From Phenylobacterium sp. (lineage in GTDB: Bacteria; Pseudomonadota; Alphaproteobacteria; Caulobacterales; Caulobacteraceae), in contig NZ_JAUYOJ010000215.1 in the NCBI RefSeq assembly GCF_030697925.1, forward strand, positions 26,918 to 90,917: 64,000 bases of DNA, read 5' to 3'. The translations under genes and the position numbers were made by a program. Positions 1 through 64,000 of the stretch are shown here, piece after piece (position 1 is the first letter of the stretch; each line of letters opens with the position of its first letter). The notes under the pieces are model-generated. The model did no database searches, was not told where the DNA came from, and was given only the letters and a program-made list of their open reading frames with translations.

Positions 1-326
1 CTATCGGGCGCGCCGACCTTCAGCAACTCCGAGAGCCGCCGACGCAGGACGCGGCGCTCGCTTGACGGGCACGCCAAGAGGGCGTTGAGCGTGCGATCGG
101 CCGCCGCATTCACGGCGTCACGGACGGTGACCATCAGACCCGATTGAGCTGCGAGGGAAAGGTCGAGGATTTGATCGCCGATCGCGACGCCGCAGCGTGG
201 TGCGCCGCCCGGCGGACTGAAAACCCCAAGCGGAAGGTTCTGTAGCGGGAAATCGCGATGTCCGTTCGCGCTCTCGACCCAACTCGTGGCTGCGGGATCG
301 TGGGTCTCGTCTAGCTGCGGCCGCAT
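1..326 (-). CDS. fahA: fumarylacetoacetase, N-terminal part (runs off the left edge)
   Basis: Own translation of the minus strand from ATG at 326: [60 protein letters not shown]..., typical FAH N-terminus; starts directly after the hmgA stop; absent from the ORF track because it is open at the edge. Confidence 0.9.
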
Positions 327-1634
327 CTAGAGCTTCACACTCGGCAGGTCCGACCAGCAGGCGTCGTAGTCGGATTGCAGGAGTGTCGTCTCGGCCGCAA
401 ACGGTGTCGGTCGGATTACCCAGCGCGTCTCGAACATGAAGGCCAGCGTGTCTTCAATCTTATGCGGAACTAGGTCGGCGGCGATGGCGCGCGCGTAGGT
501 CTCAGCATCGGGACCGTGCCCGGACATGCAATTGTGGAGGCTGGCGCCGCCAGGCGCGAAGCCGCCGGCCTTGGCGTCATATGCGCCGTGGACCAGGCCC
601 ATGAATTCGCTCATCAGATTTCGGTGGAACCACGGTGGCCGGAATGTCCGCTCGGCAACCATCCAGCGTGGCGGGAAGATCACAAAGTCGCAGTTGGCGG
701 TGCCGGGGGTGTCGCTTGGGCTGGTGAGCACCGTGAAGATCGAAGGGTCGGGGTGATCGAAGCTGACCGTTCCCATCGTGTTGAAATGCGCGAGGTTGTA
801 TTTGTAAGGCGTCAGGTTGCCTCGCCAGGCCACCACGTTCAGGGGCGAGCCCGCCACCGTGGTCGTCCAGACCCGGCCCTGGAATTTCTGGACTAGCTCA
901 TGGGAGCGGTCGTCGTCCTCGAACCAGGCGACCGGCGCCAGGAAGTCCTGCGGGTTGGCCAGGCCGTTCGAGCCCAACGGCCCCAATTCCGGCAACCGGA
1001 ACGGTGCGCCATAGGTCTCAGCGATGTAGCCGCGGGCCGTGCCGTCGAGCAACTCCACCCGGAACTGTACACCTCGTGGCACGACCACGATCTCACCGGG
1101 AGTTACCGACAGAAGTCCCATCTCCGTGGCGAGCCGCAGCCGGCCCTGCTGCGGAACGATCAGAAATTCGCCGTCCGCGTTGGCGAAGCACCGATTGGCC
1201 ATGGATCGGTTCGCGGCATAGAGGTGAATGGCGGCGCCGGCCGCCATGCTGGGATCGCCGTTGCCGCCGTAAGTCACAAGACCATCGACGAAGTCGACGG
1301 GATGGTCGGGGATCGGAAGCGGATCCCAGCGAAGCCGGTTCGGCGACGGCGCGATCTTGTCGAAGGGGCCGGACACAAGTCGAGAGGGGGTCACATACGG
1401 ACTATAGGGCGGCTGAGCGGCGGTGGGCCGTAGCCGGTAAAGCCAGGTCCGACGGTTCTCGGCGCGCGGGGCTGTGAAGGCGGCTCCGGAAAGCTGCTCC
1501 GCGTAGAGGCCGAACGGAGTCCGTTGCGGCGAATTCTGCGCCAGAGGCAGAGCGCCACCTCTGGCCTCCGACGCCAGCTGGTTACCGAAGCCGCTCTGGT
1601 AGGCTTCCGTCTGGGGGAGTGCGGCGACTGTCAT
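327..1634 (-). CDS. hmgA: homogentisate 1,2-dioxygenase
   Basis: [39 protein letters not shown]...[29 protein letters not shown], full-length HmgA. Confidence 0.97.
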
Positions 1635-3511
1635 GAGTGATCGGCGCTCCTGTGGCCGTTCGTCGCCTGGGCGACGAGGGCCAGGACCCGGTCGGGGGCG
1701 GCGAGTTCATGTGCGAGCAAAAGGGCGAGGCGCGCCAGGGTGTCCCGATCATCGCCCGGCCCGGCATCCAGGCCGCGGCTCAAGGCCTCGAAGATCCGCT
1801 CGAGGTCGGTGGGGACTGATTGGAAATCGGCGTCCATCGCCGCGACCGGCGATCCGGATGGTGGGCTATCGCCCAGCGCCAGACGTAGCGCTGCGCACAG
1901 CGCATTGGGATCGGCCGCTGGTAGGCGCGCCGCAACATGCTCGTCCGGTCGGACCAGATATAGAGGCACGTCCTGCGCGGCGAAGGCGGCAGCCAGCCGG
2001 CCGCCGTCGTCGATGACAGCTGGATGAGGCCCGCACGCCGACGAGGTCGATACCAGCACGGGGCTGACTAGCGGCGGGAGCCCGGCCAGCAGTGCGTTCA
2101 CTTTGGCCTCCTCGATGTGGTCCCGGAAGATCAGCAAGGTGAAGGCCTGCCTGGCCAAGACGTCATGGAGGTGGGCTGCGCGCGGGCCACCTTCGTCGAC
2201 GATGCTGGCCGGCAAGTTGGGGATGACAGCGCCTGGTCGGACTCCGACGGGCACCTGGTCGTGGGCGACGACAGGCGAGGTGTCATAAACGTGGGCGGAA
2301 GACTGGCGTGGGTTGAGCAGCGCTCCGGCCCAGGCGACGTCGGTCGCCAGCGACAGCACCGCATCGCGCATCACGCGGAAGCCTTCGGTGGGTGGCGACA
2401 TGAACCAGGTGCTCTTGGTCGCTGCAGCGAGGTTTTCGCGCGTCGCGCGCAACCGTTCGGCGGTGTAGCTGTCGAGGAGCGGTAGGTCGGCGTGCCCGCG
2501 CGCGACTAGGGCCAGCTTCCAGGCCAAGTTGTGAGCGTCATCGAAACCAGAGTTGAGGCCGCGGACCCCAAAGATTGGGACGAGGTGAGCGGCGTCGCCC
2601 GCGAACATCACACGCCCGTGGCGGTAGTTGGCCAACGTCAGGGCATGGGCGCGGTACACGCTCTTCCACACCATTCGCCAGCCACCGGTCACGCCCATCA
2701 TGTCCAGGTGAGCCTGGATGCGCGGAGCGAGCTTGTGGTCCTGCAGCGCGAGCTCCGCGTCCTCCTCGTCCCCGAGCTGGATGTCGATCCGCCACATGTC
2801 GTCAGGCTGGACGTGCAGAATCACCGTGGAGCCCGGATTGGAAGGAGGGTCGAACCAGACCAGCCGTTCGACGGGCAGATTGGGCGCCGCCACGGAGATG
2901 TCCGCGATCAGGTATCGACCTTCGTAACTGCTGCCTTCGAGCGACAGGCCCAGGCTTCCCCGGACCCGCGAGCGTCCACCGTCGGCCGCGACGACCCAGG
3001 CGGCGTCGAGCTCATACGAACCTGCCGGCGACGAGACGACCAGCCTGACACCGCTGATGTCCTGAACGACCTCGGCCACCGCGTGGTCCCGCCTAATCTC
3101 GAGAGCAGCGGCGCCGAGGGCTTCTGCGCGGTCGAGGAGGACACGCTCCGTGCGGTACTGTTGGATGTTGACGAATGGCGCGTGCCGATCGGACGGCTCC
3201 CGCGGCATCTCCAGCTGAAACGCTAAGGCGTCACGATGGAAGGTCTTGCCGCGCGACCAGGGCAACGCTTGCGCCGAGAAGGACGGGCCAACGCCGGCAC
3301 GGTCGAGAATTTCCTGGCTGCGGCGGGAGATACAGATCGCCCGGCTAGTCCAGGTCGCTTCGGCCGCGGCCTCCAGCACAAGTGGGCGCAGTCCGAAGGC
3401 GGCTAAGTCGAGGGCGATGACCAACCCCACTGGGCCGGCGCCCACGACAACGACATCGAATGTCTCAGGTGACGGCATGATGGCGGACACGCGTGGGCCA
3501 GTTCTGGGCAA
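1631..3511 (-). CDS. FAD-dependent aromatic monooxygenase (MhpA/PheA-TfdB-like)
   Basis: [25 protein letters not shown] motif [50 protein letters not shown]; 4-bp overlap with hmgA. Confidence 0.85.
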
Positions 3512-3544
3512 GGTCAGGTCTTCGGGATGCGACGCGGACAGGGC

Positions 3545-4738
3545 TCAAGTGGCGCCCGGCGGACGCTGGTCGTCGGGCGCGGTGCCGGAGAATGCGATCA
3601 ACGCTCCCGCGGACAGCCCGGTGGGAGGATAGATCACCTGCGTGTTGATGCGCCGCTTGAGCGCCTTCCCCTCATCGCCGGAATACAGCACCCGACGGTC
3701 CCACCCCTCGGTAAGCACAGCACCCGACCGGCCCAGGTCGAGACAGGTGACATAGCGGGCCTGCTCATAGGGAAGACCGGGCAGCCCCAGGAGGTCGCGC
3801 GCGGCGTTCTCGCCGGCGAAGCGGCCGAGCTGCAAAGCGTGCTGACAGGATTGGAGGGTCGCATGGTCGCCGCCGGTCTCTGCCGTTGCTGCATCACCAG
3901 TCACAAAGACTTTCGGCGCCGCAGGCGCGCGCAGCGTCGTATCGACCTTAAGCCGTCCGAGGCTGTCGCGCTCGCCAGGCACACATTCGGCGAAAGGCGC
4001 CGCGACCATCCCCGTCGTCAGGACGATCGCGTCACCTGTGAGCGTTGATCCATCGGCGAAGCTGATCGCGTTGGTCGAAAAGGACATGATATTTGCGCCG
4101 AGCCGCAGTTCGACGCGCGCCGTTACGAGAGCCTCTTCGATCACCGGCCGCGGGCCTTCGCCCAGTTCCGATCCAACGACGAGAGCGCGATCAACCAGAA
4201 CGATCTTCATCCGTTCGCCCAGGGCGGCGTTGCCCAGAGCGGCCATCCGATCACGGAGCTCAAGCGCCAGTTCGATGCCGGTGAACCCAGCGCCCACGAC
4301 GATGACCGTAGCGGTCGCTGGTGACGCCTCGCAAAGCACCGCTAGTCGTCGGTCAAGGGCGATGGCCTCGTCCTGGGTATCGATCGAATGGGCGAGGAGC
4401 GCGCCGGGAACCGGCGGTCGGCGCATGACGCTCCCTGTCGCCACCACGAGGCGGTCGAAGCCAATCCGCTTGCCGGAGCGCAGGCGTACTTCGGAAGCGG
4501 ACACATCCAGACCGACCGCGTCGCCTGCAATGAACTGCACTCCGGCGGCGCCGAGCAGTGGTAACAGATCGACGCCGAGGGTCTCTGGCTGGGCTTCGTA
4601 GAGGCGCGGACGCATCTGCAGGATCGGCTCGCGCGAGACGACAGACACCGTCGCCCGGTCGCCGGCGACACGCCGAGCGGCGAGCGCCGCCCAGAAGCCG
4701 GCGAAGCCGCCGCCAACGATCAGCAACTGGTCCGGCAT
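3545..4738 (-). CDS. NAD(P)/FAD-dependent oxidoreductase (Ndh/ferredoxin-reductase-like)
   Basis: LLIVGGGFAGFWAALAARRV N-terminal FAD motif, second Rossmann VIVVGAGFTGIELALEL, VFVTGDAA. Confidence 0.85.
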   Translation of the reverse strand: MPDQLLIVGGGFAGFWAALAARRVAGDRATVSVVSREPILQMRPRLYEAQPETLGVDLLPLLGAAGVQFIAGDAVGLDVSASEVRLRSGKRIGFDRLVVATGSVMRRPPVPGALLAHSIDTQDEAIALDRRLAVLCEASPATATVIVVGAGFTGIELALELRDRMAALGNAALGERMKIVLVDRALVVGSELGEGPRPVIEEALVTARVELRLGANIMSFSTNAISFADGSTLTGDAIVLTTGMVAAPFAECVPGERDSLGRLKVDTTLRAPAAPKVFVTGDAATAETGGDHATLQSCQHALQLGRFAGENAARDLLGLPGLPYEQARYVTCLDLGRSGAVLTEGWDRRVLYSGDEGKALKRRINTQVIYPPTGLSAGALIAFSGTAPDDQRPPGAT

Positions 4739-5007
4739 GTTTCAGCTCCCGCTGGCTCTTGCCCCGGCTGTCTCAGATTGAGCGATCCGGTGGTGATCGG
4801 AGTCAGCCTCAGCCGCTCAAGCGGCAGGCTGCGATTTGTGAGATAAGAGTTCATTGAACTATCAATATGAGATATTATAGGCGTTGGCAATACAGGCTGT
4901 CCGGTGGAGCTTAGGGCCTTGCCCTCCGGTTCCGTTTGACGGCGAACCACCCCAATCCGCGGCGGCTTCGCCGAGCCGCCGCTTACCGCCACCGAGGACA
5001 GACCGAC

Positions 5008-6111
5008 ATGCGCATAGGCGTACCCAAGGAAATCAAGAACCACGAGTACCGGGTCGGCCTGACGCCCGCGTCGGTCGCGGAGCTCATCTCTGGCGGACAA
5101 GAGGTGCTGGTTGAGGCCGGGGCGGGGCTCGGCATCGATTTCCCCGATGCGGACTACCTAGCGGCCGGCGCCACCCTTAGTCCGACTCCCGAGGAAGTGT
5201 TCGCGTCGTCCGACATGATTGTGAAGGTCAAGGAGCCGCAGTTGCATGAGATCGCGTGGCTGCGGCCCGACCATGTGCTGTTCACCTACCTGCACCTGGC
5301 GGCCGACCGGGCTCAGGCGCTCGCGCTGCTCAAGTCGGGCGCGACTTGCGTCGCCTACGAAACCGTCACCGACCCCGCCGGGGGGCTGCCGCTCCTTCGC
5401 CCGATGTCGGAAGTCGCGGGCCGCATGTCTGTGCAGGTCGGTGCGCGATATCTTGAGAAGGAGGCCGGAGGTCGCGGGGTGCTCTTGGGTGGCGTTCCGG
5501 GTGTGGCGCCTGGCCGGGTGGTGATCCTCGGCGGCGGCGTATCGGGCATAAACGCAGCCCAGATGGCCGTCGGGCTGCGCGCTGACGTCACGATCTTCGA
5601 CGTGTCGCCGGCCCGGTTGGTTGAAATCGATCGCCTCTTTGGCGGCCGCGTGAAGACGATGTTCTCCACCCGCGCGGCGGTTTCTGAGGCAATCTTAGGC
5701 GCGGATCTCGTGATCGGCGCCGTGCTAGTCCCCGGCGCCGCCGCGCCGCGTCTCATCACCCGGGATATGCTGGCCTTGATGCCGCGCGGGGCCGTTCTCG
5801 TGGATATCGCCATCGATCAGGGTGGATGCTTCGAAACCAGCCGTGCGACGACCCACGAGAACCCCGTCTACGAGGTCGATGGCGTCATCCACTACTGCGT
5901 CGCAAACATGCCCGGCGCCGTCGCTCGAACGTCGACCCTGGCCCTCAACCAGGCAACCTTGCCATTCGTGCGGGCGCTCGCGAACCTGGGGGCGGATCTC
6001 GCGGTCGCTAGCGATCCGCATTTGGCGGCGGGCCTCAACATCAGCAGCGGCTTTGTCCGCCACCGCGCCGTCGCCGACAGCTTGTCCATGCCCTACATGG
6101 ATGCTGCGTGA
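5008..6111 (+). CDS. ald: alanine dehydrogenase
   Basis: MRIGVPKEIKNHEYRVGLTPASVAELISGGQEVLVEAGAG...; start at 5008 within ORF 4936..6111. Confidence 0.95.
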   Translation: MRIGVPKEIKNHEYRVGLTPASVAELISGGQEVLVEAGAGLGIDFPDADYLAAGATLSPTPEEVFASSDMIVKVKEPQLHEIAWLRPDHVLFTYLHLAADRAQALALLKSGATCVAYETVTDPAGGLPLLRPMSEVAGRMSVQVGARYLEKEAGGRGVLLGGVPGVAPGRVVILGGGVSGINAAQMAVGLRADVTIFDVSPARLVEIDRLFGGRVKTMFSTRAAVSEAILGADLVIGAVLVPGAAAPRLITRDMLALMPRGAVLVDIAIDQGGCFETSRATTHENPVYEVDGVIHYCVANMPGAVARTSTLALNQATLPFVRALANLGADLAVASDPHLAAGLNISSGFVRHRAVADSLSMPYMDAA

Positions 6112-7163
6112 GGCCGAGAAGGCGGCATTTCGCTGCCCCGTCGGAACGCCGTGGGGCTGAGACCAGTCCAACGTCGAAACGCTCGCGTGAAGACGGCGTG
6201 CTCGGCATAGCCGAGCGCGCCGGCGACCTCTCCGATCGCGGAACCGGGCGCTTGGAGCAAGCGGCGAGCGAGTTCCTCACGGCGCTGGTCAAGGAGGCGC
6301 TGGAAGCTCGTGCCTTCCGCGCGCAGGCGCCGATGCAGAGTCGATGCCGAAAGGCCGAGGTCGTAGGCGACGCTCCGCGCTGTAGCGCCGCGGTGCAGCG
6401 CGGTCGGCTCCAGGGCGTCCAGGATACGATCCCTGAAGCGGACTCCGGTTCGCTTCCGGTCAATCAGGTCGTGCAGCTGAGCCTCCAAGATCGGATGCAA
6501 CCAGGCCTGGGGATGCCGCCCGCCTCGATTCAGCATCTCACGGGGCAACAGGATCGCGTTGGTGGGCTGGTTGAAATAGATCGGGCAGCCAAAGACCTGC
6601 TCATAGGCCGATGTGGCCGCGCCCGGGGCGTGTTCCAGGTGAACCTCGGAAGCGCAGCCTGACTGGCCCAGATAGGTCTTCATCAATCGAATCATCAGCC
6701 CCAGGGAGAATTCCGCGTCTTGGCGGCGGGGCGCGATGAGGTCGTCGGAGATCTGATAGATGATCTTGGCCAGGCGCTCGTCCACCTCCAGGCGCATCCG
6801 TGTCCGATCCTGGATGGCTTCGCTGTAGCGGCAGAGCAGGTCGAGCGCGTCCCGCAGGCTGGGCGCGCTGAGGAATAGGAAGCCAACGGCGCCGAGCGCT
6901 TCCGGCCCCGCACCTTGCGACATTGAGAGGCAAAGGAGGGGTTCTCCGGAAATCTCCGCCGCATCTTCCAGGATGCCCACGTAACTCCGCAATGGAATCT
7001 GCCCCCGAACCTCCGCGAGGTGTGACAGTGGGATATGGCGCCGCCGTAGGAGCTGTTGGACGTCCAGCCCATGCTCAGCCAGCCGACCGACGAGCGCTTG
7101 CGCCACATGCCCGGCGACCATGGGTTCCTGTCTGTCGCGCCACATTGCATGCGCTCCTGTCAT
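6093..7163 (-). CDS. AraC-family transcriptional regulator
   Basis: C-terminal AraC HTH: SVAYDLGLSASTLHRRLRAEGTSFQRLLDQRREELARRLLQAPGSAIGEVAGALGYAEHAVFTRAFRRWTGLSPTAFRRG; convergent 19-bp overlap with ald. Confidence 0.93.
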   Translation of the reverse strand: MTGAHAMWRDRQEPMVAGHVAQALVGRLAEHGLDVQQLLRRRHIPLSHLAEVRGQIPLRSYVGILEDAAEISGEPLLCLSMSQGAGPEALGAVGFLFLSAPSLRDALDLLCRYSEAIQDRTRMRLEVDERLAKIIYQISDDLIAPRRQDAEFSLGLMIRLMKTYLGQSGCASEVHLEHAPGAATSAYEQVFGCPIYFNQPTNAILLPREMLNRGGRHPQAWLHPILEAQLHDLIDRKRTGVRFRDRILDALEPTALHRGATARSVAYDLGLSASTLHRRLRAEGTSFQRLLDQRREELARRLLQAPGSAIGEVAGALGYAEHAVFTRAFRRWTGLSPTAFRRGSEMPPSRPHAASM

Positions 7164-7301
7164 TCGCTCAATATGAGCCGATCATGAGCGAGATTATCAA
7201 GTAGATGCATGTGATGGTCAAACGTCCACGTCGATTGGGGGGTGATGATCCCCTGAGATCGCCGGACCGTCGCGGGCCGGCGCAGGGACGGAGACCCGCA
7301 A

Positions 7302-8693
7302 GTGCCCAACGACCTCGAGGTTCATTCGACCTTTCAGAATGCGAACCGGATCAAGGCTGCGAACGCGCGCTACCAGTGGCATCCGATGGTCAACCCAAAC
7401 CGCTTAATCGATGATCCGCCCTTGATCATCGTGCGGGGCCGCGGGTCGGTGGTGGAGGACATCAATGGCGCGCAGTACGTTGATGGCGTTGCTGGCCTGT
7501 GGTGCGTCAACGTCGGCCACGGCCATCCGGAAGTGATCGAGGCGATCCGCCGCCAGCTGGGCGACATCGCCTACTACTCACCGTTCGATGGCACGGCGAC
7601 GCCTCCCTCGATTCTCCTGTCCGAACGGCTGATCGGGATGACCGCTCAGGAAAATATGGCGCGAGTGATGTTCTCGCTGGGTGGGTCCGATTCCATCGAA
7701 ACGGCTATGAAGATAGCGCGGCAGTACTGGCGCCTGTCTGGGGAACCGGATCGGGTCAAGTTCATCTCGCTGCGCAACGCCTATCACGGCGTGCATTTCG
7801 GTGGCCTGTCGATGAACGGCAGCCCAGTCTTCAAGCAAAACTACGAACCGCTGCTTGGGGGCTGTTCCCAGGTAGATACGCCCTGGCTCTACCGCAATCC
7901 GTGGACCCAAGACGCGGCCGAGCTCGGCCGAATCTGCGCCGATATTCTCGAACGTGAGATTCAGCACCAAGGCCCCCATACCGTCGCAGCCTTCTTCGCC
8001 GAGCCCATTCAGGGCGCCGGTGGAGTGATCGTCCCGCCCGAGAACTACTGGCCGTTGGTCCGCGAGGTCTGCGATCGCTACGGCGTTCTGCTGGTGTCAG
8101 ACGAGATCGTCACCGGCTTCGGCCGCTCGGGCGCTATGTTCGGCGCGCGCGGTTGGGGCGTACGCCCCGACATCATGTGCGTCGCCAAGGGTCTGAGCTC
8201 GGGGTACGTCCCGCTCGGCGCGACGCTTTTCAACGAACGCATCGCCAAGGCATGGGACGGGAACGCTACGTTCGATGGCGCGATCATGCACGGCTACACC
8301 TACACAGGCCATGCGGTGGCTTGCGCGGCCGCGCTAGCCTGCCTGGACATCGTCGAGGCGCAAGATCTTCCAGGCAATGCTGCTGCTCGCGGCGCTGAGC
8401 TTCTGGCGCTTTTGAAGCCGCTGCAGGAGTCCCACTCCTTGGTTGGCGATGTCCGCGGCAAGGGGCTGATGATCGCCATCGACCTAGTGTCCGACAAGGC
8501 AACCCGCGAGCCCATCGATCCGGCCGGTGGCCAGGCCTATGCCCTGGCCGAGGCGGCGCGGGCGCATGGCGCCATCGTCCGCCCGGTCGGCACCAAGCTG
8601 ATCCTCTCGCCGCCACTGGTCATAACAGCTGACGAGATCGAGCAACTGGCGGGCGCCGTGCTTGCCGCGTTCGCTTCAAACGCTGGTCGCTAA
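7302..8693 (+). CDS. class III aminotransferase (omega-amino acid--pyruvate type)
   Basis: QYVDGVAGLWCVNVGHGHPEV, LLVSDEIVTGFGRSG, PLP-lysine region PDIMCVAKGLSSGYVPLGA; GTG start. Confidence 0.93.
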   Translation: MPNDLEVHSTFQNANRIKAANARYQWHPMVNPNRLIDDPPLIIVRGRGSVVEDINGAQYVDGVAGLWCVNVGHGHPEVIEAIRRQLGDIAYYSPFDGTATPPSILLSERLIGMTAQENMARVMFSLGGSDSIETAMKIARQYWRLSGEPDRVKFISLRNAYHGVHFGGLSMNGSPVFKQNYEPLLGGCSQVDTPWLYRNPWTQDAAELGRICADILEREIQHQGPHTVAAFFAEPIQGAGGVIVPPENYWPLVREVCDRYGVLLVSDEIVTGFGRSGAMFGARGWGVRPDIMCVAKGLSSGYVPLGATLFNERIAKAWDGNATFDGAIMHGYTYTGHAVACAAALACLDIVEAQDLPGNAAARGAELLALLKPLQESHSLVGDVRGKGLMIAIDLVSDKATREPIDPAGGQAYALAEAARAHGAIVRPVGTKLILSPPLVITADEIEQLAGAVLAAFASNAGR

Positions 8694-8727
8694 AGCCTCA
8701 CCCTCAAGTGGAAAACTGGAGATTCTG

Positions 8728-9132
8728 ATGATGAAATTCGCACATGCGGCACGTGCTGTCCTCGGAGCGACCGTGATCGCGCTGGCGCCCGCGGTGACTC
8801 AAGCTGCTGGAACGGTCGCCGCGCAAGGCCGGCACGTCCTGCCGGGGCCTGGCGGCCAGCTGCTCACCGCGATCACGGTGAGCTACGGGCCCGGCGAGAA
8901 GTCAGGGCCGCACCGGCATGGCGCCTCGGCGTTCGTTTACGTGCTGGAAGGTGAAATCCGCAGTCAGGTGGACAACGGGCCGGCCCAGGTATTCAAGCCC
9001 GGCGAAAGCTGGTTCGAGCCGGCCGGCGCTCACCACGTGGTGAGCGAGAACGCCAGCACCACGCGTTCGACTCGCATCCTGGTCGTTTTCGTGGGCCCCA
9101 CGGATGCCACGCTGAGCATTCCGGACAACTAA
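8728..9132 (+). CDS. cupin-domain secreted protein
   Basis: Signal peptide then GPHRHGASAFVYVLEGEIRSQVDNGPAQVFKPGESWFEPAGAHHVV cupin motifs; start chosen inside ORF 8662..9132. Confidence 0.8.
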   Translation: MMKFAHAARAVLGATVIALAPAVTQAAGTVAAQGRHVLPGPGGQLLTAITVSYGPGEKSGPHRHGASAFVYVLEGEIRSQVDNGPAQVFKPGESWFEPAGAHHVVSENASTTRSTRILVVFVGPTDATLSIPDN

Positions 9133-9207
9133 TCCTTGCTTCCTGGCGCTGGCGTGGTCGCGGAAGAGAAAACCCCCATGACCGACATTGCCGCTGCGTC
9201 CCGCCCA

Positions 9208-9341
9208 GCTACCGCAAGGTGGCGATCCATCGGGTGACCTCGGCCAAGGGCGTGGACACCCGGGCCAAACGCCTCGACATCCTGATCGACGCCTCCGCGC
9301 GAGGGCTTAGACTGAAATCACCAACCCAAGTGGACGACTAG
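9208..9341 (+). pseudogene. remnant resembling the C-terminus of a YdeI/OmpD-associated family protein
   Basis: Frame reads PSYRKVAIHRVTSAKGVDTRAKRLDILIDASARGLRLKSPTQVDD*, no matching N-terminal part. Confidence 0.35.
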
Positions 9342-9692
9342 ATGACCCGCGACGAGATGAAAGCCATCGTCATGTCCTTTCCCGGCGCCGAGGAAGGCGT
9401 CAGCTATGGACGCCCGTCCTTCAAGCTGAACGGGAAGTTCTTCACCTGCCTGCGCGGCGAGGACGACAGCCTGGTGCTGATGGACGTCAGCTACGACGAG
9501 CGCGAGATGCTGATGGAGGCGGAACCGGGCGCCTTCCACCTGACGCCGCACTACAAGGACTACCCCTGCGTCCTGGCGCGCATCGCCGACCTGCACCCGG
9601 GCTCGCTGAGGAACTTCCTGGAACGCCGCTTCCGCAAGATCGCCATGAAGGCCGCAGTGAAAGCCTGGGAAGCGGAGCAGGCGAACTCATGA
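9342..9692 (+). CDS. MmcQ/YjbR family protein
   Basis: FPGAEEGVSYGRPSFKLNGKFFTCLRGEDDSLVL...LRNFLERRFRKIA. Confidence 0.85.
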   Translation: MTRDEMKAIVMSFPGAEEGVSYGRPSFKLNGKFFTCLRGEDDSLVLMDVSYDEREMLMEAEPGAFHLTPHYKDYPCVLARIADLHPGSLRNFLERRFRKIAMKAAVKAWEAEQANS

Positions 9693-10021
9693 GCGAGGAC
9701 GAGTTCCGCACCCTCTGCCTCTCCTTCCCGGGCTGCGAGGAGGGCTTCAACATGGGCTCGGTGGTCTTCAAGGCGAACGGCAAGGTGCTGGCCCGGCTGC
9801 TGGGTGGCGGCGAGGCCATGCTGACGGGGATCGGTCCGGACGAGATCGACCTCATGGTCGAGGCCGAGCCCGCCGTCTTCCACGCCAGCCAGCACTTCCG
9901 GGACGCGATGTGCGTGGCGGTCCGCTTGGGCGCGACGAACCCCGGGGCGCTGAAGCCCCTGCTCGACCGCCGCTTCCGCGAGATCGCCCGGAAGTCGGTG
10001 CTGAAGGCCTGGGACGCCTAG
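9689..10021 (+). CDS. MmcQ/YjbR family protein (tandem paralogue)
   Basis: FPGCEEGFNMGSVVFKANGKVLARLL...LKPLLDRRFREIARKSVLKAW; ATGA overlap with previous gene. Confidence 0.85.
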   Translation: MSEDEFRTLCLSFPGCEEGFNMGSVVFKANGKVLARLLGGGEAMLTGIGPDEIDLMVEAEPAVFHASQHFRDAMCVAVRLGATNPGALKPLLDRRFREIARKSVLKAWDA

Positions 10022-10735
10022 ATGTTCAGTCCCGACGTGAGATGGTCTGGCGATAGCCTGAAGCGCTGTGGCTCTTTCGTCCATGCTTTGCAGATGGCCT
10101 CGAAGGGCGTGAGGCCGGCGAGGGCCTTCAGGCGCTTGGCGAAGTTGTAGGCGCCGACGAAGGCGGCCAGATGGGTCCTAAGCTGCTCGTGGCTCTCGTA
10201 GTGGTGGCTGCGGACGGTGGCCTCCTTGAGGGTTCGATTCATTCGCTCGACCTGGCCGTTGGTCCAAGGATGGAAGGGCTTGGTCAGCCGGTGATCGACG
10301 TCGGCGCTGGCGCAAGCCAGCTCGAAGGCATGGGCCCAAACGATCTCGCCGGCGTCCAGCGCGACCCGGATGTCCTTGGCGGCCGAGCAGATGTTCCCGG
10401 GCGTCGTGAAGTGGGTGCCGTTGTCGGTGAGCACGGTGTGGATCTTGTACGGGACCGCCTCGATCAACCGCCCAGGAAGTCGGCGGCGGTCCCGCGGCTG
10501 ACGCGCTCGTGCAGCTCCACGAAGACGAACTTGCTCGTCCGGTCGATGGCCACGAGCATGTAGAGCTTCCCCTCCTCGGTCCGGACCTCGGCGATGTCGA
10601 TGTGAAGTAGCCGATCGGGTACTTCTTGAAGACCTTCTTGCCGGACTTATCGGTCTCGATGGCTGGCAGGCGAGAGATTTCGTGCCGCTGGAACAACCGG
10701 TGGAGCGACGAGCGGGTCCCATCGACGCGCACCTC
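10018..10735 (-). pseudogene. IS481-family transposase, 5'-truncated and frameshifted
   Basis: Pieces in two frames: RSSLHRLFQRHEISRLPAIETDKSGKKVFKKYPIGYF / IDIAEVRTEEGKLYMLVAIDRTSKFVFVELHERVSRGTAADFLG / LIEAVPYKIHTVLTDNGTHFTTPGN...VERMNRTLKEATVRSHHYESHEQL...NFAKRLKALAGLTPFEAI. Confidence 0.88.
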
Positions 10736-10873
10736 TACGCTCAACGCCATCTGGTCGAATGCTGCTTCTCCAAGCTCAAGCAGTTCCGGCGCGTCGCCAC
10801 CCGCTTCGAGAAGACCGCCAGGAACTACCTCGCCATCGTCACTCTCGCGGCCATCGTCATGTGGCTGCGATAA
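10730..10873 (+). pseudogene. IS5-family transposase, C-terminal fragment
   Basis: IDAHLYAQRHLVECCFSKLKQFRRVATRFEKTARNYLAIVTLAAIVMWLR*. Confidence 0.8.
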
Positions 10874-11077
10874 GTGTCCACAGCGCCTAGACGACCCCGG
10901 AGTTAATGCCCCGGCCGGCCATTTGATATGCAGCGAACACCGACGTAGCCTCGCGTTAGAGCGGTCGGTTTGATCAGTGCAAACGGGTGTTTCGGCAAGA
11001 TCGCGCCAGTGTGGCTCGGATCTGGGCAGAAGCCGGCATTACCGCGCCAATGCCAGCGCATCGCCAGTATGCCAGGT

Positions 11078-11443
11078 TCAGTCCTTCTTGAACTCGAATA
11101 GCTCGATGACGTTGCCCGATGGATCTTCGAGCAGGATGGCGCGGCCGGCCCCACCGCCGCTTAAATCGCCGCGGAACCGTGCATTAGCCCGGCGCAGCCG
11201 CTCAATCAGGGCGTCCAGCTCGTTTGTAATGATCATAAACCGGTTCCATCCGCCAGGCTTCGGATCGCCGCCAGCCTGACCACCGCTTCCCGCACCCGGG
11301 GCACTGAGGTACAGCGCAAATTCGTCGCGCAGCAGCGCGGCGAATTTGCCCGGATTGTGCTTGTCGACCTTGAAATCGAGATTGTCTTGATAGAACGCGA
11401 CCGCCTCGTCGACGTCGGCAACGATATATCGAACGGAGACTAT
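11078..11443 (-). CDS. VOC-family (glyoxalase/bleomycin resistance) protein with ATA in place of the start codon
   Basis: Own translation from ATA at 11443: (I)VSVRYIVADVDEAVAFYQDNLDFKVDKHNPGKFAALLRDEFALYLSAPGAGSGGQAGGDPKPGGWNRFMIITNELDALIERLRRANARFRGDLSGGGAGRAILLEDPSGNVIELFEFKKD*; AAGGAG 5 nt upstream; absent from ORF track. Confidence 0.8.
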   Translation of the reverse strand: MVSVRYIVADVDEAVAFYQDNLDFKVDKHNPGKFAALLRDEFALYLSAPGAGSGGQAGGDPKPGGWNRFMIITNELDALIERLRRANARFRGDLSGGGAGRAILLEDPSGNVIELFEFKKD

Positions 11444-11875
11444 TCAAACTCCTTCAGGTCGCCGATAGCCGGCGACAGTGTATTCAGTTCCTTCCAAAGG
11501 CAGACCCGCGCCTTTCCATTGCACTGCGGCAGTCGAAGTGCGCTGAATGTAGACCGCTTTCAACAATGGGCGCACGAGTACCTCGATCTCCCTGCCTGCC
11601 AAATGGCGATTTTGACGTCCGGCCGAGCAGCGCAAGCTGAACGCTGAATAACGTCATCGATGGGCTCCAGATGCGAGCGAATCGATGCTGGACATCAGAC
11701 GGAGTATGGCTCGCAGTATTTTTCGAAACTAAGCAACAATCAGGGAGTTTGACATGGTTGCGCGTAATTGAACGTGGCGTTCGCCGTAGCTCCAGTTGTG
11801 ACCCCAAGACGTTCGAGCGATCCGAAAGGAGTCAGGACGCCGCGGTCCGGGCCGCGAAAGCCCGCGCCGGCAGGC

Positions 11876-12658
11876 TCAGTGGCCATCGTGACGCAAACAG
11901 AGAACGTCCCGATAGGCGCACAGGTCGGCAATCAGGGGGGCCTCATCGGCCAGGATGCGGGCTTTCTCGGCGGCGCCCGTGATGACGATGATATAGCTCT
12001 GTGCGTCGTGTCCTTGACGGTCGATGAAGGGGTTGACGAGGGTGGCGGGGTCCGCCCGGTCCGGGGCCGCGGCAATGTCGGCGTTCGAGACACCCGACGC
12101 GTAGAACATCAGGTGGGGCATCGCCATAGTCTGGACGGACATGTCCGGGGGGCCGGCGGCCCGCATTACGGGTGAGACCATGTACGACAGCCCGGCGCGG
12201 CTCGGGGTCTCGTAGGAACCGTCCGCGTAGGCGGCCTCCACACGTTCTCTGACCTGCCGGGGCGTCAGGCCCTCGGCCCTCATCCTTGCGGTATCGATGA
12301 TGGCCTTGAGATGCCCCCCGGCTCCGGCCGCGTCGTAGCAGAGCGGGATGAAGATATCGTCGCGGAAGTCGACGAGCTCCCAGGCGGTGCGCTCGACCAG
12401 GCAGGTGATGCCATTCGTCCCCTCACGGGAAAGCACGTATCCCTCGTCCGGGGCGAGCAGGTAGACCGCCGCCGCCGCCCGCAAGGCGGTCGGAGCCGCA
12501 CTGAGCGCGTAGCGGGCCTCCAGTTTGGGGGGGATGGGGGCCAAGGTCGGAAGCGCGGTCTGCGCCGTCCCTGGCCCCGCGCCCGCCGCAGAGAGCGCGG
12601 CTGCGAGGATCAGCGCCCGCGTCATGGATGCCGCCAGGCGGCCAAGTGTGCAAGTCAT
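11876..12658 (-). CDS. hypothetical secreted protein
   Basis: Long ORF with signal peptide (ALILAAALSAAGAGPGTAQTA); no family recognised. Confidence 0.65.
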   Translation of the reverse strand: MTCTLGRLAASMTRALILAAALSAAGAGPGTAQTALPTLAPIPPKLEARYALSAAPTALRAAAAVYLLAPDEGYVLSREGTNGITCLVERTAWELVDFRDDIFIPLCYDAAGAGGHLKAIIDTARMRAEGLTPRQVRERVEAAYADGSYETPSRAGLSYMVSPVMRAAGPPDMSVQTMAMPHLMFYASGVSNADIAAAPDRADPATLVNPFIDRQGHDAQSYIIVITGAAEKARILADEAPLIADLCAYRDVLCLRHDGH

Positions 12659-12721
12659 GGTGTCTTCCTCGATTGCGCCCGCCGATGGGGCGATGGCGTT
12701 GGGGCAGGTCGGCGCCGGCGC

Positions 12722-13303
12722 TCAGCTCAAGGCGTAGGTCAACTTGAGCAGTCCCTTGGGTTTAGTCTCCGCGTTGAGGAGTTCGGCCTTACGGCGCTGC
12801 ATGCCCGCTGCGAAAAGCGCCGGCCCCTCGCCTGCGATAATCGGGTGCACGATCAACCTGAGCTCGTCGACCAGTCCGGCGTCCATCAAGGCGGCGGCGA
12901 TGCGGGCCCCGCCCATGAGGTAGATGTCCTTGCCCTTGGCCGCCTTGAGGGTGGACACATCGTCCAGGTTGCGGAGGAATCTGGTGTTCGGCCATGTGGC
13001 GGACCTCAGGGACCGGGAGAGCACGTAGTGAGGAGTGTGGGCCGCGAAGTCCGCCCAGGACAGTTCGGCCGCCGTCGGCGGCGCCCCGGTGATCCAGGCG
13101 GGTTCGTCCGGATGGGTTTGAAGCCCGGTCCAATAACGCTCGTAACCGGGGTACATGCCCCCGCCCATCAGGCAGGCGTCGATCTGGTCTGTCAGGCCAA
13201 AGTCCTCCGACCACGCCTCCACCCAGTCCGCCATCCCGTCGGCGCCCTCGGTCTTGCCGTCGAGCGAAATCTTCATGCCTGCGATCAGCTTGCGCATTCC
13301 CAT
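12722..13303 (-). CDS. dihydrofolate reductase family protein (RibD C-terminal-like)
   Basis: MRKLIAGMKISLDGKTEG...KGKDIYLMGGARIAAALMDAGLVDELRLIVHPIIAGEGPALF. Confidence 0.88.
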   Translation of the reverse strand: MGMRKLIAGMKISLDGKTEGADGMADWVEAWSEDFGLTDQIDACLMGGGMYPGYERYWTGLQTHPDEPAWITGAPPTAAELSWADFAAHTPHYVLSRSLRSATWPNTRFLRNLDDVSTLKAAKGKDIYLMGGARIAAALMDAGLVDELRLIVHPIIAGEGPALFAAGMQRRKAELLNAETKPKGLLKLTYALS

Positions 13304-13312
13304 GTCCTCCCA

Positions 13313-13834
13313 TCAAGCCGCGAGACGCGCCGCGTAGTCCTGCTTGAGGCGGGCGATGCCGTCCCAGAACGCCTCGGGCGTCGTGTCGGCGAGACGGGCC
13401 TGGAGGAGGTCCAGGTGCACGTGCCAGCCGGGGGCGAAGTTCAGGAGCTTGGCGCGGTCCGCGATGCCGGTGTGGGTGAGGGTCAGCAGGACGCCGCCGT
13501 CTTGTTCGGCGAGGTCGAACGTGACGTCCCCATCGCCCCACGCGATCGCGAGCCTATGTGGCGGATCGAGTTCGGTGATGCGGGTTTGCATCCTGTTCTC
13601 TTCACCCGCACCTTCCGGGACGCGGCCCGGAGGATCGGTCAGTTCGTTGTTGCGCCAGACCAGTTCCATCGCGTCTCCGACATGCGCGGGCATCTCGCCT
13701 GCGGCGAACCATCTGCGGCGAAGGTCGCTCTCGGTAAGGTAGGCCCAGACGCGGTCGATCCCCGCGGGCATCAGCCGCTTGATCGTCAAGGTCGTAGGAT
13801 CGCTCAGTACGCCGTAGTGATGTACGTCGGTCAT
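13313..13834 (-). CDS. SRPBCC/AHSA1 family protein
   Basis: TLTIKRLMPAGIDRVWAYLTESDLRRRWFAAGEM...GWHVHLDLLQARL. Confidence 0.88.
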   Translation of the reverse strand: MTDVHHYGVLSDPTTLTIKRLMPAGIDRVWAYLTESDLRRRWFAAGEMPAHVGDAMELVWRNNELTDPPGRVPEGAGEENRMQTRITELDPPHRLAIAWGDGDVTFDLAEQDGGVLLTLTHTGIADRAKLLNFAPGWHVHLDLLQARLADTTPEAFWDGIARLKQDYAARLAA

Positions 13835-14193
13835 TGATCTTCTCCTGATGGGGGGATGTTGGAGGCGGCCTCCTCACGAAGGAGCCGCTCGAGTTCGTCG
13901 AAGCGGTTCGACCAGAGGCGCTCGTAGTAGGCCAGCCAGTCGAAGGCCCCGGACAGGGGCCGTGAATCCAGTCGGCAATAGTGGGTGCGGCCGCGGATTT
14001 CCCGCCGGAGGAGACCGGCCCCTTCCAACGCCTTGACGTGCTTGGAGGCGGCCGCCAGCGACATGTCGAATGGCCGCGCCAGTTCGCCCACGGTGCGTTC
14101 ACCCTCGGAGAGGTCGCGCAGCATCTGACGTCGCGTCGCGTCGCCAAGCGCGTGGAAGACCGTGTCGAGCTGAGCTGGAATTAGTTCACCCAT
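13831..14193 (-). CDS. ArsR-family HTH regulator
   Basis: LDTVFHALGDATRRQMLRDLSEGERTVGELARPFDMSLAAASKHVKALEGAGLLRREIRGRTHYCRL. Confidence 0.92.
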   Translation of the reverse strand: MGELIPAQLDTVFHALGDATRRQMLRDLSEGERTVGELARPFDMSLAAASKHVKALEGAGLLRREIRGRTHYCRLDSRPLSGAFDWLAYYERLWSNRFDELERLLREEAASNIPPSGEDQ

Positions 14194-14707
14194 TTGGTTG
14201 AACTAATTCCAACGTCGCCCACTGTCAACCAATTGGTTGAATGTTCGCTCGCGATCGCCCGCCAAAGCCATGGCCTGACACAGTGTAAAGGTTTTCAAGA
14301 TGGCGATCCCCGTTTTGGTGGACCATAGCCCTCGCGCGCCGGGGCAACCCAAGGATCGGTGACGCGCCGACGTGACGCCAGATCGAAGGACGTCCCGACC
14401 AGTTGACCCTTCATGCTGGTCTCAGGCGTCGTATGGCGGGCTGGAATGTCGCGCGTGTACGTTGGCAGCGGGCTGGCGCTAATGATCGGCGGCGCGGCGA
14501 TTGCAGGAACGACAACAGGAGCCTTCGGCGATCTCGTGCTGAGCTGGGGCCTCGCACCCTTGGCGCGTGATCTTTGTGATCGTCGCCCTGCCCGGCGCGC
14601 TAGCCTCCAGCACCCCGCACCCAGAGCAAGCGACGCGAGTGACTCGGCGCGGCGGTTGTTCACGCCGCTGGCGGCGACCAACGACGCGGCGCCACACTTC
14701 TGGTGAC

Positions 14708-15247
14708 TCATTCGCCTTCCTCTACCCGAGGCGCATCCGGCAATGTATATTCGAAGTCGTAGTAGTGCTTGCCCTCGATGATCTGGATGATCAGGCGGCC
14801 GCTGATTCCGACCAGTTCGTCGGCGCCGGAGTCGGGTACGACGGTGATGTTCATCTGCATCGCACCGCGCCCCATGGTGCCGAGGTGCTGCAGAGCGAAC
14901 GTGCCCTGCCGGCCTTGCAAGGTCGCGCTGACGTGATCCATCGCGACATAGCCCGCAGAGCCTTCGACGGCGGTACCCATGGTCAACATCTGGCCCCATG
15001 CCGTGCCTTCAAGGTCGCCGTGGAATTGCTTGAAAAGAGCCAGGCGTCCTACCGTCGAATGGCCGACGTTTTCTTCAGATGGCTGGGGTGTGACTTTGAC
15101 GTCGAACGTGCCTCTGGCGTGGGTGCTCATGGTATTTCCTTGGGGTTGACTGTCGGCAGGTATGGCGGGCGGGGTCGCAGCGGACGGCCCGCCCGTGCCG
15201 ACGCAAAGGCCGACGATGAGCGCGAGGGTCGACCAACTCGGATTCAT
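14708..15247 (-). CDS. DUF3224 domain-containing protein
   Basis: ARGTFDVKVTPQPSEENVGHSTVGRLALFKQFHGDLEGTAWGQMLTMGTAVEGSAGYVAMDHVSATLQGRQGTFALQHLG. Confidence 0.78.
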   Translation of the reverse strand: MNPSWSTLALIVGLCVGTGGPSAATPPAIPADSQPQGNTMSTHARGTFDVKVTPQPSEENVGHSTVGRLALFKQFHGDLEGTAWGQMLTMGTAVEGSAGYVAMDHVSATLQGRQGTFALQHLGTMGRGAMQMNITVVPDSGADELVGISGRLIIQIIEGKHYYDFEYTLPDAPRVEEGE

Positions 15248-15405
15248 GGGCTCTCCAACGATGGTATCGAGGCGGGTGAAGGCGCAACGGGCGATGAATC
15301 GTCGCCGCGCCGCACCAGACTTCGCTCAGGGCCGCACCGCTGAAGCCGGTGCAATGTACGGCGCGTGGCGCCGACCCGATTGTAGAAACGCGACAGGGGT
15401 GAGCG

Positions 15406-16224
15406 ATGTCGAGGGCCGAGGGCGGAAAGCCGAGGGGATTGCTCCAGCAGGCCGATGCGACCGCGTTCCCTGCGCAGCACCGGCGGTATCTGCCCTGCGC
15501 TGACGTGGCGGCTTTCGTCGAGCATTTCTGGATGGTGCGCTGGGATCTGCGCGGGCTGCCTGCGCGCACGGTCGAGACCTTGCCGCACCCGTCGGTGCAT
15601 GTGGTCGTCGAGGCCGGTGGCGCCAGCCGGGTCGGCGGCGTTCACAGCGGGCGTTTTGCGCGTGTGCTCGAAGGCGAGGGCCGCGTGTTCGGTATCAAGT
15701 TCCGTCCCGGCGGCTTTTTCCCGCTGTGGATGGCGCCACTGTCGGACCTGGTCGACCGCAGCCTGGCGCTGACCGAGGTCTTCGGCGACGCAGGGCTGGC
15801 GCTGGAAGCGGCCATCCTTGCGCTCGACGAGGACGAGTGGCGCATGGTGGCGGCCGAACGTTTCCTGCGCGAACGCTTGCCGATGCCCGACGAAAACGTC
15901 GCTCTGATCGATCGCCTGGTGTCGCGCGTGGTTGCTGACCGGGAACTCCGACGCGTGGATGACCTGGCCGCCTTATCCGGGCTCAGCAAGCGCGGCTTGC
16001 AGCGCCTGTTCAACCAGTACATCGGCATCAGCCCGAAGTGGATGATCCAGCGCTACCGTCTGCATGAGGCGCTGGACGAGCTCGCCGGCCACGAAGCCCC
16101 GAACTGGGCTCAGTTCGCGCTGGGCCTGGGCTACTTCGATCAGGCACATTTCATCAAGGACTTCAAGGCGATGGTTGGCCGGACGCCGGCGCAGTATGCG
16201 GCGCAACGACCGGCCGGCTTATGA
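15406..16224 (+). CDS. AraC-family regulator with N-terminal DUF6597-like domain
   Basis: VDDLAALSGLSKRGLQRLFNQYIGISPKWMIQRYRLHEALDEL...FALGLGYFDQAHFIKDFKAMVGRTPAQYA. Confidence 0.88.
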   Translation: MSRAEGGKPRGLLQQADATAFPAQHRRYLPCADVAAFVEHFWMVRWDLRGLPARTVETLPHPSVHVVVEAGGASRVGGVHSGRFARVLEGEGRVFGIKFRPGGFFPLWMAPLSDLVDRSLALTEVFGDAGLALEAAILALDEDEWRMVAAERFLRERLPMPDENVALIDRLVSRVVADRELRRVDDLAALSGLSKRGLQRLFNQYIGISPKWMIQRYRLHEALDELAGHEAPNWAQFALGLGYFDQAHFIKDFKAMVGRTPAQYAAQRPAGL

Positions 16225-16248
16225 CGCGGATGCAGCAGGGCCAGGGCC

Positions 16249-16326
16249 CAGGTCTGCCCGAAGGGCCTCAACCCTGCCAAGGCCATCGCCGAGATCAAGA
16301 AGATGCTGGTGGACCGGGTGGTCTAG
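16249..16326 (+). pseudogene. C-terminal remnant of succinate dehydrogenase iron-sulfur subunit
   Basis: In-frame QVCPKGLNPAKAIAEIKKMLVDRVV* matches the conserved SdhB C-terminus; no upstream SdhB sequence. Confidence 0.75.
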
Positions 16327-16382
16327 GCCGTAGGGACGCGTTGCCGCTGAGGGCGGCTATGGCAACCTTCAACAAGCCAAAT

Positions 16383-17729
16383 TCAAACTGAGAGACGCCC
16401 CTCCGCTTCCTGCGCAATAGCGGCCGCCTCTGTCCGATAGTGGGGCCGGGCGCGCCAATAGCACACCAAGGTGACGGCCAGCAGGGCTGCAGAGACAACG
16501 GACAAAGCCAGCCGGAGCCCCTCCGGCTGGCCGAATACGTAGTCGCCGGTCAGGGCGTAGGCCGTGGGCCCGAGTCCGAGACCGGCCAAGTTCGTGACGA
16601 GCAGGCAGGCCGCGGAGACCTGTCCGCGGATCGGCGCAGGGGTCACCATCTGGATCAGCGTCGGGAAGACGGCGGCGTTCATGAAGATCGCGAACAGGAC
16701 CGGCCCGGCCAACGCCAGCGCCAAGCCGGGCGGCCCCACCAGCGGGGCCAACGCACTGGTCGGGAGCAACACCATCGCCCCCAGGATCGTGCTGCGCAGG
16801 CAGGCGTCCGGATGGCCGTTCCGATAGAGCCGCCCCACCAGCAGCCCCCCGCAGACGGCGCCCAGGCAGCCGCACGCCATGATCAGCGTGCCGACTCCCA
16901 GGCCCGCCTGGGTCAGGGTCCATCCATGCGCGCGGATGAACAGTGTCGGCAGCCACGCCATGTAGCCGTAGTTGAACACGTTTCCGAGCGACAGGCCGAT
17001 CAGCAGGGGTGCGAACAGCGGCGCCCGAGCGGACATGTGTCGCGCGACGTCGGCCACTGAGGGGTGGTCGCCGCCGATGTCCAGCGTCTGGCGACCCCGC
17101 GTCGGCTCCCGGATCGCCAAGACCAGCGCACTCACCGCCAGGCCCGCGCCCCCGATCGTGAGGAATACGAGTTGCCAGGGCCGCACCGCCACGCCGGCCA
17201 GCATGATTTCGGGTAGCGTCGCCACGATCCCCACCAGCGATCCGCCCGCGATCAGCGCCAAGCCGCCGCCCAAAGGCGCCCCGATCACGAAGATGCTCAT
17301 GGCCAGCGCCAGGCGTTGAGGCGGGAAATAGTCCGCGATCATCGAATAGGCGGCCGGGGGCAGCGCGGCCTCTCCGACGCCCACCCCCATGCGCGCGACG
17401 AACATCTGCGCGAAGTTCTGGGCAAGGCCGCAGGCGGCGGTCATGGCGCTCCAGACCAGCACGCCCGCCGCGATGAGGTTGCGGCGGTTGCCGAGGTCGG
17501 CGAGCCGCCCCATGGGCAACGCCGTCGTCGAGTAGCAGATCGCAAAAGCGAGACCCGTCAGCAGGCTGATTTGGGTGTCCGATATCTGCAGATCGTGGCG
17601 GATCGGCTCGATCAGCAGCGAGAGGATCTGGCGATCCATGTATGAGAAGATGTAGGCGATCGCCAGGATGATGACGGCGCGCCAGCCCTGGCGGGCCGTC
17701 TGGGCCGCCGGCCCCTCGGAGTGGGTCAT
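16383..17729 (-). CDS. MFS transporter
   Basis: 12-TM-like hydrophobic pattern; YIFSYMDRQILSLLIEPIRHDLQISDTQISLLTGLAFAICYSTTALPMGRLADLGNRRN. Confidence 0.92.
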   Translation of the reverse strand: MTHSEGPAAQTARQGWRAVIILAIAYIFSYMDRQILSLLIEPIRHDLQISDTQISLLTGLAFAICYSTTALPMGRLADLGNRRNLIAAGVLVWSAMTAACGLAQNFAQMFVARMGVGVGEAALPPAAYSMIADYFPPQRLALAMSIFVIGAPLGGGLALIAGGSLVGIVATLPEIMLAGVAVRPWQLVFLTIGGAGLAVSALVLAIREPTRGRQTLDIGGDHPSVADVARHMSARAPLFAPLLIGLSLGNVFNYGYMAWLPTLFIRAHGWTLTQAGLGVGTLIMACGCLGAVCGGLLVGRLYRNGHPDACLRSTILGAMVLLPTSALAPLVGPPGLALALAGPVLFAIFMNAAVFPTLIQMVTPAPIRGQVSAACLLVTNLAGLGLGPTAYALTGDYVFGQPEGLRLALSVVSAALLAVTLVCYWRARPHYRTEAAAIAQEAEGRLSV

Positions 17730-17788
17730 GTCGGCAGGTTCCCAGGTCGGTCCGGCGCCGGATGTCGGCGCCGGACCCTTGAAGTCGA

Positions 17789-20110
17789 TCAGAACTTGTA
17801 GGTGAGCGAGACGCCGTAGGTGCGCGGCTCGGAATAGATGTCGAGTGTGTTGAGGCTGCCCTGGTCGAAGACCTCGACCAGATACTCATTGTCGAACACG
17901 TTCTTGACGTACGCGGCGACGTCGATCCGCTCGTCGTCGGTCCGATAGCCGATCCGGGCGTTCGCCAGCCAGAATGCGTCCTGGAACACGAGCGGCCGCG
18001 TGGTCGCGGTCACCAGCCGCAGCGCATAGCGGCTGCGGTAGCTAAAGTCAGTGAACCCGTAAATCGAGCCGCCCATGCTCTCCACGGGGGTCTCGTAGCG
18101 CAGGTTCCCGCCAAGGCTGTACTTCGGCGTGTTGCCGATGAGGCGGCCCTCGTAGATGCCGGAGACGATCTTCGGATCGGTGTAGGCGGCGCTCAGCGCG
18201 ATGTTGAGCCCCGCGACCGGCCGCCAGTTCAGATCGGCCTCGAGGCCTTTGATATGGGCATTGCCGGCGTTGCTGAGCACCTGCGTCGGGAAGCCGGACG
18301 CCGGGTCGACCCGCGTCACGGTCGCCTGGAAATCCTTCCAGTTGTAGAAGAAGGCCGCCGCGTTCAGCCGCAGGGACGGCAGGGGCTGCGACTTGATGCC
18401 GAACTCGTAGGCATAAAGCGTCTCGGGCCCATAGGGGGAATAGGCGAACCGGGTGGTGGCGAAGCCACCGTTGAAGCCGCCTGCCTTGAACCCCTTGCTT
18501 ACGCTCGCGTAGATCAGCAGGTCTTCGGAAGGCTTGAAGTTGAGGCCCACCTTGCCGGAGAAGTTGTCGAAGCTGGTCTTGTTGTTGACCACCGCCGTCG
18601 GGAAGAACGCGTGCCGCGGCGTGGTGCCGCCGACGAAGCTGCGCGTGTCTTCGGTGTAGCGCAAGCCGCCGACGGCGGTGAGCATACTGGAGATCGGAAT
18701 CTCGACCTGGCCGAACGCCGCCAACGACTCGGTGCGCATCAGCCAATCGATGTTGGTGATCACCGCCCCATTGCCGGGGAACGAGTCGTCGCTGCGGATG
18801 ATCTGGAGGTTTTCGACCTTGTCCTTGCTGTAGAAGAGGCCGCCGATCCACTTGATGGGCGAGTCCTCCTTCGCCGCGATCCTGAGCTCCTGGGAAAACG
18901 CGTTGAACGACTGGGTAAAGCTGTTGTCGGTGCCGATCTTCGGCGTTCCATCGAAGTCCTGGAACTCCTGGCGGTCCTGGGTGTCGTAGCCCGTCACCGA
19001 GGTCAGGTCGGCGAAGCCGGTGGACCACTCGAGGGTCAGGACGCCGCCCTGGCCATCTTCCCGCAGGCCCTGTCCCTGGACGTTGTTGGTGCTCACGTGC
19101 CGGTTGTTGGGGTCGGGATCGAACTGGCCAAAGGAATCCACGCATGAACCGTCGCGGGCGCGGTCACCGCGCAGCGCGGCTGCGCACACCCCAGTGATGG
19201 TTCGGTTCGGCGGCGTGCCGCCGGCCGGGTTCGGGATGAAGGGCGGCGCCAGCTTGAACAGCGGCACGTCGCTGCGATTGCGCCCGGCGTATGCCGTGAT
19301 CGTCGCCGAGAAGTCCTCCGATGGTTTCCAGAGCAGGCTGACGCGGCCGGCCAGCCGGTCGATCTCACCGTTCCGCTCCTTGCGGAAGTTGTCATACTGC
19401 CAGCCTGTGCCGCGCTGCCGCGTCATGCCCGCCACCCGCACGGCGACGGTCTCGGAGAGCGCGCCGCCCCAGGCGCCTTCCAGCTCCAGGGTGTCGAAGC
19501 GACCGTAGTCGGCGCGGAGGAAGCCGTTGTTGCTGAAGGTCGGCTGGCGGGTGATGAACTTGATCGCGCCGCCGGTGTTGTTGCGGCCGTAAAGCGTGCC
19601 CTGCGGCCCCTTCAGCACTTCGATGCGCGAGACATCGAACAGCGAGAAGTTCACCATCGGATAGTAGGGCTTCACGACTTGGTCGACGTAGATGCTTGTT
19701 GGCGAGTTGTTGCCCACCGTGAAATCCGTGACGCCGATGCCGCGGACCGTGAAGAGCGGGGAACTGTCGCCGTTCACTGACTTAGCCACGAGACCCGGCA
19801 CCTGAAAGCCCACGTCGAGGGGCTTCTCCAAGCCCAGGTCACGGACCTGCCGCTCACTGAACGACGACACCGAGATTGGCACGTCCTGGAGGTTCTCGGC
19901 CCGCTTCTGAGCGGTCACGATGACCTCCTCGAGCTGGGTGTCGTCGGCCGCAGCCTGGGCAAGGGCCGACGTGGCGGCCCCACTCATCAGCACGGCGATC
20001 ATGGCGGCGGAAGCGGCTCGGCCTCGCCCTCGTGCATCTTGTTTGCGTATCAGCCTCGGCATCTGTCGACCCCCTCTTCCGCGCGTCGGCCCGATACCGT
20101 CCGCGACCAT
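17789..20110 (-). CDS. TonB-dependent receptor
   Basis: EEVIVTAQKRAENLQDVPISVSSFS plug; VLKGPQGTLYGRNNTGGAIKFIT; C-terminal aromatic TYKF. Confidence 0.95.
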   Translation of the reverse strand: MVADGIGPTRGRGGRQMPRLIRKQDARGRGRAASAAMIAVLMSGAATSALAQAAADDTQLEEVIVTAQKRAENLQDVPISVSSFSERQVRDLGLEKPLDVGFQVPGLVAKSVNGDSSPLFTVRGIGVTDFTVGNNSPTSIYVDQVVKPYYPMVNFSLFDVSRIEVLKGPQGTLYGRNNTGGAIKFITRQPTFSNNGFLRADYGRFDTLELEGAWGGALSETVAVRVAGMTRQRGTGWQYDNFRKERNGEIDRLAGRVSLLWKPSEDFSATITAYAGRNRSDVPLFKLAPPFIPNPAGGTPPNRTITGVCAAALRGDRARDGSCVDSFGQFDPDPNNRHVSTNNVQGQGLREDGQGGVLTLEWSTGFADLTSVTGYDTQDRQEFQDFDGTPKIGTDNSFTQSFNAFSQELRIAAKEDSPIKWIGGLFYSKDKVENLQIIRSDDSFPGNGAVITNIDWLMRTESLAAFGQVEIPISSMLTAVGGLRYTEDTRSFVGGTTPRHAFFPTAVVNNKTSFDNFSGKVGLNFKPSEDLLIYASVSKGFKAGGFNGGFATTRFAYSPYGPETLYAYEFGIKSQPLPSLRLNAAAFFYNWKDFQATVTRVDPASGFPTQVLSNAGNAHIKGLEADLNWRPVAGLNIALSAAYTDPKIVSGIYEGRLIGNTPKYSLGGNLRYETPVESMGGSIYGFTDFSYRSRYALRLVTATTRPLVFQDAFWLANARIGYRTDDERIDVAAYVKNVFDNEYLVEVFDQGSLNTLDIYSEPRTYGVSLTYKF

Positions 20111-20216
20111 ATCGACATTATGAGTTATGAAAGAGCCAATATGATAGTATGATGTATGAACCTATTACTTTTGGTGTCAAGCCGCGACGGGCGGCGGACT
20201 GCGCGGGAGGCAGGGC

Positions 20217-22445
20217 GTGGCGGCTGCGAACATGGATGTAGTGGGCTACGTCGACCGATGGAGCGGCGCGAGCGGCGACCGGTTTCACTTCCACGTAAGC
20301 GCTGAGCGGCCGACCTACCGCGCCGAACTCGTGCGGTTGAGACACGGGGACAGCCATCCGGACGGACCCGGCTTCCTTGCGGAACGCGTCCCCTCCAGTT
20401 TCGACGGCGAGCACCAGGGCGTAGTCCAACCCCTCCCCACCGGATCCCATGTGCGCATCGACAACCTGCCCGCGATGGAGGCCATAACGCTTTCCGCCTG
20501 GGTGTGGCCCACGACCCCGGGAGGGGACGGGCAGTGCATCTTCGCGCTTGGCGATCCGGCGGGAGAGTCCGCGCTGAGCGTCGCCTTCGAGGACGGTCAA
20601 CTGACACTGGAGGCCTCGACCCCGGCCGGCCATATCCGGGTCACGGTCCCCGGCGCCGTCGAGCCGCGGCAATGGCTGTTCGTCGCGGCGACCGTGGACC
20701 ACGGCGGGGTCAGGCTCTATCGCCACGCCGGGGCGTTCGCTCCGGGCGTGGCGGCGACGGTCACGTCGAAGGACAGTCTGTCCGGCTGGGTTCCCGGCCC
20801 CGGTCGCCGCCTCGTCCTGGCGCGGCGACGGGTCGGCCCTGCAAACGGACCATGCGGATTCAACGGCAAGCTCTCGGCGCCTCTCGTCTTCGATCGCGCC
20901 TTGTCCGACGTCGAACTGGACCGGCTGGCGGCCGACGACAGGGCGATCTCCGACTCGGCCCTTGGCCGCTGGGACTTCGCCGCCGAGTGCGGCGGGGTCG
21001 GGGTCCCGGACCGCTCGGGCAACGGTCTCCATGGCGTAGCCGTGAACCGTCCCACCCGCCTGGTCACGGGCCACCGGTTCTCGGGCCGCACCACCCAGCC
21101 CGCGGAGGCGCCCGAGGAATACAACGCCGCACACTTCCACGACGACGATCTCTCGGATGCCGATTGGGATCCTTCGTTCGCGTTTATCGTGCCGCCCGAG
21201 CTCGAGAGCGGCGTCTATGCCGCGCGTCTGACCGCGGGCGACAAGTCCGACTATGTGCCGTTCGTCGTCCGGGGCCGGCCCGACCGTCCTCGCGCCAGGG
21301 TGGCCGTGCTGATCCCGACGGTCAGCTACATGTGCTACGCGAATTCGGCGCTCGACCCTTCGGTGCTTCCGCCCGATCTAACGCCGCTGCAGGACACCAC
21401 CTCCTGCCCCGACGAACGCGCCTATGTGCGCCGGCACGGCCTGAAGAGCCTGTACGACAAGCACTCTGACGGTAGCGGGGTCTGCATGGCGACCATGCTG
21501 CGCCCCATGCCGGTGAACGCGCGGCCGAACGGCCGGAGTATGCTCAACGGCTCGGCCCACCAGCTCGGCGCGGACCTGTCGATCCTGCATTTCCTCGACG
21601 CGAGCGGAATCACCTACGAGGTCCTGACCGACCACGATCTACACCAAGAGGGGGCCGCAGCGCTTTCCCCCTTCAGTGTCGTGCTCTCCGGCACCCACGC
21701 CGAGTACTGGACCGGCTCCATGCTCGATGGCCTCGAGGCCTATCAGCAGGCCGGGGGGCGGTTCGTTTATCTATCGGGCAACGGGCTCTACTGGGTCACG
21801 GCCCTCAGCGAGGACGGCGCGCTGGCCGAGATGCGCCGTCACCACGGGACCCGCTCGTGGACGGCCGAACCCGGCGAGGCCCACCTCAGCCTGACCGGCG
21901 AACTGGGAGGCCTCTGGCGTCATCGGGGAAGGGCTCCCCAGCGCTATGTCGGCGTGGGGTTTGCCGCGCAGGGCTTTGGCGCGGGATCCCCCTATCGCCG
22001 CACGCCGGCGAGCCGTGACCCCAGAGCGGCTTTCATCTTTGCCGGCGTCACGAACGAAGTGATCGGCGATTTCCCGGTGCTGGTGGCCGCCCATGGGGCC
22101 GCCGGTTACGAGGTGGACCGCGCCGATGTCGACCTGGGTACGCCGCCGCACGCCCTCGTCGTGGCCTCCGCAACCGGCCTGGACGACAGCTACCAAAACG
22201 CCATCGAGGACACCGAGGGAATGACCCCCTACCACGGGGGCACGAACTGCCCCCGCGTCCGGGCCGACATGGTCTTCTACGAAACGCCGCGCGACGGAGC
22301 GGTCTTCTCGGTCGGCTCGATCGCCTGGTGCTCCGGGCTTTCGTACAAGGGTTACGATAACGACGTCGCCCGCATCACCGAGAACGTCGTGCGCGCCTTT
22401 GCGACACCCGGTCCACTGCCGGGGGTGGTCAGGCCAGCCCCATGA
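20217..22445 (+). CDS. LamG-like domain plus N,N-dimethylformamidase beta (large) subunit-like protein
   Basis: N-terminal LamG-like segment (ITLSAWVWPTTPGGDGQCIFALGD); C-terminal DMFase-like core (VLIPTVSYMCYANSAL, VVLSGTHAEYWTGSMLDGLEAYQQAGGRFVYLSGNGLYW, GAVFSVGSIAWCSGL). Confidence 0.8.
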   Translation: MAAANMDVVGYVDRWSGASGDRFHFHVSAERPTYRAELVRLRHGDSHPDGPGFLAERVPSSFDGEHQGVVQPLPTGSHVRIDNLPAMEAITLSAWVWPTTPGGDGQCIFALGDPAGESALSVAFEDGQLTLEASTPAGHIRVTVPGAVEPRQWLFVAATVDHGGVRLYRHAGAFAPGVAATVTSKDSLSGWVPGPGRRLVLARRRVGPANGPCGFNGKLSAPLVFDRALSDVELDRLAADDRAISDSALGRWDFAAECGGVGVPDRSGNGLHGVAVNRPTRLVTGHRFSGRTTQPAEAPEEYNAAHFHDDDLSDADWDPSFAFIVPPELESGVYAARLTAGDKSDYVPFVVRGRPDRPRARVAVLIPTVSYMCYANSALDPSVLPPDLTPLQDTTSCPDERAYVRRHGLKSLYDKHSDGSGVCMATMLRPMPVNARPNGRSMLNGSAHQLGADLSILHFLDASGITYEVLTDHDLHQEGAAALSPFSVVLSGTHAEYWTGSMLDGLEAYQQAGGRFVYLSGNGLYWVTALSEDGALAEMRRHHGTRSWTAEPGEAHLSLTGELGGLWRHRGRAPQRYVGVGFAAQGFGAGSPYRRTPASRDPRAAFIFAGVTNEVIGDFPVLVAAHGAAGYEVDRADVDLGTPPHALVVASATGLDDSYQNAIEDTEGMTPYHGGTNCPRVRADMVFYETPRDGAVFSVGSIAWCSGLSYKGYDNDVARITENVVRAFATPGPLPGVVRPAP

Positions 22446-23226
22446 GCGCGCCGTTCTCCGGGAGGATCGTACCGCCATCCACGACGAGTAGCTGGCCCGT
22501 GACGTAGCTCGCCGCGTCGCTGGCCAGGAACAGCATGGCGTCGGCTATCTCCTCTGGCCGGCCCATCCGTTGCAGCGGGATGTGCCGCTCGATGTCCGCG
22601 ACGAACTCGGCCGACATGGCGTGCTTGTCCATCGCCTCGGTCCGGATGATCCCGGGCTCGACGCCGTTGACGGTGATCCCGTCCGGCCCAAGCTCCAGCG
22701 CGGCGGCGCGAATGAAGCCGTTGATAGCGGCCTTCGACGCGGCATAGGCGGCGCACCCCGGATAGGCCCTCTGGGCCGTTACCGACGAGGTGAAAAGGAG
22801 ACGGCCGCGCCCCAGGGCCCGCATTCCCGGCGCGGCGGCCTTGGCGAGCCAGATCCCCGCCTTGAGGTTCACGGCGATGGCGCGGTCGAGGTCGGCCTCC
22901 TGGATGTCGCCGATCCGGGACACGGGGATGTGCGCGGCGTTGTGGACAACGCTCTCCAACCTGCCGGAGATGGCGGTCGCCGCCGTCACGAGACGCGCGA
23001 TCTCAGCCTCCCCGTCAAGCTCGGTCACCATCAGCGAGGCCTGGCCACCCTCCTCCTGGATCAGGGCGACCACCTCCTCGCCATGGCTGGGCGTACGAGT
23101 CGCCAACACGACATGAGCCCCGCTCCGGGCAAACGCCAGGGCGATCGCGCGACCTATTCCGCGCCCGGATCCCGTGATCAGGCTTGTCTGCCCAGATAGG
23201 TCGGCCCGCAGCCCAAAACCGCTCAT
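22429..23226 (-). CDS. SDR-family oxidoreductase
   Basis: TSLITGSGRGIGRAIALAFARSGAHVVLATR; YAASKAAINGFIRAAALELG; SYVTGQLLVVDGG. Confidence 0.93.
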   Translation of the reverse strand: MSGFGLRADLSGQTSLITGSGRGIGRAIALAFARSGAHVVLATRTPSHGEEVVALIQEEGGQASLMVTELDGEAEIARLVTAATAISGRLESVVHNAAHIPVSRIGDIQEADLDRAIAVNLKAGIWLAKAAAPGMRALGRGRLLFTSSVTAQRAYPGCAAYAASKAAINGFIRAAALELGPDGITVNGVEPGIIRTEAMDKHAMSAEFVADIERHIPLQRMGRPEEIADAMLFLASDAASYVTGQLLVVDGGTILPENGALMGLA

Positions 23227-23477
23227 TCGAATATCCCTGACAAACCATTCGGTGCGCTGACATCGCATTGCTCGGGCCTAGTGCTTTCGGCGCTCAGGCT
23301 GGCGCAGGTCGGCGGCGGAGCTGGTTGCGAAGCTGGCTCTACGTCCATTTCCTCCGCACGCCGGCGCAGAGACTGGGCTTGAGCCAGCAGCTCTTGCTTG
23401 TCCGAGCCGAGCGAAATCTGTTCTGCCATTTGCTCTACGTGCTCCGCTTCTCGCCTGTAATCGCGGCTTTCTTTCAC
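23223..23477 (-). CDS. small hypothetical protein
   Basis: MKESRDYRREAEHVEQMAEQISLGSDKQELLAQAQSLRRRAEEMD...; stop overlaps SDR start (ATGA). Confidence 0.55.
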   Translation of the reverse strand: MKESRDYRREAEHVEQMAEQISLGSDKQELLAQAQSLRRRAEEMDVEPASQPAPPPTCASLSAESTRPEQCDVSAPNGLSGIFE

Positions 23478-23669
23478 GGCTTTGCCTTTCCAATGCGGAC
23501 TCGGTTCAGCTCAACAGCCGGATGCTCTAGGCGACGCCGCACGGCGACGACGACCTTCGGAGTTCCAACAACGCCCTGACGGTGGGCGCCCCGGGCTTGA
23601 CCTATCCAATTTCGCGATTTAAGCAGCATATCATATCGGAATGATAGTTCCGTGTGAAATACTGTCAAA

Positions 23670-24917
23670 TTGAAAGAAATCGGCATGAGCGCGTCCAAGG
23701 GCCTTCCGAAAGCGGGCCGCCCTCTTGAGGAAATTCAGGCGGCCCTGAGCTCGGCGCTCGTCGACGATGTGCGCGCGCATTGGAACCGGGCGTTCCGGCC
23801 ACCGGCCGACGTGCAGGCGGTCGCGACCGAGGCCTACATGATGTTCATGTCCGACAACGGGCTGATGTCCCTGCGCGCCGAGTGGATGGGCCGCTTCGAG
23901 GATGAAGTGATCGAGATGTGCGTCGGGCTGTTCAACGGTCCCGCCGACGCAACCGGCACCTTCACCAGCGGCGGTTCGGAGAGCATCTACTCGGCGCTGC
24001 ACGCGATGCGGGAATGGGCCCGGGAGAAGTATCCCCACATCACCGCCCCGGAGATCGTGGCGCCCTACTCGCTGCACCCCGCCTTCTCCAAAGGCGCGCA
24101 CTACTTCGACCTTAAGCTGGTTCGCACGCCGCTTGGACCCGACCGTCGCGGGTCGGTGGAGGCGATGACCGCGGCGATCACCCCGAACACCATCGGGATG
24201 GCCGCGTCCGCGCCCTGCTGGCCCTACGGCCTGTACGACCCGATCGACGAGATCGCCGCGGTCGCCCACGAGCGCGGCCTGTGGATGCACACAGACGCCT
24301 GCGTTGGGGGCTATCTTGCGCCGTTCCTCGAGCGGCTCGGCTACGCATTCCCAACCTGGGACTTCCGGAATCCGGGCGTCATGTCGATCTCGGCCGACCT
24401 GCACAAGTTGGGCTACTGCCCGAAACCCGCGTCGACGGTGCTCTGGCGCTCGCGCGACCTGCTGCGTTACCACAACGTCCACCCATCGGATTGGCCAGGC
24501 GGCCAGTACACGATGCGCGGGTTCGCGGGCACGCGGACGGCCGGGCCGATCTTCGCCGCCTGGGCCGTGATGCGCTACCTGGGCGAAGACGGCTACGTCG
24601 AGCTTGCGCGCAAGCTGATGGCTACGCGTGAGCAGATGATGGACGGCGTGGATGCCATCCCTGGGCTCAAGGCCTGGCGCAACGACCTGCTGCCGATCGC
24701 CATCGAATCCACCGAATTCGACCTGGCGACGATCAAGGCCGCGATGACCAAGCTGGGCTGGATGCTGGTCGGCTCGGCCGAGCCGCCGCTGATCAACGTG
24801 CCCATCGACGCGGCGACCGAGCCACATCACCTGGAGGCGTTCCTCGGGGACCTCCGCAAGGTGGTCGACCTCGCCCGCGCTTCGGGCCTGAGCGACCGGG
24901 AAGCACTCAACTACTAG
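23670..24917 (+). CDS. PLP-dependent decarboxylase/lyase, sphingosine-1-phosphate lyase-like
   Basis: GTFTSGGSESIYSALHAMREWA, LWMHTDACVGGYLAPFL, PLP-lysine motif SISADLHKLGYCPKPASTVLWR; TTG at 23670 or ATG at 23685. Confidence 0.85.
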   Translation: MKEIGMSASKGLPKAGRPLEEIQAALSSALVDDVRAHWNRAFRPPADVQAVATEAYMMFMSDNGLMSLRAEWMGRFEDEVIEMCVGLFNGPADATGTFTSGGSESIYSALHAMREWAREKYPHITAPEIVAPYSLHPAFSKGAHYFDLKLVRTPLGPDRRGSVEAMTAAITPNTIGMAASAPCWPYGLYDPIDEIAAVAHERGLWMHTDACVGGYLAPFLERLGYAFPTWDFRNPGVMSISADLHKLGYCPKPASTVLWRSRDLLRYHNVHPSDWPGGQYTMRGFAGTRTAGPIFAAWAVMRYLGEDGYVELARKLMATREQMMDGVDAIPGLKAWRNDLLPIAIESTEFDLATIKAAMTKLGWMLVGSAEPPLINVPIDAATEPHHLEAFLGDLRKVVDLARASGLSDREALNY

Positions 24918-24948
24918 GCCATGTCATCCATACATAGGGGAGTGAAGC

Positions 24949-27177
24949 ATGTTGAATCGAGTCCGCAGACCGCGCCTTGACGGCGCGGACTCCATCTTGC
25001 GTTCGACGCTGCTTGGCGCGGCTTCCGCGCTGACGCTTGCTACGCAAGCCTCCGCGCAGGCCAGACCCAACGAGTCGGTCGTCATGGACGAGGTCATCGT
25101 CACCGCCCAGAAGCGGCAGCAGAATCTTCAGGACGTCGGCATCTCGATCACCTCGATCTCGGCCCAGAAAATCGAGCGGCTGGGGTTCACGACGACGGCC
25201 GACATCATAGCTCAGACGCCCAGCATGAAGATGCTGTCGTTCTCGCCGTCGCTGACGGTGTTCAACATACGTGGCGTGTCGCAGAACGACTTCTCGGATC
25301 ACTACGAGCCGCCGATCGCAGTCATCGTGGACGAGGCCTATGTGAGCGCCCAAGGCGCCGTGAACACCATGATGTTCGACGTGGACCGGGTCGAGGTGCT
25401 CCGCGGGCCCCAGGGCACGCTGTTCGGCCGTAACGCCACCGGTGGCGCGGTGCAGTACCTCAGCCGCAAGCCCGGCCCCATCGCGAGCGGCTACCTGCGC
25501 GCGACGATCGGCGATTACGACCAGCGAAACATCGAGGGCGCTGCTGGCGGCCCGCTCTCGGACAACGTCTCAGCGCGGGTGGCGTTCGGCTATGCCCACA
25601 ACGAGGGCTGGTTGGAAAACCGCATCGGACCCGACCTGAACGCCAACGACGACTACGCCGCGCGACTGTTTCTCGAATTCACGCCGAACGACGCCGTCAA
25701 CTTGCTGCTGAAGGTCCACACCAGCCACAACGACGACACCAGCGGCGGCTATTCGCACCGGGCGATATTCCCGAACGCCGATGGCCTGGGGCAGGATGTC
25801 CCGCTCAACGCCAACCCGTGGAACACCTGCAACGGCTGCGACATCCTCGGCTACCGCAACCCGTCGAACAGCCCCTGGAACCAGGCCCACGACCGAATCG
25901 GCTACCTGAAGCGCGACATCTCCGGCGCCACGCTGAAGGCGACCTTCGACCTGGGTTCGCTGACGCTCACCTCGATCAGCGACTACCTCCACCTCGAAAA
26001 GCGGTTCGGGAGCGACAGCGACGCTTCGCCCAACAGCCTGCTGCTGTACGCGACGGACCAGAACCTGGATCAGTACTCCCAGGAGCTCCGTCTGTCGGAC
26101 GATGGCGGCCGGTTCCGCTGGGTGCTCGGCGCCTATGCGCTTGAAATCGACACCAAGAACTTCCAGTCGGCGCCCCTGGCGACGCTATTCAATCCGCCCT
26201 TTGTCTCGGCCATCAACTTCCAGCTCAAAACCCATTCGCTCGCCGCGTTTGGTCAGGCTGAGTACGATCTCCGCGACGACGTCACCCTGATCGGCGGCCT
26301 GCGCTACACCCGCGACCGCAAGGAGATGGACTACAGCCTGCGCGACAGCTTTGGCGGCATGCTGGACTTCAATGATCGCCTCTTCCCCGGCCTTGCCGAC
26401 AAGACCTGGGAAAACGTGTCTGCGAAGGCCGAGATCGACTGGCGCATCCGCGACGATGTGATGGCCTATGCCAGCGTCAGTCGCGGCACCAAGGCCGGCG
26501 GCTTCTCCGCGCCGGGCTTCCTGCCGGTCAACGTCGCCACACTGGCGCACGACCAGGAGGTGCTGACCGCCTACGAGGTCGGCCTGAAGAGTGAGTTCTT
26601 TGACGGCCGGGCGCGGTTGAACGCCTCGGCGTTCCACTACGACTACAAGGACTACCAAGCCTTCTTCCTGGTCGTGCTGTCGACCACGATCGCCAATCGC
26701 GACGCCACGATCGACGGCGTCGAAATCGAACTGGCGGCCAACCCGATCCCGGGGCTCGACATCAGCGTTGGCCTCTCGCACCTCGAGGGCAAGGTGAAGG
26801 ACGTCACCCTGCCGTCTGGCCGGGTCGTCGACCGACGCATGCCGATGCTGGCCGACCTCGGCCTGAACGGCCTTGTGCGGTACAGTTGGCCGATGTTCGG
26901 CGGCCAGGTGTCCATCCAGGCGGACGCCACCTATTCCAGCCACTTCAACTTCTATGTGCTGAACCCGCCCGTCACCGAGGAACCGGCCTATACTGTCGTC
27001 AACAGCCGCCTAGCCTATGTGACCGACGACGGGCAGTGGGAGGCGGCCGTGTTCGTCAAGAACCTGTTCGACACCGAGTACCGGCAGTATTCGAACGATA
27101 TCAGCTCGCTGAGCATCGGCCTCGACGCCTACGCGCCGCCGCGATGGATCGCGGCGAGCGTCAGCTACCGCTGGTGA
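24949..27177 (+). CDS. TonB-dependent receptor
   Basis: DEVIVTAQKRQQNLQDVGISITSIS; VLRGPQGTLFGRNATGGAVQYLSRKPG; C-terminal SYRW. Confidence 0.95.
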   Translation: MLNRVRRPRLDGADSILRSTLLGAASALTLATQASAQARPNESVVMDEVIVTAQKRQQNLQDVGISITSISAQKIERLGFTTTADIIAQTPSMKMLSFSPSLTVFNIRGVSQNDFSDHYEPPIAVIVDEAYVSAQGAVNTMMFDVDRVEVLRGPQGTLFGRNATGGAVQYLSRKPGPIASGYLRATIGDYDQRNIEGAAGGPLSDNVSARVAFGYAHNEGWLENRIGPDLNANDDYAARLFLEFTPNDAVNLLLKVHTSHNDDTSGGYSHRAIFPNADGLGQDVPLNANPWNTCNGCDILGYRNPSNSPWNQAHDRIGYLKRDISGATLKATFDLGSLTLTSISDYLHLEKRFGSDSDASPNSLLLYATDQNLDQYSQELRLSDDGGRFRWVLGAYALEIDTKNFQSAPLATLFNPPFVSAINFQLKTHSLAAFGQAEYDLRDDVTLIGGLRYTRDRKEMDYSLRDSFGGMLDFNDRLFPGLADKTWENVSAKAEIDWRIRDDVMAYASVSRGTKAGGFSAPGFLPVNVATLAHDQEVLTAYEVGLKSEFFDGRARLNASAFHYDYKDYQAFFLVVLSTTIANRDATIDGVEIELAANPIPGLDISVGLSHLEGKVKDVTLPSGRVVDRRMPMLADLGLNGLVRYSWPMFGGQVSIQADATYSSHFNFYVLNPPVTEEPAYTVVNSRLAYVTDDGQWEAAVFVKNLFDTEYRQYSNDISSLSIGLDAYAPPRWIAASVSYRW

Positions 27178-27193
27178 CGGGGCCGTCTTCGCG

Positions 27194-29272
27194 ATGAGAC
27201 TGGCCTGCGACACCGGTGGGACCTTCACCGACCTGATCGTCGAGCGCGACGACGGGTCGGTGGCCATGTTCAAGGCGCCCACGACACCGGCCGACCCGAT
27301 CGAGGGAGTCATTGCGGCCATCGGCCTCGCGGCGGCGGCCGACGGTGCGGACCTCGCCGCGTTCCTGCGGCGCGTCGATACGGTCATCCACGGAACAACC
27401 CACGCCATCAACGCCATCGTCACAGGCCGGACGGCGCGCACCGCCTTCCTGACGACCGCCGGCCATCCTGACATCTTGGTGCTGCGCGAGGGCGGGCGCG
27501 CCAACGCATTCGACCACCACCTCGCCTATCCGTCGCCCTATGTGCCGAGGGCCCTAACCTTCGAGCTCCCGGAACGGATCGATCATGCGGGCCGGATCAC
27601 TACGCCGCTCGACGAAGCCCGGACGGCCGCGATCCTCGATCGCCTCGAGCAACTTGAAGTGGAAGCGATCGCCTGCTGCCTGCTGTGGTCGATCACCAAT
27701 CCCGCCCACGAACTGCGGGTGGGGGAGCTCATCGCATCAAGACTGCCAGGCGTTCCCTACACGCTATCCCACCAGCTCAACCCAAGTCTGCGAGAGTTTC
27801 GCCGGGCGATCTCGACTGCGGTCGACGCGTCGCTGAAGCCGCTGATGACGCGCTATCTCGGCTCGCTGCATGAGCGCCTGAAGACCGCGGGGTTCTCCGG
27901 CAGGCTACTTGTGCAAACGTCCCAGGGCGGCATGGTCGGCGCCGATGCGTTGGCGCGCACCCCGATCCACAGCCTGAACTCCGGCCCTTCGCTCGCGCCG
28001 GTGGCCGGCCGGGCGATCGCCGCGGTTCTGGAGGAGTCAGGCGACATCATCGTCGCCGATACCGGCGGCACGACCTACGACGTCACGCTCATCCGCGACG
28101 GTCGGATTCCAATGACCCGCGAGACTTGGATCGGCCGTCCCTATGAGGGGCTGATGACCGGCTTCCCGTCGGTGGACGTCAAAAGCGTGGGCGCGGGCGG
28201 GGGCAGCATCGCCTGGTTCGACGAAGGCGGGTTGCTGCGGGTCGGACCCAATAGCGCCGGCTCCAGGCCAGGGCCTGCCTGCTTTGGCCAGGGCGGGCTG
28301 GAGCCGACCCTAACGGATGCAGCCGTCGTACTGGGCCACGTGGATCCGGACCATTTCCTGGGAGGTGCGATTCCACTCGACGCGGCCGCCGCGCGGGCGG
28401 CGGTGGAGCGGATCGCCAAGCCCGCCGGCGTGTCCATTGAACAAATGGCCCTCGCCATCCGCCGCATGGCCACCGAGAACATGGTGCAGGCGATCCAGGA
28501 CATCACGGTCCGTCAGGGCATCGATCCGGCGGCCGCCACCTTGATCGGCGGCGGCGGCGCGGCGGGGCTGAACTCCACCCTGATCGGCCGACGCCTTGGG
28601 TGCAGGCGGGTCGTCGTGCCCTTCGTCGGCCCCTGCCTTAGCGCGGCGGGCGCCCTGCTGTCCGACATCCGCGCCTACTTCCGGGCGACCCGATTCTCGG
28701 AGACGGCTGACTTCCCCTTTGCCGTCGTAAACGCCGTCCTGGCGGCGCTCTCGGCCCAGTGCCGCGAGTTCGCCGAGGGCGCCGGCGGCGACCCCGGGAG
28801 CACGACCATCGAGTTTCATGCGGAGGCCCGCTACCCGAACCAGGTCTGGGAAATCGACGTGCCCTTCCAGACGGCCAAGTTCGTGGGCGCCGCGGACGTC
28901 GAGGCCCTGCGCCAGGCCTTCCACGCCGCCCACCGAAGCCTGTTCGGCTATGACGACCCAGGCTCGGAGGTGGAGATCGTGACCTGGTGCGCGGCGGTCA
29001 GCATCGACCTTGGACGGTCCGGCCGCGCCGTCCTGGGACAGCGCGACGTTGAACTGGCCCGCCCCTCGCACCATCGCCCCATGTGGTTCGACGACGACCC
29101 GCAGCCGGTACGGACGCCGGTTTTCAGCCTTTCGGAGATCGCGGCCCAGGGCGACCTGAGCGGGCCGTTGGTCGTGGAGACGCCGTTCACCACCATCGTG
29201 GTCGATCTGCTGGCCAGCTGCCGGCTCGACGACCGCATCGGCCTCATCATCAGCTCCGGAGGCGCACAATGA
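27194..29272 (+). CDS. hydantoinase/oxoprolinase family protein, HyuA-like
   Basis: MRLACDTGGTFTDLIVERDDGSVAMFKAPTTPADP; DTVIHGTTHAINAIV; VADTGGTTYDVTLI; SVGAGGGSIAWFD. Confidence 0.93.
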   Translation: MRLACDTGGTFTDLIVERDDGSVAMFKAPTTPADPIEGVIAAIGLAAAADGADLAAFLRRVDTVIHGTTHAINAIVTGRTARTAFLTTAGHPDILVLREGGRANAFDHHLAYPSPYVPRALTFELPERIDHAGRITTPLDEARTAAILDRLEQLEVEAIACCLLWSITNPAHELRVGELIASRLPGVPYTLSHQLNPSLREFRRAISTAVDASLKPLMTRYLGSLHERLKTAGFSGRLLVQTSQGGMVGADALARTPIHSLNSGPSLAPVAGRAIAAVLEESGDIIVADTGGTTYDVTLIRDGRIPMTRETWIGRPYEGLMTGFPSVDVKSVGAGGGSIAWFDEGGLLRVGPNSAGSRPGPACFGQGGLEPTLTDAAVVLGHVDPDHFLGGAIPLDAAAARAAVERIAKPAGVSIEQMALAIRRMATENMVQAIQDITVRQGIDPAAATLIGGGGAAGLNSTLIGRRLGCRRVVVPFVGPCLSAAGALLSDIRAYFRATRFSETADFPFAVVNAVLAALSAQCREFAEGAGGDPGSTTIEFHAEARYPNQVWEIDVPFQTAKFVGAADVEALRQAFHAAHRSLFGYDDPGSEVEIVTWCAAVSIDLGRSGRAVLGQRDVELARPSHHRPMWFDDDPQPVRTPVFSLSEIAAQGDLSGPLVVETPFTTIVVDLLASCRLDDRIGLIISSGGAQ

Positions 29273-30981
29273 GCGGACTGGCTGAAGTCCGCGATCCCGC
29301 GCGGCTGGGCATCCTCGCCAATCGGGTCGACGGCGTGGTGCGCAAGATGGCCAATACCCTGTTGCGCACAGGGCGCTCGGGGGTGCTCAACCGGGCGCGG
29401 GACTTCTCGTGCTGCATCGTCACCGCCGATGGACACCTCCTGTCATCGGCCGACAGCCTGCCCATCCACGTTCTCAGCGGGCCCGACCTGATGGCCGAGG
29501 CCATGGTGCGGTTCCAACCCGACCTGGCGCCCGGCGACGCGTTTCTCAACAACTCGGCCTATCATGGCTGCAGCCATCCGGCCGACCACACCCTGCTGGC
29601 GCCGGTCTTCGACGGTATGGGCCGCCACCGATATACCGTGCTGGTGAAGGCCCATCAGGCCGACATCGGCAACTCGACACCCACCACGTATTTCGCCGCC
29701 GCGCGCGATGTCTACGAGGAAGGCGCCCTGATCTTTCCGTCGGTGCAAGTGCAGCGCGATTACGAAGACATCGCCGACTTCATACGTATGTGCGAGGCGC
29801 GGATTCGCGTCCCCGAGCAGTGGCGCGGTGACTACGCGGCCATGGTCGGTTCCGCCCGGATCGGCGAGCGCGAGTTGAAGGCGCTGGGCGAAGAGATCGG
29901 TTGGGACGAGTTGGCGGCCTTCTGCGGGTCCTGGTTCGAATACAGTGAGCGCCGGATGGCCGCTGCCCTGCGGCGGCTCCCGAACGCCGTCGCTAGCCGG
30001 GTCAGCATTCACGATCCCTTCCCTGGCACCCCGTCGGACGGCGTACCCGTCCGCGTGATCGTGCGCGTACAGCCCGAGGCCGGTTCCATCGAGGTCGACC
30101 TAACCGACAATCTCGACTGCCTTCCCTGCGGCCTGAACCTCAGCGAGGCTTGCGCGCGTACGTCGGCGATGCTGGGCGTGTTCAACAGCATCGATGGCGA
30201 CGTGCCCAAGAACGCCGGCGCCTTCCGCCGAATTTCGGTGCGCTTGCGCGAGAACTGCGTGGTCGGGATCCCGCGGCATCCGCACAGCTGTTCGGCGGCG
30301 ACGACCAATCTCGCCGACCGGGTGGCCAACTGTGTCCAAGCCGCTCTGGCGGAGATCGGTGATGGGATCGGGATGGCCGAATACGGCGCGCCGATCCCAG
30401 CCACCTCGCCGGTCATCTCCGGCGTCGATCCGCGGAACGGCAAGGCCTATGTGAACCAGATGTTCCTGGGTGGCACCTCGGCGCCCGGCCGCCCCGGGGC
30501 CGACGCCTGGCTGACGGGCCTGCACGTCGGCAACGCCGGCCTTGGGTTCATCGACAGCGTTGAGCTGAGCGAGCTCTACCATCCGCTGCACGTCGCGCAC
30601 CGGCGGCTGGTGCGCGACAGTGAGGGCGCCGGCAGGTTCTGTGGCGCGCCTTCGCTCTCGGTGGAGTACGGACCGGTCGGCGGTTGGATGGACATCGCCT
30701 ATGTCTCGGACGGGAACCTCAACCCTGCCCAGGGCGTGCGCGGCGGAGGGGTCGGCGGGCCGGCGGACCAATGGATCCGCCACGCGGACGGCACGCTCGA
30801 GCGCCTGCCCCAAGCCGCCCAGGTCCGCGTCCAGCCTGGCGAATTCGTCATAGCGACCTGCAACGGCGGCGGCGGCTACGGGCCGCCGCGCGAGCGCGAC
30901 CGGCAGGCTGTTCGCCGCGACCTGGAGGCGGGCCTGCTCTCCTCCGAACGCGCGGCGGCGGTCTACGGCTTCGAGACCTGA
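29269..30981 (+). CDS. hydantoinase B/oxoprolinase family protein, HyuB-like
   Basis: MANTLLRTGRSGVLNRARDFSCCIVTADGHLLS; VRGGGVGGPADQWI; CNGGGGYGPPRERD; ATGA overlap with HyuA. Confidence 0.93.
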   Translation: MSGLAEVRDPARLGILANRVDGVVRKMANTLLRTGRSGVLNRARDFSCCIVTADGHLLSSADSLPIHVLSGPDLMAEAMVRFQPDLAPGDAFLNNSAYHGCSHPADHTLLAPVFDGMGRHRYTVLVKAHQADIGNSTPTTYFAAARDVYEEGALIFPSVQVQRDYEDIADFIRMCEARIRVPEQWRGDYAAMVGSARIGERELKALGEEIGWDELAAFCGSWFEYSERRMAAALRRLPNAVASRVSIHDPFPGTPSDGVPVRVIVRVQPEAGSIEVDLTDNLDCLPCGLNLSEACARTSAMLGVFNSIDGDVPKNAGAFRRISVRLRENCVVGIPRHPHSCSAATTNLADRVANCVQAALAEIGDGIGMAEYGAPIPATSPVISGVDPRNGKAYVNQMFLGGTSAPGRPGADAWLTGLHVGNAGLGFIDSVELSELYHPLHVAHRRLVRDSEGAGRFCGAPSLSVEYGPVGGWMDIAYVSDGNLNPAQGVRGGGVGGPADQWIRHADGTLERLPQAAQVRVQPGEFVIATCNGGGGYGPPRERDRQAVRRDLEAGLLSSERAAAVYGFET

Positions 30982-31133
30982 CGCGCGCCCACTGGACCCC
31001 GCAACGGGCTCAATCAACCCACGACAAAACGCCAGCGCGCTAAGCCCGGCACTCGCCGCCGCTTGACATACTCGAATGATAGTGAAATGCACGCAACTAT
31101 CATTCTGGTACTACAATAAATCATCGGATCGGA

Positions 31134-33458
31134 ATGAAGAGCGTCGCTAGGACGCGTCGGCGGGAGGGGTGCACAATGACAAACGGACAGAAGATAGATT
31201 TGCGGCGGGCTGGACGGCGGTCGCTCAAGACCGCGCCAATCATGGCCTCGTTGCTCGCGATGAGCTGCGTCGGCGAGGCGCGGGCCCAGGCCGGCGCAGC
31301 CGACGACACGGTCGCGGAAGTGATCGTCACAGCCCAGAAGCGCAGCCAGTCCCTGCAGGATGTTCCGATGAGCATGTCGGTCCTGGGATCCGACACGCTG
31401 GAGAAGGCGCAAGTCCAAGCATTCGAGGACTATGCCACCTTCGTACCCAACCTCTCCTTCGCCTATGGCGGCTCGACGCAGAACGACGGACGGAACGGGC
31501 GGGGCATCGCCCTGCGCGGCATCGCGGGCACAGGCACGGTCGGCGTCTACATCGACGACACGCCGGTCCCGGGCGATCTCGATCCGAAGATTTCCGACGT
31601 CGAACGCATCGAGGTCCTCAGGGGGCCGCAAGGCACCCTGTACGGCAGCGGCTCGATGGGCGGCACGGTCCGGATCATAACCCGCGCACCCGACCCGACG
31701 ACCCTCTCCGGCCACGCGGAAGCGTCGATCTCCCAGGTGCGCGAAGGCCGCGAAAACTACGACCTCAAGGCCGCCATGAACGTCCCCATCGCGGGCGACA
31801 AGGCCGCGCTGCGTGTCTCCGGCTTCTTCCAGTCCGACAGCGGCGTCTTCGACCGCATCATCGGCGTGGGGCCGGCCCAGCGGCGCGAGCGAAACATCGA
31901 CGGCCAACGGCAGTGGGGAGGACAGCTCACGCTGCTGATCCAAGCCACCGACAATCTGACCATCACGCCGCGGCTGATGCACCAGCATCAGAAGGCCGAC
32001 GGCGCGCCGTGGGCCGACATCCGTCCCGGCGAATTTGACCAGTTCCGTCTCTTTGGCCTCGAAGAGCCGCTTGAGGACCGGTGGACCCACGCCTCGGTGG
32101 CCTTCAACTACGATCTTGGCTGGGCCGAACTGATCGCCTCGACCTCGTACCTCGATCGAAACTTCAGTGAGATCGAAGACCAAAGCGACCTGATCGCCTC
32201 ACCGTTCGGCTTTGACTTCGCCTTCCCCTCGGCCTTGCGCGAGGGCCTGAACTACGACCGCTTCGTCCAGGAGGCCCGGATCGTCACGCGGCCTGGCAAG
32301 CGCTTCCAGTTCACCGGCGGGGCCTACTACTCGGATCTCAAGCGCCAGCGCCTGTTCGATGGGCCCGCCCCGGGCTTCGACGCGGCCTATTCCGCCTTCA
32401 TCGGGTTGCCAGCCGGTCAGCGAGCGTTTGGAACTGACCAGACCTTTTTCCTGGATTCCCGCGACCAGACGCGGGAGCTCGCCTTGTTCGGTGAGCTGAC
32501 CTACAACCTGACGGAGCGCCTGCGCGCCACCGCCGGGTTGCGGTACTTCGACGCCAAGCAGGACCGCAACCGGCGGGCCGATGGCATTTTCAACGGTGGG
32601 CCAACCTCCAACTCGGGGGTCACCCGAGCCGACGGCCTGAACCCCAAGGCCCGGGTGGAGTTCGACGTGAGCTCCAAGGTCCTTGTCTATGCGGTCGCTT
32701 CCAAGGGCTATCGACTGGGCGGGCTCAACGGCAAGCTGCCGACCCGCTGCGACGCCGACCTGCGGGCGCTGGGCGTCTCCAGCGCTGAACAGTACCGGCC
32801 TGACAGCCTCTGGAACTACGAGGTCGGAGCGAACGCCGCGACACAGGATAACCGCCTCACCGCGCGGGGCTCCGTGTTCCAGATCGAATGGAAGAACATT
32901 CAGCAGTCGCAGTTGCTCATCAACTGCGGCTTCGCCTTCACAGGCAACGCCGGGGCGGCGCGCAGCCGCGGCGCGGAACTGGAGGTCACGGCCCGGCCCG
33001 TCAATGGGCTCAGCCTCTCGGGGGGGCTTGGCTACACCGACGCCCAGTTCACCGAGAGCGATCCGTCGCTTACGGCCAAGGTCGGCGACCGCGTCCTGCA
33101 GATCCCAAGGTTCAACTTCACCGCCTCGGCGCAGTACGACTTCAGCCTGGGCGCCATGTTCGACGGCTTCGTTCGCGCCGACGTGTCAGGGGTGAGCAAG
33201 AGCTTCACGACGTTTGTCCAGGACCCCGGGGAACCAGGTTTCAGCGAGGCTCGGGTGCGCAGGCCCTACCAGCTGGTGAACCTGGCGGCAGGCCTGACCT
33301 ACGAGGACGCGACGTTCACCGCCTTCGTCGAGAACCTGTTCAACGAGCACGCCAACCTGTCGGACACTCGATCGATCGCCGCGGAACTGCCGGGTCGGCC
33401 CCGGTACGCAACCAACCGTCCGCGAACGGTGGGCTTCGCCGTCCGCAAGTCGTTCTAG
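31134..33458 (+). CDS. TonB-dependent receptor
   Basis: AEVIVTAQKRSQSLQDVPMSMSVLG; VLRGPQGTLYGSGSMGGTVRIITR; C-terminal VRKSF. Confidence 0.95.
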   Translation: MKSVARTRRREGCTMTNGQKIDLRRAGRRSLKTAPIMASLLAMSCVGEARAQAGAADDTVAEVIVTAQKRSQSLQDVPMSMSVLGSDTLEKAQVQAFEDYATFVPNLSFAYGGSTQNDGRNGRGIALRGIAGTGTVGVYIDDTPVPGDLDPKISDVERIEVLRGPQGTLYGSGSMGGTVRIITRAPDPTTLSGHAEASISQVREGRENYDLKAAMNVPIAGDKAALRVSGFFQSDSGVFDRIIGVGPAQRRERNIDGQRQWGGQLTLLIQATDNLTITPRLMHQHQKADGAPWADIRPGEFDQFRLFGLEEPLEDRWTHASVAFNYDLGWAELIASTSYLDRNFSEIEDQSDLIASPFGFDFAFPSALREGLNYDRFVQEARIVTRPGKRFQFTGGAYYSDLKRQRLFDGPAPGFDAAYSAFIGLPAGQRAFGTDQTFFLDSRDQTRELALFGELTYNLTERLRATAGLRYFDAKQDRNRRADGIFNGGPTSNSGVTRADGLNPKARVEFDVSSKVLVYAVASKGYRLGGLNGKLPTRCDADLRALGVSSAEQYRPDSLWNYEVGANAATQDNRLTARGSVFQIEWKNIQQSQLLINCGFAFTGNAGAARSRGAELEVTARPVNGLSLSGGLGYTDAQFTESDPSLTAKVGDRVLQIPRFNFTASAQYDFSLGAMFDGFVRADVSGVSKSFTTFVQDPGEPGFSEARVRRPYQLVNLAAGLTYEDATFTAFVENLFNEHANLSDTRSIAAELPGRPRYATNRPRTVGFAVRKSF

Positions 33459-33476
33459 GCGCGGTCGGACCTGCGG

Positions 33477-35024
33477 ATGGACGGCGGGGACTCCGGCGAG
33501 CACCGATCGAGCCCGCACGAGCACAGGAGCCCTGCCCACCCGGCGGGGCTCCTGATCCTCTCGGCGACGGAACTGTGGGAGCGGTTCAGCTACTACGGAA
33601 CCCGGGCGCTGCTGGTGCTCTACCTGGTCAAGGAGTTGGATCACGACGATCGATCCGCCCTGTTGATCTACGGCGGCTACACCTCGATCGTCTATCTGAC
33701 CGGCCTCCTGGGCGGGCTGGCCGGGGATCGCCTGATCGGCGCGCCGCGCGCGATCGTCCTCGGCGGGAGCTTGATCGTACTGGCTCACGCCGGGCTCGTC
33801 GCCAGCACGGTGATACGGCTTTCGCTTCCCGGTATGACGGCGGCTGGGGACGGCCTTTTCCTCTTGTCGCTCTCGCTCGTGGCCATCGGAACCGGTTTGC
33901 TGAAGCCCAACAGCACCGCCCTGGTCGGGCGGCTCTATGGTTCGAACGACCCCAGGCGCGACAGCGGCTTCACCCTTTTCTACGTGGGCATCAATGGCGG
34001 CGCGGTGTTGGGTCCGCTGGTCTGCGGGTTCATCGGGGAAACCTTCGGCTGGGCCTTCGGCTTCGGCGCGGCGGGCGTGGGCGTTGCGACGGGCCTCCTG
34101 CTGTTCGTCCTGCGAAGACGCGACGTGGTTCTCGCCGACATGACGCCCGTGGTCGGCCCCGCGATGACGGCGACGCTCGGCACGGCGATCTGCGCCGGGC
34201 TGACGCTACTGACCACCGGCATCTGGTTCGCGCTGAACCACCCGGCCGCCTTCGGTCAGATCATGCTGGCCGCGTCCCTGGTCCTCTCCGTGGGCGCTGT
34301 GCGCTTCCTGATCGGCTGCGGCCCATCGGAGCGCCGGGCCATGCTGCTGGTGCTGGGGCACGTCGCATTCTCCATCGTGTTCTGGGCGCTGCTGGAACAG
34401 GGCGGGGGCTCCCTGAGCCTCTTCACGGACCGGCACGTGGACCGCCAGCTGTTCGGCTTCGAGGCGCCCGCCTCCGTGTTCCAGTCGCTGGAGCCGCTGT
34501 TCGTGCTGTTGCTCGGGCCGGCTTTCAGCGCGCTCTGGCTGGTCCTGGCTCGCCGGGGCGCGAGCCCCTTCGTCTCCCGGAAATTCGCCCTTGGCCTGAT
34601 CGGCGTGGCCGCGGGATTCGCGATCATGGTCCTGGCGATCGGCGCGTTCGGAGACCACGGCCAAGTCCCCGCCATCTTCGTCGTCGCCATGTACTTCGCC
34701 TTTGCCGTCGGTGAGTGCCTGCTCGCGCCCGCAGGCCTGGCGATGGTCACGGGCTGGTCGCCGCCTCGCGCCGCCGGGGTCATGGCCGGGATCTGGTTCT
34801 TCGGCATGGCCGCGGGAGGCTATCTGGCCGCCTCGGCCAGCGCTCACGCCCCGGACCTGACGCGGGCGGACCTCGGCGCCGCGGCGTTTTCCCCGCTGTT
34901 CATGGCGCTGGGCGTCATCGGGCTCGCCGCCGGTGTCGTGCTGCTGGTCGCGGCGGGCCGACTCCAGCGCTATGCCGGAGAGATCGGCGCGACCAAGCCC
35001 CCACCCAATCGTCCAGGGCCTTAA
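33477..35024 (+). CDS. POT/PTR-family peptide MFS transporter
   Basis: LSATELWERFSYYGTRALLVLYL; GGWLADR-like region GLAGDRLIG; GTGLLKPNSTALVGRLYG; GFTLFYVGINGGAVLGPLVCG. Confidence 0.9.
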   Translation: MDGGDSGEHRSSPHEHRSPAHPAGLLILSATELWERFSYYGTRALLVLYLVKELDHDDRSALLIYGGYTSIVYLTGLLGGLAGDRLIGAPRAIVLGGSLIVLAHAGLVASTVIRLSLPGMTAAGDGLFLLSLSLVAIGTGLLKPNSTALVGRLYGSNDPRRDSGFTLFYVGINGGAVLGPLVCGFIGETFGWAFGFGAAGVGVATGLLLFVLRRRDVVLADMTPVVGPAMTATLGTAICAGLTLLTTGIWFALNHPAAFGQIMLAASLVLSVGAVRFLIGCGPSERRAMLLVLGHVAFSIVFWALLEQGGGSLSLFTDRHVDRQLFGFEAPASVFQSLEPLFVLLLGPAFSALWLVLARRGASPFVSRKFALGLIGVAAGFAIMVLAIGAFGDHGQVPAIFVVAMYFAFAVGECLLAPAGLAMVTGWSPPRAAGVMAGIWFFGMAAGGYLAASASAHAPDLTRADLGAAAFSPLFMALGVIGLAAGVVLLVAAGRLQRYAGEIGATKPPPNRPGP

Positions 35025-35122
35025 GAAGCGCCGCAACCTGCGACGACGTATCACAGCCGCCTTTTCCCTTTCTTAGCGCCGCAGGCGTGAAGCTGCCTGC
35101 TTGCGTACGGGAGACTGAGCCG

Positions 35123-36850
35123 ATGCTGAAGGCGTTGGACCGCGCCCTCCAGGAAGACCAGGATCTGCAAGATGTGATGCTCGTGCGGGCGCAGCGCCTT
35201 CGGTTCAGGCTCTTCGTATGCGCGGTGACCGCCGCCATGGTCCAATCGCTAGCAGGCTGGCAGCTGACGCTTGCCTGGCTGGTCGGCTTCTCAGCGCTGC
35301 AGGGCCTCGAATCGATCTGCTTCCCCGTGCGTCGCCTGCCGGAACAGTTGATTACCGCGGCCGGCCGACGCCTGTCGGTCGGCGCCGTGTTCCTGAGCGG
35401 CGTCGTCTTCGCTGTGTTGCCAATGGCTGCGGCCTGGAATGGCGGGCATTGGGGAATCCTCTGCGCGGCTCTCGTGATCGCAGGAGCCGCCATCAACGCC
35501 ATCCTCACCAGCGGCGCATCGCGAGTAGGACTTGCAGCAAGCGCGATCCCTCAAGGGGCCGCGATGCTGTTGCTACCGCTCGTGGCAATGCGCGCGGGCA
35601 TCGACGGGTTCGAACTGGCCGCCATCGCCTGGTCGACCGCGTACTTCATCCTCGTGGCGTTCCTCGCCGCAGAACTCTGTCGCAAGACCTTGCAGGCCGA
35701 GCAGGGGGCGCGGGCCGAGGCGCAGCGAGCCACCGAGGCCAAATCGCAGTTCATGGCCATGGTCGGGCACGAACTGCGGACACCGATCAGCGCCATCCTC
35801 GCGGGTGCGGGCAGCCTGGACAGATCCAGTTCCCCCGCCGCCGTCGAGAGCAATGCTAACCTGATCTTGAGTTCCACCACGATGATGCGGACGCTCTTGA
35901 ACGACCTCCTCGATCTCTCCAAGATCGAAGCGGGCCGCATGAGCGTCGAGGAGATTGCCTTCGACCTGCGCGGGCTGGTTCGGGAAGCCTTCGCCTTCTG
36001 GCGAACCGAAGCGCTCAGCCGCGGACTCCGGCTCCGTCCCGAAGGGATGCGGCAGACGCCGAGATGGGTCACCGGCGATCCGACCCGGTTACGGCAGATC
36101 CTCAACAACCTCATCTCGAATGCGTTGAAGTTTACGCCCAGCGGGTCCGTGACCCTGCGGGTTTCGATGTCGCCTCACCTGGCGCTGTCGGTGACGGACA
36201 CCGGCCCGGGCATGTCGCCCGAGCACGCCGCGCGACTGTTCGGCGCGTACGAGCAGCTCGGCGCTGCAACTGCGCGCAATCACGGCGGCACGGGACTGGG
36301 GCTGAACATCAGTCGCAACCTCGCCAACCTGATGGGCGGCGACCTCAGCGTGGAAACCAAGCTCGGGGAAGGCTCGACCTTCCGGCTCGATCTGCCCCTG
36401 CCGCTGGCCGAGCCCCCGCAGGATGCCGCGGCGCCGACGCTCGAGGCGATGGGCGAGGAGAGCGGCCTCTTGGTGCTGATTGCTGACGATCACGAGGTGA
36501 ACCGCACGGCGTTCGCGATGATGCTGGAAAGCACCGGCGCACAGGTTGAGGTCGCCGTAGATGGTGACGAGGCTTTGCGCATGCTTCGTCGGCACAGGTT
36601 CGACATCGCCCTTCTGGACGTGAACATGCCCGGTCTTTCGGGTATCGACGCCACGCTCCACCTCCGCGGCGAGCCCGGGCCGAACCGGCATATGCCGATC
36701 CTCGCGCTGAGCGCATCCGTCTCATCGCAGGATGTGAACGACTGCCTCGCGGCCGGCATGAACGGCTTCGTCCGAAAGCCGGTCGATGCGCGCGAATTGT
36801 TTGCCGCGATCAACCGGGCTGTGGCCGACGATCGGCGGATGGTCGCCTGA
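35123..36850 (+). CDS. hybrid sensor histidine kinase/response regulator
   Basis: H-box MAMVGHELRTPISAIL; ILNNLISNALKFTPSG; DTGPGM; GTGLGLNIS; receiver VLIADDHEVNRTAF...DIALLDVNMPGLSGI. Confidence 0.92.
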   Translation: MLKALDRALQEDQDLQDVMLVRAQRLRFRLFVCAVTAAMVQSLAGWQLTLAWLVGFSALQGLESICFPVRRLPEQLITAAGRRLSVGAVFLSGVVFAVLPMAAAWNGGHWGILCAALVIAGAAINAILTSGASRVGLAASAIPQGAAMLLLPLVAMRAGIDGFELAAIAWSTAYFILVAFLAAELCRKTLQAEQGARAEAQRATEAKSQFMAMVGHELRTPISAILAGAGSLDRSSSPAAVESNANLILSSTTMMRTLLNDLLDLSKIEAGRMSVEEIAFDLRGLVREAFAFWRTEALSRGLRLRPEGMRQTPRWVTGDPTRLRQILNNLISNALKFTPSGSVTLRVSMSPHLALSVTDTGPGMSPEHAARLFGAYEQLGAATARNHGGTGLGLNISRNLANLMGGDLSVETKLGEGSTFRLDLPLPLAEPPQDAAAPTLEAMGEESGLLVLIADDHEVNRTAFAMMLESTGAQVEVAVDGDEALRMLRRHRFDIALLDVNMPGLSGIDATLHLRGEPGPNRHMPILALSASVSSQDVNDCLAAGMNGFVRKPVDARELFAAINRAVADDRRMVA

Positions 36851-36878
36851 CGCTTCGCGCGCACGGCCGATCCAACGC

Positions 36879-38072
36879 TCAGGAGCCCGCCGCCGACGAG
36901 GCCCCAGGTCGAAGCTCTGAGGCGAGTCCATGTCTTCCCCGGGTTCGGTCGAGCCGCCGCGCGAGCGGAACGATCAGGCCCAGGCAAGCGAGGTACATCG
37001 TAGCGGCGAGGACGCCGACCCAGAGATAGCCGTTCGCCACCAGGATGAGCGAGGCGAGGAACGGCCCCAGCGCGGTGCCAAAGTTCAGCATCGCGGCTGT
37101 CAACGCCGCGGTGCGTCCCTCAGGATCCAGCCCGGCGGCGACGCCGTTGAGGTAGGGAAGGCCGAAGAACCAGGCCAGCGCGATCAGGCAGGCGCCTGCC
37201 GTGTAGAGTTCCGGAGTACGCGCCAGGACGATGATCACGGCCGCGGTGGCGGACAGGCCAAGGGCTATGACCTGCGATGCCGTCCGACTGATCCGGGACC
37301 CCAGGATCGCGGCGATCGCCGCGCCGATGAATCCCGCGATCGATGCGAGGCCCAGGGTGCCGCCGACCTCGGCGACGGACATCCCGATCGCCACGCCCAT
37401 CCGCTCTTCATAGGTCCATACCGCACCGTGCCCCGCGTAGAGGACCAAGGCGGCCGCAAGCAGCGGCGCTGCGTCGCGCAAGGGCGGACGCCGGCCGGCG
37501 CCTGCCGCCGCGTCGGTGGTCCGCGCCGGGGGCCGCGGCGCTGCAAAGGCGAACGGCAGGGTCAGCGCCGCGATGGCGGCCATCACCAGGAAGGCGGCGG
37601 CCGATCCCCACGCCTGCATGAGGTTCGGCACCGTGGTCAGGAACACGCCGGCATAGGCCAGCATGCCCATGGTGGTGATCGAATAGACGCGGTCGGGCTC
37701 CCGGTGGCCGGCGATGATGGCGCCGCTGATGGCCAGCGACGCGCCGGCCCCGGCCCCCGCGACCACCCGGCTGAGCACCAGCACCGTCGTGTCGCCGGCG
37801 AATGACGCCGCCAGATTGCCGGCGGCCGCCATCCCGAGGGCGCAGGCGCACAGGCCGCGGCGATCAAACCGTGACACAACGGCGGCGATCAGCAGGGCCG
37901 CCCCGCCGAAGGCGGTCATCTCCACCGCCGACACCATGCCGGCGGCCGACGGGGTAAGCCCATAGCTGTCGACCATCAGGCCGACCAGAAGCGGCTGCAC
38001 GATTGCGGTGCTGTTGCCGATCAACCCCAGAAGGGTGACCAGGACGAGGGCGTTCGTGTCGGACAGTCGCAT
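36879..38072 (-). CDS. MFS transporter
   Basis: Hydrophobic 12-TM-like pattern, LRLSDTNALVLVTLLGLIGNSTAIVQPLLVGLMVDSYGLTPSAAGMV. Confidence 0.88.
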   Translation of the reverse strand: MRLSDTNALVLVTLLGLIGNSTAIVQPLLVGLMVDSYGLTPSAAGMVSAVEMTAFGGAALLIAAVVSRFDRRGLCACALGMAAAGNLAASFAGDTTVLVLSRVVAGAGAGASLAISGAIIAGHREPDRVYSITTMGMLAYAGVFLTTVPNLMQAWGSAAAFLVMAAIAALTLPFAFAAPRPPARTTDAAAGAGRRPPLRDAAPLLAAALVLYAGHGAVWTYEERMGVAIGMSVAEVGGTLGLASIAGFIGAAIAAILGSRISRTASQVIALGLSATAAVIIVLARTPELYTAGACLIALAWFFGLPYLNGVAAGLDPEGRTAALTAAMLNFGTALGPFLASLILVANGYLWVGVLAATMYLACLGLIVPLARRLDRTRGRHGLASELRPGASSAAGS

Positions 38073-38096
38073 GACGACCCCCTCTCGGTTCGGTGG

Positions 38097-38549
38097 TCAG
38101 TCGGCCAGGATCTTCTCGTAACGGATGTGGCCGCGATGCACGGCGACCTGGTCGTAGAGCGCGCGCGCGGCACCATTGTCCTGATGGGTCAGCCAATGCA
38201 CGCATGAGCAGGCGCGGCCCCGCGCCCAGTCGTACGCATAGGCGATCAACGCGCGCCCGACGCCCTTGCCTCGCAGCTCGGGCGGCACGAAGAGGTCCGA
38301 CAGGTAGCAATGCGGCGCGGCCGACCAGGTCGAGCCGTGCAAGATCAGATGGACAAGCCCGACCGGCAGGTCGTCGGCTCCCACGGCGAGCGCGCAATGC
38401 AGCGGCGAGGCGGGATCATGAAACCGCGCCCAAGTGCTCGCCGTGGTGTCCTCAGGCAGGCTGACCGCGTAGAATTCTTGGTAGCCCCGCCACAGGGGCA
38501 GCCAGGCTTGATGGTCGGCGGGCGTCGCCGGACGGACCGTCACCGGCAT
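38097..38549 (-). CDS. GNAT-family N-acetyltransferase
   Basis: VRPATPADHQAWLPLWRGYQEFY; CYLSDLFVPPELRGKGVGRALIAYAYDWA. Confidence 0.92.
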   Translation of the reverse strand: MPVTVRPATPADHQAWLPLWRGYQEFYAVSLPEDTTASTWARFHDPASPLHCALAVGADDLPVGLVHLILHGSTWSAAPHCYLSDLFVPPELRGKGVGRALIAYAYDWARGRACSCVHWLTHQDNGAARALYDQVAVHRGHIRYEKILAD

Positions 38550-38583
38550 GTCGCACCCATGGAACGCCAGGACCGCCGTCCGG

Positions 38584-39204
38584 CTACGTCCAGGATTCGA
38601 ACAGGACGCCCACGCTTTCTCGGACTTTCTTTGAAAGCTGAGCCCGCGTCTTTATCAGGCCGAAATTGAATTCGACATAGTAGCTGTTGTAGACATAAAA
38701 GATGATCGCGGCGAGTTCCGGGGCCTTGAAGGCGTCTGAAATCGTTCCGTTCTTCTGGTAATACTTGACCAGCGCCGTGAGCTGCCGTCGCAATTCTGCA
38801 TCCGCATAGCGGACCACCTCGTCCGTCTCCGCGCGGCCCGTGGACGTCGCCGGCCACAGGGTCGGCTTGAGACGGATTGACTTGCTGCGCTTGTCGAGGA
38901 TGGTGACCATCAGGAGGCAGAAGGCCGTTATCCCGGCCTTCGGATCCTCGGGAGGGTCGTCGAGCAGCGTCTGGCTCTCGGAAAACAGTTCCTCCAGGTC
39001 GCGGCGAACTAGGTCCGCCAGCACCGAGGCCTTTGTCTTGAAATGCCGGAACAGCGTGGCGATGCCGATGCCCGCCTTGGTGGCGATGGCCTGCATCGTG
39101 GCCTTCTGATAGCCGACCTCGGAAAACAGCGAGAGCGCCGCATCCAGGACGGAATCCCGAACGACCATCTTCTGACGGCCTCTCAAGGTGAGCTCTACTG
39201 TCAT
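38584..39204 (-). CDS. TetR-family regulator
   Basis: RDSVLDAALSLFSEVGYQKATMQAIATKAGIGIATLFRHFKTKASVLADLV. Confidence 0.92.
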   Translation of the reverse strand: MTVELTLRGRQKMVVRDSVLDAALSLFSEVGYQKATMQAIATKAGIGIATLFRHFKTKASVLADLVRRDLEELFSESQTLLDDPPEDPKAGITAFCLLMVTILDKRSKSIRLKPTLWPATSTGRAETDEVVRYADAELRRQLTALVKYYQKNGTISDAFKAPELAAIIFYVYNSYYVEFNFGLIKTRAQLSKKVRESVGVLFESWT

Positions 39205-39547
39205 CAGGGAATCCGGCTCCTCGGCGCAACGTCGGCGGACTGGCCCGGGGGCGCAAGCCATCCCGCGATGCGCCACTCCGGCCGCCTCCGGCGCAGCGGA
39301 CTTCCGGACATCCGGGCCGCGACGCATCAAGGTTCCGAATCACTATCAGCCTAATAGCGCACCGCCAATACATCTCACGTCGGCGCCGGAGCCTGGCCGC
39401 CGCGTGTGATCCGGATACAGCCATAAAATGATAGATATTGAAAGTAAAATATCGAGTCGATATTATGACTGCTTCTAGATAGGAATTGCCGGGACGCGCG
39501 CCGCGCGCCGGCCGCACCCCGCTTGTAGCGCCGGCCATGGAGCGCAG

Positions 39548-41002
39548 ATGACCCCTCCCGACACCCTTATCCGACGTCAGGCGTTCGTCGGCGGCCTCTG
39601 GTGCGACGCCCTCGACGGCCGCCGCCTGGCGATCACGGATCCCGCCGACGGATCGGAGATCTGCGAGGTCGCCCACCTGTCGCGGGAGGACGCCAAGCGG
39701 GCCATCGGTTGCGCGGCCGAGGCGCTCCCGGCCTGGCGCGCCCGCCCGGCGGCGGAGCGCGCCGCCTTCCTGCGTCGCTGGGCGGACCTCGTGCTGGAGA
39801 GTATCGAGCCCCTGGCCAAACTGCTCACGCGCGAGCAGGGCAAGCCGCTGGCGGAGGCGCGCGCCGAGATCGCCCAGGCGGCGGCGTTCCTGGGCTGGTT
39901 CGCCGAGGAGGCGCGCCGCGTCTATGGCGATCTGATCCCAGCGCCCAGGGCCGATCGGCGGACGCTGGTCCTCAAGCAGCCGGTCGGCGTGGTCGCCGCC
40001 ATCACGCCGTGGAACTTTCCGGCCGCCATGGTGGCGCGCAAGGTCGCGCCCGCCCTCGCCGCCGGATGCACCTTGGTCCTCAAGCCTGCGCCCCAGACTC
40101 CACTTTCCGCCCTGGCGCTCGCCGTCTTGGCGGAGGCGGCCGGCCTCCCGCCCGGCGTCCTCAACATCATCCCCGGAGAGGCCGAGCCGATCGGGAACGC
40201 ATTGATCGACAGCCACGCCGTACGGAAGCTGACATTCACCGGCTCGACGGCGGTGGGCCGGCAGCTTCTCGCGCGCTCGGCCGCCACGCTGAAGCGGGTG
40301 TCGCTGGAACTGGGCGGCAACGCGCCCTTCATCGTCTTCGCCGACGCCGATCTGGACGCGGCCGTCGAGGGCGCGATCGAGTCGAAGTTCCGCAACAGCG
40401 GCCAGACATGCGTCTGCGCGAACCGGCTCCTGGTGGAGGACAGCATCTACGACGCGTTCAGCGCCCGCCTTGCGGCCCGGGCCAAGGCGCTCGTGGTCGC
40501 GCCAGGCCTCGCCCCCGGTTCACAGCAGGGGCCGCTTATCGACCAGTCCGCCGTCGACAAGGTGGAGGCGCTGATCGCCGACGCCGTCGACAAGGGCGCT
40601 CGCGTCCTGACCGGCGGCGGACGGCATGTGCTCGGCGGGACGTTCTTCCAGCCGACGGTCCTCACCGAGGCCACTGCGGACATGCAATTGTGCCAGGCGG
40701 AGATCTTCGGGCCGGTGGCGCCGCTCTACAGGTTCCACACCGAAAACGAGGCTGTCGCGCTCGCCGATGCGACACCCTTCGGGCTCGCCAGCTACGTCTA
40801 TTCCAGCGACCTCGGCCGGGCGTTGAGGGTCGGCGAGGCCCTGCAGTGCGGCATGGTCGGGATCAATGTCGGCGCCATGTCCACAGAGACGGCGCCGTTC
40901 GGCGGCGTGAAGGATTCCGGGTTCGGCCGCGAGGGCTCGATGTACGGAATCGATGAGTACCTGGACCTGAAATACCTCTCCTTGGACCTCTCCGCGCGAT
41001 AG
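39548..41002 (+). CDS. NAD(P)-dependent aldehyde dehydrogenase (succinate-semialdehyde DH-like)
   Basis: VAAITPWNFPAAMVARKVAPALAAGCT; SLELGGNAPFIVF; NSGQTCVCANRLLV. Confidence 0.94.
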   Translation: MTPPDTLIRRQAFVGGLWCDALDGRRLAITDPADGSEICEVAHLSREDAKRAIGCAAEALPAWRARPAAERAAFLRRWADLVLESIEPLAKLLTREQGKPLAEARAEIAQAAAFLGWFAEEARRVYGDLIPAPRADRRTLVLKQPVGVVAAITPWNFPAAMVARKVAPALAAGCTLVLKPAPQTPLSALALAVLAEAAGLPPGVLNIIPGEAEPIGNALIDSHAVRKLTFTGSTAVGRQLLARSAATLKRVSLELGGNAPFIVFADADLDAAVEGAIESKFRNSGQTCVCANRLLVEDSIYDAFSARLAARAKALVVAPGLAPGSQQGPLIDQSAVDKVEALIADAVDKGARVLTGGGRHVLGGTFFQPTVLTEATADMQLCQAEIFGPVAPLYRFHTENEAVALADATPFGLASYVYSSDLGRALRVGEALQCGMVGINVGAMSTETAPFGGVKDSGFGREGSMYGIDEYLDLKYLSLDLSAR

Positions 41003-41087
41003 CGAGGCGGACAAACCGTTGCGTCCTGAAAGTATTCATGTGATAGTTTTAGAACGATTTCGATCATATCGAGCCAGCGAGGGAACG

Positions 41088-41480
41088 ATGTCGAAGGGCG
41101 TGGGCGCATGGCGCCCGATCGTGGCGATCCTGTTCATGACGGCCGCGGTCAGCCTGCCGCTCGCGGCCAGGGCGCAAGCTCGGCCGGGGGCCGAGGGCGC
41201 CTTCGGAAGATGCGCCATATGCCATTCGACCCGCGCCGGCGCTGGCCCCAGCATCGGCCCGAACCTCGCCGGCCTGCTGGGCCGGAAAGTCGGCTCCGCG
41301 CCCGGCTTCACCTATTCGCGGGCGATGGCGAAGGCCGATTTCGTATGGGACAAGGCGCGGCTCGACGCTTTCCTGCGTGCGCCGCAGACGGTCGTTCGCG
41401 GGAACCGGATGGCGTTCGGCGGTATCTCCGACGCCGCGACCCGCGCCGACCTTGTCGCCTACCTGGCGTCGAGGAGCTAG
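41088..41480 (+). CDS. monohaem c-type cytochrome
   Basis: Signal peptide; CAICHSTRAGAGPSIGPNLAGLLGRKVG...FTYSRAM. Confidence 0.92.
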   Translation: MSKGVGAWRPIVAILFMTAAVSLPLAARAQARPGAEGAFGRCAICHSTRAGAGPSIGPNLAGLLGRKVGSAPGFTYSRAMAKADFVWDKARLDAFLRAPQTVVRGNRMAFGGISDAATRADLVAYLASRS

Positions 41481-41481
41481 G

Positions 41482-42657
41482 ATGGCGCGGTCCCTGACCC
41501 CGGTGTCGTTGCCGGCCCTGGCGATCGGGCTGGCCCTGCTGTGCCCCGCGCACGGGCAGGCGGCCCCCATCGAGCCGGAGGAGCTACGCACCGAGACGCT
41601 GCCCGCCGCCTGGAACCCACACTGGATCTGGGTGAACGACGTCTCGTTCAGCCGGATGCCCGACGGCCGCGCCTACCTCATCGACGGCGATTCCGGACGT
41701 TTCCTCGGAATGGTCAGCGCCGGCTACAGCCACACGTTGCTGCAGATGACGCCGGCCGGGGCCGAGTTCGCCGTGCCCTCGACGTACTACTCGCGCGGCT
41801 CGCGCGGCGAGCGGACGGATGTCGTGACTCTGTACGACAAGGCGACCCTCACCCCCGGCGAGGAGGTCGTGATCCCGCCGCGTCGCTACATCGGCGCACC
41901 GTTCGTCGGCGCGATGGCGGCCACGGACGACGGGCGTTTCTCGCTCATCTACAACTTCACCCCCGAGCAATCGGTGACGGTTGTCGACCTCGTCGCGCGG
42001 AAGGTCGTGGGCGAGTTTCCCACGCCAGGCTGCGGCCTGATCTACCCCCTCGGGCCACGCCGGTTCTTCATGCAGTGCGCCGACTCGTCACTGCAAGCCG
42101 TTTCCATCGCGCCCGATGGGCGCCTAACGCTGGGCGAGCGGACGGCCAAGCTGTTTGCGGACGGCGATCCCGCGACGGAGAAGCCGGTTCGGATCGCGCC
42201 TGATCGCTGGCTGCTCTTCACCTACTCCGGTGAGATCCACGAGGTCGACGGCGGCGGCGGCCAGCTGAAGGCGGGACTCGCCTGGCGGCTCACCGACGCG
42301 GCAACGTCGGGATGGCGCATCGGGGGCCTGCAACCCGCCGCCTTCCACACACGCACGAACCGGCTGTTCGCGCTCATGCACCGGGGCGGCGACGGAACGC
42401 ACAAGGATCCCGGCACGGAGGTCTGGGTGTACGACGCACGGATCGGACGCCGCCTGGAACGACGTAAGCTTGCCGCGCCCGCCACCTCTGTCGCCGTCAG
42501 CTCCGACGAACAGCCCCTACTGTTCACTGTCATGGCCGGGGTCCGCGATCTGGTCGTTTACGACGCCGCCACGGGCGCGAAGCTCCGGGTCGTCGACCAA
42601 CTAGGCGACGCCCTGTCCTACCTGCAACCGGCTCCGCTGGCGGAGCCGACGCGATGA
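41482..42657 (+). CDS. TTQ amine dehydrogenase large (beta-propeller) subunit, MauB/AauB-like
   Basis: LPAAWNPHWIWVNDVSFSRMPDGRAYLIDGDSGRFLGMVSAGYSHTLLQMTPAGAEFAVPSTYYSRGSRGERTDVVTLYD. Confidence 0.9.
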   Translation: MARSLTPVSLPALAIGLALLCPAHGQAAPIEPEELRTETLPAAWNPHWIWVNDVSFSRMPDGRAYLIDGDSGRFLGMVSAGYSHTLLQMTPAGAEFAVPSTYYSRGSRGERTDVVTLYDKATLTPGEEVVIPPRRYIGAPFVGAMAATDDGRFSLIYNFTPEQSVTVVDLVARKVVGEFPTPGCGLIYPLGPRRFFMQCADSSLQAVSIAPDGRLTLGERTAKLFADGDPATEKPVRIAPDRWLLFTYSGEIHEVDGGGGQLKAGLAWRLTDAATSGWRIGGLQPAAFHTRTNRLFALMHRGGDGTHKDPGTEVWVYDARIGRRLERRKLAAPATSVAVSSDEQPLLFTVMAGVRDLVVYDAATGAKLRVVDQLGDALSYLQPAPLAEPTR

Positions 42658-43199
42658 CGCTCGACCCCGTCCTCCTACTGCTCACGAGGATGGCCTTCGG
42701 CCTGTTCCTCGTGGCGTCGGCCATGAAGAAGGCGCGGGATCCCGCGGCCTTCCGGGTGGCGCTCAGCGCCTATCGTCTCGTCCCTGCCGGCTGGACGTTC
42801 GCCGGCGCGGCGGGGCTGACCGTCCTGGAACTGGTGGTCGGCGTCGCGGTGCTGGCCGCGCCGACCGAGGCGGTGGCCCGCTTCGCGTTCGGGGCCATCG
42901 CGTCGCTGCTGGCGAGCTACGCCGTCGTCCTCGCCGTCAAACTCATGCGTGGCGAGCGCGACATCGACTGCGGATGCCTCGGCTGGGGAGCGCCCTCGCG
43001 AGGCCTCCGTTGGTCCATGGTGGCTCGCAACCTCGCCTTGGCCTCGCTCGCCGCCGCCCCGGCGGTCCTGCCTCGCGTCGCGCGAGACCTCAGCGGCGTG
43101 GACCTGCTGACGGTGGCGGCGGGCCTGGCCGTCGCCACCGTCCTCTACCTGGCAGTCGACACCCTCATCGGTCTACCCAGTCGGCGGACCGCGGCATGA
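42654..43199 (+). CDS. MauE-like membrane protein
   Basis: MauE/DoxX-like TM pattern with CGCLG; between large and small amine dehydrogenase subunits. Confidence 0.88.
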   Translation: MTLDPVLLLLTRMAFGLFLVASAMKKARDPAAFRVALSAYRLVPAGWTFAGAAGLTVLELVVGVAVLAAPTEAVARFAFGAIASLLASYAVVLAVKLMRGERDIDCGCLGWGAPSRGLRWSMVARNLALASLAAAPAVLPRVARDLSGVDLLTVAAGLAVATVLYLAVDTLIGLPSRRTAA

Positions 43200-43840
43200 C
43201 CGGCTCCCTTCTTGTCGTCCTCGGCTTGCAGTGGGCGCTCCTGCTCCTGCTCGCGCTGCTCCTTCTGGTCGCCCTGCGGCAGATCGGCGTGCTGCACGAG
43301 CGCATGGGACCGGTCGGCGCGCTGGTCCTGGCCGGCGGACCGGCGGTCGGCTCGCTCGCGCCCACGTTCGACCTCACGGCCCTCGATGGGCGGCGGGTCA
43401 GCATCGGCACGCCCCAGGGCCGCGCGATCCTGCTCTTCTTTCTTTCGCCGAAGTGTCCAGTCTGCAAGTCGCTCGCCCCTGTCGTGAAGTCGATGGCCGC
43501 CCGGCGGTCGTCCACGCTCGACCTCGTCCTCGCCAGCGATGGCGACCACGAAGCGCAGTTGCGGATGGTTCGAGAGCTGCGCCTGGAGGCCTTCCCCCTC
43601 GTCCTCTCCACGCCGCTCGGCGTCGCGTTCCAGGTCTCCAGGCTTCCGTACGCGGTGCTGTTGCGCGCAGATGGCCGCATCGCGGCGAAAGGTCTCGTCA
43701 ACAACCGCGAGCATCTGGAGAGCCTGTTTGAGGCCGAAGCCCGTGGGGTGGCCTCGCTCCAGGCCTTCCTCGCTGATGCGCCGCCAGCGCTCGCCATCAC
43801 GCCTCGGAACCGGAAGACAGCTGATGATTTCCAGGGTTGA
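43196..43840 (+). CDS. MauD-like thioredoxin-fold protein
   Basis: MTGSLLVVLGLQWALLLLLALLLLVALRQIGVLHERMGPVG...LLFFLSPKCPVCKSLAPVVKSM (CPVC). Confidence 0.9.
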   Translation: MTGSLLVVLGLQWALLLLLALLLLVALRQIGVLHERMGPVGALVLAGGPAVGSLAPTFDLTALDGRRVSIGTPQGRAILLFFLSPKCPVCKSLAPVVKSMAARRSSTLDLVLASDGDHEAQLRMVRELRLEAFPLVLSTPLGVAFQVSRLPYAVLLRADGRIAAKGLVNNREHLESLFEAEARGVASLQAFLADAPPALAITPRNRKTADDFQG

Positions 43841-44333
43841 TCGCCTCGCCGAAAGGGTCGCGCGCGGCGTCGCGCGGAAGCTGTCGCGGCGCGGGCTGGT
43901 GGCGCGAATCGGCGCGCTGTTCGGCGCATCGGCGATGCCACTGCTGCCGGTCTCCCGCGCGAACGCGATGACCTCCAAGTCCGGCGACGCGAGCGATCCG
44001 ACCTCGTGCAGCTACTGGCGCTACTGCGGTATCGACGGCTTCCTCTGCACTTGCTGCGGCGGCTCGGCGTCCTCGTGCCCGCCGGGCACGGAGCCGTCGC
44101 CGATCACCTGGGTGGGGACCTGCCGCAACCCAGAAGATGGGTTGAACTACGTCATCTCGTACAACGACTGTTGTGGCAAAAGCGCCTGCGGCCGCTGCGA
44201 ATGCTATCGCAACGAGGGTGACACGCCGGTCTACCAACCGCAGCAGGCCAACGACCTGGACTGGTGCCTGGGGACACGCTCGGGGGTCGCCTACAACTGC
44301 TCGACCGCCGTCGTGCTTGGCGTGGCCGAATGA
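43824..44333 (+). CDS. TTQ amine dehydrogenase light chain, MauA/AauA-like
   Basis: Twin-arginine leader RKLSRRGLVARIG; CSYWRYCGIDGFLCTCCGGSASSCPPGTEPSPITWVGTCRNPEDGLNYVISYNDCCGKSACGRCECYRNEGDTPVYQPQQANDLDWCLG, both TTQ tryptophan positions present. Confidence 0.94.
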   Translation: MISRVDRLAERVARGVARKLSRRGLVARIGALFGASAMPLLPVSRANAMTSKSGDASDPTSCSYWRYCGIDGFLCTCCGGSASSCPPGTEPSPITWVGTCRNPEDGLNYVISYNDCCGKSACGRCECYRNEGDTPVYQPQQANDLDWCLGTRSGVAYNCSTAVVLGVAE

Positions 44334-44776
44334 GGGGATCGCAGATCCCGCCGGTCCTGCTGCTGGCGCTGACTCTCGCGTCGCCCGCCGCCGCCGGCAC
44401 GCCCCAGGTCAACTACATGCTCAACTGCCAGGGGTGTCATCTTCCAGACGGCCGCGGTGTCCCAGGGCGCGTGCCCGACATGCGCGGACAGCTGGGCGAG
44501 TTGCTCCGAGCGCCCGGCGGACGCGCCTTCATCGTCCAGGTTCCGGGGACGTCCAACTCGAAGCTGAGCGACGCCGACATCGCCGAACTGCTCAACTGGT
44601 TGATCCCGCGCATGCAGCCCGGATTGCAGGGCCCGCTTGCCCCCTACAGCGCCGGCGAAGTGAGCGCCCTGCGGGCGGTCCGGCTCAAGGACGTCGCCGA
44701 GGTGCGCGCCGCCCTGGCCGCCGACATCCGCCGGCTGCCGGATCGCATGTCCCCGAAATCTCGAAACCAGGACTGA
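44330..44776 (+). CDS. monohaem c-type cytochrome
   Basis: Signal peptide; YMLNCQGCHLPDGRGVPGRVPDMRG; CxxCH. Confidence 0.88.
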   Translation: MRGSQIPPVLLLALTLASPAAAGTPQVNYMLNCQGCHLPDGRGVPGRVPDMRGQLGELLRAPGGRAFIVQVPGTSNSKLSDADIAELLNWLIPRMQPGLQGPLAPYSAGEVSALRAVRLKDVAEVRAALAADIRRLPDRMSPKSRNQD

Positions 44777-44787
44777 GGAAGCGAACG

Positions 44788-46296
44788 ATGGACCAGGCGC
44801 AACCGGCCTCACTGACTCCGACCGACCCGCGGGTGACGGCGTTCCTCGCCCGCCGGCATCAGCTGTTCATCGGCGGTGCATGGCGCGAGCCGGCCGCGGT
44901 GGCGCTGCTGGACGTCCACGATCCCGCAACGGGCGAGGTCATCGCGCGGGTCCCCTGCGCGAACGCCCAGGATGTCGACGCGGCCGTGAAGGCGGCCGCC
45001 GAGGCGTTCACCAATGGAGCCTGGACCGGCCTGCCGCCAGCCGAGCGGGAGCGCATCCTGTTGCGCTTTGCCGACGCCGTGGAGGCCAACGCCGAGGAGC
45101 TCGCCCAGCTCGAAACCCTCAACCAGGGCAAGTCGATCAACATCGCGCGCCACGTCGATATCGGCGGCGCGCCCGCCTACATGCGCTACATCGCCGGCCT
45201 GACCACCAAGCTTACGGGCGAAACCCTAGACGTCTCGATCGGCGCGATCCCGGGTGCGAAGTTCACGGCCTACACACGCCGCGAGCCGTTGGGCGTCGTG
45301 GCCGCCATAGCGCCCTGGAACTTCCCGATGATGATCGGGCTGTGGAAGATCATGCCTGCCCTCGCCGCGGGCTGCACGGTGGTGCTGAAGCCGTCAGAGG
45401 TCACGCCCCTCACCAGCCTTCGGCTGGCCGAACTCGCCGCCGAGGCGGGCCTGCCCGCCGGGGTCCTGAACTTGATCACCGGCGATGGCGCGACCGGGCG
45501 CGCGCTCGTCGACCACCCGCTGGTGTCGAAGGTCACCTTCACCGGATCGACGGAGACCGGCAAGGCGATCGCGCTCGCCACCGCAGGCAGGCTGGTGCGG
45601 ACCTCCCTTGAGCTCGGCGGCAAGAACCCGGCGATCTTCCTGAAGGATGTGCCGATCGACCAGGCCGTCGGGGGAGCCCTGCTCGGCGGGTTCTTCAACA
45701 ACGGCCAAGTGTGCGCCGCCTCGTCGCGGCTTTATGTGGCGAGGGAGACCTACGGCGCCTTCGTCGAGGCCCTCGTGGCCGCCGTGGACGGCCTTTCGAT
45801 CGGCCCTGGCATGGACGCCTCCGCTCAGGTGAATCCGGTCGTTTCGGCCGCCCATCGGGACAAGGTGATCGGAAGCATCGAGACCGCCAGGCGCGACGGC
45901 GCCCGCATCGTCGCAGGCGGCGACCTGCCGAACCGACCCGGCTACTATGTGCGCCCGACGGTGATCGTGGACGCCGGGCCGGACCTGGCGATCTCGCGCC
46001 AGGAGGTGTTCGGGCCCGTTGTGACCGTCACCGCGTTCGACGACGAGGCCGAGGCGCTGCGGCTCGCGAACGACACGAGCATGGGCCTGACCGCATCGCT
46101 CTGGACCAATGACCTGAAGAAGGTCCTCGACTATGTGCCGCGGCTCCAGGCGGGCACCGTCTGGGTCAACAGCCACAACGTCCTCGACCCGAACATGCCG
46201 TTCGGCGGCTTCAAGGAGTCCGGCATCGGCCGCGATTTCGGCCTCGCCTCTCTCGAAGGTTACACGGAGCTGAAGTCGGTCTGCATGGCCCACTGA
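44788..46296 (+). CDS. aldehyde dehydrogenase, phenylacetaldehyde-dehydrogenase-like
   Basis: VAAIAPWNFPMMIGLWKIMPALAAGCTVVLKPSE; SLELGGKNPAIFL; FFNNGQVCAASSRL; NSHNVLDPNMPFGGFKESGIGRDFG. Confidence 0.93.
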   Translation: MDQAQPASLTPTDPRVTAFLARRHQLFIGGAWREPAAVALLDVHDPATGEVIARVPCANAQDVDAAVKAAAEAFTNGAWTGLPPAERERILLRFADAVEANAEELAQLETLNQGKSINIARHVDIGGAPAYMRYIAGLTTKLTGETLDVSIGAIPGAKFTAYTRREPLGVVAAIAPWNFPMMIGLWKIMPALAAGCTVVLKPSEVTPLTSLRLAELAAEAGLPAGVLNLITGDGATGRALVDHPLVSKVTFTGSTETGKAIALATAGRLVRTSLELGGKNPAIFLKDVPIDQAVGGALLGGFFNNGQVCAASSRLYVARETYGAFVEALVAAVDGLSIGPGMDASAQVNPVVSAAHRDKVIGSIETARRDGARIVAGGDLPNRPGYYVRPTVIVDAGPDLAISRQEVFGPVVTVTAFDDEAEALRLANDTSMGLTASLWTNDLKKVLDYVPRLQAGTVWVNSHNVLDPNMPFGGFKESGIGRDFGLASLEGYTELKSVCMAH

Positions 46297-46349
46297 GCTT
46301 GCTCTCATCCGGCATCCTCCCCCGGATAGCGCCCTCGCGGCGTAACTTG

Positions 46350-46385
46350 CGGCTGTCGGGATTCGTCCCGGCAGCCGTCTTCTTC
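46350..46385 (+). terminator. putative Rho-independent terminator after the amine dehydrogenase operon
   Basis: CGGCTGTCGGGA-TTCG-TCCCGGCAGCCG (12-bp stem, UUCG tetraloop) followed by TCTTCTT. Confidence 0.75.
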
Positions 46386-46471
46386 CAGCCGTTGCGAGTA
46401 GTCCCTTTCCGGTTGCCCGCGCCGCGCGGGTCGGCTGGGGCCGGCCGCAATCTTTCAGGGAGTCTGCAGAA

Positions 46472-48307
46472 ATGACCACCAATCGCCGCCAGATGCTGCT
46501 GACCGCCACCGCCGCGGCCCTGGCCGCCGGTGCGCCGTCACTGGCCGCCGCCGGTTCTTCCGTTTCCGCACCCGTTGCCAACTTTGAGCTTGCCGCCGTG
46601 CTCGACGCCTTCGTCGACGAGATGCTGCGCGACTCGCCGGAGACAGCCACCACTCTCGGCCTGGACACCGGCAAATACGCTGCCGAGCGGAGCAAGCTCA
46701 ACGACCGTTCCGCCGCCGCGCGTCGCAATGCCGTCGCGGACTACGCCGACCGCGCCAGGCGCCTGGCGGCCATCCCCCGCGCCAGCCTCTCCGGCTACGA
46801 TCTGACGCTCTACGACACCGTGCTCTATGCCCAGCAGGCCGGCGCCGAGGGCGGCCGGTTCTCCTACGGCGTGGACACCGCCAACCCCTATGTGGTCAGC
46901 CAGCAGGGCGGCCTGATCGCCAACGGCCCGGAGTTCCTGAACGCCCAGCACCAGATCGCCGGCAAGGCCGACGCCGACAGCTACATCGCTCGCCTCGGCC
47001 TGATGGGCGCCGCGCTCGACCAGGAGACCGACCGGATCCAGGCCGACGCGGGCGCAGGCGTGATCCTGCCGGACTTCATCCTGGCCAAGACGCTGGGCCA
47101 GCTCACCGCCTTTCGGAGAACCGCCGCGGCCGAGCAGGGCGTCGTCAAGTCGGTGACCGAACGGACCAAGGCCAAGGGTGTAGCCGGCGACTACGCCGGC
47201 CAGGCGACGGCGCTGGTGGAGCAAAAGGTATATCCGGCGCTCGACCGTCAGATCGCCGCGCTCCAGGCCCTGCAATCCAGGGCCACCGCCGACGCCGGGG
47301 TCTGGAAGCTTCCCGAAGGGGCGGCCTACTACGTCTGGGGCCTGAGGGAGGGCACCACCACCGAGATGACGCCGGCCGAGATCCACCAGATGGGCCTCGA
47401 CCAGGGCGCGGCGATCGACGCCCAGCTGGACCAGCTGCTGAAGGCGCATGAGCTGACGCAAGGCTCGGTCGGCGAGCGGATGGGCGCCCTCACCAAGGAC
47501 CCGCGCTTCCTCTATCCCAACACCGACGAGGGTCGCGCCCAGCTGATCGCCTATCTGAACGGCAAGATCGCCGAGATCCGACCGCACATGGCGGATCTCT
47601 CGAAGCTGGGCCTCAAGGCGCCGGTGCAGGTCAAGCGCGTGCCGCCGGACATCGAGGCCGGCGCCGGCCTCGGCTATATGAACTTCGCCTCGCTCGATGG
47701 AACCCGGCCCGCGATCTACTACGTGAACTTGGCCGACACCGGGAACTGGCCGCGCCACACACTAACCAGCTTGACCATGCACGAGGCGATCCCCGGCCAC
47801 GCCTGGCAGGGCGCCTACCTCTCCGAGCGCCAGGACGAGGTCCACAGGATCGCCTCGTTCATCAACTTCAACGCCTTCATCGAGGGCTGGGCGCTCTATG
47901 CCGAGCAACTGGCGGACGAGGCCAGGATGTACAAGGACGACCCGTTCAGCCGGCTGGGCTATCTGCAGGCCCAGCGGTTTCGCGCCGCCCGCTTGGTGGT
48001 GGATTCCGGCCTGCACGACAAGCGCTGGACCCGTACCCACGCCATCGAATGGATGGTCGCCGCGACCGGCCGCTCCAACGGCGCGGTCAGCAGCGAGGTC
48101 GACCGCTACTGCGTAGCGCCCGGCCAGGCCTGCGGCTACAAGGTGGGCCACACCGAGATCGTGCGGCAGCGCGAGAAGGCCAAGACGGCGCTGGGCAGTA
48201 GGTTCGACATCCGCGACTACAACGATGCCGTGGTTTCCACCGGCGGCGCGCCACTGACCGTGCTGGAATCAGTGATCGACCGGTATGTCGCGGGCGCGAA
48301 GGCTTAG
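46472..48307 (+). CDS. DUF885 family protein with secretion signal
   Basis: TNRRQMLLTATAAALAAG leader; LTSLTMHEAIPGHAWQGAYLSER; FIEGWALYAEQLADE. Confidence 0.92.
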   Translation: MTTNRRQMLLTATAAALAAGAPSLAAAGSSVSAPVANFELAAVLDAFVDEMLRDSPETATTLGLDTGKYAAERSKLNDRSAAARRNAVADYADRARRLAAIPRASLSGYDLTLYDTVLYAQQAGAEGGRFSYGVDTANPYVVSQQGGLIANGPEFLNAQHQIAGKADADSYIARLGLMGAALDQETDRIQADAGAGVILPDFILAKTLGQLTAFRRTAAAEQGVVKSVTERTKAKGVAGDYAGQATALVEQKVYPALDRQIAALQALQSRATADAGVWKLPEGAAYYVWGLREGTTTEMTPAEIHQMGLDQGAAIDAQLDQLLKAHELTQGSVGERMGALTKDPRFLYPNTDEGRAQLIAYLNGKIAEIRPHMADLSKLGLKAPVQVKRVPPDIEAGAGLGYMNFASLDGTRPAIYYVNLADTGNWPRHTLTSLTMHEAIPGHAWQGAYLSERQDEVHRIASFINFNAFIEGWALYAEQLADEARMYKDDPFSRLGYLQAQRFRAARLVVDSGLHDKRWTRTHAIEWMVAATGRSNGAVSSEVDRYCVAPGQACGYKVGHTEIVRQREKAKTALGSRFDIRDYNDAVVSTGGAPLTVLESVIDRYVAGAKA

Positions 48308-48749
48308 GCTTACACTGCGGGGCTGAACGCCACGCCGTTACGTGGAGCCGGTTTGGCCGGGCTGATGGCCGTCGACCTCGACGAGACTCTGCGCGCCGAG
48401 CACCGTCTTTCTTTCGACAGCCACGCGCCGCTCATCAAGACCGAAGGCATTTGGGCAGTCAGATCCCGAACATCGGAGGAATGAGTTGAGGAATTGAGAG
48501 CGGCCGGCGGGCGTGCTCGGTCCCGCCGCGTTCCGCGGCTCCTACGGGTCCGCCGCTTCGCGCGCCTGCTGCGCCGGCGGCCGCTCGACGGCGCGTCCCG
48601 CCGTGCAGCGCCGGGCGACGCCCGTCGCGCAGGCTCCTTGCAGCCTTCCTTTGCTTCGTGACTTAGTCCGTATGTCCTTCCTGCCGGCGGCGAGCCGTCG
48701 GGATCCTGGTGCTGCATTCTGAGCCGATGCAGCAGCATCGGAGGAAGGC

Positions 48750-49020
48750 ATGGGCACGCTCTACGTCGGTCTCGACGTTCACAAGGTCAGCATCTCGGTC
48801 AGCGTCGCGGAGGATGGCCGAGATGGCGCCGTCCGGTTCCTGGGCGAAGTCCCCAACACGCCGACGGACGTCGCCAAGCTGGCCAAGCGGCTGGCGAAGG
48901 ACGGCGACCCGTTGGAGTTCTGCTATGAGGCCGGCTGTTGCGGCTACGGCATTCACCGCCAGCTCACCGAGCTCGGGCACGGCTGTATGGTGGTGGCGCC
49001 GAAGCTCACCAACTCGATGT
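48750..49020 (+). pseudogene. IS110-family transposase N-terminal fragment
   Basis: YVGLDVHKVSISVSVAEDG...FCYEAGCCGYGIHRQLTELGHGCMVVAPKLT, then unrelated residues and a stop; no transposase_20 C-terminal domain. Confidence 0.85.
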
Positions 49021-49090
49021 CCACGGCACCCTGTGGATTCTCGTTCAAGGTCAATAATGACCGAGGTGTCCGAGACGAGCACGGCCATGC

Positions 49091-50146
49091 TTAGGCCGCC
49101 TCTTCAAGGCGAGCGTCCAGCTCCCGCACGGAGATACCCAACATCTCAGCCGCGCGACTTTCACCGATGACGTTCTCAGCCAAGGCGCGGAGACACAGGC
49201 GTTCGAAGCGCTTCGGTTCTTCCTCCTCAGCGGCCATACACGCAGGTTCTTCGAAGGGCGGTCGCCGCCAACCCCGCGTCGTGAATTCTCGATAGAGCGC
49301 GGAAAAGGCCTTGGCGTCGATGATGCCAAGATCCCTGCAACGAAACGCAATTGCCTGCACACTCACGCCGAAGCGCTTCTTCAGCGCTACGAGTTCGCCC
49401 AGGCTGATCATCGATCGGTGTGCCCCGACCTCGGCGCGGACAACGTCGGCGGGCATGAGAAAAGCGCCCGCAAAGCGGTGTGCGGCCTTCTCTTCATCCA
49501 CACCCGGCGCCGGCGTCATCACCATGTGGCCCAGCTCGTGAGCGAGCGTGAATCGCTTGCGTTCGGCCCATATATTCCGGCGCACCACCACGACCCGTGC
49601 CGCGTCGCGGCCGTGCCGTCGAACGCGTGCGGCCAAGCCGTCGATGTCCTCCAGATCAAGTGAGAGCACCTTGATGCCGCGCTCTTCCAGGAGCTCGGCG
49701 AGCTTTGGAATGGGGTCGTGGCCCAGCCCCCATTCATCGCGCACCGATCGGGCGGCGTCCTCGGCGTCACGGATGTCGCTCACCGGATAGGGGGCGCTAC
49801 GCGGCTGTTCCCAATCGACGCTCTTCAGCTGCAGCAGGTCCTCGATCGCCAGGTAGCGTTCGAGCATCTGTATGGTCAGCGCTTCGACCGTCGCCTCTTC
49901 CTTCGCCGAGGTCTTTTTCCGGAAGTCGACGCCTTCGAGCACAAGCTCTTCGTCACTCAGCAGATAGCCTTCGCTGACCTGCAGCGCGGATGCCAACGCG
50001 ATCAGCACCCGCGACCCTGGCATGTCCTCGTTGCGCTCGTACTTGCCGATAGCCTGAGCCGTCACCAAGCCGTCCATGCGAGCCGAAAGCTCGCGCAACG
50101 ACAGGCCGGCAGAGGCTCGCGCCACCTTCAATCTCCGTCCGATCAT
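49091..50146 (-). CDS. fused XRE HTH - ImmA/IrrE (M78) metallopeptidase regulator
   Basis: HTH: IGRRLKVARASAGLSLRELSARMDGLVTAQAIGKYERNEDMPGSRVLIALASAL; protease: ERKRFTLAHELGHMVMTP...KAAHRFAGAFLMP. Confidence 0.93.
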   Translation of the reverse strand: MIGRRLKVARASAGLSLRELSARMDGLVTAQAIGKYERNEDMPGSRVLIALASALQVSEGYLLSDEELVLEGVDFRKKTSAKEEATVEALTIQMLERYLAIEDLLQLKSVDWEQPRSAPYPVSDIRDAEDAARSVRDEWGLGHDPIPKLAELLEERGIKVLSLDLEDIDGLAARVRRHGRDAARVVVVRRNIWAERKRFTLAHELGHMVMTPAPGVDEEKAAHRFAGAFLMPADVVRAEVGAHRSMISLGELVALKKRFGVSVQAIAFRCRDLGIIDAKAFSALYREFTTRGWRRPPFEEPACMAAEEEEPKRFERLCLRALAENVIGESRAAEMLGISVRELDARLEEAA

Positions 50147-50158
50147 CGCCTGCTCCTA

Positions 50159-50281
50159 ATCTGTCGGTTTACAGATAACATATCTAGGCGCAATTTTGTA
50201 AACCGATACCCCTTGCGGTCGCCTGAGTTATCCCCATCTGCAGATCGACATAACGCTGTTTCGGCCCATTCTGTAAACCGA
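50159..50281. promoter_or_regulatory. divergent CBASS promoter region with three TGTAAACCGA elements
   Basis: TCGGTTTACA 50164-50173; TGTAAACCGA 50197-50206 and 50272-50281; first lies inside palindrome ATCTGT-CGGTTT-ACAGAT (50159-50176). Confidence 0.7.
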
Positions 50282-50288
50282 GGAGCCT

Positions 50289-51545
50289 ATGGCTTGGACG
50301 AACCCGGGGGGCGTCTCTCGTCCCGACGACCCCTTCGCCGATCCGCTGGATGCGGTCCTGGCGGAGATCGCCATCAACATCCAGCTGCCACCTGGTCTTC
50401 ATGCGAAGGCCGTCGGCCGCTATGAGGCCGTCCGGCGCTACATCGAACGGCCCGGCAGTCCGCTAGAGGGCCGCGTGACCTGCTTCTACCCGCAGGGGTC
50501 TATGCGGATCGACGCGACGACCTCCACCCGCGGGACCGATGACGAATATGATCTCGACATTGTCGCTGAAATCGACGGCCGCGACGATGGTCCCGAGGCT
50601 CTCCTGGATGATCTTGAGGCGGCGCTAGCCGACTACCCGGTTCGCAAGATCGTGCGTCAGACCCGCTGTGTGACTCTCTACTACTCGGATGGGATGCACC
50701 TCGACATCACCCCGGCCCGGCGCACGGCGCCGAAGGAAAAGCAGGGGGTGATCGCCCACGCGAAGAAGGGCGCGCAGAGCGACGAGCCCCGCTATGTAGC
50801 GATGAACGCCTACGCCTTCGGCGAGTGGTACACGGCCAGGACGCCAGTCGAGGAACGCTTCGCCAAGGCCCTGAACCAGCGCCTCTACGAGGAGGCAGGC
50901 CTGGAGTTCGCCGCTGACGCGGATGTCCATGACGTTCCCGATCAGACGCCCTTGATCATCAAGAGCGTCACCACGGTGGCTCTGCAGCTCCTCAAGCGTC
51001 ACCGCAACATCATCTACGCTAACGAGACCGGCCGCCTGCCGCCGTCGGTGCTCCTGTCGTGTCACGCCGGCCATGCAGCCCAGCCGGGCATGGGCCTAGC
51101 GGAGATGGTGATGCGGCAAGCCCGGTGGACGGCGCGGGCCATCGACAATGCGGCACAAGGTGGGCGTTTGCTGTCGGTGCCCAATCCAGAGTACCCGGCG
51201 GAGTACTTCACCGACCGCTGGCCGGAAACCCAGTCGCAACAGGTCACCTATGCCCGTCGGTTGCACGCCCTGGCCAACGGCCTGGAGGCGGCCCGCAAGG
51301 GCAATGTCCAGCTCGAAGACCTACAGATCTGGCTGCGTCTGCAGTTTGGCGAGCGCGTCGTGACCCGGTCGGTGAAAGCCTTCAACGATCGGCTTGGCAG
51401 GCAGGTTAAGGCTGGCCAGCAGGGCTATACGCGCTCGGGTGGGCTGTTCACGCCGGCGGCGCCCGCGATCATCGGTGTCGCCACGGGCCTCGCGCCCGTC
51501 GCCGCTCGTGCCCACACCAACATGGGCGAGCGGCGGTTCCGTTGA
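50289..51545 (+). CDS. CBASS CD-NTase (cGAS/DncV-like nucleotidyltransferase)
   Basis: FYPQGSMRIDATTSTRGTDDEYDLDIVAEID (GS...DxD) and third acidic site MHLDITPAR; upstream of E2-like and HNH-SAVED genes. Confidence 0.92.
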   Translation: MAWTNPGGVSRPDDPFADPLDAVLAEIAINIQLPPGLHAKAVGRYEAVRRYIERPGSPLEGRVTCFYPQGSMRIDATTSTRGTDDEYDLDIVAEIDGRDDGPEALLDDLEAALADYPVRKIVRQTRCVTLYYSDGMHLDITPARRTAPKEKQGVIAHAKKGAQSDEPRYVAMNAYAFGEWYTARTPVEERFAKALNQRLYEEAGLEFAADADVHDVPDQTPLIIKSVTTVALQLLKRHRNIIYANETGRLPPSVLLSCHAGHAAQPGMGLAEMVMRQARWTARAIDNAAQGGRLLSVPNPEYPAEYFTDRWPETQSQQVTYARRLHALANGLEAARKGNVQLEDLQIWLRLQFGERVVTRSVKAFNDRLGRQVKAGQQGYTRSGGLFTPAAPAIIGVATGLAPVAARAHTNMGERRFR

Positions 51546-51985
51546 GCCTCAGCATCGATCGTCAGATTGACGCGATGGCGCAGGTTTGGCCGGCGTTCCA
51601 ATTGGTCGGTCGCGAAGGCGCTGCCGCGGCCTGGCGGGGGCGGCTGCGCCCCCTGCTGCAGACCTATGTTATTGAAATCCACTATCGGGCGCCGCTGGTT
51701 GTCGAGCGCCTCAACGTGAAGATACTCCAGCCGAAGGTCTATGTGCTGTCGCCGGCGCTAAGGTGTCGCCCCGGAGATGCCGAGGGCATGCTGCCGCACG
51801 TCTATTCTGGCCCCGATGGCGATGTGACCCTTTGCATGCTCGATCCTGACGCGGGCGAATGGTCGCCCTACGATCTCCTGGCCGAGACGACGGTGCCGTG
51901 GATTATTGACTGGCTGGCCGCCTACGAAGGATGGCGGGCGACCGGCACCTGGACGGCGAGCGGTCGGCACGTGGAGCCGCACTAA
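51542..51985 (+). CDS. CBASS E2-like (ubiquitin-conjugating-fold) protein, short Cap2
   Basis: [18 protein letters not shown]...[60 protein letters not shown], bacterial E2-like pattern with candidate catalytic Cys; no E1 domain; TTG start overlapping CD-NTase stop. Confidence 0.8.
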
Positions 51986-53118
51986 TGGCCAAGACCAGCA
52001 TCCCCCAAAAGGTTCAGTCGGCGCTCTGGGCGCGGGCGGGCGGCCGGTGCCAATTCCGCGGCTGCAACGAGGATCTGATCGGCGATCTTGTGGCGGGTCG
52101 CGAGGACGGCACTTTCGGCTTCATCGCTCACATCGTCGCCGACAGCGTACAGGGCCCACGCGGCGATCCGGTTCGCTCTCCCCTCCTGGCGAGGAGCCTC
52201 GAAAATCTGATGTTGATGTGCGCGCGCCACCACAAGCTGATCGATGTGGATGCCCTCGCAGACTACCCTGAGCCGATGCTGATCGGCATGAAGGGCGAAC
52301 ACGAGAGCCGCATTGGCGTGGTGACCGCGATTGACCACGACCGAGCGTCACACGTCATCCGGTTCGGGGCGAACATCGGAGAAAACGAAGCACTCGTCTC
52401 GACCAAGGCGATCTTCATGGCTATGCCGCCCGATCATCATCCGGCGAGTGGCCAAACCATCGACCTTGAGATGACCGGTTGCACATACCGCGATGACGAA
52501 GCGGCTTACTGGATGTTCCAACGGGATAATTTGCGTCGGCAGTTTGAGGCGAAGGTCCGCGGCCGCATCGAGCGGCAGGAAGTGCGGCATCTGAGCGTCT
52601 TCGCTTTGGCGCCTCAGCCGCTGTTGATCGAGCTTGGCAGACTGCTTTGCGATATCGCCCCCGCCGTGGTCCGACAACGCCATCGGGAGCCACCAACATG
52701 GTCTTGGCAGGCGAACCAGCCGCGTATCGACTATCGGGTGTCAGAGCCCACGCCAGAACGGACCGGCCCCATCGCGTTGAAACTGGGCATCAGCGCGACT
52801 TTGACCAATGAGCCGATCACCGAACTGCTCGGTCCTGACGTCGCTATCTGGTCGGTGACGGCCGACAATCCGCACAACGACATCCTGCGCCACCCCGACG
52901 ATCAGGTCGTCTTCCGCCAGACGCTGCGTCGGCTTCTCGATCGCATCAAGACGACCCACGGCGAAGGTCAGTTGATCCACGTCTTTCCGGCGATGCCGGC
53001 GTCCTTGGCAGTTGAACTTGGGCGCATCTGGATGCCGAAGGCGGATTTGGCCATGACGATCTACGACAAGAACCGTACCGCCGGTTTCATGCCCACGATC
53101 ACTTTAGGCCGCGATTGA
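51985..53118 (+). CDS. cap5: CBASS effector HNH-SAVED nuclease (Cap5-like)
   Basis: [13 protein letters not shown]...[49 protein letters not shown]-terminus: [36 protein letters not shown]; start overlaps E2-like stop (TAATG). Confidence 0.92.
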
Positions 53119-53245
53119 GTTCGCCAGACCTTTGGCTGCGGCAGAGGCCAGCTATCAGTAAAATCAACGTGGGACATGGCGAACTGATAGACGCGGCGGA
53201 TTCAAAAATCGGCAACGGACGCAGAAGCCCCGCCGTCTGAGGATC

Positions 53246-54445
53246 TCAGAGGGCCAGGCCTCGCAGCGCCGTCATCAGGCAGCCGTACGTGATGCGCTCC
53301 TGCTCCAGGCGGACGTGGTCGCCGTATCGGTTCAGCTTCAAATCCTCGAATAGCCGACGCTCAGCCTCGGACAGTCGCGGCAGTTCGCCGACAAACGGTC
53401 GCTCTTCCCGGACCCAGAGCGACCGGTGGGTGAGGAGCGTTGCTTCGTCCATCAACAGCGACTGCGCCGTCGGGAAATAGGCCCGCAGACGTGCCAACAT
53501 GGCGAAGCCGTGCGTGTCGATGTCGCCCCAATAGACGAGGCAAGACCGCCTGAGCCATTCGGCCTTCGCCAGCAGGTCCAGGCTATAGCCGAGTCCGAAC
53601 AGTACCACCGCCTCATCGACCGGTGGGAAGGCGAGCCCATTCACCTCGTTCTCTGTGATGAAGACGACCCGCGGATTCAGGTCGAGACGTGCGAACTCCT
53701 CCGCCGGCGTGCTGACGTCAGACAGCCCCGCGAACAAGGTTTGCCCGTCGAGAAGCCGGAAACGGACCGTCGCCGGTTTGTTGCGCAAGCCGTAGCGGCC
53801 TTCAAATGTGAAGGCGTTGCCGGGTGCCGTCTCGCTGGAGGGCGGCGACATGACGACATCCAGCAGCTCCGTGAGCAGACCCCGTCGGCCCTCTATGAAC
53901 TTCGTGTCGATTTGCGGGATGTCCACCTGCCGCAGGTACAGTCCGGACCTCGGGTTCTGTCGGAACCAGGCGAGAACCGCGAGGATGCGCGTCCAGTCCG
54001 CGGCGTGCTCCAGCGCCAGCAGGGGTTTCCGCGCGAGCCACGGCAGGAGTTCGGGGAAGGCTGTTGCTGTGGCGCGCGCGAGCGCGTCGAAACGCTTAGC
54101 GTCCGCCTGCTTTCGAATCAGCTGCAGAGCGTCCGCCTCGGTCGGCACCACGATCTCCGAAGGGAGACGATTGCGACCCAGTTGACGGTGTCGTACCTCG
54201 CGCCAGACGAGATCGAAACCGAAGCCGCGCGCGGTTCGGCTGGCCGCCTCCAGAGCGCGGACCCACGTCTGGGCGTCCCCGAAGCGTGCCGCCAGCGCCG
54301 AACTATCGGGGCCCCGCACGTGCATGCGGAGCGGGAAGATCGCCTCGCCAGTCACCTTTGCGGAGAGGATACGCCCCTTGAGCCAGAGCTTGAGGACCGA
54401 GGCCTCGACGTCCTCGGCGCACATCCAAGCATGGTCGATGGTCAT
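53246..54445 (-). CDS. jetD: Wadjet JetD (DUF3322/DUF2220, TOPRIM-like nuclease)
   Basis: RVVFITENEVNGLAFPPVDEAVVLFGLGYSLDLLAKAEWLRRSCLVYWGDIDTHGFAMLARLRAYFPTAQSLLMDEATLLTH. Confidence 0.93.
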   Translation of the reverse strand: MTIDHAWMCAEDVEASVLKLWLKGRILSAKVTGEAIFPLRMHVRGPDSSALAARFGDAQTWVRALEAASRTARGFGFDLVWREVRHRQLGRNRLPSEIVVPTEADALQLIRKQADAKRFDALARATATAFPELLPWLARKPLLALEHAADWTRILAVLAWFRQNPRSGLYLRQVDIPQIDTKFIEGRRGLLTELLDVVMSPPSSETAPGNAFTFEGRYGLRNKPATVRFRLLDGQTLFAGLSDVSTPAEEFARLDLNPRVVFITENEVNGLAFPPVDEAVVLFGLGYSLDLLAKAEWLRRSCLVYWGDIDTHGFAMLARLRAYFPTAQSLLMDEATLLTHRSLWVREERPFVGELPRLSEAERRLFEDLKLNRYGDHVRLEQERITYGCLMTALRGLAL

Positions 54446-57400
54446 GCGGTGCGCAGCAGCCGTTCCTGCCGATATTCCTCGATCGATAGATTCCGCAGCA
54501 TGGAGCGCTTTCCGCCCTCATTGTGGACAAACCCGACGGCCGCGACGAACGGCTCGATGGTATGGATCTTCTGCAGGGGCGTGACGATGAGGAGCTGCAG
54601 GTCCAGCTCGCGGAACAGCTCCAGACCGTAGCGCGTGGATTCGTCGGAGCCGCGACCGAAGGCTTCGTCGATCAAGACAAAGTGGAACGAGCGCGACTGT
54701 GAGGCGCCGACCTCGAGACCGAACTGGTAGGCGAGGCTCGCGGCGAGCACCGTGTACGCCAGTTTCTCCTTCTGCCCTCCCGATTTCCCGCCGGAGTCCG
54801 CATAGTGCTCGAACTCGGTGTCGTCCTCGCGCCAACGCTCAGAGGCCGAGAACACAAACCAACTGCGCACATCGGTGACCTTGCGGCTCCAGCGCTTGTC
54901 GAGTTCCGCCGACCCTTCGCGGCCCCGGAAGCGTTCGATGATCCGCTTCACTTGGAGGAACTTGGCTTCGGAGTAGTCGCCATCATCCGATCCGGTGAGG
55001 GCGCCTTCGGTGCAGGCCCGTAGGTCCTGCTGAAAGTCCCGAATTTCGATGTCGCTGTTGGGCTCGGCTTCGAGGACGATGTAGCGGCCGGGATTGTAGG
55101 CGATGCCGCGCAGGGACTGGTTGATCCGGTCGATGCGCTCGCGGATCGTCTCGCGCTCGCGGGCGAGCTGCGACTGGAAGTTCGCCACTTCGCGGATCGT
55201 GTTCTCGTTCAGCAGGGCCTTGAAGCGCGCTTCGAACCGCGGAAGATCGTCAGTCCTAAGGGCGGCCAGCATGGTTCGATATTCGCCGCTCGCCTCGATC
55301 GCAGCATCCACGTCGCGGGTCTCGAGCGGATAGGTCGCCTTGTAGGCCTGCATGGCGCTAATGATCCGATCGCGCAGGCGCGCGATCCGGCGATCCTCAG
55401 TATCGATGTGAGTCTGCAGCCAGTCGCGAAGCTCGCGCTCGCGGGCGTCGCAGTTCTCGATCGTGAGTTTATGGTCGCCCAGCGCTTCTGTCCGGAGACC
55501 ATCCAGACGTGGGAAGACGACCTCCTGAAGATGTGCCGTGGCGACAGCCGCCTCCTCGCTCACGATCCTAAGCAGCTCGCCGTCCACACGACGACGTTCC
55601 TCGATCCGCGCCTGCTCGGCGATCGCGCCCTGGTGGCGCGTCGTGATCGCCTGGATCTCCTGCTCGATCTCGCTGAGCTTCGCCGTTAGGGTCTTGAGCG
55701 CGTCCGACCCCTCCTGCAGTTGCCGGCGCTCCTGCGCGAGCTTGTCGATGTTGATCGCGATAGGACGCCAGTCCAGCTCGGCGAAATCGTTGAACACCGA
55801 CAACTGGCTCAGGTTGTTGAGCCTGTCGGCCAAAGCACGCCTCTTGGTCGTCAGCTGCGCAATCAGGGCCGCGATGGCGGCGGAGCGCTGTTCGAGATCG
55901 CCGATCTTCTTTGTCAGGGCCGCGATCTTGGCTTGGTTCGACCAGCCGAGGACGTAACGTGTGCGATCGTCCAGACGATGCCGATCGTCCTTCTCGTGAC
56001 GTTCACCGTTGGCCTTCAACTGCCCAGTCCGCGTTAAGGCGCGCTCTTCCCGCCGGAATTGTTCCATCGTCGCGCAACAGGCGTAGTCGAAACGCCGCGA
56101 GAGCTCCGCCTCGAGCCATCCGTAGAATCCGGAGTCCGACTTGAGGGCCAGCTTCCGAACCAGCGAGAATTGATGAAGATGCGTGGTGACCGGACGCCGT
56201 TCCCGTACTCGGAAGTAGACCAGCCTGTCGCCGATATGAGTCTGATCGACCCAGTCCGCTACGTCTGCGTAAGCGTCGTCGGGCACGAGCAGGGACAGCG
56301 CGAAGCCGTGCAACACCCTCTCAGCCGCGCCTTCCCACGCGCGTTCTTCCGGCCGGACCTCGATCAACTCCCCGACGAAGGGAAGGTCAGTCTCGTCCAG
56401 GTCCAGAGCGAGGCAGAGCTCTTCTCGGATCTTCAGGGTTCGGCCCGGAATGTTGGAGCGGCGACGCCGCAGTGACTCCACTTCACCGGATAACTCCTCG
56501 TGCTCCTCCTTGAGCTTTCGGAACTCGATCTGCTTTTCGGTCAAGGCATTCTGGACGTCCGCTTCCTGCTCGTGGATGGCGGTCGTTTCGCTGTCGAGCT
56601 GCCGTCGGTTCGAGATGAAGGCGTCAACATCCTTGGCATCCGGCAGCCCGGCCGCCTTGGCAAGCTCTCCATATCGGTCCGCGCGCTTCGACCGTTCGTC
56701 GCGGGAGCGCGTCTGACGCTCGATCTCCACGCGCAGTGCTTCGATGTGGTCGCCGCCGTTTTCGCCAATGGCGCGCTTGACCTCGTCTCTTTGCGCCTCC
56801 TGATCGTTCAGCCGGGTTACAAGCCCCTGGCCACGGGCGATCGTGCGCTCCAGCTCGGCCTCTAGGTTCTCAAGCCGTGCACGCAACAGCCCGGCCTTGA
56901 GCCCGGAGAAGTACGGTCGCAGAGCGTCACGCGCGTCGCGGCGGATGACGACCTCGGCGGTCAGCTTCTCGAATTGGTCGCAGTCGTCGGCGAGCGGCCC
57001 CAGCTTTTCGATCTGGTCCTTGGCCTTCAAGACGGCTTCGTGCGCTCGGTGCAAATCCTGGAAGTGAGCGATGAGCGCGTCGATCCGGGGTTCGACGTCG
57101 AAAGGCTCAAGCATGTGCTGGCGTACGAAGTCGGTGAGGTTGCCAACGGCCTTCATGGAGACCGTTTGGTGAAAGAGGTCGAGCGCCTGATCGCTCTGAA
57201 TTCCGAACCGGCGCCGAAAGGCTGCGCCATATGGCGGGAAGCTGTCGTGGACTTCCACGGAGGGCATAGACCGCAGCTGCTTCTTCAGGGCAGCGACATC
57301 GCCGCCGAAGTCTTGGAAGTGCTCGGCGATCGAGAGCGGCCGGTCGGCGACGACATAGAAGCGCGATGGCTGTCCGTGGGGTTCTCGAAACCAGAAGACC

Positions 57401-57813
57401 TGCGCCAAGGTGACATCCTGGTCGAACGCCTCGTTGCGGAAGCGTCCGAGGATGACAGCGTAGGTCTTGTGATCGCGAAGCCCCACCGGCTTAGCGGAAT
57501 AGCCCGCGTCGCCGCGCTCGGACTTGAAATGGCCGAGGACATATGACCGGAGATCACGCTCGCGGGCCTCGGCCCCCGCCGCCTTGTTGTAGGCAATCTT
57601 CTGCGCCGGCACGAGCAGCGTCGTGACCGCGTCGACCAGGGTCGACTTGCCCGAGCCGATGTCGCCGGTCAGCAGGGTGTTCTCGCCGTTCACGTCGAGG
57701 CCCCAGACGCTGCCGTGGAACGTCCCCCAGTTCAGGACCTCGCATCTCTGCAGGCGCATGCCCGTGCGGGCGCGTTCGGGGGTAACGACGACGATGGCTG
57801 GAGCCTCGGTCAT
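54442..57813 (-). CDS. jetC: Wadjet JetC (SMC/MukB-like ATPase)
   Basis: LNWGTFHGSVWGLDVNGENTLLTGDIGSGKSTLVDAVTTLLVP (Walker A), coiled coils, SGGQKEKLAYTVLAASLAYQFGLE...FHFVLIDEAFGRGSDESTRYGLELF (signature/Walker B); ATG at 57813. Confidence 0.95.
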   Translation of the reverse strand: MTEAPAIVVVTPERARTGMRLQRCEVLNWGTFHGSVWGLDVNGENTLLTGDIGSGKSTLVDAVTTLLVPAQKIAYNKAAGAEARERDLRSYVLGHFKSERGDAGYSAKPVGLRDHKTYAVILGRFRNEAFDQDVTLAQVFWFREPHGQPSRFYVVADRPLSIAEHFQDFGGDVAALKKQLRSMPSVEVHDSFPPYGAAFRRRFGIQSDQALDLFHQTVSMKAVGNLTDFVRQHMLEPFDVEPRIDALIAHFQDLHRAHEAVLKAKDQIEKLGPLADDCDQFEKLTAEVVIRRDARDALRPYFSGLKAGLLRARLENLEAELERTIARGQGLVTRLNDQEAQRDEVKRAIGENGGDHIEALRVEIERQTRSRDERSKRADRYGELAKAAGLPDAKDVDAFISNRRQLDSETTAIHEQEADVQNALTEKQIEFRKLKEEHEELSGEVESLRRRRSNIPGRTLKIREELCLALDLDETDLPFVGELIEVRPEERAWEGAAERVLHGFALSLLVPDDAYADVADWVDQTHIGDRLVYFRVRERRPVTTHLHQFSLVRKLALKSDSGFYGWLEAELSRRFDYACCATMEQFRREERALTRTGQLKANGERHEKDDRHRLDDRTRYVLGWSNQAKIAALTKKIGDLEQRSAAIAALIAQLTTKRRALADRLNNLSQLSVFNDFAELDWRPIAINIDKLAQERRQLQEGSDALKTLTAKLSEIEQEIQAITTRHQGAIAEQARIEERRRVDGELLRIVSEEAAVATAHLQEVVFPRLDGLRTEALGDHKLTIENCDARERELRDWLQTHIDTEDRRIARLRDRIISAMQAYKATYPLETRDVDAAIEASGEYRTMLAALRTDDLPRFEARFKALLNENTIREVANFQSQLARERETIRERIDRINQSLRGIAYNPGRYIVLEAEPNSDIEIRDFQQDLRACTEGALTGSDDGDYSEAKFLQVKRIIERFRGREGSAELDKRWSRKVTDVRSWFVFSASERWREDDTEFEHYADSGGKSGGQKEKLAYTVLAASLAYQFGLEVGASQSRSFHFVLIDEAFGRGSDESTRYGLELFRELDLQLLIVTPLQKIHTIEPFVAAVGFVHNEGGKRSMLRNLSIEEYRQERLLRTA

Positions 57814-58412
57814 GCCTCTTCCGCCTCTCCGAGGCCTGCTCCATGCCGTCGATAAGCTTCCAGACGCTCGTTGTAATCGCTCAGCCACTGGGCATCCACG
57901 AACGCCTTCAGGATCCGCTGCACCTCATACAGCTCCTCGGTCGCGCGCATGCGGCGGAGGAACCCCATCTCCACGGCGCGGGCGATATGGCCGTCAATCC
58001 GAGTCCGCAGGCGTGCTTCATTGGTCGTGTCGGGCAGAAAGAGCCGCATCATTTCGAGGATGTCTTCCGGCCGGAGAACTAGTCGGGCATCGGCGCTGCT
58101 GGCGTCGAACTCCGCGAGCTTTTTCCGCAGTAGCGCCAATAGCAGGCTAACCCCGAAGCCGAGTTGGCGCCGCGGAACTAAGCGGGGGACGGCTTCGGCT
58201 TCCTCGGCGTCGTCGCGCTGGCGCAGATAGGCGAAGCCTTCCGCTTCATCGAGTACCAACTCCAGCCCGAGGACGCGCACGTACTCGCGGACGCGAGCCT
58301 GCAAACTAAGGACGTGCTGCCAGAGGGCGGGATCATCATCACGGTTCGTGACGCCTTTGAAGAGCGTGACCGTGACTACGGAGAACGGATCGGTGACGAC
58401 CTGACTGTTCAT
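57810..58412 (-). CDS. jetB: Wadjet JetB (DUF4194)
   Basis: Size, position and sequence: VTVTLFKGVTNRDDDPALWQHVLSLQARVREYVRVLGLELVLDEAEGFAYLRQ; 4-bp overlap with jetC. Confidence 0.92.
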   Translation of the reverse strand: MNSQVVTDPFSVVTVTLFKGVTNRDDDPALWQHVLSLQARVREYVRVLGLELVLDEAEGFAYLRQRDDAEEAEAVPRLVPRRQLGFGVSLLLALLRKKLAEFDASSADARLVLRPEDILEMMRLFLPDTTNEARLRTRIDGHIARAVEMGFLRRMRATEELYEVQRILKAFVDAQWLSDYNERLEAYRRHGAGLGEAEEA

Positions 58413-58416
58413 CGCT

Positions 58417-59880
58417 CTAGGACACCGCTTCCATCATCTGGGCCGGGCGCTTGAAGACGACGACGGGCATGAAGGCACGGCGGGTGGCGCCGGCGTCGTC
58501 GACCCAGGAGATGGCCACGCGTCGGCCGGCGTCAATCAGGGCGTCAGCGTCGTCAGCCGCCAGACTCAGGTAGGCGATCAGCTCCGCCAAGCCCTGTTCC
58601 AGCGGTTGGGCTTCGATCAGTTCCTCCAGCGACACTTGGCTGTGGGATTGCAGAAGGCGCCGGATCGCCTGCATCAGCCGCGCTTTGTCGACGTGGGTGG
58701 TGGCGAAGAGCGCGTCCAACGCGTTCAGGTCAAATTCGTCGTCGAGAACATCCACCTCGATCTGCGTCTTCTCAGGGGGTGTGAACAGGGGGCGGTCCAT
58801 CGCCAATCCGATCCGCGGCGCAGGTTCATCGAGCGGCATCAGCTCCCCGCTGGGCGCATTGGCACGGATGGCGAGGGCGTTCTGCTCAAGCTGGCGAATG
58901 AGATCCATGATGCGGCGGTTCTCGAGCCAAGCCTGGTCATCAAGGTAGCGCCGCAACTGTTCTGAAAGCCGTGCAACCGTCCTCTGCGCGACCTCGCCGG
59001 CCTCGAGCCAATCGTAGTGGATGCGCAGCAGCCTGCCGTCAGGCTCGAGCGCCTGGATAGCTTCCATCGCGAACGCGGTTTCCAGCAGCGCCGAGAGCTC
59101 CTCCTGGCGGGCCGGAGACATAAGCAGGTCCCAAAAGGCCCTGAAGCTCTTGCCCTGATCTGAGTCGGCGATGAGGTCGCGCTGGCCAAACACTTCTTCA
59201 AGCAGTCCAGCCTTGCCGCCCTCCCAGGTGGCGATGCGCTCTCGGACCTCCCGGTCAAGAATGCGGAAGTTCTGTTCCACTTCGCGGAAGTCCGACAGCA
59301 ATCCGCGCGCCGTGCCGGCGATCTGCATGAAGCGTTCCCGGATCTGTGTGGCGTCGAGAACCTCCATGTGTCCTTTCTGGATGTCCCGGATTTCGCGGTC
59401 GATCTCGGCCTTCCGCTTCTGCAGCTCCGAGATGCGCACACCGGGATCGGATTGCGCCCGTTCGACGAGCTGCCTGAGCAGGTCGAACACGGTCATCATT
59501 CGGGACTCGGTTCCGACAAACTGCCGCGCTTGCAATCCCGTGAGCCACTCCAGCGCCTTTTCCGTTGCAGGTGTAATGTCGAAGGAGGGCTCGTCGACGG
59601 CCCCGGCGTAGTACTTGCGAAGCCAGCCGTGTTCGTCGGAAGCCCAGTCGTCGAGGTACCCGCTCGCGGATTTGGGAAAGGCCTCGTCGCTGGCCTGGGC
59701 CCGCAATTTATAAAGATGATCGTCCAGCTTCGAGGCGAGCTCTGACTGGAGATGGGTACGGATGTTGGGGCGGATGAACGCGTCTTGCAGGAAACTCGCA
59801 ATCAGCGGCGCGTGAGCGGCCGTAAGCAGCCGCCAAGCCGGATTCATGCGCCGGAGCGCTTCAAGGGTTTGGTAGTCCAT
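58417..59880 (-). CDS. jetA: Wadjet JetA (DUF3375)
   Basis: MDYQTLEALRRMNPAWRLLTAAHAPLIASFLQDAFIRPNIRTHLQSELASKLDDHLYKL; start ATG 59880 within ORF to 59940. Confidence 0.93.
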   Translation of the reverse strand: MDYQTLEALRRMNPAWRLLTAAHAPLIASFLQDAFIRPNIRTHLQSELASKLDDHLYKLRAQASDEAFPKSASGYLDDWASDEHGWLRKYYAGAVDEPSFDITPATEKALEWLTGLQARQFVGTESRMMTVFDLLRQLVERAQSDPGVRISELQKRKAEIDREIRDIQKGHMEVLDATQIRERFMQIAGTARGLLSDFREVEQNFRILDREVRERIATWEGGKAGLLEEVFGQRDLIADSDQGKSFRAFWDLLMSPARQEELSALLETAFAMEAIQALEPDGRLLRIHYDWLEAGEVAQRTVARLSEQLRRYLDDQAWLENRRIMDLIRQLEQNALAIRANAPSGELMPLDEPAPRIGLAMDRPLFTPPEKTQIEVDVLDDEFDLNALDALFATTHVDKARLMQAIRRLLQSHSQVSLEELIEAQPLEQGLAELIAYLSLAADDADALIDAGRRVAISWVDDAGATRRAFMPVVVFKRPAQMMEAVS

Positions 59881-60089
59881 CGCGACCAATCCCGCCATAC
59901 GGCTACGCCAAATGCGGTCGCAGCTGTCGCCAAGCTGCACGATAGGACGTTCTTGTATCGTTCGACAATCAGGACGCGATCATCACCGTGCAGAGGTTCT
60001 CGATCTCGCGAGATGACTTTCAGAAACGCACGAACCCGGCCCAAACGCCTTTGAACACCGGCGCATCGTTGGCCGCTACCCCCACCACC

Positions 60090-60120
60090 GTAGGGATACG
60101 TCCGCAAGACGCGTCCCTAC
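60090..60120. repeat. hairpin GTAGGGATACGTC-CGCAA-GACGCGTCCCTAC
   Basis: Outer 7-bp and inner 4-bp stems around a 5-nt loop, upstream of jetA. Confidence 0.6.
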
Positions 60121-60213
60121 GACTAGACGACAGGCCTACACAGGTCCTGCACAGCCAATTGCATCTTGAATTTCATCAATTGATTCAGTAGGATATCTGC
60201 TCCAGATCTCCCC

Positions 60214-60271
60214 TTGCGGGAGAAGGTGGCCTTGCGGAGCAAGGTCGGATGAGGGGTCTCTCAGACCTCGC
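60214..60271 (+). repeat. 58-bp intergenic repeat, copy A (inverted relative to 62880-62937)
   Basis: TTGCGGGAGAAGGTGGCCTTGCGGAGCAAGGTCGGATGAGGGGTCTCTCAGACCTCGC identical to reverse complement of copy B. Confidence 0.95.
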
Positions 60272-60294
60272 CGGCTAGATCGGCGAAGCCAATT

Positions 60295-60381
60295 GGACAC
60301 GAAGGACGCGAAGATCGCGAAGAAGCCGAACACCCGGGGCCGCGCCACGGGCCCTTTGTGGCCTTCGCGTCCTTCGTGTCC
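60295..60381. repeat. large intergenic hairpin, 19-bp perfect arms
   Basis: GGACACGAAGGACGCGAAG (60295-60313) / CTTCGCGTCCTTCGTGTCC (60363-60381). Confidence 0.9.
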
Positions 60382-60519
60382 CTATCTCTTCCAAGAGTCG
60401 CGGCTGCGCCACCGCCAACCGGATAGGGCTATCGCCCCCCCATCCGACCCCACCCGCCCCAGATCAAAACACGAACGACCCTCTCGCAATCCGCCCCCGA
60501 TTTCGCTAAATCCCCCCAC

Positions 60520-61299
60520 ATGACGCCCAAGCACATCGACTTCGAAGGCATCGAGAACTTCCGCGACTTCGGGGGTTACGCCACCGCCTGCGGCCGGGGC
60601 CTGAAGGCCGGGCGGCTGTTCCGGTCCGCCAACCACGCCTACGCCACCGACGAGGACCTCGCCAAGCTGCGCGACCTGGGCGTGGAGGTGATCGTCGACC
60701 TGCGGCGTCGGCGAGAGCGGGAGCGGGAGGTGTCGCGGCGCTGGGACGGGTTCTCCGGCACGGTGATCGAGAACGACATCGAGGGCACCTATGCCGACTG
60801 GCAGGAGGCCATGGCCCAGGCCGACAGCATCGACGCGGCCTGGTTCTACAATGACAGCCTGACCTATTACCGCCGCGCGCCGCACGAGCCGCGCCACGTC
60901 GACCTGTACGCGCGCTATTTCCAGGCCCTGGCCGAGACCGACGGGGCGCTGGTCGTCCACTGCGCGGCGGGCAAGGACCGCACGGGGCTGATCTGCGCCT
61001 TCACCCACCACATCGCCGGCGTGCATCGCGACGACACCCTGGCCGACTACCTCGCCACCAATGACGAGGCGCGGATGGCGCGGAAGACCGGCTTCCTGGG
61101 GCCGTGGCTCAAGGACCTCACCGGACACACGGTGGACAACACGGCCCTGCGCCGGGCGGTCAGCGTCGACGAGGCCTATCTGGCCGAGGCGCTGAAGGTG
61201 ATCGACGAGACCCACGGTTCGGTGGACCGCTACCTGGAAGAGGTGCTGGGGGTCGACGCCGCGCTGCGCGCCCGGATCGAGGCGCGGATCCTGGGTTAG
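60520..61299 (+). CDS. tyrosine/dual-specificity protein phosphatase family protein
   Basis: IENFRDFGGYATACGRGLKAGRLFRSANHAYATDEDLAKLRDLGVEVIVDLRRRRERE; P-loop VVHCAAGKDRTGLI. Confidence 0.92.
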   Translation: MTPKHIDFEGIENFRDFGGYATACGRGLKAGRLFRSANHAYATDEDLAKLRDLGVEVIVDLRRRREREREVSRRWDGFSGTVIENDIEGTYADWQEAMAQADSIDAAWFYNDSLTYYRRAPHEPRHVDLYARYFQALAETDGALVVHCAAGKDRTGLICAFTHHIAGVHRDDTLADYLATNDEARMARKTGFLGPWLKDLTGHTVDNTALRRAVSVDEAYLAEALKVIDETHGSVDRYLEEVLGVDAALRARIEARILG

Positions 61300-61385
61300 G
61301 CTCGCAAGCAGGAGTCAAAGTCCCCTCAGTCACCCGCGGTGACGGCTCCCCGCGAGAGGAAGCAACTTGAGGCGGCGAAGCCGGT

Positions 61386-61446
61386 GGACACAAAGGACGC
61401 GAAGACCGCCGCGCTTCTCTTCGCGTCCTTCGCGTCCTTTGTGTCC
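61386..61446. repeat. intergenic hairpin, 19-bp perfect arms
   Basis: GGACACAAAGGACGCGAAG (61386-61404) / CTTCGCGTCCTTTGTGTCC (61428-61446). Confidence 0.9.
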
Positions 61447-61553
61447 GCCTCTTCCGGGGATTTCGGCTTCGCCGATTAAGATCCTCACCAGCGGGCGGGC
61501 TGACAGCGGGCGCGCCATCGCCTAATCGTCCCCGCAACAAGAAGGGGACCATC

Positions 61554-62726
61554 ATGCAGAGCTTCCAGCCGCCGCGGCGCATCCTGATGGGCCCGGGCCC
61601 CTCCGACGTCAGCCCCCGCGTGCTGGCGGCGCTGGGCCGGCCGACCATCGGCCACCTGGACCCGGCGTTCCAGGACCTGATGGAGGAGATCAAGGAGGCG
61701 CTGTCGCGGCTGTTCAACGCGCCCGGCTATGCCTGCGTGCCGCTGCCGGCGCCAGGAACGGCGGGGATGGAAGCGGCGATCATGAACCTGCTGGAGCCGG
61801 GCGACCGGGCGGTGATCGCCGTCAACGGCGCTTTCGGCGGCCGCATGGTCGACATGGCCGACCGGGCCGGGGCCGAGGTGGTCAAGGTCGAGTTCGAATG
61901 GGGCAAGCCGGTGGATCCGGCGGCGGTGGAAGAGGCGCTGAAGGCGGCGGGGAAGGTGAAGGTCCTGGCCTTCGTCCACGCCGAGACCTCCACCGGGGCG
62001 CGGTCGGACCCCGCCAGCCTCTGCGCCCTGGCGCGGAAATACGGGGCGCTCTCCATCGTCGACTGCGTGACCTCGCTGGGCGGGATCGTGGTGGACGCTG
62101 CGGCCTGGGACGCCGACGTGATCTATTCGGGCACCCAGAAGTGCCTGTCGGCGCCTCCGGGGCTGTCGCCGATTTGCCTGTCGCCGCGGGCCCAGGCGGC
62201 GATCGCGGCGCGGACCACCAAGGTCCGCAACTGGCTCTGCGACTTCAACCTGCTGATGAGCTACTGGGGCGGCGAGGGCGGCCGGACCTATCACCACACG
62301 GCCCCGATCAACGCGCTTTACGGCCTGCACGAGAGCCTGGTGGCCCTGTTCGAGGAGGGTCAGCAGGCGGTGCTGGTCCGCCACGCCCGCACCCACGAGG
62401 CGCTGGCCGCCGGGATCGAGGCGGCGGGGCTGAAATACCTGGTCGATGAGCCGCACCGGCTGCCGCAGCTCAATGCGGTGATCGTGCCGGATGGGGTCGA
62501 TGAGGCGGCGGTGCGGGCCTATGTGCTGGCCAAGTGGGACCTGGAGCTGGGGGCAGGGCTGGGTCCGCTCAAGGGCAAGGTCTGGCGCATCGGCCTGATG
62601 GGCGCCTCGGCGACGCCCTGGCACGTGCGGCTGTGCTTGACGGCGCTGTGCGAGGCCCTGGCGGCGCAAGGCTTCGCGGCCGACGCCAAGGCGGCGCTCG
62701 CGGCGGCGGACAAGAGGCTGGGCTAG
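61554..62726 (+). CDS. class V aminotransferase (alanine/serine--glyoxylate type)
   Basis: RRILMGPGPSDVSPRVLAALGRPTIGHLDPAFQDLMEEIKEAL; VDCVTSLGGIVVD; SGTQKCLSAPPGLSPICLS. Confidence 0.94.
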   Translation: MQSFQPPRRILMGPGPSDVSPRVLAALGRPTIGHLDPAFQDLMEEIKEALSRLFNAPGYACVPLPAPGTAGMEAAIMNLLEPGDRAVIAVNGAFGGRMVDMADRAGAEVVKVEFEWGKPVDPAAVEEALKAAGKVKVLAFVHAETSTGARSDPASLCALARKYGALSIVDCVTSLGGIVVDAAAWDADVIYSGTQKCLSAPPGLSPICLSPRAQAAIAARTTKVRNWLCDFNLLMSYWGGEGGRTYHHTAPINALYGLHESLVALFEEGQQAVLVRHARTHEALAAGIEAAGLKYLVDEPHRLPQLNAVIVPDGVDEAAVRAYVLAKWDLELGAGLGPLKGKVWRIGLMGASATPWHVRLCLTALCEALAAQGFAADAKAALAAADKRLG

Positions 62727-62765
62727 AGCGTCGGGGGCGGCGCAGCCGCGACGTCCAAAAGGCAG

Positions 62766-62855
62766 GAACCACGAACCTCACGAACGACACGAACGGTCGG
62801 CTTCACGGCCTGTCGAGTTCGGCTCTGTTCGTGTCGTTCGTGAGGTTCGTGGTTC
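62766..62855. repeat. large intergenic hairpin, 29-bp perfect arms
   Basis: GAACCACGAACCTCACGAACGACACGAAC (62766-62794) / GTTCGTGTCGTTCGTGAGGTTCGTGGTTC (62827-62855). Confidence 0.95.
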
Positions 62856-62879
62856 AATTTGGCTTCGCCACTCCAACCC

Positions 62880-62937
62880 GCGAGGTCTGAGAGACCCCTC
62901 ATCCGACCTTGCTCCGCAAGGCCACCTTCTCCCGCAA
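62880..62937 (-). repeat. 58-bp intergenic repeat, copy B
   Basis: Exact reverse complement of 60214-60271. Confidence 0.95.
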
Positions 62938-63064
62938 GGAAGGGGAGAAGGACGGCGTTCGCCAATCTCATGTCGGGTGAGCGGTACTTTCCGACTCCCC
63001 ATCGCGCGTCGAATGCGTACCTTGCCTTCGAACGCCGCCGGGACGAGCGGTCGAGGGGAACGTC

Positions 63065-64000
63065 ATGACCACCGTCGTCGAAGCCAGCGGACCCGGATCC
63101 ATCGCCGACATCCCGATCGAGGCCGAGCTAATGGGGGACGGCAAGCTGTCGCGGGGGGCGGCGGCTTGGGCGGTCTTCGAGGGGGCGCGGATCCCCTATG
63201 TGATCCTCATCACCATCTACATCTTCATGCCCTATGTGGCCGCCGTCATGGTCGGCGACCCGGTGCGGGGTCAGGAGATCATCTCGCGGTGGAGCCAGTA
63301 TTCCGGCTGGTTCATCATGGCCACGGCGCCGTTCCTGGGCGCCTCGATCGACAAGCTGGGGCGGCGCAAGACCTGGCTGGCGCTCATCACCGTGCTGATG
63401 ATCCCGATGATGTGGGCGCTGTGGTGGGCCAAGCCCGACGGCTCGGGGATGTCGGTGCTCACCGTCATGATCCTGACCACCCTGGTCGGCGTGCTCTATA
63501 CCTACTCCGAGGTGCTGCATAACTCGCTGCTGGTGCGCGCGGCGGGGATATCGGCGGCGCACAAGGCGTCCGGGTTGGCGCTCGCGCTGGGCAACGCCTT
63601 CGCCCTGCTGACCCTGGGATTCACGGCCTGGGCCTTCGCCCTGCCGGGCAGCGGCCTGCCCTTCGTGCCGGAGAAGCCGCTATTCGGGCTCGATCCGCTG
63701 CTGCATGAGCCCGAGCGGATCGTCGGGCCGATGGCGGCGATCACCTTCATGATCGGGGCGATCCCGCTCTTCCTATTCACCCCCGACGCCAAGCCGACCG
63801 GGGTTCCGGTCCTGCGCGCCCTGGGGCAGGGGGCCGTGGACCTCTGGCGGATGGTCTCCGGCATGAAGCATTACAAGGACGCGGCGATCTTCCTGATCAG
63901 CCGGATGTTCTATGTCGACGGCATGACCGCCATCCTGATCTATGGCGGCATCTACGCCAGCGGGGTGATGGGCTGGGGCGCGCTGGAGATGCTGATGTAC
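63065..64000 (+). CDS. MFS transporter (glycoside/cation symporter-like), runs off the right edge
   Basis: Own translation from ATG 63065, no stop before 64000: KLSRGAAAWAVFEGARIPYVILITIYIFMPYVAAVMVGDPVRGQEIISRWSQYSGWFIMATAPFLGASIDKLGRRKTWL... Confidence 0.88.
   Translation, partial: MTTVVEASGPGSIADIPIEAELMGDGKLSRGAAAWAVFEGARIPYVILITIYIFMPYVAAVMVGDPVRGQEIISRWSQYSGWFIMATAPFLGASIDKLGRRKTWLALITVLMIPMMWALWWAKPDGSGMSVLTVMILTTLVGVLYTYSEVLHNSLLVRAAGISAAHKASGLALALGNAFALLTLGFTAWAFALPGSGLPFVPEKPLFGLDPLLHEPERIVGPMAAITFMIGAIPLFLFTPDAKPTGVPVLRALGQGAVDLWRMVSGMKHYKDAAIFLISRMFYVDGMTAILIYGGIYASGVMGWGALEMLMY

Follow-up and report, generated by a model that had tools for sequence, protein, structure and literature searches.

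Among the closest described systems is CapH+CapP, an HTH repressor and an M78 protease associated with CBASS (Lau et al. 2022, as presented in PMC13373217). CapW/BrxR and CapK+CapS are interchangeable controllers found beside CBASS, BREX, and Bub, and the controllers CapH+CapP and CapW respond to DNA damage (PMC13373217). In RosmerTA, the antitoxin RmrA consists of an HTH and an ImmA/IrrE domain, and a PIN-like partner of ImmA antitoxins has been predicted (PMC10440598). RipAB/spr1629 has an HTH-ImmA/IrrE antitoxin as well (PMC12795458). HTH-ImmA/IrrE antitoxins, predicted PIN-like partners, and the control of CBASS by separate CapH and CapP are already known. In the literature searched, neither an account of a fused HTH-M78/PIN pair controlling CBASS nor a description of the TGTAAACC three-operator array was found; that literature does not include the 2015 SMODS survey or the main paper on CapH/CapP, and a prior mention is possible. 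Only a few of the controllers that keep lethal abortive-infection systems silent are known.

The window (the whole stretch of 64,000 nucleotides that was analysed) contains a type II-short CBASS, with a CD-NTase, an E2-only protein, and an effector in one operon. The CD-NTase, an oligonucleotide cyclase, is the first gene (50289-51545, +; PADLOC Cyclase, 5.8e-173) and is followed by the E2-like protein of type II-short CBASS (51542-51985, +; PADLOC E2, 1.1e-53) and the HNH-SAVED effector nuclease (51985-53118, +; PADLOC, 2.6e-158), the mechanical ORF of which runs from 51931, giving a start at 51931 or 51985. The CBASS operon is followed immediately by the convergent Wadjet genes JetD, JetC, and JetB (53246-58412, -), and the two together form a small defence island. 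Divergent from the operon is a regulator/antitoxin of 351 residues (49091-50146, -), in which an HTH_3 domain (residues 6-62) is fused to Peptidase_M78 (IrrE).

The regulator occupies the same position, divergent from CBASS, as CapH+CapP. The best structural matches of its HTH are P22 c2 and the N-domain of CapH (7t5u), and those of the M78 part are CapP (7t5t) and ssDNA-bound PprI (8sln). The HExxH motif and downstream glutamate of the M78 protease are found as HELGH at 203-207 and E219, both invariant, and the recognition-helix residues QAIGKYER are nearly invariant; the ORF is unbroken, and none of the conserved catalytic and HTH residues is missing. However, CapH and CapP are encoded by separate HTH and M78 genes, whereas the window has one fused ORF. 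Furthermore, the DNA motif described below is absent from CapH+CapP-type promoters, and a PIN toxin gene normally lies behind the fused regulator. Judged by its sequence, the regulator is a RosmerTA-like antitoxin. It matches 14 RmrA models of RosmerTA in PADLOC (best 1.2e-52), as expected of an RmrA-type antitoxin with HTH and ImmA/IrrE domains; the CapP match is weaker, and the match to the NCBIfam spr1629 family repressor/antitoxin falls below the family cut-off. As for the adjacent toxin gene of RosmerTA, only a rearranged PIN stub is present in the window. In contrast to RosmerTA, the toxin is a PIN protein without an RmrT match, destroyed in the window, and a third putative operator ties the present pair to CBASS or ubiquitin-like operons. 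A likeness to CapW/BrxR can also be seen, in that a CD-NTase of 46% identity has a WYL-domain protein at this place, but the protein families of both CapW/BrxR and CapK+CapS differ from that of the regulator.

Within the intergenic region, the original prediction had placed three copies of a 10-mer and read them as operators of the fused HTH-protease, providing autoregulation and silencing of CBASS. In the window, all three copies of TGTAAACCGA are exact and in the predicted places. In putative operator A (50164-50173, -), the word reads along the regulator strand and is separated from the start codon of that gene by 17 nt. Putative operator B (50197-50206, +) is inverted relative to A, with the left edges 33 bp apart. 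Putative operator C (50272-50281, +) lies in the CD-NTase leader, 75 bp past B; its predicted contact with the Shine-Dalgarno sequence of the CD-NTase gene holds, since its last base, an A, is also part of AGGAG, with the ATG at 50289. No further copy was found in the window with up to one mismatch. The three-fold repeat is not a product of chance, because, when the 142-bp intergenic region was simulated 20,000 times with an order-1 Markov model, a 10-mer of any kind reached three copies in only 5 cases, in agreement with the original claim that a chance origin is very unlikely. A motif common across the genome had been named as an outcome that would refute the prediction. The genome-wide scan that had been proposed (4.8 Mb, 251 contigs) returned only 4 exact copies, namely these three and one elsewhere, and so did not refute the prediction; the repeat is specific to this region. 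As the fourth copy sits inside a tRNA-Thr(TGT) gene, it is ruled out as the mark of a second regulated gene.

The palindrome ATCTGT-N6-ACAGAT around A (50159-50176, unstranded) is present as predicted, at a distance of 12 nt from the start of the regulator (50146), but its membership in the conserved site did not withstand comparison. It is specific to the window: in six close relatives, TGTAAACCG(A) is kept and ACAGAT is not. The palindrome is therefore ruled out as the true operator, and the 18-bp symmetry is probably incidental because it is absent from relatives. Conserved instead are the asymmetric TTTTGTAAACCGA and the inverted arrangement of A and B, approximately three helical turns apart. 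An asymmetric core is unusual for the operator of an HTH_3 dimer and counts against the operator reading; a dyad inside each 10-mer shows up only weakly, as TTGT-AA-ACAA in phage-borne relatives.

A GTDB genome scan with the regulator as query gave 80 loci at 56-93% identity, picked by the regulator (HTH_3 and M78 metalloprotease) with neighbours ignored. The three-site layout is apparent in nearly all of these loci when up to 2 mismatches are allowed. With a refined site model, sites above threshold were found for A in 79, for B in 80, and for C in 70 of 80 sequences (the window and 79 relatives); these counts are a description rather than a test, because these sequences also served to refine the model, and are not independent events, because many loci are closely related (L060-L077). 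The presence of the core in plasmid relatives of other phyla, at 37-42% identity, partly offsets this problem of kinship. The logo of the refined model is TTTTGTAAACCGA, in which TGTAAAC is almost invariant. In nearly all relatives, the core TGTAAAC(C) recurs in this layout, with A approximately 27 bp before the regulator, B inverted, and C usually beyond B, and with spacings across the 80 sequences of 32-34 bp between A and B and 72-76 bp between B and C. In the 150 bp upstream of the regulator (12.3 kb in total), the heptamer TGTAAAC was counted 208 times, or 16.9 per kb; the remaining 682 kb of these loci hold 27 copies (0.04 per kb). When the window is aligned with each of six close relatives, 28-30 of the 30 operator bases are identical, as against 54-67% of the remaining intergenic region.

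In 385 genomes of the class, a blind search was also made for the inverted pair, GTTTACA-N22-24-TGTAAAC. It matched in three genomes, and two of the matches, including the window's own, lie just upstream of the regulator; the second adjoins a 53-64%-identical regulator, directly upstream of it. Locus L147 (G324) holds the sole blind match without a detectable regulator homologue within its 3-kb locus. Three regulator homologues in the same sample (L150, L152, and L153) are without the exact inverted pair, indicating that the word drifts in some branches. An epsilonproteobacterial plasmid relative (L135, 37% identity) has two complete inverted motif pairs, 31-33 bp apart, between the regulator and a small divergent gene, and type I restriction genes adjoin.

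Site C was detected in 69 of the 77 relatives that have a recognised divergent operon, and these operons vary greatly in kind. They comprise type I CBASS with 2TM effectors, type II CBASS with HNH-SAVED, patatin, or E1-E2/JAB, type III CBASS with HORMA/TRIP13 and TIR or NucC, and ubiquitin-like conjugation operons, with MBL plus E2-E1-JAB among the operons having site C. In L053, L142, and some others, CBASS is present and site C is absent, which counts against the operator reading. Four type I CBASS loci (L028, L032, L034, and L145) have no site C at the usual place and share TGTAAACCGG near -222, close to the start of a small divergent ORF. A control locus has a CD-NTase, E2, and HNH-SAVED protein that are 82%, 70%, and 72% identical to those of the window, with separate HTH and M78 genes; TGTAAAC was found 0 times in its 4.2 kb. 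The core is likewise absent at plasmid CD-NTase homologues under CapH+CapP-like pairs or a WYL regulator. Since the sites are kept beside differing operons and are absent with other regulators, the motif follows the regulator rather than the operon. On the sequence evidence, the comparison bears out that the repeats are specific to this regulator and absent with others. The original prediction is supported in its view of the repeats as putative operators of the HTH-protease; the regulator, however, is not specific to this CBASS, as its relatives adjoin many CBASS kinds and ubiquitin-like operons.

The same comparison bears on a further possibility, that the sites are bound by another host factor or are a recombination or mobility sequence travelling with defence islands. 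The module is indeed mobile, being found on plasmids and in IS-rich contexts. However, the genome has only three copies outside the tRNA, and the sites stand at a fixed distance from the regulator start in many genera and are gone where another regulator substitutes, which leaves this explanation with only a slight chance of being correct. CapH+CapP-type pairs fill this very slot beside related CD-NTases (34-51% identity), and at L136, L137, L138, L139, and L140 the divergent slot next to a related CD-NTase holds either a CapH+CapP-like pair or a WYL regulator. The occurrence of such genes in one slot indicates that the CBASS control gene is exchanged while the cyclase stays.

Strongly supported by the comparison across relatives, the reading of the three 10-mers as operators of the divergent HTH-M78 protein is very probably correct, with A and B serving autoregulation and B and C the repression of CBASS. 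This division of roles follows from the placement of B at a presumed -35 position, of A over the presumed start, and of C in the leader. The TTTACA of site B appears to be placed like a -35 box on the regulator strand, and on the CBASS strand a conserved TTGAAA-like element follows B by a few bp, with C in the leader, touching the Shine-Dalgarno sequence. Because a scan of the window region for sigma-70 consensus promoters and terminators found none, the promoter positions are presumed ones. Site B would lie between these two divergent promoters. A and B together would repress the regulator gene, with A covering its start, and B and C, approximately seven helical turns apart, would flank the presumed CBASS promoter and leader and keep the operon down. 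The tight spacing between B and C allows looping, without proving it.

The resemblance of B to a -35 box raises the possibility that the repeats are promoter elements, TTTACA boxes kept for RNA polymerase and not for a repressor. In several relatives, the TTTACA of B is followed by a good -10 at 17 bp (for example, TATAAT in L083), and this likeness could explain part of the conservation of B, but not that of A or C. Moreover, the conserved core TTTGTAAACCG exceeds a hexamer, site C lies within the CBASS leader and points the wrong way for a CBASS -35, and the word is absent from CBASS promoters with other regulators, so that a promoter origin of the repeats is very unlikely. Activation rather than repression of CBASS by the regulator at these sites is also quite unlikely. 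The end of site B is a few bp upstream of the TTGAAA-like element of the CBASS strand, a place that activators also use, but A and C lie over or past the presumed starts, with C touching the Shine-Dalgarno sequence, and these positions are typical of repression; the regulators CapH+CapP and CapW of the same slot are repressors (PMC13373217).

With the regulator acting as a repressor, its inactivation would lead to the expression of CBASS. Inactivation may occur by ssDNA-stimulated proteolysis through the M78 domain, by analogy with CapH+CapP and PprI-DdrO. Proteolytic inactivation triggered by ssDNA is the leading hypothesis, since the folds match CapP and PprI and the module stands where CapH+CapP and CapW are otherwise found, and it is given somewhat less than an even chance.

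A PIN gene of full length, approximately 163 residues, lies directly behind the regulator in about 76 of 83 relatives. The PIN protein of relatives was modelled with an AF2 pLDDT of 95 and matches PIN/VapC folds, with D8, E41, D82, and D100 invariant; a sequence search of the PDB with this protein gave no meaningful match, whereas the fold search did. In most relatives, the regulator is likely also the antitoxin of this adjacent PIN toxin. What the window retains of the PIN gene is a 5' stub of approximately 16 codons (49041-49088, -), to which an inverted internal PIN fragment is joined (48997-49047, +; 76-78% identity to L006/L007), with the remnant of an IS110-family transposase at the broken gene (48750-48996, +). 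No second copy of the 48750-49088 stretch was found in the genome. With the PIN gene destroyed, only a control function can remain in the window. The loss could also mean that the regulator here is a relic which, its toxin gone, only autoregulates or is decaying, with control of CBASS incidental; considering that its ORF is intact with conserved catalytic and HTH residues and that all three operators are perfect, this is unlikely.

In relatives having the PIN gene, one event could release CBASS and toxin together, because the same protein is likely the PIN antitoxin. It is tentatively proposed, and with more doubt than confidence, that antitoxin and PIN toxin form a portable controller of nucleotide-signalling and ubiquitin-like immunity: one three-operator array would hold CBASS and toxin down, loss of the antitoxin on DNA damage or infection would free both, and the toxin would act as a fail-safe. 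The usual PIN toxin connects toxin-antitoxin biology to the control of CBASS. Since the module recurs beside type I, II, and III CBASS as well as ubiquitin-like operons, control modules and the effectors under their control seem to be swapped independently of each other. Because the DNA site and the single-chain repressor-protease are defined and the layout is conserved, the proposed switch lends itself to direct tests.

The neighbourhoods of the regulator are not limited to CBASS. In L078, L141, L020, and L021, the regulator and PIN gene adjoin ubiquitin-like operons, composed of multiubiquitin/E2/ThiF or of MBL plus E2-E1-JAB. Relatives without a CBASS or ubiquitin-like neighbour (L082, L083, the phage-borne L085-L086, and the plasmid loci L132, L133, L134, and L144) generally have A/B-like sites at most, some of them weak or differently spaced. 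At L082, where only A and B are found, the divergent neighbour of the regulator (2893-3750, -) encodes a protein of 286 aa without a PADLOC match, which is possibly an unrecognised defence gene.
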